Assembly: GCA_026707945.1 (NCBI GenBank)
Contig: JAPOVV010000110.1
Location: forward strand, 186,001-250,000
Direction: 5' to 3'
DNA length: 64,000 nt
From: Gammaproteobacteria bacterium
GTDB lineage: Bacteria > Pseudomonadota > Gammaproteobacteria > Pseudomonadales > Azotimanducaceae
Below the pieces are notes generated by a model. That model was not told the origin of the DNA. It did no database searches and worked only from the letters and a program-made list of their open reading frames with translations. Positions 1-64,000 of the stretch are shown here, one piece after another. Each line of letters opens with the position of its first letter. Position 1 is the first letter of the stretch. Both the position numbers and the translations under genes were made by a program.

Positions 1-2
1 GG

Positions 3-1259
3 ATGCGGACTCGAAGTCTTGTCTATCGTGCTGCGACCAGTGATATCACGTCACGTATCCAAGAATCCTTTGCCGCGATCCGATTGATAAAAGCGTACCG
101 CGTGGAAGATCGCGCCCAGCGTGACATGGAAGAAGACTCAGTCGTAGCTTTCGACGCTGCATTTCAGGTTCGTTTGATGATTGCGCTCGTGACCATCCTG
201 ATGTTCACCATCGCAGGCGGTATCCTGTTGACCGGCGAGTTCTTCATGGCACTGTATGCAAATCAAGGAAATGAAGCGTTCGCCAAAGAGCTGATTGCGG
301 TTATCGGTCTCAGCTTCACGATCTGGGTACTGGGTGCATTCAATTGGGGTAGAGATCAATTCCATACGACCACTAACAACGTCCGTCACGTCATGCGTCA
401 GTGGCTTGCTTCCCAAGATATGGCGATGGGTCTACAACGTGTTTTCGATATCCTCGACATCGCACCAGACATCGTTGACGCCCCAAACGCAGTGCCACTG
501 GAACGATTTGAACGTTCAATTGAATTCGACGATGTTGCATTTCGATATCAAAGTGATCGTCCCGTGTTAAGTGGTGTTAGTTTCACTAGCGAGCCGGGCT
601 CAATCACGGCTATCGTCGGACCTACGGGATCGGGAAAGAGCACGATGATGGGTCTGCTCCTGCGTTTATATGACCCATCCGCCGGATCGATCCGCATTGA
701 CGATGTCGATCTACGCGACTACACCGTTGAAAGTCTCCGCTCGAGGACAGCGATCGCTTTACAGGAGAATGTGCTTTTTGCGCTTTCAATTCGAGACAAC
801 ATACGATACGTCGCGCCAGACGCGACCGACGAGCAAGTACAGACCGCGATAGAAGTCGCGTGCATGGATGACTACGTGAACAGCCTCCCTCAAGGCTTGG
901 ACACCGTCCTCGGTGACCGAGGTGGCAAGCTATCGACCGGTCAAAGGCAACGATTGTCCATCGCTCGTGCCGTCGTGCGAGATACCCCAATCCTGATCTT
1001 AGACGAACCCACAGCGGCTTTGGACGCGGACACTGAGCACCGCGTAATGACAAATCTCGCCCAGTGGGGAGAGCGCCGAGCGATCTTCTTGATCACCCAT
1101 CGTATATCGACGATAAGACGCGCTGACAACATCCTTTATCTAGACGAGGGGAGGATATTCGAAAACGGGGACCACGAGACCCTTATGCGCATTCCCAATG
1201 GTCGATATCGCACTTTCGTGGAAACGGAATCAGGACTAGCAGGAGCCGCCGCAACATGA
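3..1259 (+). CDS. ABC exporter subunit, fused permease-ATPase (5' partial)
   Basis: This is the C-terminal part of an ABC exporter half-transporter; the gene runs off the left edge, so the first Met at base 3 is probably internal. The 418 visible residues begin in the last membrane segments (hydrophobic stretches near residues 58-85 and 97-115) and then carry a complete nucleotide-binding domain. That domain has a Walker A GPTGSGKST near residue 207, a Q-loop in ALQENVLF, a signature LSTGQ near 310, a Walker B ILILDEP with its catalytic Glu near 330, and the switch His in LITHR near 365. All ATPase residues look intact. The stop overlaps the next ABC gene by ATGA, so the two subunits probably form a heterodimeric exporter. 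The substrate (lipid, peptide or drug) cannot be told from the sequence. Confidence 0.9.
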   Translation: MRTRSLVYRAATSDITSRIQESFAAIRLIKAYRVEDRAQRDMEEDSVVAFDAAFQVRLMIALVTILMFTIAGGILLTGEFFMALYANQGNEAFAKELIAVIGLSFTIWVLGAFNWGRDQFHTTTNNVRHVMRQWLASQDMAMGLQRVFDILDIAPDIVDAPNAVPLERFERSIEFDDVAFRYQSDRPVLSGVSFTSEPGSITAIVGPTGSGKSTMMGLLLRLYDPSAGSIRIDDVDLRDYTVESLRSRTAIALQENVLFALSIRDNIRYVAPDATDEQVQTAIEVACMDDYVNSLPQGLDTVLGDRGGKLSTGQRQRLSIARAVVRDTPILILDEPTAALDADTEHRVMTNLAQWGERRAIFLITHRISTIRRADNILYLDEGRIFENGDHETLMRIPNGRYRTFVETESGLAGAAAT

Positions 1260-3301
1260 GTGATCAAGCGAACCCAGAAGTCCGCAAGCCACACGGCTTT
1301 AACGTCGAAGCGGAGAAGGAACTAAGCAAGCGCGCCAGTATTCTCGATACGGATTGGGACCTCGGTTTCAAGGAAACGGTTAACGTCATCGCTCGTGGGT
1401 GGATGATCATTAGTTACGTCTGGGGCAGATTCATGATTAAGTGGTTCCTGCTCCTAGGCGCTCTTATGTATCCCGTGTTTGTATTGCCTTGGGGCGCGAA
1501 GATCATCGTCGACCATGTCGTACTCAACGCACCTATTGAGAGCACGGACGGTTACCCCATCTGGTTACACCCACTGATCGAGCACTTCATGACCGTGAGT
1601 CCGTTAGAAATCCTGATCACGCTCACCGTGATTTCCGTTTTTCTGATCATCTTGGTCGGAGGTTATGCACCCGGCGGCGCGAACGATACGACCGATGGCG
1701 GCATGATCGAAGGGCAGGATACCGCGACCAAACAAGAGAACCTCACACACGGAGGACACAGCTTTGCTGGCGGTATATGGGGTTATTACGAATACAAGAT
1801 GAACTCACGTCTGACCCAGACCGTGAATCACATGGTTCGCGCAAAGTTGTTTGAGCGAATCAAAGGTCTACCTATGACGCTACTCGATGATCAACGGATT
1901 GGAGATTCTGTTTATCGCGTCATGTACGACGCACCGTCCATTAATCAAATCTTCTACGAGGTTATTAATCGGCCAACGTTATCGACTTGCGTGTTCGTCG
2001 CCGCGATGTTCAACCTTGTCAGCGCTTATCAGCATGTTGATGCCGTCATATGGTTGACGGGATCACTTTTTCCAGCGTACTTCCTTATCTCTATTCCGTT
2101 TTCACGGTTCGTTCGCCGAAGGCACCAAGCCAGTCGCGCTGCTGGCACGATTGTGACGAGCACGATCGAGGAAGGTATGGACAACATGCTTGCGGTTCAG
2201 AGTCTTGGTGGAAACAAGAACGAAAGGCAGCGATTTGGTTCCGACAGTTCAGAATCTTTCCTCCGATTCCGAGGGACGGTTCTCCTCGACATCCTGATCG
2301 GTCGTAGCAAAGAGCTGGCATTTCAGTGCATCTTCATCACGGTTTTTGTGGTTATCGCGACAAACATCATCGACGGCCATCTGTCACCCGGCGACTTTGC
2401 AGCAATCTTCTTCTACTTTTGGTGGATGCGCGGTCCGGCAGACAGTTTCGCGTCCTTGTGGATTCACTTGCAGAGCTTCGTGGCAGGTATGCGACGAGTC
2501 TTTGCGATCATGGACTTACCGCAGGAACAAAACCTTGGCAACGACGTGCTGCCACCGATTGAGCAAGGCGTCGAGCTTCGCGGGGTGGGCCTGCAGTATC
2601 CCGACGGACGTCGAGCATTGCAGGACATTTCCTTGACGGCATCGATCGGTCAGATTGTCGCTTTTGTGGGACCCACAGGTGCTGGAAAGACGAGCCTAGC
2701 GTACCTTCTACCTCGATATCACGCTGCGACAGAAGGGCAAGTTCTAATCGATGGTCACGATGTCAATGATCTAGAACTCGCGAGTCTGAGAGATCAGATC
2801 ACCTATGTATTTCAAGAGACGCAGCTGTTCTCCTTTTCTATTTTGGACAACATTCGATATGGCAAACCTGATGCAACATTAGACGAAGTCATTCGCGTCG
2901 CGCAAATTGCTGGCATACATGACTTCATAGATGATCTGCCTGAAAGGTATGAAACCAAACTAGGCACGACCATGAGCAAGCTCTCAGTCGGTCAAAAACA
3001 ACGGATTTCCATCGCTCGCGGTTTACTTCGAGAATCCAAAATACTGATTCTCGATGAACCCACTTCAGCGTTAGACCCGGAAACTGAACAGTATCTTGTG
3101 CAATCTTTGCACGAAGCTGCGAAGGACCGATTAGTGATCATCATCGCACACCGGCTTTCCACAATTCGGCAATCCGATCATATCGTGTTCTTGGATCAGG
3201 GCGAAGTGCTTGAACAAGGTAGCCACGATGAATTGATGACGATAGAGGATGGTCAATACCGACGCTTTGTTGATTTACAAACCGTGACGACCAGCGACTA
3301 G
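1256..3301 (+). CDS. ABC exporter subunit, fused permease-ATPase
   Basis: Second half-transporter of the exporter, 681 aa, translationally coupled to the first through an ATGA overlap. An N-terminal cytoplasmic stretch of about 60 residues precedes the ABC membrane domain. The ATPase domain has Walker A GPTGAGKTS near residue 471, Q-loop VFQETQLF, signature LSVGQ near 575, Walker B ILILDEP near 597 and switch His in IIAHR. Both subunits keep the catalytic Glu and His, so neither site looks degenerate, unlike many heterodimeric exporters. An unusual Gly/Asp/Thr-rich insertion of roughly 35 residues (about 139-175) sits after the second hydrophobic segment, probably in an external loop. Length is about 80-100 residues above a standard half-transporter. 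Substrate unknown. Confidence 0.9.
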   Translation: MSDQANPEVRKPHGFNVEAEKELSKRASILDTDWDLGFKETVNVIARGWMIISYVWGRFMIKWFLLLGALMYPVFVLPWGAKIIVDHVVLNAPIESTDGYPIWLHPLIEHFMTVSPLEILITLTVISVFLIILVGGYAPGGANDTTDGGMIEGQDTATKQENLTHGGHSFAGGIWGYYEYKMNSRLTQTVNHMVRAKLFERIKGLPMTLLDDQRIGDSVYRVMYDAPSINQIFYEVINRPTLSTCVFVAAMFNLVSAYQHVDAVIWLTGSLFPAYFLISIPFSRFVRRRHQASRAAGTIVTSTIEEGMDNMLAVQSLGGNKNERQRFGSDSSESFLRFRGTVLLDILIGRSKELAFQCIFITVFVVIATNIIDGHLSPGDFAAIFFYFWWMRGPADSFASLWIHLQSFVAGMRRVFAIMDLPQEQNLGNDVLPPIEQGVELRGVGLQYPDGRRALQDISLTASIGQIVAFVGPTGAGKTSLAYLLPRYHAATEGQVLIDGHDVNDLELASLRDQITYVFQETQLFSFSILDNIRYGKPDATLDEVIRVAQIAGIHDFIDDLPERYETKLGTTMSKLSVGQKQRISIARGLLRESKILILDEPTSALDPETEQYLVQSLHEAAKDRLVIIIAHRLSTIRQSDHIVFLDQGEVLEQGSHDELMTIEDGQYRRFVDLQTVTTSD

Positions 3302-3316
3302 TCGCATCCTGCTTTT

Positions 3317-3892
3317 CTAGGGTACGAGATGTCGCGCTTGCCATCCGTCATTGTTTCGCGTGAAAAGCTTGCGGTCGTGCATTTGTGGATCCGCGCGAAG
3401 CTGTAGCCGCTCAACAACCTCCGGTACAAGAAATACCCCGCACGCATTCGCTGGTGACTTCCTAGGCGGCGCAGTTGCTGCGAAAAGCGTTTTGAATCCT
3501 TCAAAGTTATCTACGACGGTGCTTTGCGGATGGCGTTCGTATAGCGAATCCATACGTTTTGCCGCGTTGGGCTTAAGTTGCCAGTGCTCCTCAATTACCG
3601 ACCGCGGAATATCCTCGAATCGCGACTCAATCCTGTACTGGACACCTATACTCGGTAGAAAAACCAGTACGGACCCTCGAAGACCGTTGTTCATCAATTC
3701 GACATGCTTCGCGCTTGATCGACTGTAAAACAACGCAAGCCGCTCGTCAATCTCCCTCAAAACTAGAGTACGAAGCGCTGGATGACCGTTTCGGTCTACC
3801 GTTCCTAAGACACAGCGGTCGACAAGTGGATCGTTTGTCCGTCGCGCTTCGGAACGGTCCTGCGACAGTAGTACCAATGGGTCGCTAGTCAT
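3317..3892 (-). CDS. Pyridoxamine 5'-phosphate oxidase-like flavoprotein
   Basis: A 191-aa protein with the split-barrel FMN-binding fold of the PNPOx family. It has the N-terminal substrate/FMN pattern (DRNGHPALRTLVLREID, then YSRSSAKHVELMNN) and the C-terminal VPEVVERLQL followed by basic residues, as in PdxH-type enzymes. True PdxH proteins are about 215 aa and end in a stricter arginine-rich motif, so this is better called PNPOx-like than PdxH. It lies downstream of the SixA-like phosphatase with an ATGA overlap, indicating one transcript. Likely cofactor FMN; substrate not established. Confidence 0.75.
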   Translation of the reverse strand: MTSDPLVLLSQDRSEARRTNDPLVDRCVLGTVDRNGHPALRTLVLREIDERLALFYSRSSAKHVELMNNGLRGSVLVFLPSIGVQYRIESRFEDIPRSVIEEHWQLKPNAAKRMDSLYERHPQSTVVDNFEGFKTLFAATAPPRKSPANACGVFLVPEVVERLQLRADPQMHDRKLFTRNNDGWQARHLVP

Positions 3893-4395
3893 TTCGACTT
3901 CGCACTAGGCGTCTCGACCCGATGAAGAGAAATAGGAGATCTCTTCCAAAGATCGTTCCACGGACCCGAAAATACCAGTTCCGCCATCCCAAGCGTTGGA
4001 AGTGATGCGGAACTCGAATCGTGAGTTAATTCTGAAACCAGATCGCTTATCGCGCTGTTGTGTCCGACCACCGCGATACTGTTAAGTCGATCTGAGTCAA
4101 TCTCCTTGATGAGCGTCGCTACAACGGGCACGAGTACATCCACGTCATACGTATACATGTCTCTAACCGGCACAACTTCACCACCGACAAATCCGTTGAG
4201 AACGTGCGCCGTCGTGTACGTACGTCTCGCATCACTGGTCAGAAAAACACGCGGAGGCCCAGATACAGTCGACAAAAGCTGCCCCATTTCAACACATTGT
4301 CGATAGCCCCGATACGCAAGTTCCCGCCCATGATCCGGACGACCGTACGCTGATGCTTTCGCGTGCCGTATCAGCCAAAGATGCTTATCTGCCAC
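3889..4395 (-). CDS. SixA-like phosphohistidine phosphatase
   Basis: Histidine-phosphatase-superfamily protein, 168 aa. The N-terminal phosphate pocket reads LIRHAKA (residues 8-14, catalytic His11), and a second conserved VGHNSAISDL lies about two thirds along. The size and the RHA rather than RHG motif match SixA, which removes phosphate from phosphohistidine in HPt domains or PTS proteins. The window also encodes PTS-Ntr components (HPr, PtsN), which could be targets, but that is inference. First gene of a two-gene minus-strand operon with the PNPOx-like gene. Confidence 0.8.
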   Translation of the reverse strand: MADKHLWLIRHAKASAYGRPDHGRELAYRGYRQCVEMGQLLSTVSGPPRVFLTSDARRTYTTAHVLNGFVGGEVVPVRDMYTYDVDVLVPVVATLIKEIDSDRLNSIAVVGHNSAISDLVSELTHDSSSASLPTLGMAELVFSGPWNDLWKRSPISLHRVETPSAKSK

Positions 4396-4573
4396 AACTG
4401 ATTCAAAACGCTAAATCTCCTTTCAATGTTACGCCTAGAACCGAATGTCGAAAGAGCGATGTCGCCACTCGATACCATTACGATCGGTGCCTTCAACGCG
4501 ACGCCGTTTGTTTCCGTGTGCCGTGTTGATTTCTCGTAAGCCCAACGATGCGCTCAATGAGACTGCTACACAT

Positions 4574-5737
4574 ATGAAAAAGCAACACGACCGATCCTCT
4601 TCAGCCTCCGGTACGTTGCCAGAAGTACCCGACAAAAGCGAGTCAATCGCAACGTTGCGAGAGGAAAACGCACGCCTTAGGGCCGAGATTTCCCAGCTTC
4701 GCACGTATCAGAGTGAAGTTCGCGAACCGGCATGGGATTCAGCCATGCAGCAGGGTATCGCTTACGCCGACGGGGTGTCACACACGAGTTCCTTATCTGC
4801 CGGTCGTCTGCTGAAACAACTCAACGGTATGGCGAAGCAACGTCAAGAGGAAGGCTTGATTCGCAACAGCGACGAATTCGACGATTTACCGAAACCGGAA
4901 TCGGATCAAGCGGCGCTGGAAGCAGACTTTGTGCGCTGGGGATACTGCCTAGTCGCGGACGCCATGTCGCCGGAGCAGATAAAAGCACAAGTCGATCGCA
5001 TGACCGAACAGGCTGCCGCGGAAAGGAAGCTAAACTCGGCCGTCATGACCAGCCAAAAATCCACAGCTCAGCTGGTTAACAATCTCGTGTTGAAAGGCCA
5101 AGTCTTTCGAGATGCGGTCGAATTCAAACCATCGGCGGCTCAAAAGGGCGAGCTGGTTGACCGTTTACTCACGAAAATCATGGGCGAGCGATTCGGCTTG
5201 GGATGCGCCCACGGTTCGATCGTGCATCAAGGTGGTGGTCTCCAAGAACTCCACGTCGACCAAGCCGGGTTCCCCATGCCGTACCCTCCGTTTCCATTCG
5301 GGTCATTGATCATCTGGTGCTACACGGAGTTCAACCTTGACAACGGTGCAACCTACTTAGTGCCCGGCTCTCATCGAACAGCCAGTGGCGCAACAACATT
5401 CCATGATGGCGCGGATTTGGTACGTCTAGTTGAAGGCGAGCCCGGGCTGGTCGCAGTATGTGCACCACCCGGTACCTGCATATTGACAGATACACGCGTG
5501 TTGCACGGTGGCGGCCTACGAACCGCCCCCGGTACACGTTACGCGATGCGATGTCACTACAACCGTTGGTTTGTCCGAGCGCTTCACGAGCAAGCTTCAG
5601 TTAATCACCATGTACCAGACAGCGTCTACGAAGAGCTTTCGCCTCGTCTCAAACAAATGATGGGTATCGAAAGAAGCAATTTACAACCCGTAGGCGAACT
5701 TCGAGGCAACGATCGTACGTACGCGTCACCTAAGTGA
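4574..5737 (+). CDS. Phytanoyl-CoA dioxygenase (PhyH) family oxygenase
   Basis: Fe(II)/2-oxoglutarate-dependent oxygenase of the PhyH family, about 387 aa. The iron ligands are visible: HVD in QELHVDQAGF near residue 226 and the distal His in RVLHGGG near 310, followed by a 2-oxoglutarate-binding Arg in GTRYAMRCHYNRW. The first 60 residues hold a probable coiled coil (ATLREENARLRAEISQLR). An in-frame ATG at 4445 would add 43 residues that look like translated non-coding sequence, so the ATG at 4574 is preferred. Substrate unknown; the family hydroxylates fatty acyl-CoAs, osmolytes and natural products. Transcribed alone. Confidence 0.8.
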   Translation: MKKQHDRSSSASGTLPEVPDKSESIATLREENARLRAEISQLRTYQSEVREPAWDSAMQQGIAYADGVSHTSSLSAGRLLKQLNGMAKQRQEEGLIRNSDEFDDLPKPESDQAALEADFVRWGYCLVADAMSPEQIKAQVDRMTEQAAAERKLNSAVMTSQKSTAQLVNNLVLKGQVFRDAVEFKPSAAQKGELVDRLLTKIMGERFGLGCAHGSIVHQGGGLQELHVDQAGFPMPYPPFPFGSLIIWCYTEFNLDNGATYLVPGSHRTASGATTFHDGADLVRLVEGEPGLVAVCAPPGTCILTDTRVLHGGGLRTAPGTRYAMRCHYNRWFVRALHEQASVNHHVPDSVYEELSPRLKQMMGIERSNLQPVGELRGNDRTYASPK

Positions 5738-5858
5738 ATGCGGTCGGTTTAATACTGTTCGCAGCTTCTTAATTCGGACGATGCGGGGTGCATAAAGTTT
5801 GTACCAAGTCAACTGACCGACATCGCTGTAAATCCATTTTGACCGGGGAGATGTACCA

Positions 5859-6818
5859 ATGACCTCGTTAATCCGAAACTCAGTCTACGCCGTCATGTCG
5901 TTGGCAATTCTTGCCATTGCATTGCCGACGGGCGCACAAGACCTTTGGACCGCCGCGGCGGAAGGCGATACAAAAACAATCAAGCAGCTACTAAAAGACG
6001 GACACGATATCAACGCACTTGACCCGACTCTAGGGGCAACAGCCTTAACTTTCGCGGTCTTTCAAAATAAACCCAAGGCTGTTCGCTTGTTGGCTAAGAG
6101 CGGAGCCGACGTAACGTCAGGTGGTGCTATGGATGGCAACACAGCTCTCCACGCAGCTGTTTTCCTCGGCTACGACAAAGTTGTCAAAGAGCTGCTTCGC
6201 GCTGGGGCGGATCCTATGCAGGCAAACAACCAAGGTCAGACACCACCCGCCGTTGCCGCAACTGACTGGGGAACCACCCAAGCCATCGCGTCGATGCTAC
6301 AGTTGACGGTGAACGAAGATGAAGTCACGTCCGGTCGCGAAAAAGCACTGGAGCTCATCGAGAAGCAGATCAACAAGCTCGCGAGATCTGATATTTGGCT
6401 CGCCGTTTACTCCGGTAATGAACGCTACGTAAAACGACTCGCTCGGAAGACTAAGGATCTGAACGCACCGGATGAATCCGGACAGACGACGCTCATTGGT
6501 GCTGCGGCGACGATGGGGTTTGCCAACATCGTTGACATCCTCGCAGACGCAGGTGCAGATGTGAACGTACAGGGTGGCGATGGCGCGACACCGCTCTTGG
6601 TCGCATCTTTCTTTGGCAGAGCCGATACCGTTAAAGTACTTCTTGAGCATGGTGCCGATAAGTCCATCGCAAATAATGACGGCACAACGCCACTTGTGGC
6701 TGCTAACGCAGACATGGCGCTCGTAGATTACATCGCGGGATTACTGAACCTTGAGCTCGACTACAAAGCTGTCATCGAAGGTAAAAAAGCCATCGCTTCG
6801 CTGCTATCTGCAAATTAA
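5859..6818 (+). CDS. Secreted ankyrin-repeat protein
   Basis: A 319-aa protein with an N-terminal signal peptide (hydrophobic core AVMSLAILAIALP, cleavage probably after TGAQ near residue 27), so it is periplasmic. The mature part is built of ankyrin repeats in two blocks, about residues 30-145 and 190-290, each showing the G-T-LxxAxxxGxxxxVxxLLxxGAD pattern (for example VVKELLRAGADP and TVKVLLEHGADK). A less repetitive segment of about 45 residues lies between the blocks. Such proteins mediate protein-protein contacts; no catalytic domain is seen. A ribosome-binding GGGGAG lies 8-10 nt before the ATG. The 3' end overlaps the convergent next gene by 4 nt. Confidence 0.8.
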   Translation: MTSLIRNSVYAVMSLAILAIALPTGAQDLWTAAAEGDTKTIKQLLKDGHDINALDPTLGATALTFAVFQNKPKAVRLLAKSGADVTSGGAMDGNTALHAAVFLGYDKVVKELLRAGADPMQANNQGQTPPAVAATDWGTTQAIASMLQLTVNEDEVTSGREKALELIEKQINKLARSDIWLAVYSGNERYVKRLARKTKDLNAPDESGQTTLIGAAATMGFANIVDILADAGADVNVQGGDGATPLLVASFFGRADTVKVLLEHGADKSIANNDGTTPLVAANADMALVDYIAGLLNLELDYKAVIEGKKAIASLLSAN

Positions 6819-7228
6819 CCATTCTGAAAGTGCCGACGGCCTAGCCACAGTGCAACCGTCGGCACCAACATGATCGCGAAGGCGATCAATCCGGGTCCCC
6901 AGCCACCACCATTAGGTGAGATTAGGTTCCAAACCAACATCGCGATCGCAATCTGAGCGACGTAGAGCGCCGCTAGTGGGTGCATCCATCGGCTCATCTT
7001 CCAAAATCCCCAGGCGCCTGCGCCATAAATCAACCAATGAATCGGTTCCGTAGCTTTAGCCCACCAGCCCTTTAATTCGAAACCGAACCATACTTCCACG
7101 TCCTCTGCCACTGGCTTGAAGAAAATGTCGAAAGGCATATAGATGAGCGTCATATAGATGCAGAAGAACCACATCAGATTCATCCAGATCGGTCGCCGTC
7201 GCCACTCCTCTACTAGTGCGTTCGCCAT
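6815..7228 (-). CDS. Small integral membrane protein, unknown function
   Basis: A 137-aa protein with about four hydrophobic helices (MWFFCIYMTLIYMPF, HWLIYGAGAWGFW, LAALYVAQIAIAMLVWNL, GLIAFAIMLVPTVALWLG). The N-terminus is basic (VEEWRRRPIW) and the loops are Trp- and Pro-rich. I recognise no family. It is convergent with the ankyrin gene and appears to be monocistronic. Confidence 0.65.
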   Translation of the reverse strand: MANALVEEWRRRPIWMNLMWFFCIYMTLIYMPFDIFFKPVAEDVEVWFGFELKGWWAKATEPIHWLIYGAGAWGFWKMSRWMHPLAALYVAQIAIAMLVWNLISPNGGGWGPGLIAFAIMLVPTVALWLGRRHFQNG

Positions 7229-7349
7229 GTCGTATGCACGATCCTTCTAGTTAAACCGTTTTCATGTTTAGTGAAATGCTATCCATGCCAAAGACCATAG
7301 CCGATGCACTTCGTACACTTCGCAACGCACCTCACGTTGGGAAAACGCA

Positions 7350-8549
7350 TTGAAGTTAGATGGCAAGGCTGCAATCGTTGGCTATCACGAATACCCACAT
7401 ATTCGGAAATTCACCGGCAAACGCAAATTCACACTTGGACAGTGGGCCGATCTCACGCGGTTAAGTCTTGATGATGCCGGTTTAGAAGCTAGCGACATCA
7501 ACGGGCTCGTATGCACCGAGATTCGAGAAACGGTTTCGTTCACACCTGCAACTATCGTCGAGTACTTGGGCCAGCCCGTAAATTTCGCAGAACGGGTCGA
7601 CTTAGGAGGTGCTAGTCCCGTAGGGATGGTCTGGCGAGCGGCTGCTGCAATAGAACTTGGGCTTGCCGACGTCGTTGTGTGCGCTTTGCCCGGCCAGCCT
7701 ATTCCGTCAAATCCCAATCCAGGACCTGTCGATCCGCGTCGGTATTTTCAGTCATCAAGTGTGAACTGGGGTTCACCGCAAGCCGAGTTCGAAATTCCCT
7801 ACGGCAACTTGGCGCAAAACTGCGGCTATGCAATGATCGCCCAACGATATGCAGCAGAATATGACTACGATCCGAGAGCAATGGCGAAGATCGTCGTCGA
7901 CCAGCGACGTAGCGGTGCTCTGAATCCAAACGCCGTTTTTTACGGAAAACCGGTCAGCATCGATGACGTCCTAGCCAGCAAGCTTGTCGCCGATCCATTA
8001 CGCATGCTCGAAATCGTTATGCCCGTTGCGGGCGGTGCGGCTGTTATCGTCGCGAGCGAGGATGTTGCAAAACGATGTAAACACCGGCCTGTATGGATCA
8101 AGGGATTCGGCGAACACCTTACGATGAAGACGCCAACCTACGCTGAAGATTTGTGTCGAAGTCCAGTCGGCCCAGCTTCCTCCAAAGCGTTTGAGATGGC
8201 AGATGTAGCACGTAGCGACATTGACGCATGTGAAATCTATGACTGCTACACGATCACGGTACTGCTGACGTTAGAGGATGCGGGATTTTGCGAAAAAGGC
8301 GAAGGCATGGAGTTCATTCGTTCCCACGATCTGTCCTGCTTCGGCGATTTCCCCGTGAATTCCCATGGCGGTCAACTTGGGATGGGACAAGGCGGCGGTG
8401 CTGGTGGTATGACGCAGGTAATCGAAGGAGCCCGTCAAATCATGGGACGAGCCGATCAACGTCAGCTTTCACGTTGCGATCATGTGTATGTATCGGGAAC
8501 TGGCGGCATCATGAGCGAACAAGCCGCATTGATATTGAAAGGCGACTAA
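7350..8549 (+). CDS. Thiolase-fold protein lacking thiolase catalytic residues; possible acyl-CoA retro-aldolase
   Basis: A 399-aa thiolase-superfamily protein of the SCP-x/lipid-transfer type, starting at TTG. The fold is recognisable (VDLGGASPVGMVWRAAAA, DIDACEIYDCYTI, GGQLGMGQGGGAGG). However, the usual nucleophilic Cys is replaced in GGASPVG, the catalytic GHPxGA histidine motif reads GGQLGMGQ, and the C-terminal Cys-Gly reads SGTGGIM. All three classical residues therefore look absent. Thiolase-like proteins of this kind paired with a DUF35 protein include the steroid side-chain retro-aldolase Ltp2, so a C-C cleaving aldolase role is plausible (inference). The DUF35 partner starts 2 nt downstream. 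Compare the second pair at 34565-36137, which keeps the catalytic residues. Confidence 0.8.
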   Translation: MKLDGKAAIVGYHEYPHIRKFTGKRKFTLGQWADLTRLSLDDAGLEASDINGLVCTEIRETVSFTPATIVEYLGQPVNFAERVDLGGASPVGMVWRAAAAIELGLADVVVCALPGQPIPSNPNPGPVDPRRYFQSSSVNWGSPQAEFEIPYGNLAQNCGYAMIAQRYAAEYDYDPRAMAKIVVDQRRSGALNPNAVFYGKPVSIDDVLASKLVADPLRMLEIVMPVAGGAAVIVASEDVAKRCKHRPVWIKGFGEHLTMKTPTYAEDLCRSPVGPASSKAFEMADVARSDIDACEIYDCYTITVLLTLEDAGFCEKGEGMEFIRSHDLSCFGDFPVNSHGGQLGMGQGGGAGGMTQVIEGARQIMGRADQRQLSRCDHVYVSGTGGIMSEQAALILKGD

Positions 8550-8550
8550 C

Positions 8551-8955
8551 GTGGATTTAACTAAGCCCTATCCCGCACCCACCCAAGAGACAGAGCCATT
8601 CTGGCAGGGTTTGCGTAACGAGCAAGTGCTGTTGCAACGGTGCGACGACTGCGGAAAGTGGATTTTCTATCCCCGCTCAAACTGCCCTAGCTGTTTGAGT
8701 ACCAAACTTACGTGGCATCAAGTCAGCGGTGAAGGCACGCTTTACACGTTCACCGTAACGCGTCAAGCAACTGCACCACACTTCGTCGACGAAGTACCAC
8801 AACTGATCGCCATGATTGACCTGAACGAAGGCGTTCGACTTACGTCAACGTTAGTAGCTCGAGAATCTGATGATCTTAAAGTCGGTGCGAAAGTGGTGCC
8901 TGTGTTTGACCACGTAAATGATGAAGTGACCTTACTCCGGTATCGTTTGGCTTAG
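8551..8955 (+). CDS. DUF35 OB-fold zinc-ribbon protein, partner of thiolase-fold protein
   Basis: A 134-aa protein starting at GTG immediately after the thiolase-fold gene. It has the two-part DUF35 architecture: an N-terminal rubredoxin-like zinc ribbon with CDDCGKW and CPSC (Cys near residues 31, 34, 45 and 48), then an OB-fold with GTLYTFTVT. Such proteins bind acyl-CoA and form stable complexes with their adjacent thiolase or aldolase. The 3' end overlaps the convergent LLM oxidoreductase by 4 nt. Confidence 0.88.
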   Translation: MDLTKPYPAPTQETEPFWQGLRNEQVLLQRCDDCGKWIFYPRSNCPSCLSTKLTWHQVSGEGTLYTFTVTRQATAPHFVDEVPQLIAMIDLNEGVRLTSTLVARESDDLKVGAKVVPVFDHVNDEVTLLRYRLA

Positions 8956-9854
8956 TCCCAAATCCCAAAGAACTCCTCAAATGCCTGAAACTGGCCGCCG
9001 GTGACTGCCGAAGGCACAATAATCGGCGTTTTAATTCCGGAGTCGAACCAAGCTTCGACGCCTTCGCGCACCTGGCTTGCTGTACCGAACAAGGTCGTAT
9101 CGGACAGCCACCGATCAGTCAAAAAGTGCGGTACGCGATCCATGTCGTTGTCCTTCATACACTCTTCAACCCCTTCCATTTCTTCGACATAACCGGCTTC
9201 TTTCCAGTAGTTACGATAGTTGGGGAGCAGTGCATAGCTGGTTAGTGTGCGTCGGTTGACCTCTGCTGCAGCACGCACGTCGTCGTTAACACAGGTGGGA
9301 ATCATGTTGCCGATAAAGAACCCCTCATTGGTTCGATTTTCCTCTGTCAAGACACCCAAAGATTCGCGCATGTGTGATCGGGCGCCGTTGGCAAAAACCA
9401 TCCCGTTACCAATTTCTTGCGCGAGCTGAATCATCCGAATTCGCAGCGTCGCGAGAATGATCGGTGGTAACTCACCCGCACGTGGTACGGCTTTCAGATC
9501 TGAAACGAATTGTCGAATGTCGCTCAAAGGCTTACCTTGCGTGATACCCAGTCTGCTCATCGCAGGTTCGTGACTCACCCCAATGCCGAAACGAAATCTT
9601 CCGCCAGACACCTCATGGATAAAGCTCGAAACTTGTGCGAAGTCCTGCACTTGGCGGGTGTAGATTGGCGTGATCGTAGTGCCGAACTGGAGGTTGCTGG
9701 TCTTAAACGCCAACGCCGTACAAAGCGCTAAGCTATCCGACATGCTGGGACCGTAGATACCAGCGAATCCACCTTTTTCGATTCTCTCAACAAGCTCAAG
9801 CGTTCTTAACCGTCGGCCCGGTACGGCCGCGAGACTGATGGCAGGTTTGTTCAC
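8952..9854 (-). CDS. Luciferase-like (LLM class) flavin-dependent oxidoreductase
   Basis: A 300-aa TIM-barrel flavoenzyme of the bacterial luciferase/F420-reductase superfamily. Family landmarks are GFAGIYGPSMSDS near residue 29, TSNLQFGTTITPIYTRQ near 52, and SGGRFRFGIGVSH near 83, the segment after the cofactor strand. Translation starts at a GTG preceded by a good GGAGG site 7 nt away. The cofactor (FMN or F420) cannot be decided from sequence; FMN is likelier in a gammaproteobacterium. Its place beside the thiolase-fold/DUF35 pair suggests lipid or terpenoid catabolism (inference). Confidence 0.82.
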   Translation of the reverse strand: MNKPAISLAAVPGRRLRTLELVERIEKGGFAGIYGPSMSDSLALCTALAFKTSNLQFGTTITPIYTRQVQDFAQVSSFIHEVSGGRFRFGIGVSHEPAMSRLGITQGKPLSDIRQFVSDLKAVPRAGELPPIILATLRIRMIQLAQEIGNGMVFANGARSHMRESLGVLTEENRTNEGFFIGNMIPTCVNDDVRAAAEVNRRTLTSYALLPNYRNYWKEAGYVEEMEGVEECMKDNDMDRVPHFLTDRWLSDTTLFGTASQVREGVEAWFDSGIKTPIIVPSAVTGGQFQAFEEFFGIWD

Positions 9855-9954
9855 AGATCCTCCTCTACCTCTCTAAAACAACTGAAGCTACCAACGCTAG
9901 ATGGTACCTGATGGGAAAGCTCATACGTCACGACACGGTCTCACAGCTGCTATG

Positions 9955-10106
9955 ATTCGGTCACGCGAACTTCGCGCGTAACCTCATCGGTCTTCCTCGG
10001 CAAGACCACTAGCGAGGCAAAAGGGACTTTCGTTCTTGGAGTGTCATTGTTCCCCCTGCTTTAGTCAGGTCGCCGAGGGACTGTGCTCAAGCAGTAGGAG
10101 GTTCTG
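9955..10106 (+). promoter_or_regulatory. Putative structured 5' leader of the Clp_N-like gene
   Basis: About 150 nt downstream of a -10-like TATGAT (9950-9955) and before the ATG at 10107. The sequence can form several helices: CGCGAAC/TTCGCG near 9964, GGTCTT/AAGACC enclosing the loop CCTCGGC near 9990-10008, and CTGCTT (10056-10061) with AAGCAG (10089-10094). The loop CCTCGGC is exactly complementary to GCCGAGG at 10072-10078, allowing a 7-bp pseudoknot. The last helix ends 2 nt before the AGGAGG ribosome-binding site (10097-10102). It matches no riboswitch class that I can name with confidence. Confidence 0.4.
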
Positions 10107-10751
10107 ATGACGGTTCAGAAAACGCTCAAACGTCAAATTCGCGCTCGCATGCGCAAGACGGGTGAAGCCTACACAGCGGCGCGTCAGCATTTCCACGTCG
10201 CGAAGGACTCACCAATGAGTACACAAACTATCGACAATCCAACCACGATAGTTGCACGAAACGTGCAACCCGATCTCTGGCCTAGCTGGATTTCACAACA
10301 CGCTTGGCTAGCGGCATTCTTACCAAAAGCAGAAGCGGAAGCTCGTAATCAGGGCTACGAAGCATGCGATCACTTTTGTGTTCAACTTGCATTTCTTCGT
10401 TTGCGTTCACCCGTCGATGACTGGTTTCGCGAACTCGACGTGAATATGACTCAATGGCGCGAGGACATCCTTGTCGCACTCGGATCAAATCTCGATAGAG
10501 GTACGATTGATCGATACTTGGAGATTGGCAAACGAATCCAACGAGCTAGGACGAGTGAGAACCCGATCGGCGATTTGCCGCTCAAGCGGATCACATCAGA
10601 AGCCCAAGAAATGCTGGACTTGGCGAAAAGTGAAGCTGAACGCGATCAAGTACCGATCGACGAAAGACACTTTATGGTTCCCATGATGGATTGGCATCCA
10701 TTTGGCGAACCAACCATCGAGGAATTAAGGCGGATCACCGGTCGTAAGTAA
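10107..10751 (+). CDS. Orphan Clp_N-like protein with basic N-terminal segment
   Basis: A 214-aa soluble protein. Residues 1-30 are basic and helical (KRQIRARMRKTGEAYTAARQHF), resembling an RMxKTGESYTxAR motif I recall from other bacterial proteins. Residues 55-130 and 160-200 resemble two Clp N-terminal-domain repeats; the second, ITSEAQEMLDLAKSEAE followed by ERHFMVPMM, mirrors the Clp_N pattern xxxARxxLxxAxxEAxxxxHxxIxxEHLLLAL. No AAA+ module is present, so it could bind substrates or adaptors for a Clp machine elsewhere (inference). A strong AGGAGG site precedes the ATG. The assignment rests on pattern matching only. Confidence 0.6.
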   Translation: MTVQKTLKRQIRARMRKTGEAYTAARQHFHVAKDSPMSTQTIDNPTTIVARNVQPDLWPSWISQHAWLAAFLPKAEAEARNQGYEACDHFCVQLAFLRLRSPVDDWFRELDVNMTQWREDILVALGSNLDRGTIDRYLEIGKRIQRARTSENPIGDLPLKRITSEAQEMLDLAKSEAERDQVPIDERHFMVPMMDWHPFGEPTIEELRRITGRK

Positions 10752-10771
10752 CGAGTCGCAGTTCGGCTAAA

Positions 10772-10800
10772 GATATTGGGTCGCACGTCGACCCAATATC
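10772..10800 (+). terminator. Perfect hairpin after the Clp_N-like gene
   Basis: An 11-bp perfect inverted repeat (GATATTGGGTC at 10772-10782, GACCCAATATC at 10790-10800) with a 7-nt loop starts 21 nt after the stop codon. No T-run follows, so it may be an RNA-stabilising 3' hairpin or a weak terminator. It also faces the 3' end of the minus-strand hisC transcript. Confidence 0.45.
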
Positions 10801-10952
10801 CCTCTACTGAGAGATCCGCTTTCGTGTACGAACGACGTTCTTTGTGCTACGAAGTGTGTTCTTGATCTAAAACCTCTACGCTCGCTTTTCTTGCTAGCGA
10901 CCTCCCGGTTTCTCTCTAGCACGTTGGTCGACACCTGGCAGAAGCGGCGCAA

Positions 10953-12020
10953 TCATGGCTTGGAAAGCGCTTCTAGGAAAGCATCGTTCTGTGGCGGCGA
11001 ACCAATTGTGACGCGAACGCGATCATGCAACCTCGCTGACTTGAAATATCTAACGAGTATGTTTGCCTTGCGTAGTCGCTCATACGTCGCGTTCATGTTC
11101 TTTCGATCGCGACATCGTGGTAATACGAAATTGGCTTGCGAATTGGGCACGTTGAAGTCTCTGCTCCTGAGCACGTCGATTACTCGCTTACGTTCTTTAC
11201 GGACCAATGCCCATGTCTCGTGGGCGTGCTCTTGATCTTTAAATGCAGCTAACGCCATTGCTTGCGATACATAGTTCACGTTGTAGCTGTCACGAACCTT
11301 CGTCGAGAGCTCATGAATAAACGACTCCTCACCAAGTAGATATCCCACTCGCGCACCTGCCAATGAATAACCCTTTGAGAAGGTGCGAAGTAGCAGCAAA
11401 TTCCGATGTCTTGAAAGCAACGGGACGAGATCGTGTTCGAGATCCGGTTCAACGAAATCCACATATGCTTCGTCAATCAGAAGCGGACCGCTGAATTGAG
11501 CCGCAAAAGCATCGACCTCCGCAACACTCATTAGCACACCGCTCGGCGAATTTGGGTTGGTGATACAAACCAAGCGAGCACGTTGCGCGATGCACCTGCT
11601 AGCGGCAGATCCGTCAGGACGGAAATCATGTCCGAGTTCCATCGGCAAGCAGCGTGCATTCAAGACCGCAGCAATGACCGGATAGAGTGAGTATCCCGGT
11701 TCAGTGGACACCATGACAGAATTAGGTGACAAGCATGCCGTCGCAACGAGTCGAATCCCTTCGTCGCCTCCGTTGGTGACAAGCACCTGCCCAGTCGCCA
11801 AACTGTATTTCGACGCAATACTCTCACGTAGCGTTGTCGCGGTGGCATCGGGGTAACGACGCAGCTGGTCAAGATCCAAGTTGATGAGAGCTTCTCGAAC
11901 GGCAGGACTCGGAGGAAATGGGTTTTCGTTCGTATTTAGCTTGATAACCGATAAATCGTTTGGCTGTTCTCCATAGGTATATCCATCCATCTCACGGATG
12001 TGGTCGGCTAAAAAACTCAC
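10953..12020 (-). CDS. hisC: Histidinol-phosphate aminotransferase
   Basis: PLP-dependent fold-type I aminotransferase, 355 aa, with the HisC N-terminal signature KLNTNENPFPPSPAV and the PLP-lysine motif TFSKGYSLAGARVGYLLG. It catalyses conversion of imidazole-acetol phosphate to histidinol phosphate in histidine biosynthesis. GTG start overlapping the upstream permease stop by one base (TAGTG), so co-transcribed with it. It is separate from hisD at the right end of the window, so the his pathway is scattered. Paralogues acting on aromatic amino acids or in cobamide synthesis (CobD-like) share the fold; HisC is the best call. Confidence 0.8.
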   Translation of the reverse strand: MSFLADHIREMDGYTYGEQPNDLSVIKLNTNENPFPPSPAVREALINLDLDQLRRYPDATATTLRESIASKYSLATGQVLVTNGGDEGIRLVATACLSPNSVMVSTEPGYSLYPVIAAVLNARCLPMELGHDFRPDGSAASRCIAQRARLVCITNPNSPSGVLMSVAEVDAFAAQFSGPLLIDEAYVDFVEPDLEHDLVPLLSRHRNLLLLRTFSKGYSLAGARVGYLLGEESFIHELSTKVRDSYNVNYVSQAMALAAFKDQEHAHETWALVRKERKRVIDVLRSRDFNVPNSQANFVLPRCRDRKNMNATYERLRKANILVRYFKSARLHDRVRVTIGSPPQNDAFLEALSKP

Positions 12021-13063
12021 TATGTACCGTCTTCGGTGTCCGCGATGGTATTACCAAGCAAATCGCTGAGCCATCGAGTGTTCGGATTTGCCTCTGCCGC
12101 GATCTTGATCGTCATCGTGATCGGTACCGATAGCAACATACCGACCGTTCCAAACATATATCCCCAGAAGATCAACGAAAGGAAGACAACCAACGTAGAT
12201 AAACCCAATCGTTCACCCATAAACCTGGGTTCAATGAAACTACCAATCAGAATATTGACTGCAACGAAAAGGACGACTACACCAAGCGCAATACCCATTC
12301 CAAGTTGCACGAGCGCGACCAAAACCGCAGGTAACGCTGCGATGATGCTCCCTATGTTCGGAATGTAGTTCAGAATAAATGCCAACAGACCCCACAGAAT
12401 CGGAAAGTCGACACCGAGCAACCACGTACCGAGAGCAATCAAGAGTCCGGTAGCCAGACTGTGAAGCGTCTTGATAACGATGTAGTGGTGGATGTTCGTT
12501 GCGAACGAATCGAGCCAACTTTCTTCCGAATCCGAAGCGCTAAGGAGATTGCGCATCTTCTTCGACAACGTAGCGCTCTCGATCAAGATCAGCACGAACA
12601 CAAGAAGAATCAGGAAACTGTTCGAAATGAGATTCCCAACACCAGTCAAAGTCTGACTGGCAAGCGACCAAATGGTTGCAGCATTGAAAATCTCCTCAAG
12701 TCTTAGCGTCGTCGGTAACCCAAGTTGAATCAACGTGGGTTCCAATGCCTCAAGCATCGAATTCAGTTTTGCGACATACTCTGGTTGCTTCGCATACAGT
12801 TGCTGAGCCGACTCGACGACAATCGCGCCGAGCGTAATCACGAGCAGAATCAAAAGGATTAGAGTAAGACTAATCGCGAGAGGCGCCGGTATTCGTTTTG
12901 CGACGAGCCATGCCACCGGTGCCGCAACGAGAGTAGCAATGAATATTGCCAACAGTAGAGGCGTGACGATTACGGCTGCAAGCTTTAAGCCAGTGAGAAT
13001 GACGATCAAACTCGCGGAAGCGAGCAGGAACTTCAACCCTGGCGACAAATCAGTCAATCCCAT
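12020..13063 (-). CDS. AI-2E family transporter (PerM/TqsA-like permease)
   Basis: A 347-aa polytopic membrane protein with about seven to eight hydrophobic segments, including two N-terminal helices (FLLASASLIVILTGL, LLLAIFIATLVAAPVAWLV), a soluble coiled section near residues 85-150, and the conserved family core PILWGLLAFILNYIPNIGS followed by GSFIEPRFMGERLGLSTLVV. The family includes TqsA (AI-2 export) and PerM-like permeases; the substrate cannot be inferred. It overlaps the upstream nitrilase gene by 10 nt and the downstream hisC by 1 nt. Confidence 0.88.
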   Translation of the reverse strand: MGLTDLSPGLKFLLASASLIVILTGLKLAAVIVTPLLLAIFIATLVAAPVAWLVAKRIPAPLAISLTLILLILLVITLGAIVVESAQQLYAKQPEYVAKLNSMLEALEPTLIQLGLPTTLRLEEIFNAATIWSLASQTLTGVGNLISNSFLILLVFVLILIESATLSKKMRNLLSASDSEESWLDSFATNIHHYIVIKTLHSLATGLLIALGTWLLGVDFPILWGLLAFILNYIPNIGSIIAALPAVLVALVQLGMGIALGVVVLFVAVNILIGSFIEPRFMGERLGLSTLVVFLSLIFWGYMFGTVGMLLSVPITMTIKIAAEANPNTRWLSDLLGNTIADTEDGT

Positions 13064-13878
13064 TCACCTCGATTTTTGAGACTCGGCAGCTGGCTTCGGA
13101 CACGCTCAACTTCGGCCGGATCTATTTCCGCAACAACGTGATCATCCTTATCTTCGCTACATTCCGCGACAACCAACCCCCACGGGTCCACGATCAAAGC
13201 GTGTCCGTAGGACTTTCGGTTACGATGACTGTGATCACCGTATTGGGCAGGCGCGATCACATAAGACTGACACTCGATAGCTCGTGAACGTAGTAGCACG
13301 TGCCAATGATCACGACCAGTTGTCCTCACGAACGCCGATGGCACTGCTAACGCAACCGCACCTTTGTCAACTAAGTCCTGATAGAGGCGCGGGAAACGCA
13401 CATCGTAGCAAACTGTTAGACCAAGTGTTCCGAAGGGCAATTTCGCGGTAACTGCGGAATCTCCTGGTGACGTATTCCTAGATTCCAGCATCCGCGTCCC
13501 ATCTGGCAAATCGACATCAAAAAGATGTATCTTGCGATAGGTCGCCGCGATTTGACCATCTGGCGTCAGATGAAGGCAGGAGTTGTATGCCCGGTCATTC
13601 GGAGCTTTCTCGGGAAAGCCTCCCGCAATCAGATGTACCTGATGATCCGTCGCGATGCGCCGACAGCATTCCAGAATGGGACCGCCCGTCTCAAGATCTT
13701 CCAACATAGGCAATCGGTCGCGATCTGAACCGATGTATGCAAACGCTTCCGGTAAGCAAACGACTTCTGCACCATCCTGGACTGCACGGTGGCTGAGCGC
13801 TTCGGTCGTCGCCAAGTTTTGCGCCACATCCGCAGTTGCGCAGAGTTGCACGATTCCTACTCGGGTCTTATCAGCCAT
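13054..13878 (-). CDS. Nitrilase-superfamily amidohydrolase (Nit1/omega-amidase-like)
   Basis: A 274-aa carbon-nitrogen hydrolase with the Glu-Lys-Cys triad: Glu in VCLPEAF near residue 43, Lys in TYRKIHLFD near 112, and Cys in GLTVCYDVRFPRLY near 145. The closest subfamily by motif is Nit1/deaminated-glutathione amidase or omega-amidase. A metabolite-repair role is therefore likely; the exact amide substrate is not settled. First gene of the run nitrilase, AI-2E permease, hisC. Confidence 0.85.
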   Translation of the reverse strand: MADKTRVGIVQLCATADVAQNLATTEALSHRAVQDGAEVVCLPEAFAYIGSDRDRLPMLEDLETGGPILECCRRIATDHQVHLIAGGFPEKAPNDRAYNSCLHLTPDGQIAATYRKIHLFDVDLPDGTRMLESRNTSPGDSAVTAKLPFGTLGLTVCYDVRFPRLYQDLVDKGAVALAVPSAFVRTTGRDHWHVLLRSRAIECQSYVIAPAQYGDHSHRNRKSYGHALIVDPWGLVVAECSEDKDDHVVAEIDPAEVERVRSQLPSLKNRGEWD

Positions 13879-13941
13879 TGCAAATTACCAACGGTGCAGT
13901 GTCGAACTACGAATTTAACAATGATCGACGCACATACCGCG

Positions 13942-15144
13942 TTAGGTCAGTTCATAGCTCGGTGTCGTGCAGCTCACCTTATGGCCGAGCAACTCCTCAA
14001 GTTCCGGGAGCACGAAACCGTCCGATTCTGACACGAAGCTAATCGAGATACCCTCAGCTCCCGCTCTTCCTGTCCGTCCAATGCGATGAACGTAGTCCTC
14101 AACAATGTCGGGCAGATCGTAATTCACCACGTGAGTAATCCCTTCCACGTGAAGTCCACGACCAGCGACGTCCGTCGCAACGATGTGTCTAGTCTCGCCA
14201 CGTTTGAATCGATTCAATGTAGCCGTGCGTTTTCGCTGCGGCATCTCGCCTGAAAGACCCTCGCAAGGAATGTTCCGTTTTTGAAGGGACTTCGTGACTT
14301 TTTTTACTTCGGATCGACGATTGACGAAAATCAACGTTCGAATAGGGTCGCATCGCTTCATAAATTTGTACAAGGTTTGACGTTTCTCGTCACGACCTAC
14401 GACCCAAAAGCGCTGGTCGATTGAATCTGCAGCGATAGACTCAGATGGTATCTCGACCTGAATTGGCTCAAACATCCACTGGTTGATCAAACGGCGCACG
14501 TCGTCGTTGAAGGTCGCGCTAAAAAACATGGTTTGACGGCGGCGGCGTTCAGGTGTCTGACGCACGATGCGCCGAACATCCGGAATGAAGCCCATATCCA
14601 ACATCCGATCTGCCTCATCGATCACAAGGATTTCGATGCGGCTCAAATCCACTACACCTTGTCCTATGAAATCAAGTAGTCGGCCTGGTGTAGCAATGAC
14701 GACGTCAATTCGGCGTTTAGTGAGTTCATCTCTCTGTTCCTTGACTCGCTTGCCTCCCACGACCGCCAAGCTTCGGATTCTTGTGTGCCTACTCAGCGCA
14801 TTCATATCCTGTTTGATCTGCATCGTTAGTTCCCTTGTCGGCGCAAGGACTAAGGCACGTGGCGAACCGATCGGATTTACTTGATCGAGCGGAAATTCGA
14901 TATGTTGGGACAGGATCGTGGTTAAGAAAGCGGCAGTCTTACCCGTACCAGTATTAGCTTGAGCACAGACATCATGCTGCGAAAGACTGTAAGGGAGTAC
15001 TTTGCTCTGCACTGCCGTGCAAGTTGTGAACTCTAGTTCGTCAACTGCACGTTGCACACTTTCTGGCAACCCTAATTCGGAGAATGACAAAAGATCGGAG
15101 TCTGGATCCTTGTCTTTTTGATCCATTTCGCTCGGTAAAGGCAT
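13942..15144 (-). CDS. DEAD-box ATP-dependent RNA helicase (RhlB/RhlE-like)
   Basis: A 400-aa superfamily 2 helicase core with little extension. In order: Q-motif region FSELGLPESVQRAVDELEF, motif I ANTGTGKT, Ia PTRELTMQI, Ib TPGRLLDF, II VIDEADRMLDMGF, III SATF, IV TLIFVNRR, V ATDVAGRGL and VI HRIGRTGRAG. The short basic-poor tail and the C-terminal spacing resemble RhlB (degradosome helicase) more than the long-tailed RhlE or SrmB, but this is not decisive. Likely role: RNA remodelling and decay in the cytoplasm. Confidence 0.9.
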   Translation of the reverse strand: MPLPSEMDQKDKDPDSDLLSFSELGLPESVQRAVDELEFTTCTAVQSKVLPYSLSQHDVCAQANTGTGKTAAFLTTILSQHIEFPLDQVNPIGSPRALVLAPTRELTMQIKQDMNALSRHTRIRSLAVVGGKRVKEQRDELTKRRIDVVIATPGRLLDFIGQGVVDLSRIEILVIDEADRMLDMGFIPDVRRIVRQTPERRRRQTMFFSATFNDDVRRLINQWMFEPIQVEIPSESIAADSIDQRFWVVGRDEKRQTLYKFMKRCDPIRTLIFVNRRSEVKKVTKSLQKRNIPCEGLSGEMPQRKRTATLNRFKRGETRHIVATDVAGRGLHVEGITHVVNYDLPDIVEDYVHRIGRTGRAGAEGISISFVSESDGFVLPELEELLGHKVSCTTPSYELT

Positions 15145-15178
15145 TCGTTCGGTTCTGAGTTCCGAACGATCAAGTGTT

Positions 15179-16417
15179 TTATCTATGTCGTGCGGCCGCC
15201 AATTGAACGCTCATTCCAACAATTGCCATTGCTTCTTCGACCTCTTCCGGGCTCGCAAAAGTCGGCGCAATGCGGATGTTCGCGTCATTCGGATCATTTC
15301 CGTACGGATACGTCGCCCCCGCTGCTGTCAACTGGAGTCCAGCCGACCCTGCTAACGCAACTACCTCTCTAGCTAGTCCGCCTGGTACGTCAAGAGAAAC
15401 GAAGTAACCGCCATTTGGTTGAGTCCAAGTAGCAAGTCCCGTATTTCCGATCTGTTCCTGTAGTCCTTGCTCCGTCGTTTCAAACAACGGCCGAACGATT
15501 TCGGCGTGCCGTCTCATGTGCGCTTCAAGTCTTGCACGGCTCGGTAAGAATCGGGCATGCCGGAGCTGATTGACCTTATCGAATCCAATAATCATCACCG
15601 ATAAACGTGCTTCGATATCGTTCAACAAGCGCTCACCACTCGCTAGGAACGCAACTCCCGCTCCCGCGTGAGTGATTTTTGATGTCGATGCGAAAGCGAC
15701 AATCCGATCCAGCGTTTCAACTGCCATTGCGTGCTCATGTATCGACGCTAAATGACTTGGTTCGTCTCCGAAGTCATGTACTGCGTATGCGTTGTCCCAC
15801 AACACGAAGAATGGATGCTTATCGGGGTCTTCGCGAAGCAGCGGCAATCTCGCGATGCGCTCAACGACAGCTTCAGAGTAAGTGCAACCTGTTGGATTCG
15901 AATGTTTAGGTACGCACCACATAATCGCGGTGCTTGGGTCATTCTTAACCAAGTCTTCGACCTGCTCCATGTCAGGTCCGTCATCATTTAGGTCAACGCA
16001 GACCATCTCAACGCCCAGGTAATCAGTTGCTGCAAAATGTCGATCGTAGCCTGGAACAGGACAGATCGCCTTACAGCGGCTACCACTCAGCGGCGCAGAT
16101 CCTGCCAAGCCGGAGTTAACGATGGTTTCCAGGATCAGATACATAAGCTGCAGACTGGAATTCCCTGCGGCAAAAACGAGATCTACCGGATAGTCCGTCA
16201 AATATGAACCTAGTTCCCGACACTCTGGAACTCCTCGCAACCCGCCGTAGTTCCGCGCATCCATCCCATCCGAACAGATGAAGTCTCCTTGCAGAATGCC
16301 GTCTAAATCGTCCGATAAAGCTACTTGCGCGCTATTAGGTTTGCCTCGAGTCAAATTCAGCGATAAGTTACGAGCTACTACAGCTTCAAACTCGCGTTCA
16401 AGTATTTCTAGATTCAT
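15179..16417 (-). CDS. Aspartate aminotransferase, class Ic-like
   Basis: A 412-aa fold-type I aminotransferase with the N-terminal LNLTRGKPNSAQVALS characteristic of the Asp_aminotransf family known from Corynebacterium. The PLP lysine lies in FASTSKITHAGAGVAF, and there is a downstream ANIRIAPTFASPEEV. It probably interconverts aspartate and oxaloacetate with 2-oxoglutarate and glutamate. The ATG overlaps the argC stop by 4 nt (ATGA), so it is co-transcribed with argC, which fits amino-acid biosynthesis. Confidence 0.8.
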   Translation of the reverse strand: MNLEILEREFEAVVARNLSLNLTRGKPNSAQVALSDDLDGILQGDFICSDGMDARNYGGLRGVPECRELGSYLTDYPVDLVFAAGNSSLQLMYLILETIVNSGLAGSAPLSGSRCKAICPVPGYDRHFAATDYLGVEMVCVDLNDDGPDMEQVEDLVKNDPSTAIMWCVPKHSNPTGCTYSEAVVERIARLPLLREDPDKHPFFVLWDNAYAVHDFGDEPSHLASIHEHAMAVETLDRIVAFASTSKITHAGAGVAFLASGERLLNDIEARLSVMIIGFDKVNQLRHARFLPSRARLEAHMRRHAEIVRPLFETTEQGLQEQIGNTGLATWTQPNGGYFVSLDVPGGLAREVVALAGSAGLQLTAAGATYPYGNDPNDANIRIAPTFASPEEVEEAMAIVGMSVQLAAARHR

Positions 16418-17340
16418 GCAAATACTCGCAGACCAGTTGATTCATCGACACCTAGCATGAGGTTTAAGTTCTGAACAGCAGCGGATGCAGCACCTTTACC
16501 CAGGTTGTCCAATACCGCACAGACCACTGCTTCGTCACCATTGCTAGAAACAAGCAAATCAACTCGATTCGTGTGGTTGCATCGCTCAGCGCTCAAGAAA
16601 CCATCTTCAAGTGCGTTGCCACCACCGATCGGCAATACTTGAACAAACTGTTCATGATCGTATTTCGATGTCCATGCATTGAAAACTGTTTCGGCATCGA
16701 TGTCCGTTAATGCGAACTTAACAACCATCCCGCGATAAAAAGGACCTACCGCAGGCAAGAAAAAAGGCGGGTGTTCTAAACCAGCGTGACAGCGCATCTC
16801 TGGAAGATGCTTGTGCTCAAGGTTTAACGCATAGATTCGAGTGTCCATCAACTGATTCGGCGAGGACTCATACCGAGAAATCAGCTTCTTGCCACCGCCT
16901 GAGTAACCGGAGACGGCATGTACCTGAAACCTCTGCGTATCTGGCACAATGCCCTGCTCGACCAATGGTCGCACCGCCAACAGGAATCCGGTCGGATAGC
17001 AGCCTGGATTCGAGACGCACTGCGCGGTAGCAATCAATTCACGTGTTTGCGGTGCCAATTCAGGTAATCCGTATATCCACGATCGTTCAGTGCGATGTGC
17101 CGTGCTCGCGTCCAAGAACCGAGCACTAGGGCTCAATTCAACTGCTTCGCAAGCAGCAGCATCGGGTAAACACAAGATTACTAAGTCAGATTCATCGTAA
17201 CGTTCCCGTTTATACGCAGGGTCCTTCCTGAAACGCTGATCGATTGGTACTACGACGAGATCGTTACGGGCATTGAGGAGCTCAAATATCTCAAGCCCGG
17301 TCGTACCTTCCTGACCGTCAATGAACACTGTAAATCCCAT
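16414..17340 (-). CDS. argC: N-acetyl-gamma-glutamyl-phosphate reductase (type 2)
   Basis: A 308-aa NADP-dependent dehydrogenase of arginine biosynthesis that reduces N-acetylglutamyl phosphate to the semialdehyde. The N-terminal GQEGTTGLEIFELL is the dinucleotide-binding start of the short ArgC type. The active-site Cys lies in VSNPGCYPTGFLL, and the HAVSGYSGGGKKLI motif is present. A GTG-like upstream extension to 17427 would add 29 residues of non-conserved sequence, so the ATG at 17340 is chosen. Stop overlaps the downstream aminotransferase start. Confidence 0.9.
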   Translation of the reverse strand: MGFTVFIDGQEGTTGLEIFELLNARNDLVVVPIDQRFRKDPAYKRERYDESDLVILCLPDAAACEAVELSPSARFLDASTAHRTERSWIYGLPELAPQTRELIATAQCVSNPGCYPTGFLLAVRPLVEQGIVPDTQRFQVHAVSGYSGGGKKLISRYESSPNQLMDTRIYALNLEHKHLPEMRCHAGLEHPPFFLPAVGPFYRGMVVKFALTDIDAETVFNAWTSKYDHEQFVQVLPIGGGNALEDGFLSAERCNHTNRVDLLVSSNGDEAVVCAVLDNLGKGAASAAVQNLNLMLGVDESTGLRVFA

Positions 17341-17538
17341 GGTACGAGCCGTTTGACCAATTCGTGGTCGAGTCCTGATTGAGTGTGACTGTGACAGTAA
17401 AGTGTGTAACGCACATTGCAGAGGCATCGGCGTATAAAAAAATTATGCACTCGTCAGATAGTCAATCGTCGTTACATTTTCCAATCATTAACACGAAATG
17501 ATCACCTTCGACGAGGTAACACTGGCTAATCGTCGCAA

Positions 17539-17565
17539 TTGCGTTCAAAGGCTATGAGTTATAAT
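17539..17565 (+). promoter_or_regulatory. Candidate sigma-70 promoter for the first sigma gene
   Basis: TTGCGT (17539-17544) and a consensus TATAAT (17560-17565) are separated by 15 nt, shorter than the ideal 17. If used, transcription would start near 17573 and leave a leader of about 400 nt before the sigma gene at 17975. Judged by eye only. Confidence 0.35.
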
Positions 17566-17974
17566 AATCCTTTGTGAGGCGGTCGGTTTCGTCGATATCT
17601 ACGATGTCGGCTTATTGATGCGCGTTGAAATTCACAATTCTGACCCCATATATTCGGTAAGTGCGGACAGCTTTCTAGGGGAAACAGTTTTTCCGATTAG
17701 GAGTGAACTTTCTTGACGCACGTTTGTCTCATGGGCACCCATACTTTGGATTTCGCAAAACGTGGTACAAACCTGCATGCTTATTCAGGTCGTTGACACT
17801 TCCCGTGTCATGCCGCTTTTGCGCGCAATCTAGGAGGGAAGAAGAGCAACAATCTGACAGCTGCATCGAAAGATCAAGCATTGTCGCGTCGACTCCCTCA
17901 GAGTCAACGCGCAACCATCTAGGCAATGTATTCACGAGTGTGACGGAAGACAGACTAAGAGAGAGGGAAGAACG
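17566..17974 (+). other. Long gene-free leader upstream of sigma gene A
   Basis: Together with the promoter area this forms a 634-nt stretch without a convincing gene (17341-17974). It holds several short hairpins: ATGGG/CCCAT near 17730, TGACAC/GTGTCA near 17803-17820, and GACTC/GAGTC near 17890-17905. There are AGGAG-like sites near 17700 and 17831. An open frame from a GTG at 17703 ends with a TGA overlapping the sigma ATG, but its translation has no protein-like conservation. The ribosome-binding GAGAGGG lies 6-12 nt before the ATG at 17975. A post-transcriptional control region is possible. Confidence 0.35.
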
Positions 17975-19717
17975 ATGAGCGTTTACTACAGTAAAGAACA
18001 AATAAACCAAGACGCGATCGCGGGCATCGATTACAAAGATTTAGTTGATGAGTTACGACTCCGTCCAGAGTCAGAAGACCTGATTTCTATCCAGGACATC
18101 CTCGACCTGTTCAACGGTGAAATTGCTATTGACGATCCAAGGATTGATGAGCTGCTATCACGCCTCGCTACGGACGGCTTCGCCATCGCTGAACCGGACG
18201 ACGAAATTGAGGCGCACCTCCAGAAGGCGGAAGCCAGCATTAGGGACAACGTGCATATCTACATGCGCGAGTTGTCAAAGCTGGACCTCCTTTCGCGCGC
18301 GGAAGAACTTGAGCTCGCACGTGCGCGCAATCAAGGCATGAGCGAAGTACTTTCGGCGTTGGCAACGATTCAACCTGTTGTTGAACGTGCGTACGCTTTA
18401 TTTGAATCGCACTTCAAGTCTGGTCGCCTCGACCGATTTGTCGCTGGCTATCTCGACGTAGTCGATGAATTGCCAAAGGTCAACGTAGTCGCAAGTAATG
18501 CACCGCGTGACACAAAAGGCAAGCCACCCAATCTCGATCAAGCGAAAGCTCGATTTAAGCGATTTACGATAGCGATGGAGACGTTTTTCGCCCAACCCAA
18601 GCAACGTCGTACGATGAACTCGCGCAAAGAACTTGAACACGCTTTTGGTTACTTCAAATTCACGATGCCGCACTATCTTGATTTTGTGCAATTGTTCAAA
18701 GCGAAGTTGGCTCCGCTAGAGTCAGCGCGCTCCAGATTGCGAAAGATCGTAGGAATGGCCGGCGTCTCGAGCAACGTGTACGCGAGCAACTTCGAGCCGA
18801 ATATCACCGGCCGTCGATGGCTGACATTGGTTGCGAAGCAACCAAAGCGAATACGAGACGCCTTAGCGCTTCACGCGAACAAGATCTCTGAATTGCGTTC
18901 GCAGGTTCGCGCCGTCGAAAAAGAACTCGGCCATAGTTCCGAGGAATTGCTACAGATCAGAAGTCGAGTTAAGAAAGGCGAGGCGCGGGTGAATGCCGCA
19001 ACCGAAGGGCTTGCGGTTGGAAATCTTCGCCTTGTTATGTCGATCGCGCAGAAGTTCAAGAATCGTGGTGTCGAGGAAGAAGATCTAATCCAAGAAGGGA
19101 ACGTAGGTCTTATTCGCGCTATCGAAAAATTCGACTACACGAGAGGATTCAAGTTCTCGACGTACGCGACGTGGTGGATTCGTCAGGCGGTTACACGTGC
19201 TCTAGGTGAATACGGACGTACCGTACGGTTGCCTGCCAATGTCAATCAAGACATGAAGAAGGTCTATCGTGCACAACGACAACTCACCCAAGAGTTTTTG
19301 CGAGAACCCTCCGCGGAGGAAATCGGCAAACGCATCGGTAAGACGGCTAAGCAAGTACGAGACGTGTTTAACTACACGCGCGAACTTCGTGGTCTAGACA
19401 CACCAGTCGGTGACGAGGACGACGGCACAACGTTTGGCAATATGATCGCGGATGAAACTGTCCGTTCCCCCGAGGACGAAGCAGTAGACGCTAGTCAGCC
19501 GTCGGTGATTGCTAAAGCCCTTGCTGTTCTCGACGCTCGTGAACAAATGGTGATGGCGATGAACTTCGGTATCAATCGGAATGACACGATGACGTTCACT
19601 CAGATTGCGAATGAGCTTCACGTGTCACGAGAGCGCGTACGTCAGATTCACATGTCGGCGTTGAAAAAACTTCGACTGAGTCCAATGTCGAAGTCACTTG
19701 AACCATATCTGCGATAA
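17975..19717 (+). CDS. RpoD-like sigma-70 factor, short paralogue A
   Basis: A 580-aa sigma-70 protein. It has an acidic N-terminal part resembling region 1.1, region 1.2 ([20 protein letters not shown], about residues 88-107) and a non-conserved region of about 200 residues. Region 2 starts near 347 ([13 protein letters not shown]) with the -10 melting/recognition helix [19 protein letters not shown]. Region 3 follows, and region 4.2 lies near 538-560 ([19 protein letters not shown]). The -35 contact residues RER..RQ and the -10 residues Q/T/R match E. coli RpoD, so it probably reads near-consensus promoters. The segment after region 2.4 differs from RpoD ([14 protein letters not shown] rather than [14 protein letters not shown]). 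It is most similar to paralogue C (25892-27619). A rho-independent terminator follows. Confidence 0.9.
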
Positions 19718-19737
19718 ACGCCAATTCTTCCTCTGCT

Positions 19738-19774
19738 AAGCCGGGGCTCGTGTTCACACGACCCCGGCTTTTTC
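19738..19774 (+). terminator. Rho-independent terminator of sigma gene A
   Basis: A GC-rich hairpin (AAGCCGGGG at 19738-19746, CCCCGGCTT at 19762-19770, with an inner CGTG/CACG) ends in a T-run, 21 nt after the sigma A stop. The mirror strand has an A/T-rich flank, so it may also serve the convergent monooxygenase gene. Confidence 0.85.
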
Positions 19775-19801
19775 TTGGCACCGACCAGTTCTCAAACTCA
19801 A

Positions 19802-21415
19802 CTACACGAATTCAAAACCCTCGTAGTCGCGCGATGCAATCTCGTTTATACGGGTTCGGTATTCAGGCGCACCGCCGAAATACACAAGATGGCGAACTCT
19901 GTCATGGCCATCGAGGTTTGAGTTGTATCCGTTAAACCAAGACTTAACTTCGTGAAACCAAAACGCTTCATACGACTCTTTCACATGTGCCGTCCACGCT
20001 TCTTCTGCATTCAGACTTGCTTCCACATGGTGGTAACCATGCACTCGCATGTATTTCAGCATCCGAATCGTCCAATCTACCGCATCTTCGATGCCTCGAG
20101 GGAAGTTCGTACCTACTGACGCACTTTGTGGTCCCGCCAGCGTAAAGAGATTCGGGAAACCTCGTGTCTGAAGTCCAAGATAGGTCTGAGGTCCATCAAT
20201 CCACTTTTCACGAAGGGTTCGAGATCCTTTGCCTTTTATGTCGATTCGATCGAATGAACCTGTGATCGCATCAAATCCAGTGGCATAGACGATCAGGTCA
20301 AATTCAAATTCGCGCTCACTCGTCTGTATACCAGTTTTCAATATCCGCTCAATTGGTGTCTCATTCAAATCTATTAGCTCGACGTTATCCCGATTAAAAG
20401 CTTCGTAGTAGTCCGTCTCTAGCGGTACCCGACGAGACCCAAACCCATGATCGATTGGAATCAACTTGAGTGCGACCTTTTGATCGTGCACGCGTTCACG
20501 AATTTTCGCAGCAATAAACTCAGAGTATTCCGCGTTCGCACTGGGATCAACTAGTACCTTGACAAAGTTCCCTAACCACTTACCAAATCCTGGCGACTGA
20601 TATAGGTTCTCCCAGAACTCTTCTTTCTCTTGAACGGACAAGCTGTCAAAGTCGCGACGATCCGGACCATGAAGAAATCCGCTTGGTGTTCTTGCACAGC
20701 GAGCAAAAATCTCTTCGTATTGCTCTTTGATTTGCGCCATTTCGTCCACATCAAGTGTCCCGTTATGAAGTGGTGCACACCAGTTCGGGCGGCGCTGAAA
20801 CACGGTCAAATGTCTAGCGATCTTCGCGACTTCGGGAATCAGCTGAACCGCTGTCGCACCAGTACCGATGACCGCTACAGACTTTCCATCGAGATCAACA
20901 CCTTCTCTCGGCCAGTGGTAGGTGTGGAATGACTCACCCCCGAATGTATCTAAGCCGTCTATCCGAGGGAGCGTTGGCGCTGACAACATCCCGATCGCTG
21001 TGATCAAAAAGCGTGTCCGTAGTTCGTCACCATCTTCTAACAAGATGTGCCAGCACTTTGTTGCTTCGTCAAAGCGAGCAGCTTTAACGCATCGACCGAA
21101 CTGCATACCTTGTCGTAGATCGAACCGATCGACCACGTGGTTTAAGTAGCGCAGTGTCTCTGGTTGGCTCGCGAATCGTTCCGTCCAGTTCCATTCAGCT
21201 AAGAGATCTTTCGAGAACGAATAGCCGTAGGAGTAGCTCTCCGAGTCGAAGCGAGCTCCAGGATATCGATTCCAATACCAGGTGCCACCTGGTCCGTCAC
21301 CTTTTTCAACTAACGTAACCCGCAACCCAATTTCACGTGCCCGGTACAGCATGTAGATTCCGCAAACACCCGCACCGATGATCACGACATCGTGTTCAAA
21401 GCTGTCTTTATTCAC
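19802..21415 (-). CDS. Baeyer-Villiger-type flavin monooxygenase
   Basis: A 537-aa class B flavoprotein monooxygenase. The N-terminal FAD Rossmann motif is IIGAGVCGIYM (G14, G16, G19). The Baeyer-Villiger fingerprint FxGxxxHTxxWP reads FGGESFHTYHWP near residues 157-168, and the NADPH Rossmann motif is VAVIGTGATAVQL near 185. These enzymes insert oxygen next to ketones, turning cyclic or linear ketones into lactones or esters with NADPH and O2. It sits alone on the minus strand between two sigma genes, an odd place for a catabolic gene. With the PhyH, LLM and thiolase/DUF35 genes it suggests ketone, steroid or terpenoid breakdown (inference). Confidence 0.9.
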   Translation of the reverse strand: MNKDSFEHDVVIIGAGVCGIYMLYRAREIGLRVTLVEKGDGPGGTWYWNRYPGARFDSESYSYGYSFSKDLLAEWNWTERFASQPETLRYLNHVVDRFDLRQGMQFGRCVKAARFDEATKCWHILLEDGDELRTRFLITAIGMLSAPTLPRIDGLDTFGGESFHTYHWPREGVDLDGKSVAVIGTGATAVQLIPEVAKIARHLTVFQRRPNWCAPLHNGTLDVDEMAQIKEQYEEIFARCARTPSGFLHGPDRRDFDSLSVQEKEEFWENLYQSPGFGKWLGNFVKVLVDPSANAEYSEFIAAKIRERVHDQKVALKLIPIDHGFGSRRVPLETDYYEAFNRDNVELIDLNETPIERILKTGIQTSEREFEFDLIVYATGFDAITGSFDRIDIKGKGSRTLREKWIDGPQTYLGLQTRGFPNLFTLAGPQSASVGTNFPRGIEDAVDWTIRMLKYMRVHGYHHVEASLNAEEAWTAHVKESYEAFWFHEVKSWFNGYNSNLDGHDRVRHLVYFGGAPEYRTRINEIASRDYEGFEFV

Positions 21416-21613
21416 GATACTTCTCTTGAGCTAGCCTCACTCAAAATTCGGACTCTACAGTTAGCGATTCTTCCACGAGTGAATTTTCCTCAACCCTCGT
21501 GTATAGCATTGATTACAGAAATCGCAACAATCTAATTGTGCGTGGAATGTTTTGTGAATACACTTTTAACATTCGCTTCTGCGCAAAATGTAGCGATCTA
21601 CTTGTTAACGTTT

Positions 21614-21650
21614 AGGAGGGTGGTCAAGCAACCATCCCGTCACACGTCGA
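21614..21650 (+). promoter_or_regulatory. Distant ribosome-binding site with intervening hairpin before sigma gene B
   Basis: A strong AGGAGGG (21614-21620) lies 30 nt before the only plausible start, ATG at 21651, much too far for normal spacing. Bases 21618-21624 can pair with 21631-21638 (GGGTGGT with ACCATCCC, one bulge). The hairpin could bring the site nearer the ATG or hide part of it, which would allow translational control. No ATG, GTG or TTG lies in frame between the site and the ATG. Confidence 0.35.
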
Positions 21651-23585
21651 ATGCCAAGTTCAGAAACTGACTCACAACTGACAACTTCTTTCGATAACAA
21701 GGACAACGCACCTACCGAATTAATCACTTTCCTTGAGCGAGCTCGCGAACAGGGCTACGTAACTTACGAGGAAATTACCGACTTTATTGATGTCGGCGAC
21801 GACGACAGCGACATCGGTCTCATTTTTGAAGAGTTCGTCGCAGATATCAAAGACGCCGGTATACGCGTATTCGAAACACCTCCTACCGAAGAAGATCTTC
21901 TTCAAGGTAATGATCCATCTACGAGCGATGACGATGAGCTTGAAGAAGAACAGCTCAGTGCCGCGCTCATCGCGATCGAGAAAAACGTTACAGGGCGAAC
22001 AACAGATCCCCTACGCATGTACATGCGCGAAATGGGTGCTGTTGGTCTGCTTACACGCGATGAAGAAATTGAGATCGCGCGACGACTAGAGTCAGGGATT
22101 AGCGACGAACTTGAAGCGCTAACCTATTTTCCCGGCGTCGTTGAATATGTCCTGAACGTGTATGAGGATGTCACGAAGCGAAAAAAACTCGGGGAGTTGC
22201 TCGTCGGATATCTTGATCCAATGGAGCATGTTCCTCAGGCTAAGCAAATAGACGCAAATACGCCTAAGGATCCAAGTCAAACGAATAAACGTAAAGGTCC
22301 GGATGTAGCTGAGGCAAAGAAGCGCTTCAGCCGACTCCGGAGATCATATCGCAAGGCACAGAAAGTCATCGCATCGCAGAAGTCTTGGCGCAGTGATGAG
22401 TCCGTAAAGGCACTAGCCGCGGTCGCACGAATCTTCAAGTTCTTTAAGTTCACGCAACCCCATCATGATCACCTGTGTGAGATGGCAGAGTTGTCATGGC
22501 AACGCATACGTCAACAAGAACGTGAGCTACGCAAACTCGTCAAGCGCTGTCGAATGCCGTTGGACGTATTCCAAAAGGAATTTGACGGAAAAGAATCGTC
22601 ATCCGCGTGGGTTAAGCGTCACATAAAAGCCGACCACTCATACAGTAAACGACTTGCGAAATACGAAGTAGAACTGATGCGCGCACATCGATGTATTCGA
22701 GAAGAAGAGATTGATCAGAGATATTCCGTCAACGCAATGAAGCGAAAGACGAACATACCGCGGGACCGACGCCTAATCACGGCGCACAATCAAACCACGT
22801 ATTCGTCTATCTGTGAGGTTCATCAGCGCGTTCGAGCCGGTCAAAAAATACGCAGCATCGCAAAAAACAACATGGTCGAGGCAAATCTCCGCCTAGTTAT
22901 GTCAATCGCTAAGAAATACACGAACCGTGGTCTGCACTTCCTCGATCTAATTGAAGAAGGTAACCTAGGCTTGATGAAAGCGGTTGACAAGTTTGAATAT
23001 CGCCGCGGCTTCAAGTTTTCCACCTATGCAACCTGGTGGATTCGACAGGCTATCACTCGTTCGATCGCAGACCATGCACGCACGATCCGCGTTCCTGTGC
23101 ACATGATCGAGACCATCAACAAGCTCAATCGCGTAACGCGACAGATGACTCAGGAACTGGGGCGTGAACCAAACTCGGAGGAGCTCGCGGAACGAATGGA
23201 AATCAACGATGATCGTGTGCGGCGAGTACAAGAAATCGGACGTGAACCAGTATCGATGGAGCGACCATTAGGTGAAGATGGCGACGCTACGATCGGCGAT
23301 TTCATTGAGGACAACAACACCAAGACGCCTATTGACGTGACCGCTTACGAAAACCTGCGAGACGTAATTGAAGTGATCCTTAATGAGCTAGATCCGCGCG
23401 AACGTCAAGTTCTTTGCATGCGATTTGGCATCGGCATGAATCAAGACCATACGCTTGAGGAAGTAGGTAAACAGTTCGACGTCACTCGGGAACGTATTCG
23501 TCAAATTGAAGCCACAGCGATGCGACGAATTCAAAATTCGTTGGCCGCACGCGTACTCGCAGAGGATTTCATACACCTGACTTAA
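21651..23585 (+). CDS. RpoD-like sigma-70 factor, long paralogue B
   Basis: A 644-aa group-1-type sigma factor with all RpoD parts. Region 1.1 includes [16 protein letters not shown] (about residues 30-45) and an acidic linker; region 1.2 reads [15 protein letters not shown]. There is a long non-conserved region with [12 protein letters not shown] and [12 protein letters not shown], and region 2 starts near residue 406 ([18 protein letters not shown]) with [19 protein letters not shown]. The region 3.2 finger is [11 protein letters not shown], and region 4.2 near 600 is [17 protein letters not shown]. Every DNA-contacting residue I can align equals E. coli RpoD. It is close to the rpoD at 28005 and lies 48 nt upstream of rpsU, so it may be co-transcribed with rpsU-dnaG. 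The C-terminal tail ([13 protein letters not shown]) is less RpoD-like. Confidence 0.92.
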
Positions 23586-23633
23586 GTTCGATTACTGCAT
23601 AAAATTACGCGCCCTAAAAATCTGAGTCAATAC

Positions 23634-23849
23634 ATGCCCTCAATTAAGGTTCGAGACAGCGAATCATTCGACTTGGCGTTGCGAAGATTTAAGCGGGCGT
23701 GCGAAAAAGCAGGGATTTTGTCTGAAGCACGTCGTCGCGAGTACTACGAGAAACCAACAACCGTTCGTAAGCGCAAGGAAGCGGCGGCAAAGAAACGTCT
23801 ACAGAAGAAAATTAGTCGCGAAGCACGTCGATTCGAGAGACTCCACTAG
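23634..23849 (+). CDS. rpsU: 30S ribosomal protein S21
   Basis: A 71-aa very basic protein matching S21 over its full length ([21 protein letters not shown] at the N-terminus, [10 protein letters not shown] in the middle, KKxxRxARRFERL at the end). S21 sits on the small-subunit platform and helps initiation. It is the first gene of the classical macromolecular-synthesis operon rpsU-dnaG-rpoD, here preceded by a sigma gene at only 48 nt. Confidence 0.97.
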
Positions 23850-23955
23850 TTACGAAATCCACTATTTCCAGCCGTATTAGTAAAAAAGATTGACTTTTCG
23901 TATCGCTCACTTTTAGCTCGATCAACCTACTGTCCTGCCTTATAACTACACGGCA

Positions 23956-25716
23956 ATGGCGGATTTTCCTTCAAGTCGATCTGGCCAATTTGGCCGCGAG
24001 TTCCTCAATGATCTAACGAATCGCATTGATGGACCAGCATTTTTAAGTAGGTTTCTCAAAGTTGAGAAGAGTGGTGATCGCTACCGCGCCTTATGTCCGT
24101 TCCACAAGGACAGCAAACCTTCGATGTATATTCGCGACGATGGCAGTTTTTATTGTTTCGGCTGCCAGAAGAAAGGTTCCGTTTTTAACTTTCTTATGGA
24201 ACAAAATGGCGTTAGTTTCCCTGACGCCGTCAAGGACGTCGCACAGTTTCTCGGCGTGCCGTTACCTGAACGCCCCGGCTCCGTTGGACTAACGAAGGAG
24301 CAACGCGCACTCCTCGATGTGCTCCAAAAGAGCGCTTTGTTTTTCAGTCGCCAACTCGAACACGCCGGTAGCAATACCATAGTTAAGAAATACCTCGTTT
24401 CACGCGGCTTTGACCGAACAGCAGTCGAAAAATACCAAATAGGTTTCGCACCCAATGCATGGACCAGTCTAAAAGAACACTTAGCCGATACCGAGGAACG
24501 GACGCTGATCGATGCGGACGTATTGGTTGACAATCAGGATCGAAATTCTGTTTACGACCGCTACCGCAACCGATTGATGTTCCCAATACGCAACCGTCAA
24601 GGCGACGTTGTTGGATTCGGCGGTCGGACACTCGACGACAGCGTCGAGCCGAAGTACTTGAACACCAAACAGACCAAGGTATTCTCAAAAAGTCGCGAGC
24701 TCTACGGTCTATTTGAAGTACTGAATATCGACCGACGTCCAAAACGCCTATTACTCGTCGAAGGTTACACGGATGTCGTAGCTCTATCTCAACATGGAAT
24801 TCCCTACGCCGTTGCTGCGCTGGGCACAGCGTCAAATGACTCGCACTTCCGCACCATGTTCTGGTTCACTAATGAAGTCATTTGTTGCTTCGATGGCGAC
24901 GATGCGGGCCGAACGGCCGCCAAAAGAGCGCTCGAATCGGCTTTAGCGGCGTTGACTGATGAAAAAACCGTAAAGTTCATGTTCTTACCTGAGGGAGAAG
25001 ACCCTGATAGTTTTGTGCGCTCTAACGGTAAGACCGCGTTCGAGGACTTTGTCAACAACGCACAACATGTCGCCGACTATTTCGTCGATTCGGTCCTCGA
25101 AACTAAGGATCGTACGTTCGCGAGTATTGAGCAAAAGGCACGATTCGTGGATCGCGCAAAATCGTTGATTCAAGGAATAAAGCACGATTCCTTTCGCGTA
25201 ATACTCGCACAGGAAGTTGCCCAATGCTTCCCAGACGATGTCAACATGCAGCAGCTCCTTGCGCCTGTATTTTCGGTACGCGGACCTGAGACACCATCAT
25301 CCATTGACACATATGACGACGATTGGTCTGAAAGAGAACCCGACTCACAGCAATCTGGCCGTTTTTACGATGAGATAACCACCCGTCTACGAGTGAGTCA
25401 ATTACTGTGTGCACATCGGATTTGGAGAAGTCTGACGACCCATCGTGAACTTCTGCATCGGCTTGTTGAGGTAGCGAACGATCATCCTATGACGCGGCTC
25501 TGGTCGGCGATCGATCGATACGGATTTTCGGAAGTTAGTGGGCTTATCGCCTCGTTCCAAGGCGACGAGTGGTTTGTTAGGTATCTCAACGAAGTGTATG
25601 ACCGTTCCAATACACAAGCGATGGTTGAACCTGAAGAAACACTTGAACAGTTCGTCGACGGTGTTGAGGCATTCCTCACGTCGATAGAGAAAGACATAGA
25701 ACGAAAAACAATTTAG
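23956..25716 (+). CDS. dnaG: DNA primase
   Basis: A 586-aa bacterial primase that makes the RNA primers for replication. The N-terminal zinc-binding domain has CPFHKDSKPS and YCFGCQKKG (Cys/His ligands near residues 49-78). The RNA-polymerase domain includes DRYRNRLMFPIRNRQGDVVGFGGR, and the Toprim metal site follows (LLLVEGYTDVV near 263, then FDGDDAGRTA near 313). The C-terminal 140 residues form the divergent DnaB-interacting part. Length agrees with E. coli DnaG (581 aa). Order rpsU-dnaG is conserved; the next gene is an extra sigma factor rather than rpoD itself. Confidence 0.97.
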   Translation: MADFPSSRSGQFGREFLNDLTNRIDGPAFLSRFLKVEKSGDRYRALCPFHKDSKPSMYIRDDGSFYCFGCQKKGSVFNFLMEQNGVSFPDAVKDVAQFLGVPLPERPGSVGLTKEQRALLDVLQKSALFFSRQLEHAGSNTIVKKYLVSRGFDRTAVEKYQIGFAPNAWTSLKEHLADTEERTLIDADVLVDNQDRNSVYDRYRNRLMFPIRNRQGDVVGFGGRTLDDSVEPKYLNTKQTKVFSKSRELYGLFEVLNIDRRPKRLLLVEGYTDVVALSQHGIPYAVAALGTASNDSHFRTMFWFTNEVICCFDGDDAGRTAAKRALESALAALTDEKTVKFMFLPEGEDPDSFVRSNGKTAFEDFVNNAQHVADYFVDSVLETKDRTFASIEQKARFVDRAKSLIQGIKHDSFRVILAQEVAQCFPDDVNMQQLLAPVFSVRGPETPSSIDTYDDDWSEREPDSQQSGRFYDEITTRLRVSQLLCAHRIWRSLTTHRELLHRLVEVANDHPMTRLWSAIDRYGFSEVSGLIASFQGDEWFVRYLNEVYDRSNTQAMVEPEETLEQFVDGVEAFLTSIEKDIERKTI

Positions 25717-25891
25717 TCTATCGTGTTTAGTTGACACGATGAATCTACCAGAATCAAAACGGACTGAGGGTATCTATGGCCGATGTATCGACCTAGCAAA
25801 TTCAAGTGCTCCAATGTTCGAGTTTAGCTGAATCCGTTAGATAATTCGAGAAATTGAGACGTGTTTGCGTGTCTCACCCTAAGCGTGTCGG

Positions 25892-27619
25892 ATGCGTGAG
25901 TGGAACTGTTCTTACATGAAGACCTTTGAACAGGCAGTAGATCATCTAAGCCAATATGTGGCTGAGGACGGACGTCTCTCGATGATGGACATTTGTGCGT
26001 TCGCCCGTTTACACACAGATCTACACGATGAACAGTACACTGATCTAGCACATCGTCTGATTGAGATCGGTATCGATGTATACGACTTCGAGAGTGACCA
26101 AGAAGCACAGATCGTCGAAGAGATCGAAGAGCGTGAACGAGGATCGATTCGTGAGAACACGCAAATCTACATGAGGGACGTAGGCGAATTCGACCTACTC
26201 TCTCGCGACGATGAACTAACGTATGCGCGAGCAATGAATCAGGCGATGAGCGAGGCTCTTGCAACGATCGCGCCAGTAAAGTCAGTTAATCTTCAATGTC
26301 GCAAATTGATTACATCTCACGTAGAAAAGGGTCAGTTAAACCGCCTTTTTGCGGGATTCTTGGACCACGTCGAAGATCTACCCGAAGTTGAGCGACCTAC
26401 AGCCAATGGAAACAACACCGAACGAGAAGATTCGTTGGATCCTGAACTCATTAGGCGTCGAATTCAGCTGTTTGAATCCGTGTCGGACGAATACTTCGGA
26501 CTACCAGTAAATAAACGTACAAATGAGCAGCAAATAGCAGTAGAGGAATCCTTTCGGTTCTTCAAATTCGCAACGAATCACTATACGTCTCTTCTTGATA
26601 CCTTCAAAGCGGTCGTGCGTTCGATAGAAAGTGCAATTGCTCGCGTTAGATCTATCTGTCTTACGGCAGGCGTCTCAGACCCTATGTTTCTTGAACGTAT
26701 TTTTCCTCACTTAACTACGCTTCGACTTTCTGAAGTTATCGCCGATTTTCCAGAAGAAATACAAACTTATCTAAAAGCTCACATGCACGTTTTCGATCGA
26801 GTGGATCGGAGTTTGAAAACTCTGGAAAAGCAATGTGACTTGTCGTACATCGAGCTACTTGAACGCGATCAACTTCTCAACAGTGCAATTCGAAGATTCC
26901 GCGAAGCCAAAAATGGCTTAGTTTCCGGCAATCTACGGTTGGTCATGCGCGTTGCCCAAACATATAGCAATCATGGTGCCCTCTTGCTTGACCTGATTCA
27001 GGAAGGCAACCTTGGGCTAATTCGAGCAGCAGAAAAATATGACTACACTCGTGGATTTAAGTTCTCCACCTACGCAACCTGGTGGATTCGGCAGGCGATA
27101 ACGCAAGCGCTGAATGAATTTGGACGTACAGTAAAACTCCCCGCAAGTCTTACGCAAGCGATTCGCAGTGTCGGTCGCGCAAAAATGCGATTAACACAAG
27201 TACTCGGACGGGACCCAAAGCTGGGTGAGCTTGCTGAAGATACCGGACTAAGCGTTCAACAGGTTCGCGATGTCCTGCTCTATGAACACAACGCCATCTC
27301 AATCGACGAACCCAACAACGATGAGGACGATACGACGTTGGTAGACACCCTCATAAGCGAGAGCGTTCCATCACCCGAGCAGTTGGCACTCGAACAAGGA
27401 CTTCGAGATGCGGTCGAGTTGACACTAGCGGACCTTACGACTCGAGAAACACAAATCCTGTCACTGCGTTACGGAATCGGAAGAACGTCCGATATGTCGA
27501 CTGCGGAGATCGCACGGGAACTAGGTATCTCTAGCAATCGGGTGAGACAGATCACAGTTAAAGCGCTTCGTCGCCTTCGCCAACCACGCTATACGCCTTT
27601 ACTCGAACCTTACCTTTAG
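25892..27619 (+). CDS. RpoD-like sigma-70 factor, short paralogue C, with altered -35 helix
   Basis: A 575-aa sigma-70 protein related to paralogue A (shared IYMR.....DLLSR..EL..ARA.NQ.MSE in region 1.2 and a C-terminal LEPYL). Region 2 starts near residue 346 (GNLRLVMRVAQTY), with [19 protein letters not shown]; the Arg of RpoD ITRS is Gln here. Region 4.2 near 535-557 reads LGISSNRVRQITVKAL. The residues aligned to E. coli R584 and E585, which contact the -35 element, are Ser548 and Asn549, so -35 recognition is probably changed. The region 3.2 finger is also divergent (EPNNDEDDTTLVDTLI). The start may instead be the ATG at 25916 (eight residues shorter); neither has a good ribosome-binding site. 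It lies between dnaG and rpoD. Confidence 0.9.
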   Translation: MREWNCSYMKTFEQAVDHLSQYVAEDGRLSMMDICAFARLHTDLHDEQYTDLAHRLIEIGIDVYDFESDQEAQIVEEIEERERGSIRENTQIYMRDVGEFDLLSRDDELTYARAMNQAMSEALATIAPVKSVNLQCRKLITSHVEKGQLNRLFAGFLDHVEDLPEVERPTANGNNTEREDSLDPELIRRRIQLFESVSDEYFGLPVNKRTNEQQIAVEESFRFFKFATNHYTSLLDTFKAVVRSIESAIARVRSICLTAGVSDPMFLERIFPHLTTLRLSEVIADFPEEIQTYLKAHMHVFDRVDRSLKTLEKQCDLSYIELLERDQLLNSAIRRFREAKNGLVSGNLRLVMRVAQTYSNHGALLLDLIQEGNLGLIRAAEKYDYTRGFKFSTYATWWIRQAITQALNEFGRTVKLPASLTQAIRSVGRAKMRLTQVLGRDPKLGELAEDTGLSVQQVRDVLLYEHNAISIDEPNNDEDDTTLVDTLISESVPSPEQLALEQGLRDAVELTLADLTTRETQILSLRYGIGRTSDMSTAEIARELGISSNRVRQITVKALRRLRQPRYTPLLEPYL

Positions 27620-28004
27620 ACGAAAAACAGAGCTCATACGTTTCATATCCGATTTAGCACAATGTTTCCTCGTTGTCCACTAACACGCTAATGAAATAAT
27701 ATGAAGGTTAGTTTTTTTAGAATCTCATATTCAGCTCTACGTCTCTTCTTGAACAGAATTTCATATAAAAATAATCGAATAAGCGCGTCTTACCGTATCC
27801 TCCTATTCGCATTTTCGATATCGGTACAAACCGAGCTTTAACGCAACAACTTGCGAGTCTCACAGACTCGCGAACTCCGTTCGCTGCCCGTCGTCCGATC
27901 GAGTAAGCGCTGATTATGTTTCAAATTGGTGCACGAAATACCTATCACACATATTGACATTTTCATTCTTAAAATAGCGCCTCTTCTCCGAACCGTTTTT
28001 ACGC
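27620..28004 (+). other. AT-rich intergenic region upstream of rpoD with tandem hairpins
   Basis: A 385-nt gap between paralogue C and rpoD. It contains a perfect 8-bp hairpin (GCGAGTCT at 27853-27860, AGACTCGC at 27864-27871) immediately followed by a second one sharing its last bases (GCGAAC/GTTCGC, 27870-27884). A consensus-like TTGACA occurs at 27954-27959, but no matching -10 lies 16-18 nt further on. A T7 run occurs near 27710. I see no ribosome-binding site before the rpoD ATG. A 46-codon frame at 27701-27841 is not convincing. Confidence 0.4.
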
Positions 28005-29963
28005 ATGGCAAAGCAAGCCCGGGCTAGCTCACTCCAAGATTCCCAGCAAGCAACACTGGAAACTCGCACAAATACCGATTCTGTTACCGATTCAATTGAG
28101 TTCTTGGCAAAAGCGCGAGAGCAAGGCTATGTAACGTACGAGGAGATCACTGACTTTATAGATGTCGGTGACGACGATAGTGACATAAGCGTCGTATTCG
28201 AAGAATTCGTCGCCGACATAAAAGACGCAGGGATAAAAGTCTTCGAATCCCCGCCGACGGAAGAAGATTTACTCCAAGGGAACGAAGCGTCTGCTAGTGA
28301 CGACGAGTTATTAGAAGAGGAACAACTAAACGCCGCACTAACGGCGATTGAGAAAAATCAGACGGGTCGCACTACCGACCCTCTTCGCATGTACATGCGC
28401 GAGATGGGCAAAGTTGGCTTATTAACGCGTGAGAAAGAGATCGAAATAGCAAAGCGCTTAGAAGCTGGAATCAGTGCGGAACTTGAAGCAGTTGCAACGT
28501 TTCCCGGAGTCGTTGACTACATATTGGAAGTGTATGAAGACGTCACAAAACGCAAGAAATTAGGGGAATTACTAGTCGGGTATCTCAACCCGATGGAGGT
28601 CGTAAAACCGGCCCAACAAATCGATGCGAACACGCCAAAAGACGAAACAAAAGACAACAAACGCAAAGGACCCGATCCTGACATAGCTAAGAAACGGTTT
28701 GACGAGTTAAAGCGAGCCCATGCGAAATGTCACAAGATTCTTGCTAATCAACGAAATTGGCGGACGAAAGAGGCCGTTAAAGCGCTCGATGACATGGCGC
28801 AAATATTTAGGTACTTCAAGTTCACACTAGTCCATCATGATCACGTGTGTCAGATCGCCGAAACGTCTTGGCGACATTTAAGGGAGCAAGAGCGCGCACT
28901 TGAGAAAATTGTCCGTCGCTGTCGGATGTCGATTGAGGAATTCAAGGAAGAGTTTCGGGGCAAAGAATCTTCCGCTAATTGGTATAAGCGACATTCAACC
29001 GATAAACCGTATAGCCGCAAACTTACTGAATATGAAATAGAAATCCTTAGAGCACATAGATACATACGAGAAGAAGAACTTGATCAACGGCACTCTCGAG
29101 CCATCTTAAAACGAAAAACTGGCGTTGCACCTCCGGTACCAGCTCATACGCGAAATCCAGGCATAAAGTACTCGACCATCCGAGGAATCCACGACCGCGT
29201 TAGACACGGGGCCAAAGAAAAGAGCTTAGCTAAAAATGACATGGTCGAAGCCAATTTGCGGCTCGTGATGTCGATTGCTAAGAAATACACCAATCGTGGT
29301 CTTCATTTCCTCGATCTCATCGAAGAAGGCAATCTTGGATTGATGAAGGCTGTCGACAAATTCGAGTACCGTCGTGGATACAAGTTTTCAACCTATGCGA
29401 CATGGTGGATTCGACAAGCCATTACTCGGGCAATCGCCGACCACGCCCGAACGATTCGTGTTCCAGTGCACATGATTGAAACGATCAATAAGCTCAATCG
29501 CATCACGCGTCAAATGACGCAGGAACTAGGCCGGGAGCCCACACCAGAAGAGCTTTCCGAACGAATGGAAATCAATGAGGAGAAAGTTCGACGCGTCCAG
29601 GAAATTGGACGGGAACCTCTGTCCATGGAAAAACCAGTTGGCGAAGACGGCGACGCAACCGTCGGCGATTTCATCGAGGACTCAAGTGCTCAATCGCCTG
29701 TTGACAATACAGCTCATAAAAACCTTTCAGATGCGATTAAAGAGACGCTCGATGATATGGACCCGCGTGAAAGTCAGGTCCTCCGAATGCGGTTCGGCAT
29801 AGGGATGAATCAAGATCACACACTTGAAGAAGTCGGAAAGCAATTCGACGTAACTCGCGAGCGTATTCGCCAAATCGAAGCAAATGCTATGCGACGTATC
29901 AGCAATTCAGACCGAATTCGGTCACTTCTGAAAGACTTCGGTTTCGATCTACTCGCGAGTTAA
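28005..29963 (+). CDS. rpoD: RNA polymerase primary sigma factor (probable housekeeping RpoD)
   Basis: A 652-aa group 1 sigma-70 factor: region 1.1 ([19 protein letters not shown]), acidic linker, 1.2 ([20 protein letters not shown]), non-conserved region, region 2 from about 410 with [19 protein letters not shown], finger [11 protein letters not shown], and region 4.2 near 603 with [22 protein letters not shown]. All promoter-contacting residues match E. coli RpoD. The activator-facing patch after the helix is changed (E. coli K593, R599 and H600 align with Asn, Ser and Asn). Position after dnaG and before a terminator is the classical rpoD locus, and the C-terminal RSLLKDF is the more canonical of the two long paralogues. 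I therefore call this one rpoD, though paralogue B could share the role. Confidence 0.93.
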
Positions 29964-29985
29964 CCGCGAACACTCAGACTCAAGA

Positions 29986-30018
29986 AAAACGGCGATGCTA
30001 GCCATCGCCGTTTTTTTT
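29986..30018. terminator. Bidirectional terminator between rpoD and tRNA-Ile2
   Basis: A hairpin (GGCGATG at 29991-29997, CATCGCC at 30003-30009) is flanked by A5 on the left and T8 on the right. It reads as a rho-independent terminator for rpoD on the plus strand, and for the tRNA gene on the minus strand, whose CCA end abuts the A/T run. Confidence 0.9.
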
Positions 30019-30357
30019 GGTGGGCCCACCAGGACTCGAACCTGGGACCAATGGATTCACGATCCGCTACGCGGACATCTGAGTGTTTCCACTCAGCGCG
30101 GACTATCTCACCACCCTTACACTGGGTGCGGGACGCTCGAACGCCTGTGATTAAGAACACTCGACCGCAATATGCGATCAGTTCTCAGGTAGTCTCTGCA
30201 CCTTCCGAAAGTGCACTTTCGGCTTGGCTCAGGATTGCCATAGCCAACTGTTGTTAGCCTTAGGTTTCCCTGAGTTCATCCCGTTCATCTGACGACTCAC
30301 ATCGCCAGCGCACCATTTTGATGAGTCCACGGCTCTAACCAACTGAGCTATAGGCCC
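30018..30357 (-). tRNA. ileX: tRNA-Ile2 (anticodon CAU), interrupted by a group I intron
   Basis: The exons are 30357-30321 (37 nt) and 30057-30018 (40 nt); joined they give a 77-nt tRNA with encoded CCA. The cloverleaf closes fully: acceptor GGGCCTA/TGGGCCC, D-stem GCTC/GAGC, anticodon stem GTGGA/TCCAT with loop CTCATAA, variable TGGTC, T-stem CCAGG/CCTGG with loop TTCGAGT. The CAU anticodon and body resemble tRNA-Ile2, whose C34 is changed to lysidine by TilS to read AUA; the same gene often follows rpoD in related bacteria. Elongator tRNA-Met is the alternative. The intron lies right after the anticodon, between CTCAT and AA. The gene is 62 nt downstream of glyS on the same strand. Confidence 0.93.
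30058..30320 (-). ncRNA. Group I self-splicing intron (IC3-like, Azoarcus type)
   Basis: 263 nt, no ORF. P1 forms between the exon end GACTCAT and the intron guide GTGAGTC (intron nt 21-27), with the expected T-G wobble at the 5' splice site; the last intron base is the omega G. Core motifs in order: CCTAAGG (57-63); a P5 hairpin GCTAAC/GTTGGC; TATGGCAATCCTGAGCCAAGC (79-99, the P4/Q element); an 18-nt palindromic P6a CCGAAAGTG/CACTTTCGG; GGTGCAGAGACTAC (R, 119-132); and GAGATAGTCC (S, 212-221) with ACTA/TAGT pairing as P7. A P9 hairpin CTGAGTG/CACTCAG is capped by GAAA, and a small hairpin TCCGC/GCGGA precedes the 3' splice site. The core sequence is strikingly like the Azoarcus tRNA-Ile(CAU) intron. 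Confidence 0.93.
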
Positions 30358-30419
30358 GTGGTCGGAAGTTTAAGAGATATCGAACAACGTCTTATCGGTT
30401 AATCCAATTCGATGTAAGT

Positions 30420-31793
30420 TCAGCTGACCAAGTTGGTTGCGAGGTAACTAGGTAACTCCGCGGTTTCTAACCGAATTTGCTTCATTGAGTCGCGATCCCT
30501 GACTGTTACGGTATCTGTCTCTAGTGATTCAAAATCGATCGTCAAGCAGAAAGGCGTACCAACTTCGTCATGCTTCCGGTAGCTCTTTCCAATATTCCCA
30601 CTATTCTCAAAAAAGATGCGACCTAGCCCGAGTCTTTGCAGGTCACTTCGAAGAGATTGTGCCTTCGAGACGATCTCTTGATGATTTCGCTTTAGCGGTA
30701 TCACTGCGGCTTTGATCGGCGCTAAATGCGCGGGTAGACGAAGGACTGTGCGTTCTTTTCCATCTTCTAACTGCTCAACGGTATACGCTTCGTTCAGTAC
30801 CGCAAGTACCCCTCGATCAACACCAGCGGACGGTTCAATCACGTAAGGTACTACCCACTGCTTCGTTTCTCTATCTTGTATTGCAAGTTTTGCGGTTGAA
30901 TCGGTATTCGGTTGTACGCTAGCTTGTATGTCGAGCTCGCCCTGTTGTTTCGTATGCGAGCCAAGATCAAAGTCGGTTCTATTCGCAACCCCTTCAAGCT
31001 CTTCAACACCATGCGGAAACCGATACATGATGTCTACGGTTGCCTTTGAGTAATGAGCCAGCTCTTCCTTCGGCACGTCATAGCACGACAAGTGATTCGA
31101 ACTTACACCTTGTTCTCGCCACCACGCTAGACGACTCTCCACCCACGTCTGATGCCAAGCTTCATCTGTACCAGGTTGAACGAAGAACTCTAGCTCCATT
31201 TGCTCAAATTCACGCACACGAAAGATGAAATTTCGAGGTGTAATTTCATTTCGAAATGCTTTTCCGATCTGCGCGATGCCGAACGGCATCTGACGAGAAG
31301 TCGAATCCACGACATTCTTGAAGTTCGTGAAAATCGCCTGAGCAGTTTCCGGTCGCAGATATGCTATGTCAACGCCGTCATCAACCGGACCAATCGATGT
31401 CTTGAACATCAGATTGAATGGTCGAGGTTCCGTAAGAGAGTCTGAGCCGCAGTATGGACATTTGCCGTCTTCGATGTGATCCGCTCGTGAACGTTTTTTG
31501 CATGCGCGGCAGTCCACCAACGGGTCGGTAAAAGTCTCTTCGTGTCCTGAATAGTGCAAGACTGACCGATGCGTCAGAATCGATGCGTCTAATCCTTCGA
31601 CGTCATCCCGTTCGTGCACCATCGCAGACCACCAAGCAGCCTTCAGGTTATTTTTTAACTCGACACCAAGTGGACCGTAGTCGTAAGCACCTTGTAGACC
31701 CCCGTAGATTTCGCTGGATTGGAATAGGAAGCCTCGCCGCTTGCACAAAGCGACAAGCTCATCCATGTTTTGTGCGGTCACGAAGCGTCTCAA
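30420..31793 (-). CDS. glyS: Glycyl-tRNA synthetase, single-chain (alpha2) type
   Basis: A 457-aa class II synthetase charging tRNA-Gly. It is of the homodimeric type found in Thermus, Gram-positives, archaea and eukaryotes: [21 protein letters not shown] at the N-terminus, motif 2 [19 protein letters not shown], motif 3 [13 protein letters not shown], and the C-terminal anticodon-binding domain with [13 protein letters not shown] zinc site CRACKK...CPYCGS lies near residues 95-118. Most gammaproteobacteria instead have the two-subunit GlyQ/GlyS enzyme. The TTG at 31793 gives the longest form; GTG 31781 or ATG 31766 are alternatives, since the conserved sequence begins at [12 protein letters not shown]. 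Last protein gene before the intron-bearing tRNA. Confidence 0.92.
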
Positions 31794-31954
31794 CGATCTG
31801 AATGAGCACGGGTTTTACCCATGCAAGGCGGCGGAATTGTAGACGCCCAATCAAAGGAGCGCAGAAAAATGAGTGGCGATCCTTCTATTGCTAAATCACG
31901 TCAAACCCTTGATCCTCTACTTAAGATTGGTCGAATTGTTAGTAAGGAGTGCGT

Positions 31955-33013
31955 ATGGAATTTATCTACATTGTTTCAATCATCCTGTTCATAGTGTTCG
32001 CGGTTGGTTTGACCGTCTATTTAGTAACTTCGCACAAACAAATGGCTCAAAAGCTCGCCGACATGGATCAACGTCAACGAGATGACGCAGAGAAGTTTCG
32101 CAGCACGTTGGATTCGGGATTCGCGACGGGACGTTCCGAAGCAGCGGAACAGCGCAAGGAGAGTCAGAAAGTGATTCAAGATGTGCACGAAAAGCTCGGG
32201 GCAATTTCCAAATTCAAGGAAACCGTGTCGACGTTGAACGAAAACGTATCGGGCGTTCGAAGGGTGTTTGAAAATCCCAAACAACGCGGCCTGTTTGGGG
32301 AAAGTCAGCTGAAGGATATCGTTACTGTAGCACTTCCTGACGAGATGTATGCGTTCGAACATTCCGTTAAAGTAGAGGAAGACAGATCTGTGAAATTCGA
32401 TTGCTTTCTCAAATTGCCAGACCCGCCAGGCCCGCTTGGTATCGACTCTAAATTTCCCGCCGAACTCTATCGCCATATCGTTGAAGCGGGCACAGACGAC
32501 GAGCTACGAAAAGCAAGGAAGAATTTTGGTGACAATATCAAGAAGCTCACAAGTGATATCGCTTCAAAGTACATCATTCCGAACGTTACGTCGGAATTTG
32601 CATTGATGTTCGTACCTTCGGAAGCTATATTCGCCGAGATTTACTCCGAGCTACAAGATGTAGTCAAGATTTCTCAGGATTCGCGCGTCTACATCGTCTC
32701 ACCCGCAACATTAATGGCATCCTTGAATACGATCCGCTCCGTAGTTAATACGATGAAGGTGCAACGAGCAGCCGAGCAGGTCCTCGTTGGATTGACCAGT
32801 ATTGCAGATCAGGCCGCAAATCTAAATGAGCGTGCTGAAAAGTTCGAGAATTCGCTAAAAAGAGCCTCCGACAGAGCCCACGACATAGTCGTGACATCAG
32901 GGAAGATCAACAAAGAAGTCACCAAGATGAAGGAAGGTAATACTGAGTTAATCTCGCAGCCTCCGTCAGTCGAGGACGCGTTGGCTAACGGCGAACAGGC
33001 TAAATCTTCTTGA
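31955..33013 (+). CDS. rmuC: RmuC family DNA recombination protein
   Basis: A 352-aa protein with an N-terminal membrane anchor (residues 3-25), a coiled-coil section (about 30-100), and the RmuC nuclease-like domain including ENPKQRGLFGESQLKDIV, DCFLKLPD...LGIDSKFP and ALMFVPSEAIFAEIY. It ends with a second helical segment. RmuC limits inversions at short inverted repeats in E. coli. The start is ATG 31955, because AAGGAG lies 5 nt upstream; the GTG at 31949 falls inside that site. It is shorter than E. coli RmuC (475 aa), mainly in the coiled coil. Confidence 0.88.
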   Translation: MEFIYIVSIILFIVFAVGLTVYLVTSHKQMAQKLADMDQRQRDDAEKFRSTLDSGFATGRSEAAEQRKESQKVIQDVHEKLGAISKFKETVSTLNENVSGVRRVFENPKQRGLFGESQLKDIVTVALPDEMYAFEHSVKVEEDRSVKFDCFLKLPDPPGPLGIDSKFPAELYRHIVEAGTDDELRKARKNFGDNIKKLTSDIASKYIIPNVTSEFALMFVPSEAIFAEIYSELQDVVKISQDSRVYIVSPATLMASLNTIRSVVNTMKVQRAAEQVLVGLTSIADQAANLNERAEKFENSLKRASDRAHDIVVTSGKINKEVTKMKEGNTELISQPPSVEDALANGEQAKSS

Positions 33014-33176
33014 AAACGATGCCCTAGGAAGTCTCGGTTCGCACTAGCACACCGCACATCCACATGAGATCTAGCGCACAATCGACTTTTTATTCAATAG
33101 CGCAGAATTTTCACATGTTCTATCGAATCGTCCAATGTGATAATCCACGGCTATATCGCGACCTGAGACGCTAACA

Positions 33177-33917
33177 ATGAGAATTTGGATACGAATACTC
33201 TTAAGCGGCGCGCTCGCCTGCTTAGCGCTTGCGATTGGTGGGGCTTGGCTCTTCAAGTTTGGTATTGCCTCATTCGGCATAAGCAGCACATTTGTGTTGA
33301 TAGGTTTCGGACTAAGCGTGATATTCGCGGTAATCACTATTGGCACGCTCTTCGTTTCGATCTTGCGTAAACAACCATATGGTCTCTTCACAATGTTCGT
33401 CGCATTCGTGGTCTGTTTCTGCCTCGCAGGTTACGCCGCCATCCTGTACAACAAAGCTAGTACCAATCCAGTCATATACAACGTATCGACCGACCTCGTC
33501 GATCCACCGAAGTTCTCCCAAGCGATACTCGATCTGCGTGGCGAGTCGTCAAATCCGGTAGAACTAGACAATCGACAAAAGGAGCTACATAAAGGCGCAT
33601 ATGACGACGTTCAATCCCTTGTGCTTAACTCAAACAAAGATAGTGCATACACGATGGCACTTGAACTAGTAAGAGAACGCGGATGGGAGATCGTAGCTCA
33701 CGACGAACAAGAAGGTACGATTGATGCGATCGCGACGACATTCTGGTTTGGGTACAAGGACGATGTCGTAGTTCGAGTTCGTGGCAATGCTGAGGAGAAA
33801 TCAGCGACTGTCGACCTACATTCAGTCTCGCGGATCGGTCAAACCGACCTGGGCAAGAATGCAGAACGTATTCGTGACTTTCTAGCCGATCTGACTGAAA
33901 AAATCGACCACAACTAG
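33177..33917 (+). CDS. DUF1499 family membrane protein
   Basis: A 246-aa protein with three N-terminal membrane helices (about residues 7-28, 36-60 and 68-90) and a C-terminal DUF1499 domain. The domain is recognised by STDLVDPPKFSQAI near 104, ARE/RERGWEIVAHDEQEGTIDAIA near 170, and FGYKDDVVVRVR followed by VDLHSVSRIGQTDLG. Function of the domain is not established. Transcribed alone, convergent with the phosphodiesterase gene. Confidence 0.85.
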   Translation: MRIWIRILLSGALACLALAIGGAWLFKFGIASFGISSTFVLIGFGLSVIFAVITIGTLFVSILRKQPYGLFTMFVAFVVCFCLAGYAAILYNKASTNPVIYNVSTDLVDPPKFSQAILDLRGESSNPVELDNRQKELHKGAYDDVQSLVLNSNKDSAYTMALELVRERGWEIVAHDEQEGTIDAIATTFWFGYKDDVVVRVRGNAEEKSATVDLHSVSRIGQTDLGKNAERIRDFLADLTEKIDHN

Positions 33918-33955
33918 TGGATCGCTATGTGACCGCTATCCCAAGTTCGCAAACG

Positions 33956-34441
33956 CTAGAACTTGAGTAGCTCAACTTTAAGAGTAGTTAGGTCGACCAC
34001 GCCAACCGCGTTATAGCCCGTCATTTGCCCCGCACACTCACCAGGATTGAATATCAAGCGTTCGGCGTTCCATTCTTCTCTCTTCAAATGAGTATGCCCA
34101 TGCAACACCAACTCTGAATCGCCTAAATCAACGTTTCCTAGCATTGCTGGGTCGTGAACGACCAAAATCGATCGCCCATGCCAGCGTAGCCTCAGCGGCG
34201 GTTCTTGAAATTCAAAGCGGTGGCGTGCGATAGACTGATCCAATCCTTCTCGCTCCATGTCGTTATTACCAAACACACCATATAGCGGACAAGCTAGCTC
34301 ACCGAACAGATCAAGCGTCGTCCCTTTCGTAATGTCGCCGGTATGGATCACCCGTTCTACCTGAGCGTCGTTAAACAACTCAACGATTCGTTTTACATTT
34401 TTTACGTTGTTGTGCGTATCACAAACGACACCGATCTTCAT
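33956..34441 (-). CDS. YfcE/MJ0936-family metallophosphoesterase
   Basis: A 161-aa calcineurin-like phosphoesterase. Metal ligands: CDTHNN near residue 8 (usually SDTHG), HTGDI near 33, FGNND near 58, VHDP near 93 (usually THG) and LHGHTH near 111, followed by NPGE. The small size matches YfcE-type phosphodiesterases acting on generic phosphodiesters. The VHDP variant is slightly unusual. A terminator of the upstream thiolase operon lies just before its start. Confidence 0.85.
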   Translation of the reverse strand: MKIGVVCDTHNNVKNVKRIVELFNDAQVERVIHTGDITKGTTLDLFGELACPLYGVFGNNDMEREGLDQSIARHRFEFQEPPLRLRWHGRSILVVHDPAMLGNVDLGDSELVLHGHTHLKREEWNAERLIFNPGECAGQMTGYNAVGVVDLTTLKVELLKF

Positions 34442-34452
34442 CTAAGTACCAT

Positions 34453-34486
34453 AAAAAACGCCGCTCATCCTTGAACGAGCGGCGCT
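34453..34486 (-). terminator. Rho-independent terminator of the thiolase/DUF35 operon
   Basis: On the minus strand, CGCCGCTC (34484-34477) and GAGCGGCG (34466-34459) form an 8-bp hairpin with a 10-nt loop followed by a T6 run, about 80 nt after the thiolase stop. Confidence 0.88.
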
Positions 34487-34564
34487 AATCGATATTCCGT
34501 CACCTACATCGAAGGCAAGCTAAACCCTATGCTCGTTTCGATGGCGGTGGCAACCTACCTTTGC

Positions 34565-35710
34565 CTAGGCAGCTTTTTCCAGAATGTGTATGCCACATGC
34601 GCTGCCAAGACCAATCACATGTGTCAACCCAATTTTGGCATCTTCAACTTGACGACGACCAGCTTCACCACGAAGGTGCGTACTAACCTCGTATATGTTC
34701 GCGATTCCAGTTGCACCTAGTGGGTGCCCTTTCGAAAGCAAGCCACCCGATACATTCACAGGAATGCGTCCACCCAATTCGACATCGCCGTCATCAATCA
34801 GGCGACCTGCACCACCTTCTTCACAAAGTCCCAAGTTCTCGTAGTGAAGAATCTCTGCGGTCGCGAAGCAATCATGCAATTCGACCAGATCAAGGTCCTC
34901 CGGCCCAACACCCGCCATCTCATATGCCGCTTTCGACGCCATCCGGGTACATGAATTGACGTCCGGCATCACCAGATCGCGCTCTTGCCAAGGATCAGAC
35001 GTTAGCACAGATGCACGAACTTTGATCGCTCGATCCATCAAGCCAAGTTCTCGAACCTTTTGTTCGGAAGCAACCACCGCTGCCGCCGAGCCATCGACAT
35101 TCACTGAACACATCAGTTTGGTATTCGGATAGGAAATCATCTCCGCGTTCATTACCACCTCGAGTGGCGTCTCGATCTGGTACATCGCTTTAGCGTTCAT
35201 CGTCGAGTGGTGATGGTTCTTCACCGAGACCTTCGCGAACTGCTCAAACGTGGTGCCGTGATTGCGGGTATGCTCTAGACCAGCTTCGGCGAAGACCGAA
35301 GGCATGGTGCCAGACCCTAACAGTCCCTCTTTCGAGATGCCCTTCGAGCCGCCGCCGCCACCAAGCAAGCCTTTACCCATCTGCTCAACGCCAACAGCAA
35401 GCACGATGTCATAGACGTCCGCTTTCACCGACATCCACGCTTCACGAAACGCGGTTGCACCAGTCGCGCACGCGTTTGATACGTTAACAACAGGAATCCC
35501 TGTTTGGCCGATCTCTTGCAAGACGCGTTGACCAACCATGCCGCTAGCTTGGTTCAGATTCCCACAGTACAAAGCTTGCATGTCCTGGATGGATAAACCG
35601 CAGTCGTCAAGTGCGAGCAACGCGGCCTCAGCTCCAAGTTGTGGTACGGATTTCTCAGGGAACCGGCCAAACTTAATCATGTCTACGCCGACAATGTAAG
35701 CGTCTGCCAT
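34565..35710 (-). CDS. Thiolase (SCP-x/acetyl-CoA acetyltransferase type)
   Basis: A 381-aa thiolase with catalytic residues in place: nucleophilic Cys in VSNACATGATAF near residue 83, His in SKGHPLGATG near 338, and the second Cys in LGSACGIHIL near the C-terminus. SCP-x-type thiolases cleave branched or sterol side-chain 3-ketoacyl-CoAs. The DUF35 partner lies 13 nt upstream in the same operon. This contrasts with the degenerate thiolase-fold protein at 7350-8549. Confidence 0.9.
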   Translation of the reverse strand: MADAYIVGVDMIKFGRFPEKSVPQLGAEAALLALDDCGLSIQDMQALYCGNLNQASGMVGQRVLQEIGQTGIPVVNVSNACATGATAFREAWMSVKADVYDIVLAVGVEQMGKGLLGGGGGSKGISKEGLLGSGTMPSVFAEAGLEHTRNHGTTFEQFAKVSVKNHHHSTMNAKAMYQIETPLEVVMNAEMISYPNTKLMCSVNVDGSAAAVVASEQKVRELGLMDRAIKVRASVLTSDPWQERDLVMPDVNSCTRMASKAAYEMAGVGPEDLDLVELHDCFATAEILHYENLGLCEEGGAGRLIDDGDVELGGRIPVNVSGGLLSKGHPLGATGIANIYEVSTHLRGEAGRRQVEDAKIGLTHVIGLGSACGIHILEKAA

Positions 35711-35723
35711 TACTCTCTCCTAG

Positions 35724-36137
35724 CTATGCAGGTTTAAAGAAATATGAAAGGTAGCTGTTGCCGTCTGCATCCTTTCGACCGAGCGCGTCATCGAATATCA
35801 CCTCTACCGGCATGCTGAAACTGATCTTCTCCGGGTCTGCTTCGATGCCGATGAGATTTCCCTTAATCGTTCCGCCCCCCTCCAGGTCGACGATAGCCGA
35901 AATATAGGGTACGTCAATACCAGGAAACGAGCGATGAACAATTGAGTACGAGTAGAGAGAACCGCGATTAGACAGTTGGATTGTCGTCATCGAATCGCGA
36001 GCACCACACCTTGAACAGTGTCGTCGCTCGCCAAGATAGACCGCGCCACATTCGTCACATCGATGTCCTTCAAGGTAAGGTTTCCCACCTTCGGGCATCT
36101 TAAGGTAACTAACAACTGGCAATGGTCCGTCCGACAT
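35724..36137 (-). CDS. DUF35 OB-fold zinc-ribbon protein, partner of thiolase
   Basis: A 137-aa DUF35 protein: zinc ribbon CDECGAVY...CSRCGA (Cys near residues 26, 29, 40 and 43) and an OB-fold with GSLYSYSIVHRSFPG. It is the upstream gene of the thiolase operon and probably holds the acyl-CoA end of the substrate in a complex with that enzyme. Clearly homologous to the DUF35 gene at 8551-8955, giving two such pairs in this window. Confidence 0.88.
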   Translation of the reverse strand: MSDGPLPVVSYLKMPEGGKPYLEGHRCDECGAVYLGERRHCSRCGARDSMTTIQLSNRGSLYSYSIVHRSFPGIDVPYISAIVDLEGGGTIKGNLIGIEADPEKISFSMPVEVIFDDALGRKDADGNSYLSYFFKPA

Positions 36138-36226
36138 CCTTCCCTCTTTGCGATCGGCTACCCCTGATTTTAGCGGATACGACTTGGTGCTCTAAAACCA
36201 GACGTATCAATGTGTAACGTCTTAGA

Positions 36227-37477
36227 TCACCTCTGACGCTGTTCAAGCGACGCGTAAACCGTTCGTGATAGCACACTGACCGGCTCATTTGGTGCACCAA
36301 TTAGCTGCGTAAAAAACACGACAGCAAGTTCGTATTCAGGATCGATCCAAAATGATGTACCCGCGGCGCCACCCCAGTAATAGGTATCAATCGTTAGTGC
36401 CGCATCGAAAGGATCGGGGCGTCTCCGAATACCAAAACCGAGACCATATTGAAATTCGTTGGTCCCCGTTTCGAGCTGGTTCGTCAACATTTTCAGGAGC
36501 GTGGGTTTTCTTAAAGGTGCGTGACCACGACCTGATAGTCCGTCTAAGATCGATTGAGCGAACTTCCCAAAATCGTGAATCGACATGACCAAACCACCTC
36601 CGCCGGATAGGAACGTTACGTCGCGAAATTCCGGGTCGACACGAGGTGTGTCCTGAATCGGAAACACATCATTGCGGGCGGGATACTGATTTGTTCCGAA
36701 TCGCGTTAACTCGTTTTCCGGTACATCGAAGTACGCGTCTTCGATACCCAGTGGTTGCCAAAGGGCTTGTGTCAGGAAGTGGTCGAATCGCATCCCGCTG
36801 ACACGTGCCACGATTTCACTCACCACGTCGGATGCGAAGCTATAGTGAAATCTCTCACCAGGATGAAACAACAACGGTAACGAGCCAAGACCTACCACTA
36901 AATCATGCGTTGTAGGTACAAGGTAATCCCAATCGTCAATCAATCCTGCTTGGCGATACAGCCTATCTACCTCCGTGTCCCCGTAGTAGCCGTACGTAAG
37001 ACCTGAGCTATGCGATAGCAGATGTCGTAAGGTCATTGGCTTCGCTGGCGTATGAACTCCATTCTCAAGGACCTTCAAGTCACTAAATTCAGGTAGCACT
37101 TTCGCTATTGGCTCGTCGAGCGACAGCTTGCCCTGCTCTACTAGCATCATCGCGGCAACAGCTGCGATCGGTTTTGTCATCGAATAGATGCGGTAGAGTG
37201 AATTAGGTTGCACCGGCGTACCAAGTTCGAGATCGAGCATCCCAACGTGGTGCTCGAACACATTCTCACCATGCTGCAACACTAGGACCGCCGCGTTAGG
37301 CAACATCTTGGAATCGATCCAACCTTGCATGACCGGTTTAAGTGATTCAAGTTCGCTCACATCCATTTGGACTTTTTCATCCGCTAGCGTCGGGATGCTG
37401 CTCGAAAAAACAAAGGACCAGATCAAGCACCCGATTCGATGGGTGAGCCCCAAAATAATGCGCCGTACTGGCACCAC
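36227..37477 (-). CDS. Secreted class C beta-lactamase-fold serine hydrolase
   Basis: A 416-aa protein with a signal sequence (basic start, hydrophobic RIGCLIWSFVFSSSIP, cleavage near TLA-DE at about residue 33) and a serine beta-lactamase/esterase domain. The catalytic SxxK is S99-M-T-K102 in RIYSMTKPIAAVA. A Tyr-Ser-Phe (HYSFASD) occupies the YxN position, and HLLSHSSGLTYGYYG is the typical family loop. EstB-like esterases and D-aminopeptidases share this pattern, so an esterase role is likelier than beta-lactam resistance. Starts at GTG. Confidence 0.85.
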   Translation of the reverse strand: MVPVRRIILGLTHRIGCLIWSFVFSSSIPTLADEKVQMDVSELESLKPVMQGWIDSKMLPNAAVLVLQHGENVFEHHVGMLDLELGTPVQPNSLYRIYSMTKPIAAVAAMMLVEQGKLSLDEPIAKVLPEFSDLKVLENGVHTPAKPMTLRHLLSHSSGLTYGYYGDTEVDRLYRQAGLIDDWDYLVPTTHDLVVGLGSLPLLFHPGERFHYSFASDVVSEIVARVSGMRFDHFLTQALWQPLGIEDAYFDVPENELTRFGTNQYPARNDVFPIQDTPRVDPEFRDVTFLSGGGGLVMSIHDFGKFAQSILDGLSGRGHAPLRKPTLLKMLTNQLETGTNEFQYGLGFGIRRRPDPFDAALTIDTYYWGGAAGTSFWIDPEYELAVVFFTQLIGAPNEPVSVLSRTVYASLEQRQR

Positions 37478-37518
37478 GAATCGAGCGCGTGAGCTAGCGG
37501 AAATGCGCGATTCGTAGA

Positions 37519-38541
37519 TTAGCTAACCCCGAGACGTTCGTGCATGATCGGGCTAGTGGTTGTATATTGCAGATAGACTTTCTCATCAGGATTGATTCGC
37601 GCTTTGATCGCAAAGGCCGCAAGCGCAGCCTCATGAAAACCTGAGAGTATGAGTTTCTTCTTACCGGGATACGTTGCGATATCACCAACAGCATAGATTC
37701 CCGCAACGTTTGTCTCGAATTTCTCGGTATCCACTGCGATCTGTTTACGATCCAGCTCGAGACCCCACTCAGCGATCGGGCCAAGGTTAGGCGACAGCCC
37801 AAAAAAAACGAGCAGGTCATCAACTGGCATGTGTGAGATTGATTTGTCAGGGTGCGTAACCATTATTTGCCGAAGAGTGTTGCCCTCCAGCTCCAATCCG
37901 GTCACGTTTCCTATGTGGAACGAGACCTTTCCGGCTTTTTCATGTGATCGCATCGTCGCAACCGACGCATCAGCCGCTCGAAAACGGTCGCTCCTGTGAA
38001 TCAGTGTCAGACTCGCTGCCCGTTCAGCTAACTCGTTTGTCCAGTCAAAAGCCGAATCTCCGCCACCTAGGACGACTAAATGGCGAGCCTCGAAACGCGA
38101 TGGATCTTTGACGCGATAGAAGACCTGCTTGTCGATCAACGCTTCAACGCCCTCAACTCGCAAAGGCTGCGGTTCAAACGATCCTACCCCGCCCGCAACA
38201 ATTACGGACTTGGTTGTAAACTGCGTTCCGGCGCTGGTTTCAACATTAAAGAGCAATTCATCAATCGGCTCTACCTTTGTCACTTGCTGTGAAAGGTGAT
38301 ACTGTGGATGGAAAGGTTTGATCTGCTCATCGAGTAGCTCGACAAGCTCTTGCGCATCACAAACCGGAATCCCTGGAATGTCGTAAATTGGCTTGTCCGG
38401 GTAGAGCTCGGCGCACTGACCACCGATGACATCCAACGCGTCGACGACATGGGCGGTCAGTCCTAGTAAGCCCAGCTCAAATACTTGAAACAAGCCGCAC
38501 GGACCCGCACCCACAATTACTGAATCTGTTTGAATGCTCAC
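37519..38541 (-). CDS. Ferredoxin-NADP(+) reductase, thioredoxin-reductase-like type
   Basis: A 340-aa FAD/NAD(P) enzyme: FAD Rossmann motif VIVGAGPCGLFQ at residues 8-19, VIGGQCAELYPDKPIYDIPG near 38-57, the NADPH motif VVLGGGDSAFDW near 150, and the C-terminal AVGDIATYPGKKKLILSGFHEA. There is no CxxC redox pair, which excludes a true thioredoxin reductase. The CAELYPDKPIYDIPG segment is typical of the YumC-type ferredoxin/flavodoxin reductase. It could supply electrons to sulfur assimilation (cysDN lies next) or to the oxygenases seen here (inference). Confidence 0.87.
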   Translation of the reverse strand: MSIQTDSVIVGAGPCGLFQVFELGLLGLTAHVVDALDVIGGQCAELYPDKPIYDIPGIPVCDAQELVELLDEQIKPFHPQYHLSQQVTKVEPIDELLFNVETSAGTQFTTKSVIVAGGVGSFEPQPLRVEGVEALIDKQVFYRVKDPSRFEARHLVVLGGGDSAFDWTNELAERAASLTLIHRSDRFRAADASVATMRSHEKAGKVSFHIGNVTGLELEGNTLRQIMVTHPDKSISHMPVDDLLVFFGLSPNLGPIAEWGLELDRKQIAVDTEKFETNVAGIYAVGDIATYPGKKKLILSGFHEAALAAFAIKARINPDEKVYLQYTTTSPIMHERLGVS

Positions 38542-38640
38542 CTTCGCTTAGTTTCCATTTTGATAGACGTCAAGAATAGGCACAACCGAATAAACGGCTC
38601 TGGTTCCTATTGAATGTTCAGTCGGTGTTACGCGTTGGGA

Positions 38641-40020
38641 TTAAGTCGCGCTTGATTCCGTACCTATTTGATCACAAATCATGCCCGCACCAACTGTCTC
38701 GTTCGAGATGCGATCTATAACGATAAACGAACCCATGGTTTTGTCATCCGCGTAAGGTTCATACACAACCGGTCGTTGCAGCTGAATACGTGCTAATCCT
38801 ATTTCATTTCCGTCAAGTTGGTCGCAAGCTTCGCGAGCTTGCGTATTGACATCGAGACGATGTAGTAATTCCGCGACCTGTCCTGTAACCTGACGCCCAC
38901 CCATCTTAAATATGTAGTTCTTATTAGCTGTGAGTGGCTTATTTGCCATCCATACCACATTGGCCAGAATCGTATCACCAACGCTCGGCTTATAGCTCGG
39001 CGACGCCAGAGTATCGCCACGGTTAATGCTCAGCTGATCGCTGACGGTTATCGTAATCGACTGAGGAGCAAACCCCTCCTCTAAGTCGCCATCCATCGTT
39101 ACGATACGTTCGACACGCGTCTGATGTCCAGAAGGTAATACCAAAATGGGGTCGCCGGGGCGAACGACCCCTTTGGTAATCGTTCCAGAATAACCGCGAA
39201 AGTCTTCGCTCGGATGATGAACCCGTTGCACCGTCATACAAAACTGTTCGAAATCTTGATCTGCCGTGACGGGCGCACGCTCAAGTAGCTCAATGATGGT
39301 ATCGCCAGAGTACCAGTCCATATTTGTTGAGCGTTGCACGATATTCTCGCCGAACTTTGCTGCAACTGGTACGAATGATGTCTGTGTAAAACCCAAACCT
39401 CTTGCGAATTCAAGGTATTCCTCGCGAATACGCTCGTAAATCTGCCTGTCGTAGCTAACTAGATCCATCTTGTTGATCGCGACGACAACTTGACTAATTC
39501 CAAGCAAATCAACGATAAGTGAATGCCGCCGAGTCTGATCAAGTACACCGTTTTGAGCATCGATCAAGATGACTGCGAGTTCACAGTTACTCGCGCCCGT
39601 CGCCATGTTCTTCGTATATTGACTATGGCCAGGGCAGTCCGCAATGATGTATTTACGGGAGCTTGTCGCAAAGTAGCGGTACGCTACGTCAATCGTGATA
39701 CCTTGTTCTTGTTCCGCCTTCAATCCATCAGCCAACAAGGCGAATTCAAGATCATCGCTATCGTGACCTAAACGCCTACTGTCACGGATTAGAGCGTTTA
39801 GATGATCTTCGTAAACCTTGTTTGAATCGTAGAGCAGACGACCGATCAATGTGCTTTTACCGTCATCAACACTGCCACACGTTAGAAACTTCAACAACTC
39901 CGTTTGTTCGTTCTCCTCTAGGTAGTCGTTGATGTATTCGATGTCTGACACGTCGCGATCCAATGTCGGCGCAGGAGATAACTTTAGTTGAATTTCTGCA
40001 AGCGCAGGTTGCCCCATCAT
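38641..40020 (-). CDS. cysN: Sulfate adenylyltransferase subunit 1 (GTPase)
   Basis: A 459-aa EF-Tu-like GTPase that drives APS synthesis by CysD. G-motifs: G1 GSVDDGKST near residue 48, G3 DCPGHSQY near 128, G4 NKMD near 184; domains II and III follow. The tail ends at about 459 residues without the APS-kinase (CysC) fusion found in CysNC. Its ATG directly abuts the cysD stop (TAGATG), indicating a tight operon. Confidence 0.95.
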   Translation of the reverse strand: MMGQPALAEIQLKLSPAPTLDRDVSDIEYINDYLEENEQTELLKFLTCGSVDDGKSTLIGRLLYDSNKVYEDHLNALIRDSRRLGHDSDDLEFALLADGLKAEQEQGITIDVAYRYFATSSRKYIIADCPGHSQYTKNMATGASNCELAVILIDAQNGVLDQTRRHSLIVDLLGISQVVVAINKMDLVSYDRQIYERIREEYLEFARGLGFTQTSFVPVAAKFGENIVQRSTNMDWYSGDTIIELLERAPVTADQDFEQFCMTVQRVHHPSEDFRGYSGTITKGVVRPGDPILVLPSGHQTRVERIVTMDGDLEEGFAPQSITITVSDQLSINRGDTLASPSYKPSVGDTILANVVWMANKPLTANKNYIFKMGGRQVTGQVAELLHRLDVNTQAREACDQLDGNEIGLARIQLQRPVVYEPYADDKTMGSFIVIDRISNETVGAGMICDQIGTESSAT

Positions 40021-40932
40021 CTAGAAATACCCTTCTTGCTTCTTGATCTCCATTGATGCTGTTGTATCGTGATCTATCAAACGTCCTTGCCGTTCAGATG
40101 TGTCAGCGACGAGCATTTCGTGAATGATCTCGGGTAGCGTCGAAGCGCTCGATTCAATTGCACCTGATAGTGGATAACAACCCAACGTACGGAAGCGCAC
40201 CATGCGCATTTCTGGACTCTCATTAGGTTCAAGACGCATGCGTTCGTCATCAACCAATATCAGCGTACCTCTCCTACGCACCACCGGACGTTCCTTTGCA
40301 AAGTAGAGAGGAACGATCTCAATCCCTTCTCTATAGATGTATTGCCATACATCCAGCTCAGTCCAGTTTGAAAGCGGAAAGACCCGAATCTCTTCCTCTT
40401 TACGAATATTGCTGTTATAGATCCGCCACAGTTCTGGCCGTTGATTGCTTGGGTCCCATTGGTGATACTTGTCGCGAAGTGAAAACACACGCTCTTTTGC
40501 CCGAGACTTTTCCTCGTCTCGGCGCGCGCCGCCGAACGCGGCATCGAACTCATATTTATCCAATGCCGCTTTAAGCGCGTCTGTCTTCATGATTTGGGTA
40601 TAGGTATCTGCGTCGAAATCGAACGGATTCACATCGCCATCTCGACCTTCTTCATTTGTGTACACGATCAAGTCAAACTTACCTTGCGTTGCAAGGCGAT
40701 CACGAAACGAAATCATGTCCTTGAACTTCCACGTCGTATCAATGTGGAGCAAGGGAAAAGGCAGCTTTCCTGGATAGAACGCCTTCTTAGCAAGATGCAG
40801 CAAAACGGAAGAGTCCTTTCCGATTGAGTACATCATCACTGGATTCTCGCGCTCGGCAACAACCTCGCGCATGATGTAAATACTCTCTGCTTCTAGCTGC
40901 TCAAGATGCGTCAGCTTGTATGCCGCGCTCAT
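40021..40932 (-). CDS. cysD: Sulfate adenylyltransferase subunit 2
   Basis: A 303-aa ATP sulfurylase subunit of the PAPS-reductase fold: PP-loop [15 protein letters not shown] near residue 33, [23 protein letters not shown], and [21 protein letters not shown]. It adenylates sulfate to APS with CysN. First gene of the cysDN operon, transcribed from a short AT-rich interval after gatB. Confidence 0.96.
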
Positions 40933-40963
40933 TCGGTGTCGCGCTCAATCATTGAGTGAACGA

Positions 40964-40978
40964 GTTATTCTAAATAAC
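40964..40978. promoter_or_regulatory. Perfect AT-rich inverted repeat before cysD
   Basis: GTTATT (40964-40969) and AATAAC (40973-40978) form a perfect dyad 32-46 nt upstream of the cysD start, within an AT-rich 84-nt gap. It could be an operator (CysB control is known for cysDN in enterics), but I cannot match it to a specific regulator. Confidence 0.3.
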
Positions 40979-41016
40979 AATAAGATTTATTTGATGTCAT
41001 TTCATATTATTTTATG

Positions 41017-42465
41017 TTATATGTTTAGCATGCCTTTTAATAATTCGTTTACCTGTCTGGGATCAGCTTTGCCTTGCGACGCCTTCATGACCTGACCGAT
41101 TAGATAGCCCAATACCTTTGTTGCGCCACCGCGGACTTGCTCAACCTGGTCTGGGTGCTCCTCGATAATGCGTTGGATCAGGGCGCGCAACTCTTCTACA
41201 TCGCTAAGTTGACGAAGCCCCCGACGTTCGATGATCTCGTCAACGGGATCATCCGAAGACCATATTCTCTCAAAAACCTCCTTCGCGAGACTTGATGACA
41301 GCGTCTTATCCTGTATCCTCGCAATCAAATCTGCTAACTGCTTCGGCGATACTGGTACGTCGCTGTAGTCCCTCTCTTCTCTATTTAATGCGGCCGCGAC
41401 CTCCCCGAGTAACCAGTTTGCCGATTGCTGTGGATCTGCGCCCAATTCAACTGTCGACTCGTAAAAAGTCGCAATGTTGTGATCCCGTGTTAGTCTCACT
41501 GCTACTGGTGGAGCTAATGTATAGTCAGACACGAACCGCTCAAGCTTTTGTTCGGGTAATTCGGGCATTGTCGAACGCACCGTTTCTAGGAAAGTGCTAG
41601 AGAGACGTAATGGCAATAGATCAGGATCAGGGAAGTAGCGGTAATCATCCGATAGTTCTTTACTGCGCATTGATAACGTCACATCCCGATCCGCGTCATA
41701 CTGTCGAGTTTCTCGAACGATTTCACCACCGCGCTCAAGAACGTCGATCTGCCGCTCAATCTCGTAATTTAGAGCGCGTTCAACGAAGCGGAACGAATTG
41801 ATGTTTTTAATCTCCGTGCGCTCACCAAACGTTTCATCGCCGACTTTCCTTACTGACACGTTTGCATCGCAACGCATTGACCCCTCCGCAAGATTTCCAT
41901 CGCATATATCCAGCCAACTAACAAGCGAGTGAATTTGCCGAAAACAAGCGGCTGCTTCGGCAGCTGAACGCATATCGGGTTCCGTAACGATCTCAAGTAA
42001 GGGGGTTCCGGCACGATTTAAGTCAATGCCCGTCGATTCGGCGAATCGATCGTGAACCGATTTACCTGCATCCTCCTCTAAGTGCGCACGCGTAATCCCG
42101 ATCTCTCGAACAGAACCATCCTCTAAAAGGACCGCAAGTTGTCCCCTGCCAACAATCGGAGAATCGAACTGACTGATCTGATACCCCTTTGGAAGATCAG
42201 GATAGAAGTAGTTCTTGCGATCGAAGACACAAGTCTCGGCAATTTCAGCGTTAATCGCTAAGCCGAATTTCACGGCCATCGTGACCGCTTCTTCGTTCAG
42301 AACCGGGAGAGCACCAGGCATCGCCAAATCAATCAAGTTAGCGCGGACATTGGGTGCTGCGCCGAATTCCACTGAAGTGGTTGAAAAGATCTTTGATCTC
42401 GTCGCCAATTGAACGTGGACCTCAATCCCAACGACGGGTTCCCAATTACTAGTCACGATGTACAA
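41017..42465 (-). CDS. gatB: Asp/Glu-tRNA(Asn/Gln) amidotransferase subunit B
   Basis: A 482-aa GatB: N-terminal WEPVVGIEVHVQL, glutamylation/kinase cradle with DRKNYFYPDLPKGYQISQFD, DYRYFPDPDLLPL, and the C-terminal YqeY-like tail ending in QVNELLKGMLNI that binds the tRNA elbow. It activates the misacylated tRNA with ATP and transfers ammonia delivered by GatA. It overlaps gatA by 13 nt; the operon order is gatC-gatA-gatB. Confidence 0.97.
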   Translation of the reverse strand: MYIVTSNWEPVVGIEVHVQLATRSKIFSTTSVEFGAAPNVRANLIDLAMPGALPVLNEEAVTMAVKFGLAINAEIAETCVFDRKNYFYPDLPKGYQISQFDSPIVGRGQLAVLLEDGSVREIGITRAHLEEDAGKSVHDRFAESTGIDLNRAGTPLLEIVTEPDMRSAAEAAACFRQIHSLVSWLDICDGNLAEGSMRCDANVSVRKVGDETFGERTEIKNINSFRFVERALNYEIERQIDVLERGGEIVRETRQYDADRDVTLSMRSKELSDDYRYFPDPDLLPLRLSSTFLETVRSTMPELPEQKLERFVSDYTLAPPVAVRLTRDHNIATFYESTVELGADPQQSANWLLGEVAAALNREERDYSDVPVSPKQLADLIARIQDKTLSSSLAKEVFERIWSSDDPVDEIIERRGLRQLSDVEELRALIQRIIEEHPDQVEQVRGGATKVLGYLIGQVMKASQGKADPRQVNELLKGMLNI

Positions 42466-43907
42466 GTAGTCTCAAGATCCGGATGACGATCATGCCAGTC
42501 CGTCTCGTTCTGAAATGCGATACCCCCGGTTAGTACATCACCTTCCGAAAAATGCGGACCGATCAACTGCATCCCTATCGGTAAATCTTCTACAAAGCCG
42601 CACGGTAAAGACAACGCTGGCAATCCTGCTAAACTCACCGGAATCGTGTAGAGATCTTGTCGATACATCTCGATCGGACCCTTCTTTATCGATTTGATCT
42701 CGAATGCTGTTGTTGGGCTAACAGGCGCTAAGATCAGGTCGACTTTCTTAAATGCTTCGAGAAAACCGTCACGCACCAATCGTCGAATCTTCTGAGCCTT
42801 CAAGTAGTAAGCATCGAAGTAGCCAACCGACAAGGAGTAAGTACCTGTCAAAATTCGCCGCTTGACTTCAAGTCCGAATCCTTCAGTACGCGTTCGGCAG
42901 TACATATCAAGCAAATCTACAGACGATTCCGTTCGATGACCATAGCGAACGCCGTCATAGCGCGCAAGATTCGTTGACGCCTCGGCACTCGAAAGTACGT
43001 AATACGCCGCCACTGCCGCATCAATATGCGGAAGTTCAACAACTTCAATCTTATGACCGAGCGCTTCAAACTGCTTTCGTGCCACGTCAATGCACGCGGC
43101 GATGTTCTTGTCAAGCCCATCGAAAAGCGATTCTGGATATCCGATCACAAACGTTCGATCAAATCCTGCTAATTCGGTTTTTTTAATGTTGGCCGAAGTC
43201 GAGTCCCGGGGATCATGACCTTCCATCTCCGTTAGTAATTCCCACACATCCACGGCACTATGTGCCAAGGGACCTCCCTGATCCAAACTCGAAGCAAACG
43301 CGATCATGCCGAACCGCGAAACTCGACCGTAGGTTGGTTTCAGACCAGTTACACCGCACAAACTAGCAGGTTGACGAATCGAGCCACCCGTGTCTGATCC
43401 CGTAGCCAAAGGCGTCATACCCGCTGATACAGAAGCTGCCGCGCCTCCAGAAGATCCACCAGGCACACGTTGCAGATTCCACGGATTACGAACCACACCG
43501 AAACAGCTTGTTTCGTTGGACGAGCCCATCGCAAACTCATCCATATTTGTTTTACCTAAAGAGACGGCGCCTGCATCCGATGTTCGTTTAACTACTGTCG
43601 CGTCATACGGAGCGATAAATGACCTTAGCATATTTGAAGCGCATGTAGTTCGTACACCGGCCGTACAAAACAGATCCTTATGCGCGATTGGTATGCCACA
43701 CAAGGACGGCGAATTCGATGTTGCTAACTTTCTATCCGCTGCCGCAGCGCGTTCTAAACAGCTCTCTGTATCAACGGTAATAAAGCAATTAATCCGATCA
43801 TTAAATCTCGCGATGCGGTCTAGATAGAACTGAGCGAGTTCTACAGCGCTGTATTTTTTTGCTTGCAGATCGCTACGAAGCTCCCGCACCCCGATGTATG
43901 GTTTCAA
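42453..43907 (-). CDS. gatA: Asp/Glu-tRNA(Asn/Gln) amidotransferase subunit A
   Basis: A 484-aa amidase-signature enzyme that releases ammonia from glutamine. The Lys of the Ser-cisSer-Lys triad is in IPIAHKDLF near residue 78. The serines lie in VPGGSSGGAAASVS and ATGSDTGGSIRQPAS (about 145-180). The start overlaps the gatC stop by ATGA. Complete relative to the family. Confidence 0.97.
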   Translation of the reverse strand: MKPYIGVRELRSDLQAKKYSAVELAQFYLDRIARFNDRINCFITVDTESCLERAAAADRKLATSNSPSLCGIPIAHKDLFCTAGVRTTCASNMLRSFIAPYDATVVKRTSDAGAVSLGKTNMDEFAMGSSNETSCFGVVRNPWNLQRVPGGSSGGAAASVSAGMTPLATGSDTGGSIRQPASLCGVTGLKPTYGRVSRFGMIAFASSLDQGGPLAHSAVDVWELLTEMEGHDPRDSTSANIKKTELAGFDRTFVIGYPESLFDGLDKNIAACIDVARKQFEALGHKIEVVELPHIDAAVAAYYVLSSAEASTNLARYDGVRYGHRTESSVDLLDMYCRTRTEGFGLEVKRRILTGTYSLSVGYFDAYYLKAQKIRRLVRDGFLEAFKKVDLILAPVSPTTAFEIKSIKKGPIEMYRQDLYTIPVSLAGLPALSLPCGFVEDLPIGMQLIGPHFSEGDVLTGGIAFQNETDWHDRHPDLETTCTS

Positions 43908-44191
43908 CGCCGATCCAGTACTTTTGGCACTAAATAAAAGCCATCTGCAGTTTCGGGAGCAATCGATTGAAATAGACCTCTATCAATATCCAAGTCCGCT
44001 CGATCCTCACGCAAAGGTTGATCGAGATCAACAGCATGAGCGAGCGGCTCAACGCCTTCAGTATCAACTTTGTTCATGATTTCGATAAATCCGATAATCG
44101 CATCTAAATCACGGCTGATTTTGTCTTTATCTTCTGCATCAAGAGACAACTGGCTCAACGACATAAGTCGTTGAATCGTTAGATCGTCCAT
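43904..44191 (-). CDS. gatC: Asp/Glu-tRNA(Asn/Gln) amidotransferase subunit C
   Basis: A 95-aa GatC that wraps around GatA and GatB to hold the complex: LMSLSQLSLDAEDKDKISRDL, then IIGFIEIMNKVDTEGVEPLAHA and LREDRADLDIDR. The ATG at 44191 is chosen over a GTG at 44206, since the conserved part begins at DDLTIQRL. It is the first gene of gatCAB, divergent from mreB. Confidence 0.92.
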   Translation of the reverse strand: MDDLTIQRLMSLSQLSLDAEDKDKISRDLDAIIGFIEIMNKVDTEGVEPLAHAVDLDQPLREDRADLDIDRGLFQSIAPETADGFYLVPKVLDRR

Positions 44192-44290
44192 CAGTAGACC
44201 GCCCACATAAATCGAGGCGTCATTTTAAGAACCGGCGACATACGAATAACGAGTTAATTTAACTGATTAAACGTATAGTTTATAGTCTGA

Positions 44291-44304
44291 TTTTGATATC
44301 AAAA
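44291..44304. promoter_or_regulatory. Perfect 14-bp palindrome in the gatC-mreB divergent promoter region
   Basis: TTTTGATATCAAAA is a perfect palindrome in the ~320-nt AT-rich gap between the divergent gatC and mreB genes. Each strand carries a -35-like TTGATA inside it. Toward mreB a TTATAT (44315-44320) follows at 16 nt; toward gatC a TATACG follows at about 19 nt. It may be overlapping -35 elements of two promoters or an operator. I see nothing else coding in 44207-44510. Confidence 0.35.
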
Positions 44305-44510
44305 ACTCTTCGCTTTATATCAACGAGAGGCTGAACAATAGCGACATTGCAACAAACCCAGCGTTTTCTAAAACATATTTTTGGAGTCAAATTAGACATC
44401 TAGGTCCATAGCGTTAATTGGTACAGTATCGCAAACGTACGTATACCGAGTTGCCATTTGCTTTGGTATTCTTACCGCCCCATGTCACTCCACTTTCGAG
44501 TAATGTTGCG

Positions 44511-45536
44511 TTGCTAAAGACCCTCTTCGGAATGTTCTCGGAAGACTTATCTATCGACCTGGGAACAGCCAACACACTTATAGTCGCCAAAGACCGCGGA
44601 ATAGTACTAAACGAACCAACAGTAGTAGCATTAAGAAGAGAGCCTCGTAGCGTCGTAGCGGTGGGCACTGACGCTAAACGTCTTCTCGGAATTAGCCCGC
44701 AAAACATCGAAGTTATTCGACCTATGAAAGATGGTCAAGTGGCAGACTTCGAAGTTACTAACACGATGTTAGCCCACTTTATTAAGATGGCGAATGGCAA
44801 TCGAGTATTGCCGTCGTATCCGCGCGTGATCATATGTATTCCTGCGCAATCAACTTCCATTGAGAAGCGCGCCATCCGCGATTCTGCCAGATCTGCCGGC
44901 GCTCGAGAAATTTACCTGATTGAAGAACCACTAGCCGCGGCAGTTGGAGCTGGGTTGCCAGTTCAGGAAGCAAGCGGTAGCATGGTCGTCGATATCGGCG
45001 GTGGAACGACAGACGTTGCTATTCTCTCCGCTGGTTCTATTGCCAATTCCGAATCTTTGAAATGTGCTGGGAATGCGTTCGACAACGATATCATCACCTA
45101 CGTACGGCAGAAACATGGTTGCAGAATCGGGGAGCTAACAGCCGAAAAAATCAAACACGAGATCGGTACAGCCATCGAACTCCCGAAAGGTAAGCAATTA
45201 GAGATGACGATTCAAGGGCAACATCTCGAATCCGGAATGCCGAAGCGATTCAACTTGGACAGCAACGATCTATATCTAGCGTTAAACGTTTCTGTCAACG
45301 CCATCGTAGACGCCGTACGCCGATGCCTCGAAAAGAGCCAGCCACAACTCATCGTGGATATCGCGGATCGTGGTATCGTCCTTACTGGTGGTGGGGCACT
45401 CCTATCAGGTCTCGATCAACGTATTCGGGATGCGACGGACACCCCGGTTGTCATCGCAAGTGACCCTCTCAAGTGTGTGGCCGACGGGTGCGGTCGTATT
45501 CTCCAAGAAGGTAACGCGCCCGAGTATCAAACTTAG
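44511..45536 (+). CDS. mreB: Rod-shape-determining actin MreB
   Basis: A 341-aa bacterial actin that directs lateral wall synthesis with MreCD and the elongasome. It has the N-terminal amphipathic start and phosphate-1 loop SIDLGTANTLI, the VDIGGGTTDVAI phosphate-2 loop, and the LTGGGALLSGLDQRI adenosine loop near the end. The longest frame begins at 44418, but the TTG at 44511 gives LKTLFGMFSEDLSIDLG, which aligns residue for residue with the E. coli start, so it is preferred. First gene of mreBCD-maf-yhdP. Confidence 0.96.
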   Translation: MLKTLFGMFSEDLSIDLGTANTLIVAKDRGIVLNEPTVVALRREPRSVVAVGTDAKRLLGISPQNIEVIRPMKDGQVADFEVTNTMLAHFIKMANGNRVLPSYPRVIICIPAQSTSIEKRAIRDSARSAGAREIYLIEEPLAAAVGAGLPVQEASGSMVVDIGGGTTDVAILSAGSIANSESLKCAGNAFDNDIITYVRQKHGCRIGELTAEKIKHEIGTAIELPKGKQLEMTIQGQHLESGMPKRFNLDSNDLYLALNVSVNAIVDAVRRCLEKSQPQLIVDIADRGIVLTGGGALLSGLDQRIRDATDTPVVIASDPLKCVADGCGRILQEGNAPEYQT

Positions 45537-45601
45537 CGCGAGTCTTTAAGCGTGCGCACTTTGCTCGCGATCTGTGTAGATCCTTAAAGTTCGATTAATC
45601 G

Positions 45602-46429
45602 ATGGCTTTACGATCTGTACAAACGATCCAAAACATTCATTTGTTTTTGGCGTTATTAATCAGTTCGACTCTCTTACTTGCAATCAGTGCGAACACCAAG
45701 TACCTCACACCCGTAGAGACCGCGATCCGATGGTTCGCACAACCCATCGTATACATAGCGCAGTTACCCGCCAATGCCAAAGAGGCGGCAGGTTCATATG
45801 TTGTGTCGATGGACGAACTTCATGACCGAAACGACCAACTGTTGAAGGAAGTAAGTCGTTTAAACGCAACGATGGCCGACCTAGCTCAAGCCCGAACGAC
45901 CATCGCGGAGCTACGCGATGCATTGGGATACGTTAACGAGCACCGACGAAACCAAGTACTCTCCGAAATTGTGCAGGTAAACCCAAATCGCCAACGACTT
46001 GAAGTGATCATCAATGTTGGTGATAAACAAGGCATTGAAATCGACAGCGGTGTCCTAGATCCTTGGGGAGTTTACGGTAGAACAGTTGAGGTCTTCCCCA
46101 ATACTGCGCGCGTGCTGCTGTTGAACGATGAGAGACACGCCACACCGGTCCTTGTGAGCCGTACACGACAGTATTTCATTGCATCTGGCAATGGCCCGGA
46201 TGAGCCACTGACGTTAGATAACGTAAATCTGAGCAGCGACATTCAAGTCGGGGACGCCGTCGTGACGTCAGGTCTCGGCGGCGTCTTCCCAGAAGGTCTT
46301 GTTGTCGGTGTAGTTGAAACTGTAACGGATATCGTTTCGGAATCGATCAAGCGAGTGACGGTTACCCCCTCCGCCCAGTTAACGGCGAAGTCCTACTTAC
46401 ACGTGATTTCATCCGCCGAGCAACCATGA
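45602..46429 (+). CDS. mreC: Rod-shape-determining protein MreC
   Basis: A 275-aa bitopic inner-membrane protein: short cytoplasmic start, one membrane helix (about residues 12-30), a periplasmic coiled coil near 65-100 (LLKEVSRLNATMADLAQA), and the double beta-barrel domain with EIVQVNPNRQRLEVIINVGDKQGI and VTSGLGGVFPEGLVVG. It bridges MreB and the PBP2/RodA synthases. The stop overlaps the mreD start (ATGA). Confidence 0.95.
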   Translation: MALRSVQTIQNIHLFLALLISSTLLLAISANTKYLTPVETAIRWFAQPIVYIAQLPANAKEAAGSYVVSMDELHDRNDQLLKEVSRLNATMADLAQARTTIAELRDALGYVNEHRRNQVLSEIVQVNPNRQRLEVIINVGDKQGIEIDSGVLDPWGVYGRTVEVFPNTARVLLLNDERHATPVLVSRTRQYFIASGNGPDEPLTLDNVNLSSDIQVGDAVVTSGLGGVFPEGLVVGVVETVTDIVSESIKRVTVTPSAQLTAKSYLHVISSAEQP

Positions 46430-46929
46430 CCGACACTCAAGCATGGTCATATTTCTTGCTGACGGTTGTCGCGGCTTTGATCTTAACCGTCGCACCGATG
46501 CCTTTCGATGTGCCGGATTGGATTAGAAATCTAAAACCCGACTGGATTTTCCTGTGTTGGTTTTTCTGGATCGTTTTTCAACACGAACGATGTTCATTAA
46601 TCATGGCGTTCGTCGTTGGATTGATACTCGATGTCCTATACGACGAACCGCTAGGAATAAACTCACTGCTGTTACTTGCCCTTGTGTTCGCTGGTCGGCT
46701 TTCTCTTCGATTTATTCAGGCAAGCGTCGGTCTAAGGTCATCTATCGCGGTATTGATTTTGTGTTTTTTGGTTACGGCGACGAAATCGTTGTTTTTGGCT
46801 GTTACGCTTGACGTTGACGTTCCAGTGAGTAGTGTCGTAATGCCACCGATCGCGACGTTACTTTGGTGGGTACTGTTAATTCCGCTCCTTAATTCAGAGC
46901 ATTCGCAATTCCGCGATTCCGTTCAGTGA
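46426..46929 (+). CDS. mreD: Rod-shape-determining protein MreD
   Basis: A 167-aa polytopic inner-membrane protein with about five to six helices and the MreD core MAFVVGLILDVLYDEPLGINSLLLLAL. A partner of MreC in the elongasome. Coupled by 4-nt overlaps to mreC before it and to maf after it (GTGA). Confidence 0.93.
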   Translation: MTDTQAWSYFLLTVVAALILTVAPMPFDVPDWIRNLKPDWIFLCWFFWIVFQHERCSLIMAFVVGLILDVLYDEPLGINSLLLLALVFAGRLSLRFIQASVGLRSSIAVLILCFLVTATKSLFLAVTLDVDVPVSSVVMPPIATLLWWVLLIPLLNSEHSQFRDSVQ

Positions 46930-47534
46930 ATGAACCACAGATCACATTAGCCTCGGCTTCTCCACGACGTGCGGAGCTACTCCGTCAGATCGGCATTAAA
47001 TTCGAAATAAGACCAAGCAATATTCTTGAACGGCAGCTTCCACGGGAACGTCCAGAGGATTACGTTCAACGCCTTGCCCGAGCGAAAGCGTGTGCGGTAC
47101 AACATGATTCACTGCCTGCTTTAGGTGCGGACACAATCGTGCTGCTGGAAGGTCAAATTCTTGAGAAGCCAAAGAACCGCAGTGAAGCGCTAACAATGTT
47201 GAAATCTCTTCAAGGCGAACGACATAGCGTACTTACGGGCTTGTGTCTCAGCGACGGTCAAAGAGAACAGTCCGTCCTAGCTACAGCGGAGGTCGTGTTT
47301 AGGGACGCGATGCCCGGAGAGTTAGAGAAATATTGGGAGAGTGGTGAACCCATTGACAAGGCAGGAGCATACGGCATTCAGGGATTAGGGGCAATCTTCG
47401 TCGCGGGAATCTGTGGTCAACCGAGCACCGTTGCGGGGCTTCCACTAGTGGAGACGAATCAATTGCTAAGCGAATTCGGCGTCAATGTCTGGCGGCACCG
47501 TGAAGCCATGCTATCAGGCGGACCACGACACTAG
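46926..47534 (+). CDS. maf: Maf-family nucleoside triphosphate pyrophosphatase (YhdE type)
   Basis: A 202-aa Maf protein: N-terminal LASASPRRAELLRQIGI, LGADTIVLLEGQILEKPKN near 70-90, and YGIQGLGAIFVAGICGQPSTVAGLPL near 155-180. The E. coli homologue YhdE hydrolyses dTTP/UTP and modified pyrimidine triphosphates, and its gene sits in the same place after mreD. GTG start overlapping the mreD stop. Confidence 0.93.
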   Translation: MNEPQITLASASPRRAELLRQIGIKFEIRPSNILERQLPRERPEDYVQRLARAKACAVQHDSLPALGADTIVLLEGQILEKPKNRSEALTMLKSLQGERHSVLTGLCLSDGQREQSVLATAEVVFRDAMPGELEKYWESGEPIDKAGAYGIQGLGAIFVAGICGQPSTVAGLPLVETNQLLSEFGVNVWRHREAMLSGGPRH

Positions 47535-47538
47535 TACC

Positions 47539-50500
47539 GTGCTCGAACTCGCGCGCAAAAGTTTCTATGTGGCGACGGTTTTAATCGTCATATGCAGCGT
47601 TGTATTGACTGCAGGTCGATTCCTTTCGATGTATCCGAAATACGTTCAGCAAGTTGCAAATACCAAGCTCGCCGAACAAGGTATCGAAATCTCTGGACTT
47701 CATTCGCATTGGCGCCTTACCAATCCGATCATCGAGATTGATCGCATCCGACTGCCTGAAGGATTCGTTCGCAACGTCGTAGTCGAAGTTGCTGTAGTCG
47801 AGAGCCTTATCCGAAACCAGTTCGTCGCACGCAAGCTCTTTATTAGTGACCTAGATCTTGATATTGATCTGACAGAACAGCAAGCAGAGTTCGATTTTCT
47901 GGAACTAATCGACCAGATTCAGACGAACTTCGATTGGGTCAGACATACCGACGAACTTGCAGTAACTGGTGCTTTAACGATCAGGCGAGATCCGGCCGTC
48001 CAGCGTTTTAACATCGAGATTCAAGCCGTAAATCAAGAAGGTGTGCATCGATATCGTGCAAATATCTCCCAGGAGGACCTTACCCAAGGCGGCACAGCAG
48101 TGTTCAAGGCAGATGCTGTCGACACTCTGCTCGATCTACGAACGGGCGACTACCAAATGACACTGGAAGTCAATGGTCTTGACGTGGATTTACCGCTATT
48201 CACGGGAAATTCGCGACTTCCCCGCTATAACCTCACCGGCACCGCCGAATGGGAGCTCGTTAAACGGAGGGTGCAGGGTCATCTCGAGATTGATATCTTG
48301 CACACAGACCGTGATCCATTAAACGCACACTTTGAAGCTGCGTTCGCTCAACTCAACGACGAACCAGCTCGTTTTAGACTGCACACGGCATGGTTGAACG
48401 CGAAGGAGCACAAAGTTCCTCTGCCTGACTTGGTGTTTGCGATTGGTGACGACTCCTTATTTGGCTCTACCTACAACGTCCAATTACACGACCTTGTCCC
48501 CGTTACGACGGACTTTCTCACAAGCGGTGAACGGCAACTACGCTGGCCTACCGGAATCGCGATTCAAGGCACTTTCCAGCGGTACGAGTTTCTTCTCGAT
48601 TCTAGTGGGTTTCACTGGTACGCTGAGGCTCAGGACCTGGCATCCGAAAGTTTCGGGAACCTGCCAGAGATGCAACTCGAAAGTGGTTCTCTATACGGGA
48701 ATGCCAGACAAATTGCGTTAGATGCGAGCAATTCCCCAAGCCGTTTGTTTCTTGACGCTCATTTTCAAACACCATGGCAATTTGCGTCCGTATCCGGATT
48801 TGTGATGACGGACATGCGCAACCAGCAAGTCGGATTGCACATGCGGGATTTCACAATTCATATCGCGGCGGATGACACAGAACGATTGGGTTCAAACTCC
48901 CAGCTTGACGTCTCGTCTTTAATTCGTCGAGAAAGTGCTGAAATACAGCTCAACGAGCTTATTCATGAACCAGTTTCCGCTACGTTTCGAGGCAGTATTC
49001 GGCACACTCAAGGTAACGAGCCCGATTACCGCGTCGCGCTTTTAATAGAGTCACGGAACACATTGCTTCCAGCGCATCAGACCATTGCGTTCATACCAAA
49101 TAACTTAGTCGAAGACTTGACTCGTTGGCGGAAGCAGTATTTGGAAAGCGCTAGTTTCTTCGGGACGCGCGTCGCGTACATGACGTTTCGTGACAACATC
49201 TTCAAGCAAAACGAACGTGAAATGTACATTGAAGGTCAGTTCACCAACGGAACCATCACTTACCAACCCGACTGGCCTCAGTTATTCAACGTGGGAGGTA
49301 TGTGGTACGTAAATAATGACAGCGTCGTCGTCGAGACCGATCGAGTCACCGTCCAAAACACCGAATTGGAAAACGCCGTTGCGAGGTTTCCACTTGGTAC
49401 GGACAGACCCTTCCAAATCGTCTTCGGCGCAACTGCGAAGACACAAGATCTACTAGATTTTGTTCAAGCGAGTGAATTGAAGACGTTGTTGCCAGCAATC
49501 GACGCGTCCTGGCAAGGTGAGGGACTGGTGTCGATTGTTGCCGATCTTTCTTTTCCTTTCAATACGCCAGAAACCGAGCGTCCCGATGTTGAAGCCGCTG
49601 AGGGCAACTTTCAAATCGATTTTGAAATGCACGATGCATCCTTGTATATGCCAAACCTGGACATCGAGTTCCATCAACTCAATGGCACCGCCGAATGGAA
49701 GTCGCCCTATGACCTCTCGGCATCCCTAACGCGTGGGACTTTCTTCGATGAACCTCTGGATGGAAAGATCGTATCCGTGCAGCACGATGAACGGCCAGTC
49801 ATTGAGTTTCATTTGCGCAGTCGGATAAGTGCTGAAAAAGCCCTGTCCATTGCCGGACTAGATGAGATCGAAACAGGGAAGGGTGCAACGAATTTCGACG
49901 CCAGGTTATTCGTCTATCCTACAACGGATGAACCTCCCAAGTTGATCATTACGTCCGATCTCATGGGTATCGAATTCGAGTCCCTCAGATCCGTAGCTTT
50001 TAAACCCGATGAGCCTAATCCAAGTTATCTACGGCTTCTCTTCCACACAGATCGAACGGAACTGACGGCGCAAAGCCGTGACGTCAATGGCTGGATTACT
50101 TTAATGGGATCGTCGGCTTCGATCCTTGAAGGAGCGCTCGCATTGGGTGAAGATACGGTGATTCCTGATCGCTTGGGCAGCCGACTTCATCTAGCCGGTG
50201 CACTCGATTCCTGGGAATATAGCACTGATGGCGCTGAGCAACTAGGCATCCCGATCACCCTGAGTGATGTCGTGATAGATCGGTTTACCGTGTTTGATCA
50301 CGAATTTGAGAATGTGGTGATCAACGGTTCTTATGCAATCGATCATCTAGACGTAGCGATCGGGTCGGATGAGTTCAACGGAACGATCGTGAAGCGAGCG
50401 AATGAGCCACATACCGAAATCCATGCGTCTGAGGTTCTTTGGTCGTTTAAGAGTGACTCGGAATCTAGTGACCCTCTCGCCGTTTCAATGATGTCTCAGA

Positions 50501-51363
50501 TTGAACCAACAAGAGTCAGCATCGATGAATTGATGGTACGGTCAGATAACGACCGCGTCGAATCTTGGGGGCAGTGGAATTTCACGATGTACCCAACAGA
50601 CGACGGCATCGAGATTTCCAACTTAACCGCAGATACTCGCGGATTACATATCGAGACTACATCGGCGATCAAGTGGCTTCGCGAAACCAACGTGTCCGAG
50701 TTCAACGGTCGACTCTACGGCGAGAATCTAGGGACGATCTTGGAAGCGTGGGACTTTGATGCAAGCGTCGAAAGCGAGCAATTCGAGGTAAATGCCAGCA
50801 TCCAGTGGCCTGGTTCGCCGTTAGCAATTGATATAGAGAACTCATCAGGACAATTCCAAGCAAGTGCCAGCAACGGACGGTTTATCGAAATCGATCAAGG
50901 TGGCGACATGCTTCGCCTAATCAGTCTCCTGAACTTTTCGAAAATCCTCAATCGACTCGCACTGGACTTTCGCGATGTCACTCAACAAGGACTTCACTAT
51001 GACACGGCGTCTCTGTCAGTGACGCTCAACGACGGCCTCATTTCGTTTCAGGAACCGCTCCGTATTGATGGACCTAGCGCTCGCCTTCGATTAGCAGGAA
51101 ATGTAGACACACGTTCCGGCGAGTTGGACAATGAACTAACCGTGAGAATTCCGCTACATAAGGGACTCCAAACCTATATGGCTTATCTCGCTGCTACTAA
51201 TCCGCCAGCTGCAGTTGCATATTTACTTGGTACTCTGATTGTCAGCGAACCAATTAAGGCCGTGTTTACGACGCAGTATGAGATCTCCGGAAATTTGGAT
51301 AACCCTGTTCTTACACGCGTCGGCATGGAACCTACGCAAGCGAATCAGGTAACGACGCCGTGA
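47539..51363 (+). CDS. yhdP: AsmA-like envelope lipid-transport protein YhdP
   Basis: A very long protein (about 1274 aa) with one N-terminal membrane anchor (SFYVATVLIVICSVVLTAG) and a large periplasmic beta-rich body ending in an AsmA-type C-terminal region (ASNGRFIEIDQGGDMLRLISLLNF, then a hydrophobic PPAAVAYLLGTLIVSEPIK). This matches YhdP (1266 aa in E. coli), a bridge-like protein that helps phospholipids reach the outer membrane. The open frame begins at 47485 inside maf; the GTG at 47539, 4 nt after the maf stop, places the anchor at the N-terminus and is preferred. The rng gene that separates maf and yhdP in E. coli is absent here. Confidence 0.9.
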   Translation: MLELARKSFYVATVLIVICSVVLTAGRFLSMYPKYVQQVANTKLAEQGIEISGLHSHWRLTNPIIEIDRIRLPEGFVRNVVVEVAVVESLIRNQFVARKLFISDLDLDIDLTEQQAEFDFLELIDQIQTNFDWVRHTDELAVTGALTIRRDPAVQRFNIEIQAVNQEGVHRYRANISQEDLTQGGTAVFKADAVDTLLDLRTGDYQMTLEVNGLDVDLPLFTGNSRLPRYNLTGTAEWELVKRRVQGHLEIDILHTDRDPLNAHFEAAFAQLNDEPARFRLHTAWLNAKEHKVPLPDLVFAIGDDSLFGSTYNVQLHDLVPVTTDFLTSGERQLRWPTGIAIQGTFQRYEFLLDSSGFHWYAEAQDLASESFGNLPEMQLESGSLYGNARQIALDASNSPSRLFLDAHFQTPWQFASVSGFVMTDMRNQQVGLHMRDFTIHIAADDTERLGSNSQLDVSSLIRRESAEIQLNELIHEPVSATFRGSIRHTQGNEPDYRVALLIESRNTLLPAHQTIAFIPNNLVEDLTRWRKQYLESASFFGTRVAYMTFRDNIFKQNEREMYIEGQFTNGTITYQPDWPQLFNVGGMWYVNNDSVVVETDRVTVQNTELENAVARFPLGTDRPFQIVFGATAKTQDLLDFVQASELKTLLPAIDASWQGEGLVSIVADLSFPFNTPETERPDVEAAEGNFQIDFEMHDASLYMPNLDIEFHQLNGTAEWKSPYDLSASLTRGTFFDEPLDGKIVSVQHDERPVIEFHLRSRISAEKALSIAGLDEIETGKGATNFDARLFVYPTTDEPPKLIITSDLMGIEFESLRSVAFKPDEPNPSYLRLLFHTDRTELTAQSRDVNGWITLMGSSASILEGALALGEDTVIPDRLGSRLHLAGALDSWEYSTDGAEQLGIPITLSDVVIDRFTVFDHEFENVVINGSYAIDHLDVAIGSDEFNGTIVKRANEPHTEIHASEVLWSFKSDSESSDPLAVSMMSQIEPTRVSIDELMVRSDNDRVESWGQWNFTMYPTDDGIEISNLTADTRGLHIETTSAIKWLRETNVSEFNGRLYGENLGTILEAWDFDASVESEQFEVNASIQWPGSPLAIDIENSSGQFQASASNGRFIEIDQGGDMLRLISLLNFSKILNRLALDFRDVTQQGLHYDTASLSVTLNDGLISFQEPLRIDGPSARLRLAGNVDTRSGELDNELTVRIPLHKGLQTYMAYLAATNPPAAVAYLLGTLIVSEPIKAVFTTQYEISGNLDNPVLTRVGMEPTQANQVTTP

Positions 51364-51427
51364 TATACGAGGGTTATTCGTATCTCTGTTAAATAGTTGA
51401 GTTCAGAACTTATCCCGGTAACCCTTT

Positions 51428-52876
51428 ATGTCAGATTCTTCCGCTCAGTCACGCCAAAACCTGCTTGAGCAAGCAGAACTTACCGATCAGGATCTTGCCC
51501 TGAACGTCACTGACATGATGGATAGGCAGATTGACGATGCGGAGCTTTTCATCCAACACAATCGAAGTGAAGCTTGGGCACTTGAAGATGGCAAGGTCAA
51601 GGACGGTAGTTTTTCGGTAAGCCAAGGCGTCGGTGTTCGGGCAATCACGGGTGAAAAGACTGGCTTTGCCCATACCAACGAACTCAACGAGCGAGCCCTG
51701 CGTAAGGCGTGCGTGATGGCGGCGTCGATTGCGGATCGGGGCGGAAACCGCCGTGCCGAAGCGCCTAGCGATGCACCATTTCGACGTCTATATCCTGGTG
51801 GCGATCCGACGGCAGGCGTAAATAACGATGACAAGGTTCGTTTTCTATCGGAACTCGATCGCTTTACACGGGAGTTAGACCCTCGCATTGCTGAAGTTTC
51901 TATTAGTATCCGAGGTTCGTCGGATCGCGTTCTCGTCTACGGTAGCGATGGAACAAATCAGTTCGATGATCGACCACTCGTGAATTGCAGGATTCATGTG
52001 ATCGTCAAGGACGGTACGCGAATGGAGTCCGGTACCGATGGATCTGGTGGTCGCTACCCATTGGATGTGTTCTTCCGCGAGGACTCTGCAACCGCCAAAG
52101 ACATGGCGCGTCAAGCCGTTCGGATGGCAGTCACCAAACTCGAATCAGTGCCTGCTCCGGCGGGTGAAATGCCAGTTGTACTTGGTCCCGGTTGGGCAGG
52201 CGTATTGCTCCACGAGGCGGTTGGCCACGGTCTCGAAGGGGATTGCGAGAGGAAGAAGACGTCTTGCTTCGCCGGAAAGATAGGCGAGAAAGTGGCTAGT
52301 GATCTATGTACTGTAGTCGATGACGCTACGCTCGACGGACGTCGAGGCTCACTCAGCATCGACGACGAAGGTACCCCGGGTCAACGCACTGTGCTCATCG
52401 AAGACGGAATATTGAGAGGTTTTATGTGGGACAAGCACAATGCAATTCTCACCGGAAACCAAAGCACGGGCAACGGTCGCCGGGAGAGTTTCGCGAGTCT
52501 GACCATACCTCGAATGACCAACACATTCTTACTCGCGGGTGAAAGTGATCCCGAAGATATCGTACGCAGCGTAACCAAGGGTGTCTACTGCAGCGCATTT
52601 TCCGGTGGGCAAGTTGACCCCTCGAGTGGCAGATTTGTCTTCGCTACAACCGAAGCGTACCTAATAGAAAACGGAAAACTCACAAGCCCCATACACGGTT
52701 GCATGTTGACCGGTTATCCATGGGATGTCATGAACAGTATCACGATGGTCGGCTCTGATTTCGCATTAGATCCTGGTATTGGAACTTGCGGGAAACAAGG
52801 ACAGGGCGTGCCCGTAGGAGTAGGACAGCCAACAATAAAAGTAGAGCAGATTACAGTCGGGGGCACATCAGCGTAA
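51428..52876 (+). CDS. tldD: Metalloprotease TldD
   Basis: A 482-aa TldD, the catalytic subunit of the TldD/TldE (PmbA) heterodimer that trims unfolded peptides such as microcin B17 precursor and CcdA. The metal site HExxxH reads LLHEAVGHGLEGD near residue 261, with a third ligand likely in the C-terminal GCMLTGYP region. It follows yhdP as in E. coli. Its 3' end overlaps the longest frame of the next gene, pmbA. Confidence 0.95.
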   Translation: MSDSSAQSRQNLLEQAELTDQDLALNVTDMMDRQIDDAELFIQHNRSEAWALEDGKVKDGSFSVSQGVGVRAITGEKTGFAHTNELNERALRKACVMAASIADRGGNRRAEAPSDAPFRRLYPGGDPTAGVNNDDKVRFLSELDRFTRELDPRIAEVSISIRGSSDRVLVYGSDGTNQFDDRPLVNCRIHVIVKDGTRMESGTDGSGGRYPLDVFFREDSATAKDMARQAVRMAVTKLESVPAPAGEMPVVLGPGWAGVLLHEAVGHGLEGDCERKKTSCFAGKIGEKVASDLCTVVDDATLDGRRGSLSIDDEGTPGQRTVLIEDGILRGFMWDKHNAILTGNQSTGNGRRESFASLTIPRMTNTFLLAGESDPEDIVRSVTKGVYCSAFSGGQVDPSSGRFVFATTEAYLIENGKLTSPIHGCMLTGYPWDVMNSITMVGSDFALDPGIGTCGKQGQGVPVGVGQPTIKVEQITVGGTSA

Positions 52877-54240
52877 CGCGTGAGGATTCGGCAACCGAAA
52901 CGATTGAGCTCCACGACGACAACGTTTCTGCCGAATTGTCGGAGCTTGTTGAAAGGCTGATTGAAGAAGCCCAGCGACAAGGCGCTCATCAGTCCTCAGC
53001 CACTGTATCTGATTCGATCTCAGTCGAAGTATCTGCACGCGAACGAGATATTGAGAACATTGCATACGAGCAAGGTCGCGCTTTTCGCGTAAGCGTCTAC
53101 GTTGATCACCGCGAAGGTACCGCGGTGACGTCCGATGTCACGGACACCGCGATAAGAGACACAGTGACGCAAGCATTAAGTATCGCTCGATTTACAGAAT
53201 CCGATCCATGTAACGGACTGCCCGATCGAGATCGACTCGCAACAGAGTTCCCAGATCTAGAGCAGAACTTCCCCCAACCAGTGAGCATAGACCAACTTAA
53301 AGAAGATGCGCTCGTGGCGGATGCATCATCGCTCGATTTCGACCCTTGCATCATGCCTGCTCATGGTGCTAGTGCCTCCCAGACTGCAACTTGCTCGGTT
53401 CGAGGTAACTCTCTTGGGTTCATTAACGCGAACAGCTACACGATCTATGGTCGATCCGCAACCGCACTCGCGCGGTCCGAAGCAGGGATGCAAACCGATT
53501 ACTGGTTCGATCAGAATTGTCAACTTGAACGAGTCCAGTCGGCAGAGTTTATCGGACGAGAGGCCGCTCAACGTGCAGTACGACGCCTAAATCCGAGGAC
53601 CGTCGCCACCGGAACCTATCCGGTTATGTATGACCGTTGGACCGCGCCTTCACTCTTATACCCGTTGATCGAAGCGATCAGTGGCGGGAATCTCTACCGT
53701 CAAGAGTCGTACCTGCAGGATTCGCTAAATACACAAGTTGCCACGACACGCCTAACGTTGCGTGAGTATCCTCATTTACACAAGCGCATTCAAAGTCGAA
53801 ATTGCGATGCCGATGGCGTCACAACGAACGAGCATACGATCATCGAAAAAGGAGTGGTAAATACGTACCTGCTTGGCACTTATTCCGCGAGGCGTCTCGA
53901 ATTAGCAAGTACCGGGCACGCCGGAGGTGTGACCAATGTCCACGTCGAAGCGGATCTAACACCAATTGATGAGTTACTAAACGAGTTGAAACAGGGTTTG
54001 CTCGTGACGTCGCTTATTGGGTCTGGAACCAATCTCGTTACCGGCGACTATTCCTGTGGTGCGGCCGGCTTTTGGATTGAAAACGGCAGAATCGCCTATC
54101 CCGTCGACAACATAACAATCGCTTCGAATCTAGACCTTATGTACAAGGGTATTGTGGGATTTGGCGACGATACCCAGGATCGAGGTACATTTAAGACCGG
54201 CTCGATATTAGTCGATGCGATGACAGTCGCCTCAAATTAA
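52786..54240 (+). CDS. pmbA: Metalloprotease subunit PmbA/TldE
   Basis: A TldE-like non-catalytic partner, up to 484 aa. Recognisable parts are QGRAFRVSVYVDHREGTAVTSDVT, SIARFTESDPCNGLPD, YPVMYDRWTAPSLLYPLIEAI and LGTYSARRLELASTGHAGGVTN; it lacks the HExxxH of TldD. The start is unclear: the longest frame uses a TTG at 52786, 91 nt inside tldD, but homology begins near residue 50, where a TTG at 52936 lies. There is no ATG or GTG in between. In E. coli the two genes are far apart; adjacency here gives a ready-made tldD-pmbA operon. Confidence 0.9.
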   Translation: MRETRTGRARRSRTANNKSRADYSRGHISVTREDSATETIELHDDNVSAELSELVERLIEEAQRQGAHQSSATVSDSISVEVSARERDIENIAYEQGRAFRVSVYVDHREGTAVTSDVTDTAIRDTVTQALSIARFTESDPCNGLPDRDRLATEFPDLEQNFPQPVSIDQLKEDALVADASSLDFDPCIMPAHGASASQTATCSVRGNSLGFINANSYTIYGRSATALARSEAGMQTDYWFDQNCQLERVQSAEFIGREAAQRAVRRLNPRTVATGTYPVMYDRWTAPSLLYPLIEAISGGNLYRQESYLQDSLNTQVATTRLTLREYPHLHKRIQSRNCDADGVTTNEHTIIEKGVVNTYLLGTYSARRLELASTGHAGGVTNVHVEADLTPIDELLNELKQGLLVTSLIGSGTNLVTGDYSCGAAGFWIENGRIAYPVDNITIASNLDLMYKGIVGFGDDTQDRGTFKTGSILVDAMTVASN

Positions 54241-54260
54241 CGTATCGCAAATTCGTTTCG

Positions 54261-54533
54261 TTATTCCGGCTCGTCGAATTTCGCAGCAATTAGTTGCTTA
54301 ACTTCATGCATTGCCGTGTCTTCCTCATCCCCATCCGTAATGAGAACTACCTTCGTGCCACGCTGCGCGGCGAGTTTCAGTACCCCCATGATGCTTTTCG
54401 CGTTCTGCATATCATCTTCGGAAAGACCGATTTTCACACGACAAGGAAAAGTTTTTGCTAACGCTACGAGCTTTGACGCTGATCGAGCATGGATTCCTAG
54501 CTTATTTACGATCTCCACGCGTTCTACGAGCAT
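54261..54533 (-). CDS. ptsO: HPr-like phosphocarrier (NPr) of the PTS-Ntr system
   Basis: A 90-aa HPr-family protein with phosphorylatable His15 in KLGIHARSASK and Ser47 in NAKSIMGVL. It passes phosphate from EI-Ntr (not in this window) to PtsN. The open frame extends upstream to 54719 inside rapZ, but the ATG at 54533, 5 nt after the rapZ stop, gives the family's exact length. Last gene of the rpoN-associated cluster, convergent with pmbA. Confidence 0.93.
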   Translation of the reverse strand: MLVERVEIVNKLGIHARSASKLVALAKTFPCRVKIGLSEDDMQNAKSIMGVLKLAAQRGTKVVLITDGDEEDTAMHEVKQLIAAKFDEPE

Positions 54534-54538
54534 TTGAG

Positions 54539-55399
54539 CTACTCGATTCCTTCGCGGTGACGCACCATCAAGTCTGGATACGCCGTTCGGAAGTGTTTTG
54601 CCAATCGCTCGACAACATAAACTGAGCGGTGAGTTCCGCCTGTACAACCTACGCCGACAGTGACATAGATTCGCTTTTGATCCAGAAATATCGGCAACCA
54701 CTTTTCTAAGTAACGGCATATATCTTTGTAAAAGTCGTCAACAACCGTACTCTCGTCAAGGAACACCTTGATGCGTTGGTGAAGTCCGTTGAACTGACGC
54801 AAATCCTCACGCCAATATGGATTTGGCAAACACCGAGCATCGAAAACGATATCCGTGTCAATAGGCACACCAAATTTGTAACCAAAGGACTGGAAGAGCA
54901 GCGAAATGTCGTTGCTCGAACGGCCTGCGATTCGTTCCTTAGTCAAAGTGTCGAGTTCGTGCAACGTCCGATTGGTCGTATCGATGCGTAGATCTGCTAA
55001 CTCCGCAATGGGGGTGAGAATTTCCTTTTCGTGAGCTATCGCGTCCTTGAGCACGCTGAATTGATCGTCTAGTGGATGGCGACGACGGGTATCACTGAAT
55101 CGCTTTACCAACACTGAATCGCTCGCATCGAGGTAAATGAGCCTAGGCTCCTGCCCATCTGCCTTCAGACGCTCTATATACCTCGGTAATGACGCAAGTT
55201 CGTCTGGTGTATTTCGCACATCAATGCAAACCGCCAAATCCGGGACCTCCTCGTCCGCACGAGAGGCTTCCCTTGTTACATGTTGAACCAATAAACTCGC
55301 TGGAAAGTTATCAATGCAGTTGAATCCAGAGTCTTCAAGCGCATGAAGAACGGTACTCTTTCCAGAACCAGAGCGACCACTTACGATCAGGCTTCTCAA
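54539..55399 (-). CDS. rapZ: RNase adapter protein RapZ
   Basis: A 286-aa P-loop protein: Walker A GRSGSGKS (residues 8-15), DVRNTPDEL near 62, SFGYKFGVP near 170, and the C-terminal GVGCTGGTHRSVYVVERL. In enterics RapZ binds the GlmZ/GlmY sRNAs and controls glucosamine-6-phosphate synthesis. Position between ptsN and the HPr gene is the conserved one; it overlaps ptsN by 4 nt. Confidence 0.95.
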   Translation of the reverse strand: MRSLIVSGRSGSGKSTVLHALEDSGFNCIDNFPASLLVQHVTREASRADEEVPDLAVCIDVRNTPDELASLPRYIERLKADGQEPRLIYLDASDSVLVKRFSDTRRRHPLDDQFSVLKDAIAHEKEILTPIAELADLRIDTTNRTLHELDTLTKERIAGRSSNDISLLFQSFGYKFGVPIDTDIVFDARCLPNPYWREDLRQFNGLHQRIKVFLDESTVVDDFYKDICRYLEKWLPIFLDQKRIYVTVGVGCTGGTHRSVYVVERLAKHFRTAYPDLMVRHREGIE

Positions 55400-55869
55400 G
55401 TTTTTGCCTCCGCCAAGAGTCGTCCTTTAAACGCCTCGAAAAGTACCTCTGGCGAATCTGCCTCCAAGATCAATTGCAAGCGTTCTTCATCTTCGATCAA
55501 TTTAACAACGAGTTTAAGCACCTCCAATGCTTCTTCCGCAGCGCTCTGTGGAAAACACATCCCGACCATTAATCGCACAGCTTGACCACCGAAGTCCACC
55601 GTGTTTCCGTGCCGAATCTTCAGTAATGAACCAATCGGGTTTACGCAATCCACTAAACGACAATGCGGAATCGCAACCGGCAAATCGTCTAGAACGGTCG
55701 AACCTTGACGTTCTCGTTCTTGCAGCTTGAAAAAAATGTCTCGGTACGACACCTGCTCAGCGCCTCGAGCCAGATACTCTGCTAGTTGATGTAAAGCGGT
55801 CTTCCGCGATGGGAGCTCGTCAACGACAGCAACTCGGTCTATCGACAAAAACGCTTCGTAGTCAACCAT
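55396..55869 (-). CDS. ptsN: PTS nitrogen-regulatory IIA protein
   Basis: A 157-aa EIIA-Ntr: active His69 in VAIPHCRL, FFKLQERERQGSTVL before it, and EEALEVLKLVVKLIEDEE after. Its phosphorylation state links nitrogen supply to K+ transport and envelope stress. The ATG at 55869 is preferred to a TTG three codons upstream (55878). Part of rpoN-hpf-ptsN-rapZ-HPr. Confidence 0.94.
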   Translation of the reverse strand: MVDYEAFLSIDRVAVVDELPSRKTALHQLAEYLARGAEQVSYRDIFFKLQERERQGSTVLDDLPVAIPHCRLVDCVNPIGSLLKIRHGNTVDFGGQAVRLMVGMCFPQSAAEEALEVLKLVVKLIEDEERLQLILEADSPEVLFEAFKGRLLAEAKT

Positions 55870-55940
55870 AACTCTCAACGAATCTAAACGAGTGAGTTCC
55901 CGGCGCTATTTTGTTTCTAACGCCTGACATTTCGCGAGGA

Positions 55941-56246
55941 CTACGAAGCCGAATGCACCCGGTGACTGCTAATCTTCTCTTTGTACTTAACGATTTGACG
56001 ATCAAGCTTCGCAGTCAGTGCATCAACCGCCGCGTAAGGCTCGGACGCTTGGGCGTCAGCAAAAATCTCCGTCCCCGATGCATGTAGTGTTGCTTCCGCT
56101 CGATGCCCCTGTTTTACCTGAGAGAAAATGACATGTATATTGGATATATGATCGAAATGGCGCTCAAGCTTTGCGAATCGTTTCTCAACATAGTCCTTGA
56201 GTCGCTTTGAGGGATGGGTATGGTGGCCGCTAAGGCTAATCTGCAT
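55941..56246 (-). CDS. hpf: Ribosome hibernation promoting factor, short form
   Basis: A 101-aa HPF/YfiA-fold protein (MQISLSGHHTHPSKRLKDYV, then KLERHFDHISNIHVIF, EATLHASGTEIFADA and DALTAKLDRQIVKYKEK). The short form promotes 100S ribosome dimers together with RMF in gammaproteobacteria. The ATG at 56246 has a GGGAG site 8 nt upstream; a GTG one codon earlier is possible. Follows rpoN as in E. coli. Confidence 0.95.
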   Translation of the reverse strand: MQISLSGHHTHPSKRLKDYVEKRFAKLERHFDHISNIHVIFSQVKQGHRAEATLHASGTEIFADAQASEPYAAVDALTAKLDRQIVKYKEKISSHRVHSAS

Positions 56247-56334
56247 CACTTATTCTCCCTTTCACGTTGCGCTCTCATATCCGTTCCATTCTAGCCAACA
56301 TTCCCCTCAAGCGTTAAACTAATTCTCGCTCTCG

Positions 56335-57876
56335 CTACGCGACCTGACGACGTTCCTTTGAAGATGGGATCGCTAGTGACTCACGATACTTCGTCACCGT
56401 ACGTCGAGATATTTCGATATTCCTTTCTTTCAATTGAGACGCAATTGCCTGATCCGAAAGAGGTCGTCCCGGGTCCTCACGCTGAATCAGGTTTTTCAAT
56501 ACAGCACGGATTGCAACGCCAGAATGCTCCTTGCCGGGTTGGTTACCGACGCGGTTCGAAAAGAAATACTTCAACTCGTAAATACCCCGTGGCGTTTCTA
56601 AGTACTTTCCGGTTGTAAGCCGAGACACCGTCGAGTTGTGAAGCCCAATCTCCTCGGCAACGTCCGCTAATAACAGAGGTTGCATTGCGCCTTCGCCACG
56701 CTCGAAAAAAGCCTGTTGTTTCGCAACAACGACCCACAGAATACGCATGACGTTGAAATTCCGAAATCGCAAGCTCGAAAGGAACAATTTCGCCCGACTA
56801 TGGCATTCCTTCAAATATTCACGATCTTTTGCGTCAGTCGACCTAGCATGCTCGCGACGAGGCTTCCGACCAACCGAACGACGATACTCGGAATACCAAT
56901 CCGAAATTTTGAGCTGTGGTACGTAGTCGTCAAGCATTTCGACTTCCCACTTATCGCCAACCTTGTGAACACGAGCTTCCGGTTTGATGTATTCAATTCG
57001 CTCACTCGAAAAGCTTGAAGCTGGTCGAGGATTCAGGTGTTTGATGAACTCTACGGCATCGTAAACCATGTCGGGTGAGAGGTCTAACGAATCGGCAATC
57101 ACGTCAAAATGTTGGGATGGCAATAAATCGAATGCATCGCGCAGTAGGCGCATGGCATTCGGAACCCGTTCGTCGAATCCTGCTAACGCTCGAGTTTGAT
57201 TCATCAAACATTCGCGCAAGTCACGAGCACACACCCCTAATGGAGAAAAACCTTGAACGAGGGCAAGTACGTCCTCTAATTCGGCGAGACTGCATGCCAC
57301 GAAGCGTTGAACTTCTACCAGTAATGCTTCGTTAGATAACGTTACGAACCCATCCTCATTGAGAAATTCGAACACAATCTCTGCAATCTGTGCTTCCTCC
57401 TTAGTACATTCGGACAAGCGAAGTTGATCGCGAAGGTGTTCAACTAAGGTGTCCGATTTAGAACGATTCTCCAGAACCGATACCAGATCCGAGTCGTTCG
57501 TTTCACGCGGAGATGAAAGATGAGATAGTTCATCATCCCACTCAATCTCATGTTCGATGGACTCATCCGGTTCGAGTCGATCAAAGTGCTGTTGTTGCTC
57601 CTCGGTTACCTGATCCGCATGCTCCTCTATATCTAATTCGAGGTCATCCGCATCGAATTCGTGCGAATCTGATTCGCTGACTGGTTCGTGAAGGTTCTCA
57701 GATTCAATCGTTGCTTCATCGATTTCCAGTAGCGGGTTGTCTGATAGTTCCTGTTCTATTGCTGACGCTAACTCGAGTTTGGTCATCTGAAGTAGATGGA
57801 TCGATTGACCCATGCGCGGTACTGTTCGATTGCGTAACGCGACCGTCTGCTGAAAGCCAGTCCGCATCGCACTCAC
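56335..57876 (-). CDS. rpoN: RNA polymerase sigma-54 factor
   Basis: A 513-aa sigma-54: Gln/Leu-rich region I (residues 1-50, [19 protein letters not shown]), a very acidic region II (about 55-125), core-binding domain, helix-turn-helix, and the RpoN box RRTVTKYRE near residue 497 that reads the -24 element. It needs AAA+ enhancer proteins. GTG start overlapping the lptB stop (GTGA); an ATG three codons later is an alternative. With rpoD and its three paralogues the window encodes five sigma factors. Confidence 0.96.
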
Positions 57877-58610
57877 AATCTGAATCCTTCACCAAGATAG
57901 ACGCGACGTACCTGTTCGTTTGCTAGGATGGCACTTGAATCACCGTCAGCTATGATGTGTCCGTCACTCACGATATATGCTCGATCACAAATATCGAGTG
58001 TGTCGCGAACGTTGTGGTCTGTTATTAGGACGCCAATCCCGTAAGCAGTTAGGCGGCGGACGTTTTCTTTGATGTCGTTAACTGAAATCGGATCAACGCC
58101 GGCGAAGGGTTCGTCAAGTAGCATGAATCTGGGGGCTGACGCAAGGGCTCGCGCAATCTCTAACCTTCGTCGTTCACCACCAGATAGACGTTCGCCGCGA
58201 GTATCTTGAAATCCCTTCAACTGAAATTCATCCAGCAATCGTTCCATGGTTGCTGATCGCTCTGCTTTGTCTAGGTCTTTGCGCAATTGCAACACCGCGA
58301 TGAGGTTATCACGAACTGTCAATCGTCTGAACACGCTAGCTTCTTGTGGTAGATACCCTAACCCGCGACGCGCTCGAACGTGCATCGGGGCGTTTGAAAC
58401 ATCAACTTCGTTAACTCTTATCGTTCCTGAGTCCATCCTCACGAGACCGACGATACAGTAAAAACAAGTCGTCTTGCCGGCTCCATTCGGACCAAGTAAC
58501 CCAACAATCTCACCACTGCCTACATTGAGAGAGACATCTTCAACTACCCGCCTTTTACCGTAACTCTTCGTGACATTTGTCGCCACCAAAGCGCTGTCGA
58601 CGTTGGTCAC
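57873..58610 (-). CDS. lptB: LPS export ABC transporter ATPase LptB
   Basis: A 245-aa ATPase: Walker [10 protein letters not shown] near residue 39, signature [14 protein letters not shown] near 142, Walker [13 protein letters not shown] near 160 and switch His in [10 protein letters not shown]. It powers extraction of LPS from the inner membrane by LptFG with LptC. The start overlaps lptA by 4 nt. Confidence 0.97.
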
Positions 58611-59125
58611 TCTTCGTCATCCAGCACGAATTCGATTTGTTGTCCATCAGCCGGGCTCGTAGAACCCGCGATCAACTCGCCAGAACTCACGTCGTATTCA
58701 ATCCGCTCGCCTCGTATTTCGTTGCCGCCTTGAAGGAGCACGACATCACCTGAGAGCACAATCGTTTGATTTTCGACGCTGTATGTCACGTTTGAAGACG
58801 ACGCCGTAACCAGATTCGGCATAGTCTGCTTAAATCGCACTGGCGCACCTTCGGCAATGACTGCTACGATATCGCCCGCTGTCCTTTTCACCGTCATGCG
58901 GTCAGCGGTTAGAGTCATAGAACCGCGTTCTAGTTGGACATCGCCGTAGAACGACCAATCACTGTCTGGATCCTCGAGATTTGCCTGAGCGGAATTCCCG
59001 ACTAAACGAATCTGTGCCTCGCCATCGGTTGCTTGTGCCAATATCACATGCGATGCGGCGACGATCACAGTCGCCAACAAACTAAGAACTAGGTGAAACC
59101 AGTAGTTCGACTTTCGAATTAGCAA
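58607..59125 (-). CDS. lptA: LPS-transport periplasmic bridge protein LptA
   Basis: A 172-aa periplasmic protein with a signal peptide ([21 protein letters not shown], cleavage after AQA) and an OstA/LptA beta-jellyroll ([47 protein letters not shown]). It forms the bridge carrying LPS to LptDE. A start at 59203 would put about 26 extra residues ahead of the signal peptide. The TTG at 59125 is preferred, still overlapping lptC by 44 nt. Confidence 0.85.
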
Positions 59126-59657
59126 TCGCCGAAAATCTGACGTCCTTTGTCGCCAGATCCACTTCAAATTGATCGGCATGAAATTTGCTACCCTCATTCT
59201 CAACGGTAACTCTACTCATCGATTCGACAAATTGTCGACGCGGGTAGACCTTCAACGAATCCGTCGTGACCACGACTGAAGATACACCGTCGCTTACTGA
59301 CGACAAATGGACATTACCGTTCAAAGTCAATTCAGGCTCGACCGAGCTTTCTTCGTAAGTACCTTGATCGGCTTTTAAGCGCCAATCATCCTTACCGTCC
59401 TTGAAGACCAGCATTTGAAGACCGAGTATGCCTGTTAAACCTCGTCTTTCGTAGTACGTCGCCTCGACCGCAGAAATGCGATATAGCCGCTTGCCTTTGG
59501 AGTCGAATTGCGTAACTTCGAAACCGGATAGCAATGCGTCTGGTTCGTCGCTCAGTGCTTGAGGAAAGGGATTTAAGGCGGCAGGTTCATCCGTATTAAT
59601 GAGATAAACAAATACAACCGCCAGAACTCCGATGAGGACAACGTACACCCACCTCAC
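59082..59657 (-). CDS. lptC: LPS export protein LptC
   Basis: A 191-aa bitopic protein: one N-terminal helix (residues 3-20) and a periplasmic LptC domain (GFEVTQFDSKGKRLYRISA, WRLKADQGTYEESS, ELTLNGNVHLSSV). It docks on LptB2FG and hands LPS to LptA. The length equals the E. coli protein. GTG start one base after the kdsC stop. Confidence 0.9.
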   Translation of the reverse strand: MRWVYVVLIGVLAVVFVYLINTDEPAALNPFPQALSDEPDALLSGFEVTQFDSKGKRLYRISAVEATYYERRGLTGILGLQMLVFKDGKDDWRLKADQGTYEESSVEPELTLNGNVHLSSVSDGVSSVVVTTDSLKVYPRRQFVESMSRVTVENEGSKFHADQFEVDLATKDVRFSAIANSKVELLVSPSS

Positions 59658-59658
59658 G

Positions 59659-60159
59659 TCACGTAAGTGCGACGTAGAGTCGATCGCACACCTCTCTCAC
59701 AGCACCTTCACCACCATTTCGAACGGTCACCCAGTCGGCGCGTTCCTTAACGACGTCGACCGCATTTGCCACTGCGACCGTTATACCTGCGACACGCATC
59801 GCTGGTAAGTCGGGTTCGTCGTCGCCGACAAAGAGCGATTGCTCAGCGCTGAGGCTAAGTTCATTCAGGAGTTTTGACAATGTTTCGCCCTTATCGGTGG
59901 CACCTTGTATCACATACCTGATGTCAAGTTCACTAGCACGGTTGGTAACGATTGGGCTATCGCGCCCCGTGATGATGCCGATCACCACATTCATACTCTG
60001 TAGCTTGCGCAGTCCGTAACCATCCTGTACGTTGAATGTTTTGTATTCCGTGCCATTTGAATCGAACGTAAGCCGACCATCGGTAAGTACTCCGTCTACG
60101 TCAAGTACGACGAGTCGGATTTTTCCTAAACGGTCATCCAGTGATCCAGAACTTACCAC
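59659..60159 (-). CDS. kdsC: 3-deoxy-D-manno-octulosonate 8-phosphate phosphatase
   Basis: A 166-aa C0-type HAD phosphatase: nucleophile motif VVLDVDGVLTDG near residues 17-28, ITGRDSPIV, and GDDEPDLPAM near 115. It makes free Kdo for lipid A-Kdo. GTG start overlapping the antiporter stop (TAGTG). The isomerase gene kdsD that precedes kdsC in E. coli is missing here. Confidence 0.93.
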   Translation of the reverse strand: MVSSGSLDDRLGKIRLVVLDVDGVLTDGRLTFDSNGTEYKTFNVQDGYGLRKLQSMNVVIGIITGRDSPIVTNRASELDIRYVIQGATDKGETLSKLLNELSLSAEQSLFVGDDEPDLPAMRVAGITVAVANAVDVVKERADWVTVRNGGEGAVREVCDRLYVALT

Positions 60160-61139
60160 TAGATCTTATTAATCTCCTGCACCGCTAAGATCGCCATGAA
60201 ACCAAAATAGCCAAGCAATAGCACACATCCTTCAAATCGAGTCACGATCTTCTTCGAACGAATACCGTACGCAAATAGCGCCAACAACATCGTAAACGCA
60301 AACATAGCACCAAGATCGCGCCAAATCTCCACCGTCGAAAGTGCATATGGAAGAATCAAGGCTGGAATAGGTAGAACCGCTAAGATGTTCAGGATGTTTG
60401 ATCCAACGACGTTACCGATCGCGATCTCTGGATGTCCTCGCGTAGCCGCCGTCAAGGTCGCCGCTAGTTCCGGCAAACTGGTACCGAGCGCGACGATCGT
60501 AACTCCCACTACACTATTTGGTATACCGAAATACTCCGCTATATCCGACGCGCCAAATACCACTAGCTCACCAGCAAGGATTAACAGTATGGCGCCGACG
60601 AATAGCCAACTCCAAGCTTGACGCTTACTCATGTCCTCAATATCTTGAAGCTCCTCTTCCAACCCGTCGGGGAGCTGATGTCGTTTGCGCGCCGCACGAA
60701 ACATCTGGTACATGCCAGCACTCAACATGACAAACAAAATCACACCATCGATCCGCGATAACTCGTAGTCCCATGTGAGGATCAGGGCAACGAGAAGCGT
60801 GGCGAGCAAGAGCCACGGCATCTCGAATTTGAGCACGGAAACCGCAAACGGTAAGGGAACGACGATGGCTGTCATACCTAGTACTAAGCCAATATTCGCA
60901 ATATTCGATCCGATCGCATTACCGAATGCCATCCCGGATTTTCCTTGAAGCGAGGCAATCAAAGTAACAACGATCTCGGGCGCGGACGTTCCGACTGATA
61001 CAACGGTTAAGCCGATCAGGAGTTTAGAAACTTCCATCTGTTTTGCGATCGCGACCGCGCTCGCAACGAATTTATCTGCGCTCCAAAAGAGTAGAACCAA
61101 TCCTCCTAGCAGAATGAAAAATGAAAGAACTAAAAACAC
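60159..61139 (-). CDS. yrbG: Calcium/sodium antiporter, YrbG family
   Basis: A roughly 326-aa cation/calcium exchanger with ten or so membrane helices and the two inverted alpha-repeats: VVSVGTSAPEIVVTL near residue 45 and VALGTSLPELAATL near 215, each followed by GNVVGSNI-type motifs. The longest frame begins with GTG at 61190, but 17 polar residues would precede the first helix, so the GTG at 61139 (VFLVLSFFILL) is preferred. First gene of the LPS/rpoN block, divergent from ibaG-murA. Confidence 0.9.
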   Translation of the reverse strand: MFLVLSFFILLGGLVLLFWSADKFVASAVAIAKQMEVSKLLIGLTVVSVGTSAPEIVVTLIASLQGKSGMAFGNAIGSNIANIGLVLGMTAIVVPLPFAVSVLKFEMPWLLLATLLVALILTWDYELSRIDGVILFVMLSAGMYQMFRAARKRHQLPDGLEEELQDIEDMSKRQAWSWLFVGAILLILAGELVVFGASDIAEYFGIPNSVVGVTIVALGTSLPELAATLTAATRGHPEIAIGNVVGSNILNILAVLPIPALILPYALSTVEIWRDLGAMFAFTMLLALFAYGIRSKKIVTRFEGCVLLLGYFGFMAILAVQEINKI

Positions 61140-61472
61140 TCTGCAGGAGACGGTCAGCGCATTAAGGCATAAATCGGATTGTATCCCCACAGTCGCAGGG
61201 TAACGTAAAGTGCGGCGTTTTTCTTGTGCGCAAACTAGTCTGAGGCTGACGCACGAAAGCTACAGTTCGCACCGTTCAGCTGATGCGCCACACCCAACGA
61301 CTCCGGCACCCACTTCGCTAGTTTCAAAGCGCAAATTTGCTGTCGCAAGTAACATTTATTGATCCGTTCGTATCGCATCCTAGCCATCCAAAGCGGCGAC
61401 AATGACCCCGCTGCGTTCTAACTATCAACCCTCTTTGCGGTCGAACTAAAGTCTCAAAAGGTTTCACTAGCT

Positions 61473-61709
61473 CTGTTAGAAGACACGATTCGCTCGAATC
61501 TTGAACAAGAATTTCCAAACGCTTCTATCGATCTCGCGGTAGATGGGAACCGTTGCTTAATTAGAGTCATCGCAGCAGATTTTGAAGGCGTATTGCGAGT
61601 ACGGAGGGAACAACGCGTCTACGGTTGTTTGAAACACCTACTCGCTTCCGGTGAGTTGCACGCAGTCACCATTCACGCCAAAACTCCTCTCGAAGCACAG
61701 GAAGACTAA
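61473..61709 (+). CDS. ibaG: BolA/IbaG-family protein with an apparent CTG start
   Basis: A 78-residue frame ending with TAA 2 nt before the murA ATG. Its translation has the BolA pattern: LEDTIRSNLEQEFPNASI at the N-terminus, then VIAADFEGVLRVRREQRVYGCL and GELHAVTIHAKTP near the C-terminus, matching IbaG (YrbA), an iron-sulfur/acid-response BolA protein encoded next to murA in E. coli and Pseudomonas. The frame is open only from a TAA at 61419, and no ATG, GTG or TTG lies upstream of the conserved part. The CTG at 61473, preceded by AAGG at 61458-61461, fits the family's usual start. A sequencing error or another rare start is possible. Confidence 0.82.
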   Translation: MLEDTIRSNLEQEFPNASIDLAVDGNRCLIRVIAADFEGVLRVRREQRVYGCLKHLLASGELHAVTIHAKTPLEAQED

Positions 61710-61711
61710 CG

Positions 61712-62974
61712 ATGGAGAAGCTCCGAATCCGGGGCGGTCGACCGCTTCACGGTCATGTACCTATTTCAGGCGCTAAAAACGCGTCTTTGCCGATGCTCGC
61801 GGCCGCTCTACTCACATCCGAACCCGTTCACCTTAGCAATGTACCTCGCCTGCGCGATGTACATACGATGATTGCCGTGCTGCAATCACTGGGCGCAAAC
61901 GCCTCATTCAGTGCGAAAGACCGAGTGACTGTTCAGGCAAACAACATCGATAACCTAAAAGCACCATACGATCTAGTCAAGACAATGCGCGCTTCGTTCT
62001 TGGTTCTCGGTCCATTGCTCGCACGATTTCAGTTCGTAGAGGTGTCCCTTCCTGGCGGATGTGCCATAGGCACTCGACCAATCGACCAGCACTTGAAAGC
62101 TCTCTCTGCACTTGGAGCTACGATTGAACTAAAGGAAGGCTATGTAACCGCTCAGATAGACGGTCGGTTGCGAGGGTCACTTATCCATATGGATATTGCG
62201 ACGGTCACCGGTACACAAAACGCACTCATGGCCGCGACTCTCGCGGACGGGGATTCGACGATCGTCAATGTAGCGCGTGAACCCGAGATCGTAGCACTCG
62301 CGAGCATGCTGAACGATATGGGAGCTGATATCCATGGCGCCGGTACCGATGTTATTCATGTCAAAGGGAAAGAGTCCCTCCATGGGTGCACAGCTTCATT
62401 AATGCCTGATCGAATCGAAGCGGGTACATTTCTTCTTGCTGGTGCGGCTACCCGCGGATGCATCACCATAAACGGCGGCTGCCACGCTCTACTGGACGCA
62501 CCCATCGCAAAACTCCGTCAGAGCGGCGCAGAAGTCTCGGTCGATGGAGACTATATTCAGCTAGATACTCATGGCAAGCAGCCTCGCGCAGTAGATATTC
62601 GCACGGCAACTTATCCTGGTATTCCAACCGACCTTCAGGCTCAATTCCTCGCACTTAACTGTGTCGCCAAAGGTACGAGCCGAGTCACCGAGACGATCTT
62701 CGAAAATAGGTTCATGCATGTACCCGAACTTGCACGACTCGGTGCCTCCATCGAGAGCGACGGCACGACTGCTACCATCGAAGGCGTATCTCAACTACAC
62801 GGCGCAAACATCATGGCAACTGATTTGCGTGCCTCCTCCTGTTTGGTGATAGGAGGCTTGGCAGCAATTGGCGAGACCATCGTCGATCGCGTCTATCACC
62901 TCGACCGAGGCTACGAACACATCGAAGCGAAATTGACTTCAGTTGGTGCTGATATTCAGCGGTTCAGCGACTGA
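61712..62974 (+). CDS. murA: UDP-N-acetylglucosamine 1-carboxyvinyltransferase
   Basis: A 420-aa EPSP-synthase-fold enzyme making the first committed step of peptidoglycan synthesis. It has the N-terminal ISGAKNASLPMLAAALL (conserved Lys-Asn pair), catalytic Cys117 in LPGGCAIGTRPID (the fosfomycin target), and the C-terminal DLRASSCLVIGGLAA. Starts 2 nt after the BolA gene; the stop overlaps hisD by one base. Confidence 0.97.
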   Translation: MEKLRIRGGRPLHGHVPISGAKNASLPMLAAALLTSEPVHLSNVPRLRDVHTMIAVLQSLGANASFSAKDRVTVQANNIDNLKAPYDLVKTMRASFLVLGPLLARFQFVEVSLPGGCAIGTRPIDQHLKALSALGATIELKEGYVTAQIDGRLRGSLIHMDIATVTGTQNALMAATLADGDSTIVNVAREPEIVALASMLNDMGADIHGAGTDVIHVKGKESLHGCTASLMPDRIEAGTFLLAGAATRGCITINGGCHALLDAPIAKLRQSGAEVSVDGDYIQLDTHGKQPRAVDIRTATYPGIPTDLQAQFLALNCVAKGTSRVTETIFENRFMHVPELARLGASIESDGTTATIEGVSQLHGANIMATDLRASSCLVIGGLAAIGETIVDRVYHLDRGYEHIEAKLTSVGADIQRFSD

Positions 62975-64000
62975 TGAACTTCACCATCCAACGGCTGGAC
63001 ACGCAACAAGCAGACTTCGAATCAGACTTTAAAGCTCTGCTTGATTGGGACAATCGAGCAAATCCCGAAATTGTTCAGCGCGTTCAGCAGATTGTGAACG
63101 CAGTTCGCGAGGAAGGCGACAATGCACTCATTCGCTTTACTCGAGAATTCGACAAACGCGATGTTGGCGTCGCAAGCGATCTTGTCATCACGAACGAAAT
63201 AATGGAAGCGGCATGGCACCGCCTAGCAACAAGCGATCGCGAGACGCTTCAAACTGCCGCTAACCGGATCCGTACCTACCACGAACGACAAATATCCCAG
63301 GACTCAGACTACACCGACGAGTTTGGAAATAAGTTAGGCAATCGAACGACGCCTATTTCTCGAGTCGGTGCATACGTGCCTAGTGGTCAAGCCTCCTATC
63401 CGTCTACCGTACTAATGACGCTTATCCCGGCAAAAATCGCAGGTGTCCCTGAAACGATCGTTGCCGTGCCAATGCCAAATGGCAAAGTCAGCGACCATAT
63501 ATTGGCAGCACTCTATCTCGTAGAACCCAGATATGCGTTTGGTATCGGTGGCGCTCAAGCCATCGCAGCGATGGCTTTTGGAACAGATATCGTGCCGAAG
63601 GTCGACAAGATTGTCGGGCCTGGTGGCGATTGGGTCGCGGTGGCAAAAAAACTCGTCTTTGGTCCTGTAGGCATTGAATCGATTGCTGGACCGAGTGAAA
63701 TATTGATCATTGCAGATGGCTCCGTCGATCCATCATGGACAGCATGGGACTTGATGTCGCAAGCAGAGCATGACGCAAGCGCACAGGCTATCTTGGTCAG
63801 TCCGTCGTCGCAGTACTTAGCTGACGTAGGCGAGCAAATCGAAGTGAACCTAACTTCGTCCCCTCGCGCCGACATCATCAAGCGGTCGCTGGAAAAGCGT
63901 GGTGCGTTTATTCGCACACGCTCATTAGACGAGGCCGTAGAAATTTCTAATCGAGTAGCGCCGGAGCATCTGCAACTCGCCTTAACAAATCCTCGCAAAC
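62974..64000 (+). CDS. hisD: Histidinol dehydrogenase (3' partial)
   Basis: The first 342 codons of HisD; the gene continues past the window end. Visible motifs are TPISRVGAYVPSGQASYPSTVLM near residue 128, PKVDKIVGPGGDWVAVAKKL near 208, GIESIAGPSEILIIAD, the zinc/catalytic MSQAEHDASAQAIL near 261, and VAPEHLQL near the cut. It oxidises histidinol to histidine with two NAD+. The usual GPGN reads GPGG here. The start ATG overlaps the murA TGA. In Pseudomonas hisG lies between murA and hisD; it is absent here. Confidence 0.95.
   Translation, partial: MNFTIQRLDTQQADFESDFKALLDWDNRANPEIVQRVQQIVNAVREEGDNALIRFTREFDKRDVGVASDLVITNEIMEAAWHRLATSDRETLQTAANRIRTYHERQISQDSDYTDEFGNKLGNRTTPISRVGAYVPSGQASYPSTVLMTLIPAKIAGVPETIVAVPMPNGKVSDHILAALYLVEPRYAFGIGGAQAIAAMAFGTDIVPKVDKIVGPGGDWVAVAKKLVFGPVGIESIAGPSEILIIADGSVDPSWTAWDLMSQAEHDASAQAILVSPSSQYLADVGEQIEVNLTSSPRADIIKRSLEKRGAFIRTRSLDEAVEISNRVAPEHLQLALTNPRK

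Follow-up and report, generated by a model that had tools for sequence, protein, structure and literature searches.

Four RpoD-type sigma factor genes around rpsU-dnaG in a gammaproteobacterial genus, with a possible sigma-E-driven substitute for RpoS

Introduction

Why would a bacterium keep four RpoD-like sigma-70 genes around a single rpsU-dnaG pair? The locus considered here lies in a 64,000-nucleotide stretch of DNA (the window) from a member of the Azotimanducaceae whose genus is uncultured. The position after dnaG and the domain order of its sigma genes are those of RpoD in Gammaproteobacteria, and two of the products, B and D, exceed the RpoD equivalog cut-off. The locus departs from that pattern in carrying four copies instead of one, and in that the other two products, A and C, score below the cut-offs and have changed promoter contacts. 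Our reading, to which we give a probability of roughly 0.6, is that B and D are duplicated housekeeping factors, while A and C would be RpoD-derived, sigma-E-induced stress factors that serve in place of RpoS.

Results

All four sigma-70 genes were intact, with the places and lengths given in a preliminary description of the window, and ORF coordinates bore out the order A(short)-B(long)-rpsU-dnaG-C(short)-D(long) on the forward strand. Gene A (17975..19717, 580 aa), a divergent RpoD paralogue as judged by ORF, profiles, trees and dN/dS, precedes gene B (21651..23585, 644 aa), an RpoD; rpsU (23634..23849, 71 aa), named by position and likeness; and dnaG (23956..25716, 586 aa), which scores 388.3 bits against the TIGR01391 cut-off of 283.6. 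Beyond these lie C (25892..27619, 575 aa), a divergent RpoD paralogue with a changed −35 recognition helix, and D (28005..29963, 652 aa), an RpoD and the most constrained copy. Between A and B, outside the conserved core, is a reverse-strand flavin monooxygenase-like gene of 537 aa (19802..21415), which was missing from the preliminary description and is present in two of the six four-sigma loci.

A gene-order search in relatives recovered the same sigma order in 6 of the 18 genus genomes examined. Since these are separate assemblies that agree, an assembly artefact was rejected as the source of the four copies. Sigma copies beside dnaG number two or four in the genus: genome G004 has a single short-long pair after dnaG, and another lineage has a long-divergent order there, also with two copies.

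Pfam models of sigma-70 regions 1.2, 2, 3 and 4 exceeded their cut-offs in all four proteins. Region 1.1 and a non-conserved region had also been ascribed to all four; both were over cut-off in B and D. A and C had no Pfam match to region 1.1, and profile comparison with hhalign gave weak in-register matches (A, P 0.0037, probability 9%; C, P 0.0011, probability 20%). In profile searches the non-conserved region fell below cut-off in A (24 vs 29.7 bits) and went undetected in C; its length is 218 residues in both, as against 251-252 in B and D. A and C do have 56% of region 1.2 and a LEPYL tail in common, as described. The statement that B and D are alike in nearly all of their regions is right for region 2 (95%) and too strong for regions 1.1, 3 and 4 (69, 78 and 72%); overall identity is 71%. 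Identity of B and D to E. coli RpoD is 88% for region 2 and 56-61% for regions 3 and 4.

Against the RpoD cut-offs of 555 bits (NCBIfam NF004208) and 354 bits (TIGR02393), B scored 647 and 360.1 and D 645.2 and 367.7, whereas A (353.4 and 256.2) and C (298.1 and 232.7) fell short; the top-scoring curated model for both A and C was RpoD. None of the four reached the RpoS cut-off (TIGR02394, 378.7 bits; A 244.8, B 285.8, C 218.4 and D 276 bits) or the RpoH cut-off (TIGR02392, 323.1 bits; A 128.2, B 129.5, C 111.4 and D 128.6 bits); the RpoH of the source genome scores 362.1 bits with the latter model. The predicted structure of C returned sigma-70 chains as first matches, and the closest solved chains to A and C are RpoD.

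Sequences upstream of the sigma genes bear on when each might be expressed. A sigma-E-type promoter-like site, GAACTT-N16-TCTCA, lies 270 nt 5′ of the ATG of A (17705..17731, forward strand) and precedes A exactly in six of six loci, with varying spacer letters. A thus carries a conserved upstream site of the form GAACTT-N16/17-TCTNA, as a member of the RpoE (sigma-E) regulon would. Before C, 42 nt 5′ of its ATG, is a sigma-E-like site, GAAATT-N16-TCTCA (25850..25876, forward strand); the form GAAATT-N16-TCTYA is found there in four of six loci, G001 having TCAAA and G006 none. GAACTT-N16-TCT[CT]A also precedes the divergent second sigma gene in six of seven two-copy genomes of the other lineage, which took no part in defining this site. 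The genus loci, 326,414 bases in total, contain 12 strict sites, every one of them before A or a divergent second sigma; 60 mononucleotide shuffles of the genus loci gave a mean of 0.3, and 281,412 bases of other loci gave none. The exact site is missing before the G004 short gene and the second copies of G007, G015 and G011, and in two of six genomes B is preceded by a near-match that differs by one letter.

Outside the sigma genes, GAACTT-N16-TCTAA was found before a degP-like gene in four of the five readable loci of the four-sigma clade, and none of eight degP-like genes beyond the four-copy group and the G003/G007/G015 group was preceded by the exact site. Genome-wide, GAACTT-N16/17-TCTVA was not enriched (14 matches vs 17 for a reversed control), so the argument from the site rests on conservation and position. 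For four of the 14 matches, the site is closely followed by a start or overlapped by an ORF: one belongs to a degP-like gene, one to a molybdopterin oxidoreductase-like gene, and two lie within or next to long ORFs. The match upstream of A is not among these four, as A extends beyond the end of the scanned locus. A wider sigma-E pattern matches many places inside genes, and it also matches upstream of E. coli rpoH, at what we take to be the known sigma-E promoter P3.

The source genome contains rpoE-rseA, with RpoE as best model for the sigma protein (134.5 bits, under the RpoE cut-off of 236.15) and RseA_N over its cut-off, together with several further ECF-like factors. Upstream of rpoE itself, the variant GAAACT-N17-TCTAA was the sole form present, in five of six genomes; other ECF genes gave weak upstream matches in an analysis that left minus-strand loci unturned, the RpoE set excepted. 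GAACTT-N16-TCTCA might have been kept for another reason, such as a leader RNA, a regulator site or recognition by one of those other ECF factors; in that case A would be no RpoE target. Besides the further ECF-like factors, the conserved letters that run on downstream of the site before A and the lack of genome-wide enrichment favor this explanation. Against it speak the matching −35 letters and spacing upstream of the degP-like gene and of the other lineage's second sigmas, and also rpoE-rseA itself; we regard it as unlikely while allowing it some weight.

B has a different kind of upstream sequence: a possible sigma-70-type promoter, TTGTGC-N17-TACACT (21536..21564, forward strand, chosen by eye), with hexamers and spacing alike in five of six genomes in the upstream alignment, G006 being the exception. 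The upstream block of D showed no clear −35 in the alignment, and a hand-made pattern for that block was absent from the window.

Whether the four factors could read the same promoters was judged from contact residues. The −10 residues are kept in A and C: W433, W434, Q437, N383, R385 and L386 are retained in A, B, C and D. At the extended −10 contacts, all six A proteins carry H455N and E458Q and all six C proteins H455S and E458Q; the −35 contacts are changed in C as well (R584S/A and E585N, six of six). Across the 27 other RpoDs in the comparison, none of these altered positions varies. Identity between B and D reaches 95% in region 2.4 and 94% in region 4.2, and we infer that they have kept identical promoter-reading surfaces. 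All four sigmas are under purifying selection (dN/dS 0.031-0.116 for A and 0.011-0.024 for D); values well under 1 rule out A and C as pseudogenes.

Four interchangeable RpoD copies that hold housekeeping transcription high, without separate regulons, would agree with the near-identity of B and D in regions 2.4 and 4.2 and with their both passing the RpoD cut-off, but not with the altered contacts of A and C or with the upstream sites that these carry. For all four genes we find dosage or redundancy improbable; for B and D alone it is likely. A and C have the properties of alternative primary, or group 2, factors, being RpoD paralogues with regions 2-4 intact, under selection and beside a primary sigma. 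Their failure at the RpoD cut-offs, changed promoter-reading residues and sigma-E-type sites point to stress-induced, specialised factors. The initial proposal, in which housekeeping transcription is divided among four primary-type factors, thus suits B and D but is not supported for A and C.

The history of the locus was approached with 89 sigma sequences in all, drawn from loci chosen for fetching rather than from every relative found. Both trees, of 88 and 66 rows, omit a 217-aa fragment of G013; the 66-row tree also omits L065, 2 RpoH, 13 RpoS and the 6 rows contributed by three two-copy genomes that are nearly identical. AU tests used 33 rows (without RpoH) and 28 rows (without RpoS and RpoH) picked from the 89. 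In the 66-row tree, from which RpoS is absent, the two predicted clades were recovered, A+C at 100/99 and B+D at 100/100. The short gene of G004 is sister to A+C and its long gene sister to B+D, and both splits fall between G004 and G006. Given these strongly supported clades and the one-pair locus of G004, duplication of a two-gene module across rpsU-dnaG, as originally suggested, is the best reading. Five linked genes gave no firm position for G004 within the genus.

Separate tandem duplications, with A and C united by convergence or long-branch attraction, would suit the long-divergent order of the other lineage, where divergent copies group with their own long copies (81/47 in the 66-row tree, 77/87 with 28 rows); long branches do meet in the sigma trees, a caveat on the position of A+C. 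One genus-wide origin of the divergent copies was not rejected (AU p = 0.151, 28 rows). The support for both clades, the placement of both splits between the same two genomes and the shorter non-conserved region common to A and C weigh against separate events, which we think quite unlikely.

An origin of A and C from RpoS by renewed divergence, or from a group 2 factor by horizontal acquisition, is very improbable: with RpoS in the tree they fall outside other RpoDs at weak support (62/88, 33 rows) and A+C+RpoS was rejected marginally (AU p = 0.040, 33 rows), but A+RpoS and C+RpoS were each rejected (p = 0.007, 33 rows), a single genus clade of RpoDs including A+C was not (p = 0.479, 33 rows) and is found at 100/99 without RpoS, and the best curated model, dnaG-side position, RpoD-like non-conserved region and nearest solved chains are those of RpoD. 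In a tree including RpoS and RpoH, A and C lie outside both clades (98 and 100, respectively). Identity of A or C with RpoS or RpoH is rejected on model scores and tree clades, and for RpoS on AU tests as well.

In one search, RpoS was over cut-off in none of the 18 genus genomes, compared with 25 of 40 other relatives, and the genus seems to have lost it. Many genomes of the family in which just one RpoD-like match occurs also lack RpoS-grade matches; loss of RpoS therefore does not require an extra RpoD. The source genome has one rpoB, which rules out a second core polymerase.

Discussion

The duplicated module and the upstream sites can be combined into a scheme. An ancestral single rpoD after dnaG would have duplicated within the genus; in the window's lineage a tandem short-long pair would have formed, as tree and gene order suggest subject to the long-branch caveat, and this pair would then have been duplicated as one module across rpsU-dnaG, with A-B-rpsU-dnaG-C-D as the outcome. 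B and D would have stayed housekeeping RpoD factors. A and C would have specialised, keeping the −10-opening residues of RpoD while changing the extended −10 contacts and, in C, also the −35 pair. Envelope stress would free RpoE (sigma-E) from RseA; RpoE would transcribe A, and probably C; and A and C may steer core RNA polymerase towards promoters of a second tier. As RpoS was not found in any genus genome examined, this relay from RpoE to A and C probably does the job of RpoS in other bacteria.

A more far-reaching version is offered tentatively, with the odds somewhat against it. An RpoE-to-RpoD-derived relay would have replaced the RpoS stress response, and in the four-sigma clade one ancestral gene at one locus would have given rise to four RpoD-type holoenzymes, between them having three or more promoter specificities, with RpoD-like −35 reading in A and a rewritten −35 reading helix in C.

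Parts of this arrangement have counterparts elsewhere. Actinobacteria and cyanobacteria have group 2 factors, with several primary-like sigmas per cell, some of them stress-induced. Those are of independent origin, whereas the copies here lie in one locus and are derived within one gammaproteobacterial genus. RpoS of Gamma- and Betaproteobacteria resembles the role proposed for A and C, that of a stress-induced, RpoD-related second factor, but A and C lie under its 378.7-bit cut-off and outside its clade. In the E. coli sigma-E relay to rpoH, an ECF factor transcribes a sigma gene from a GAACTT-type promoter (P3); the target there is rpoH, while the putative target here is an RpoD paralogue. 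Like this locus, Burkholderia has extra group 1-type factors, the alternative primary sigmas SigI and SigJ, which contain all RpoD domains, with rpoS kept (Menard et al. 2007, PMC2194791); the accessible text of that report describes no ECF-factor link at their promoters and no copy of an rpsU-dnaG module. Paper searches, judged by titles and abstract openings, gave no title on this locus.

Extra primary-type sigmas are already known, but the way in which a second sigma acquires a new promoter specificity is mostly obscured by the age of the event. This genus displays possible steps together: loci with two and with four copies, the same contact residues changed, no RpoS and an ECF-type site before a divergent copy. 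They form a series in which the evolution of sigma-DNA recognition may be studied. That the most divergent copies lie behind promoter-like sigma-E sites suggests that a stress response has been rebuilt from the housekeeping sigma and its parts, and the genus would serve as a natural test case for the rebuilding of a general stress response from RpoD.

Four sigma-70 genes around rpsU-dnaG

The locus begins with a putative argC-like gene on the minus strand, ahead of sigma gene A (580 aa). A flavin monooxygenase-like gene (19802-21415, minus strand) separates A from B (644 aa), and is followed consecutively by B, rpsU, dnaG, C (575 aa) and D (652 aa); next after D is a putative glycyl-tRNA synthetase-like gene, also on the minus strand, both edge genes being named from sequence. 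Each of the four sigma genes has an open reading frame and exceeded the Pfam cut-offs for sigma-70 regions 1.2, 2, 3 and 4. When scored with the curated RpoD models NF004208 and TIGR02393, B and D reached both cut-offs and A and C neither; no gene of the four passed the curated RpoS or RpoH models. The non-conserved region measures 218 residues in A and C and 251-252 in B and D (246 in E. coli RpoD).

The preliminary description suggested looking for this gene order in related genomes, and it recurs: four RpoD-like genes in identical order are present in 6 of 18 genomes of the genus (G000, G001, G006, G010, G016 and G017), which form a single clade (100/100) in a tree of five linked genes. Ten others carry two RpoD-like genes after dnaG, arranged as dnaG-long-divergent (G002, G005, G008, G009, G011, G012, G014), as dnaG-short-long (G004) or as two moderately divergent copies (G007, G015). 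In the remaining two (G003, G013) a contig end interrupts the locus, leaving one sigma gene visible. Of the six four-copy genomes, G000 and its more distant relative G006 have the flavin monooxygenase-like gene and the other four lack it, a patchiness that implies repeated loss or gain. Literature searches of open-licence papers returned no title on this locus. Menard et al. 2007 (PMC2194791) describe alternative primary factors in Burkholderia, termed the first outside actinomycetes.

The assembly holding the window (3.8 Mb, 117 contigs) has 12 sigma-70 region 2 matches, comprising A-D, one RpoH and seven read as ECF factors, four of these seven having been scanned against a library; no FliA was seen among the 12. 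Among the ECF-like factors of this genome are L009-L012: three measure 447, 468 and 443 aa and resemble one another by eye in their C-terminal parts, and the fourth is an ORF of at least 599 aa. A Pfam scan of L009, L010 and L012 found sigma regions only, with no domain in the long C-terminal parts.

Descent of the four copies

The proposal that A+C and B+D form two clades was borne out in two trees. With RpoS and RpoH as outgroups, a quick tree grouped A with C (98), the G004 short gene joining them (99), and placed B+D in a separate group. A more careful tree of 66 rows, from which RpoS was left out, recovered A (100/99), C (100/100) and A+C (100/99; 100/100 with the G004 short gene), as well as B (100/98), D (100/99) and B+D (100/100; 100/94 with the G004 long gene), and placed every genus copy in one group (100/99). 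The A/C and B/D splits both come after G004 branched off and before G006 did, the timing that one module copy would give.

Against this reading, A, C and several other copies are long branches. With RpoS included, A+C fall to the base of RpoD (quick tree; 62/88 in a second tree), and AU tests rejected neither one clade of genus copies (p = 0.479) nor one clade of A-D and the G004 genes (p = 0.284). Groupings of A with RpoS and of C with RpoS were rejected (p = 0.007 each), and A+C+RpoS was marginally rejected (p = 0.040). The divergent genes of the two-copy lineage may share their origin with A/C (p = 0.151; one clade of the long copies, p = 0.051). Other genera of the family hold a second RpoD-like lineage (L040, L061, L068, L077) that forms its own clade (100/100); dnaG was not found in the 15-16 kb loci L061, L068 and L077, and L040 is too short to judge.

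Residue changes in the short and long copies

Where dS was finite, dN/dS between orthologues was 0.031-0.116 for A, 0.017-0.020 for B, 0.067-0.078 for C and 0.011-0.024 for D, with dS high and close to saturation for many pairs. In E. coli numbering, W433, W434, Q437, Y430, N383, R385 and L386 are kept in all four genes, as is T440, one A excepted. H455, E458, R584, E585 and R588 are invariant across 27 other RpoDs compared. A carries H455N and E458Q, along with F401E and, in 5/6 genomes, L402E in the core-binding region; C carries H455S, E458Q, R441Q, R584S/A and E585N. B and D retain 455, 458, 584, 585 and 588, have Q406E in common, and have lost K593 and R599, residues that contact activators in E. 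coli RpoD. By sequence, both A and C are closer to solved chains of RpoD than to those of RpoS. A predicted model of C (mean pLDDT 71.3, pTM 0.52) ranked solved sigma-70 chains first, and each of the 50 matches listed has the title of an RNA polymerase or sigma-70 entry, mostly from E. coli and one from Vibrio cholerae.

RpoS was not found in the genus

RpoS above cut-off was found in 0/18 genus genomes, three of them less than 90% complete (78, 77 and 87%), vs. 25/40 other genomes in the same search. Family-wide, 20/162 genomes had RpoS above cut-off, or 30/162 if every best E <1e-92 is counted. Loss of RpoS cannot by itself account for the sigma copies, since only one RpoD-like match is present in many family genomes free of RpoS-grade matches. 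Opposite to the genus studied, four family genomes (G022, G025, G031, G035) have two RpoS-grade matches apiece. Four or more RpoD/RpoS-grade matches occurred in 11 of 370 class genomes sampled, the window's genome included, these counts being lower bounds as at most six candidates were scored per genome; in each of the 10 besides the window's, the best RpoS match is of RpoS grade (E 5.2e-99 or lower).

Sigma-E-type promoter-like sites before A and C

Alignment of upstream regions placed a sigma-E-type promoter-like site, GAACTT-N16-TCTCA, before A in 6/6 genomes, and GAAATT-N16-TCTYA precedes C in 4/6. A broader sigma-E pattern gave many matches, many of them intragenic, and found the same site ahead of the divergent second sigma of the two-copy genomes (TCTCA in 5/7, TCTTA in 1/7; G011 is without it), genes that had played no part in defining the site. 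GAACTT-N16-TCT[CT]A occurs 12 times across 326,414 bases of genus loci, each time before A or a divergent second sigma; the six A sites built the pattern and are not independent, and the other six form an independent test. Sixty mononucleotide shuffles gave a mean of 0.3 and a maximum of 2, and 281,412 bases of other loci contained none. The relaxed pattern GAA[AC][CT]T-N16-TCT[CTA]A matched 20 times in genus loci, 16 before A, C or a second sigma and 4 elsewhere, against 1.95 expected. In two second-sigma loci and one C locus the site falls within the longest ORF, so that the true start would be later. The exact site is absent before B, D and the first copies, as it is before both genes of G004 and the copies of G007 and G015; matches one letter off precede B in G001 and G006. 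Upstream of D (27620-28004), a block largely conserved in the six genomes comprises, in this order, CAAAWTGGT, a stretch close to TTCTTAMAAT and CGCCTCTTCTCC; it has no clear -35 and is perhaps an activator site or leader.

A variant, GAAACT-N17-TCTAA, precedes rpoE in 5/6 genomes, and the gene next after rpoE has an RseA N-domain above cut-off. A similar site accompanies a degP-like gene (TIGR02037, 416.4 bits; cut-off 416.2). The degP-like gene has GAACTT-N16-TCTAA in 4/5 readable loci of the four-copy clade, the fifth having GAACTA and the sixth being interrupted by a contig end, and GAACTT-N16-TCTAT in G003, G007 and G015; the other 8 genus degP-like genes are without the exact site. In the window's own genome, a molybdopterin oxidoreductase-like gene (L109, C37:523259) has an exact GAACTT-N16-TCTAA 22 nt upstream of its start and is a candidate further sigma-E target.

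Matches to 6S RNA, a ligand of the RpoD holoenzyme in E. coli, occur in 17/18 genus genomes, 14 above cut-off. Among the sites given in an E. coli sigma-factor SELEX study (PMC5493296) is one for the RpoS holoenzyme at rpsU-dnaG-rpoD.

The simplest story for the gene order, the descent of the copies within the limits of the trees, the failure to find RpoS, the conserved promoter-like sites and the residue changes is a duplicated pair whose short copies would be driven by RpoE. RpoD would have duplicated into a pair, and the pair would then have been copied across rpsU-dnaG. The long copies would stay housekeeping factors, and the short copies may have become stress factors, induced under RpoE and with targets of their own, that could stand in for RpoS in a genus without it.
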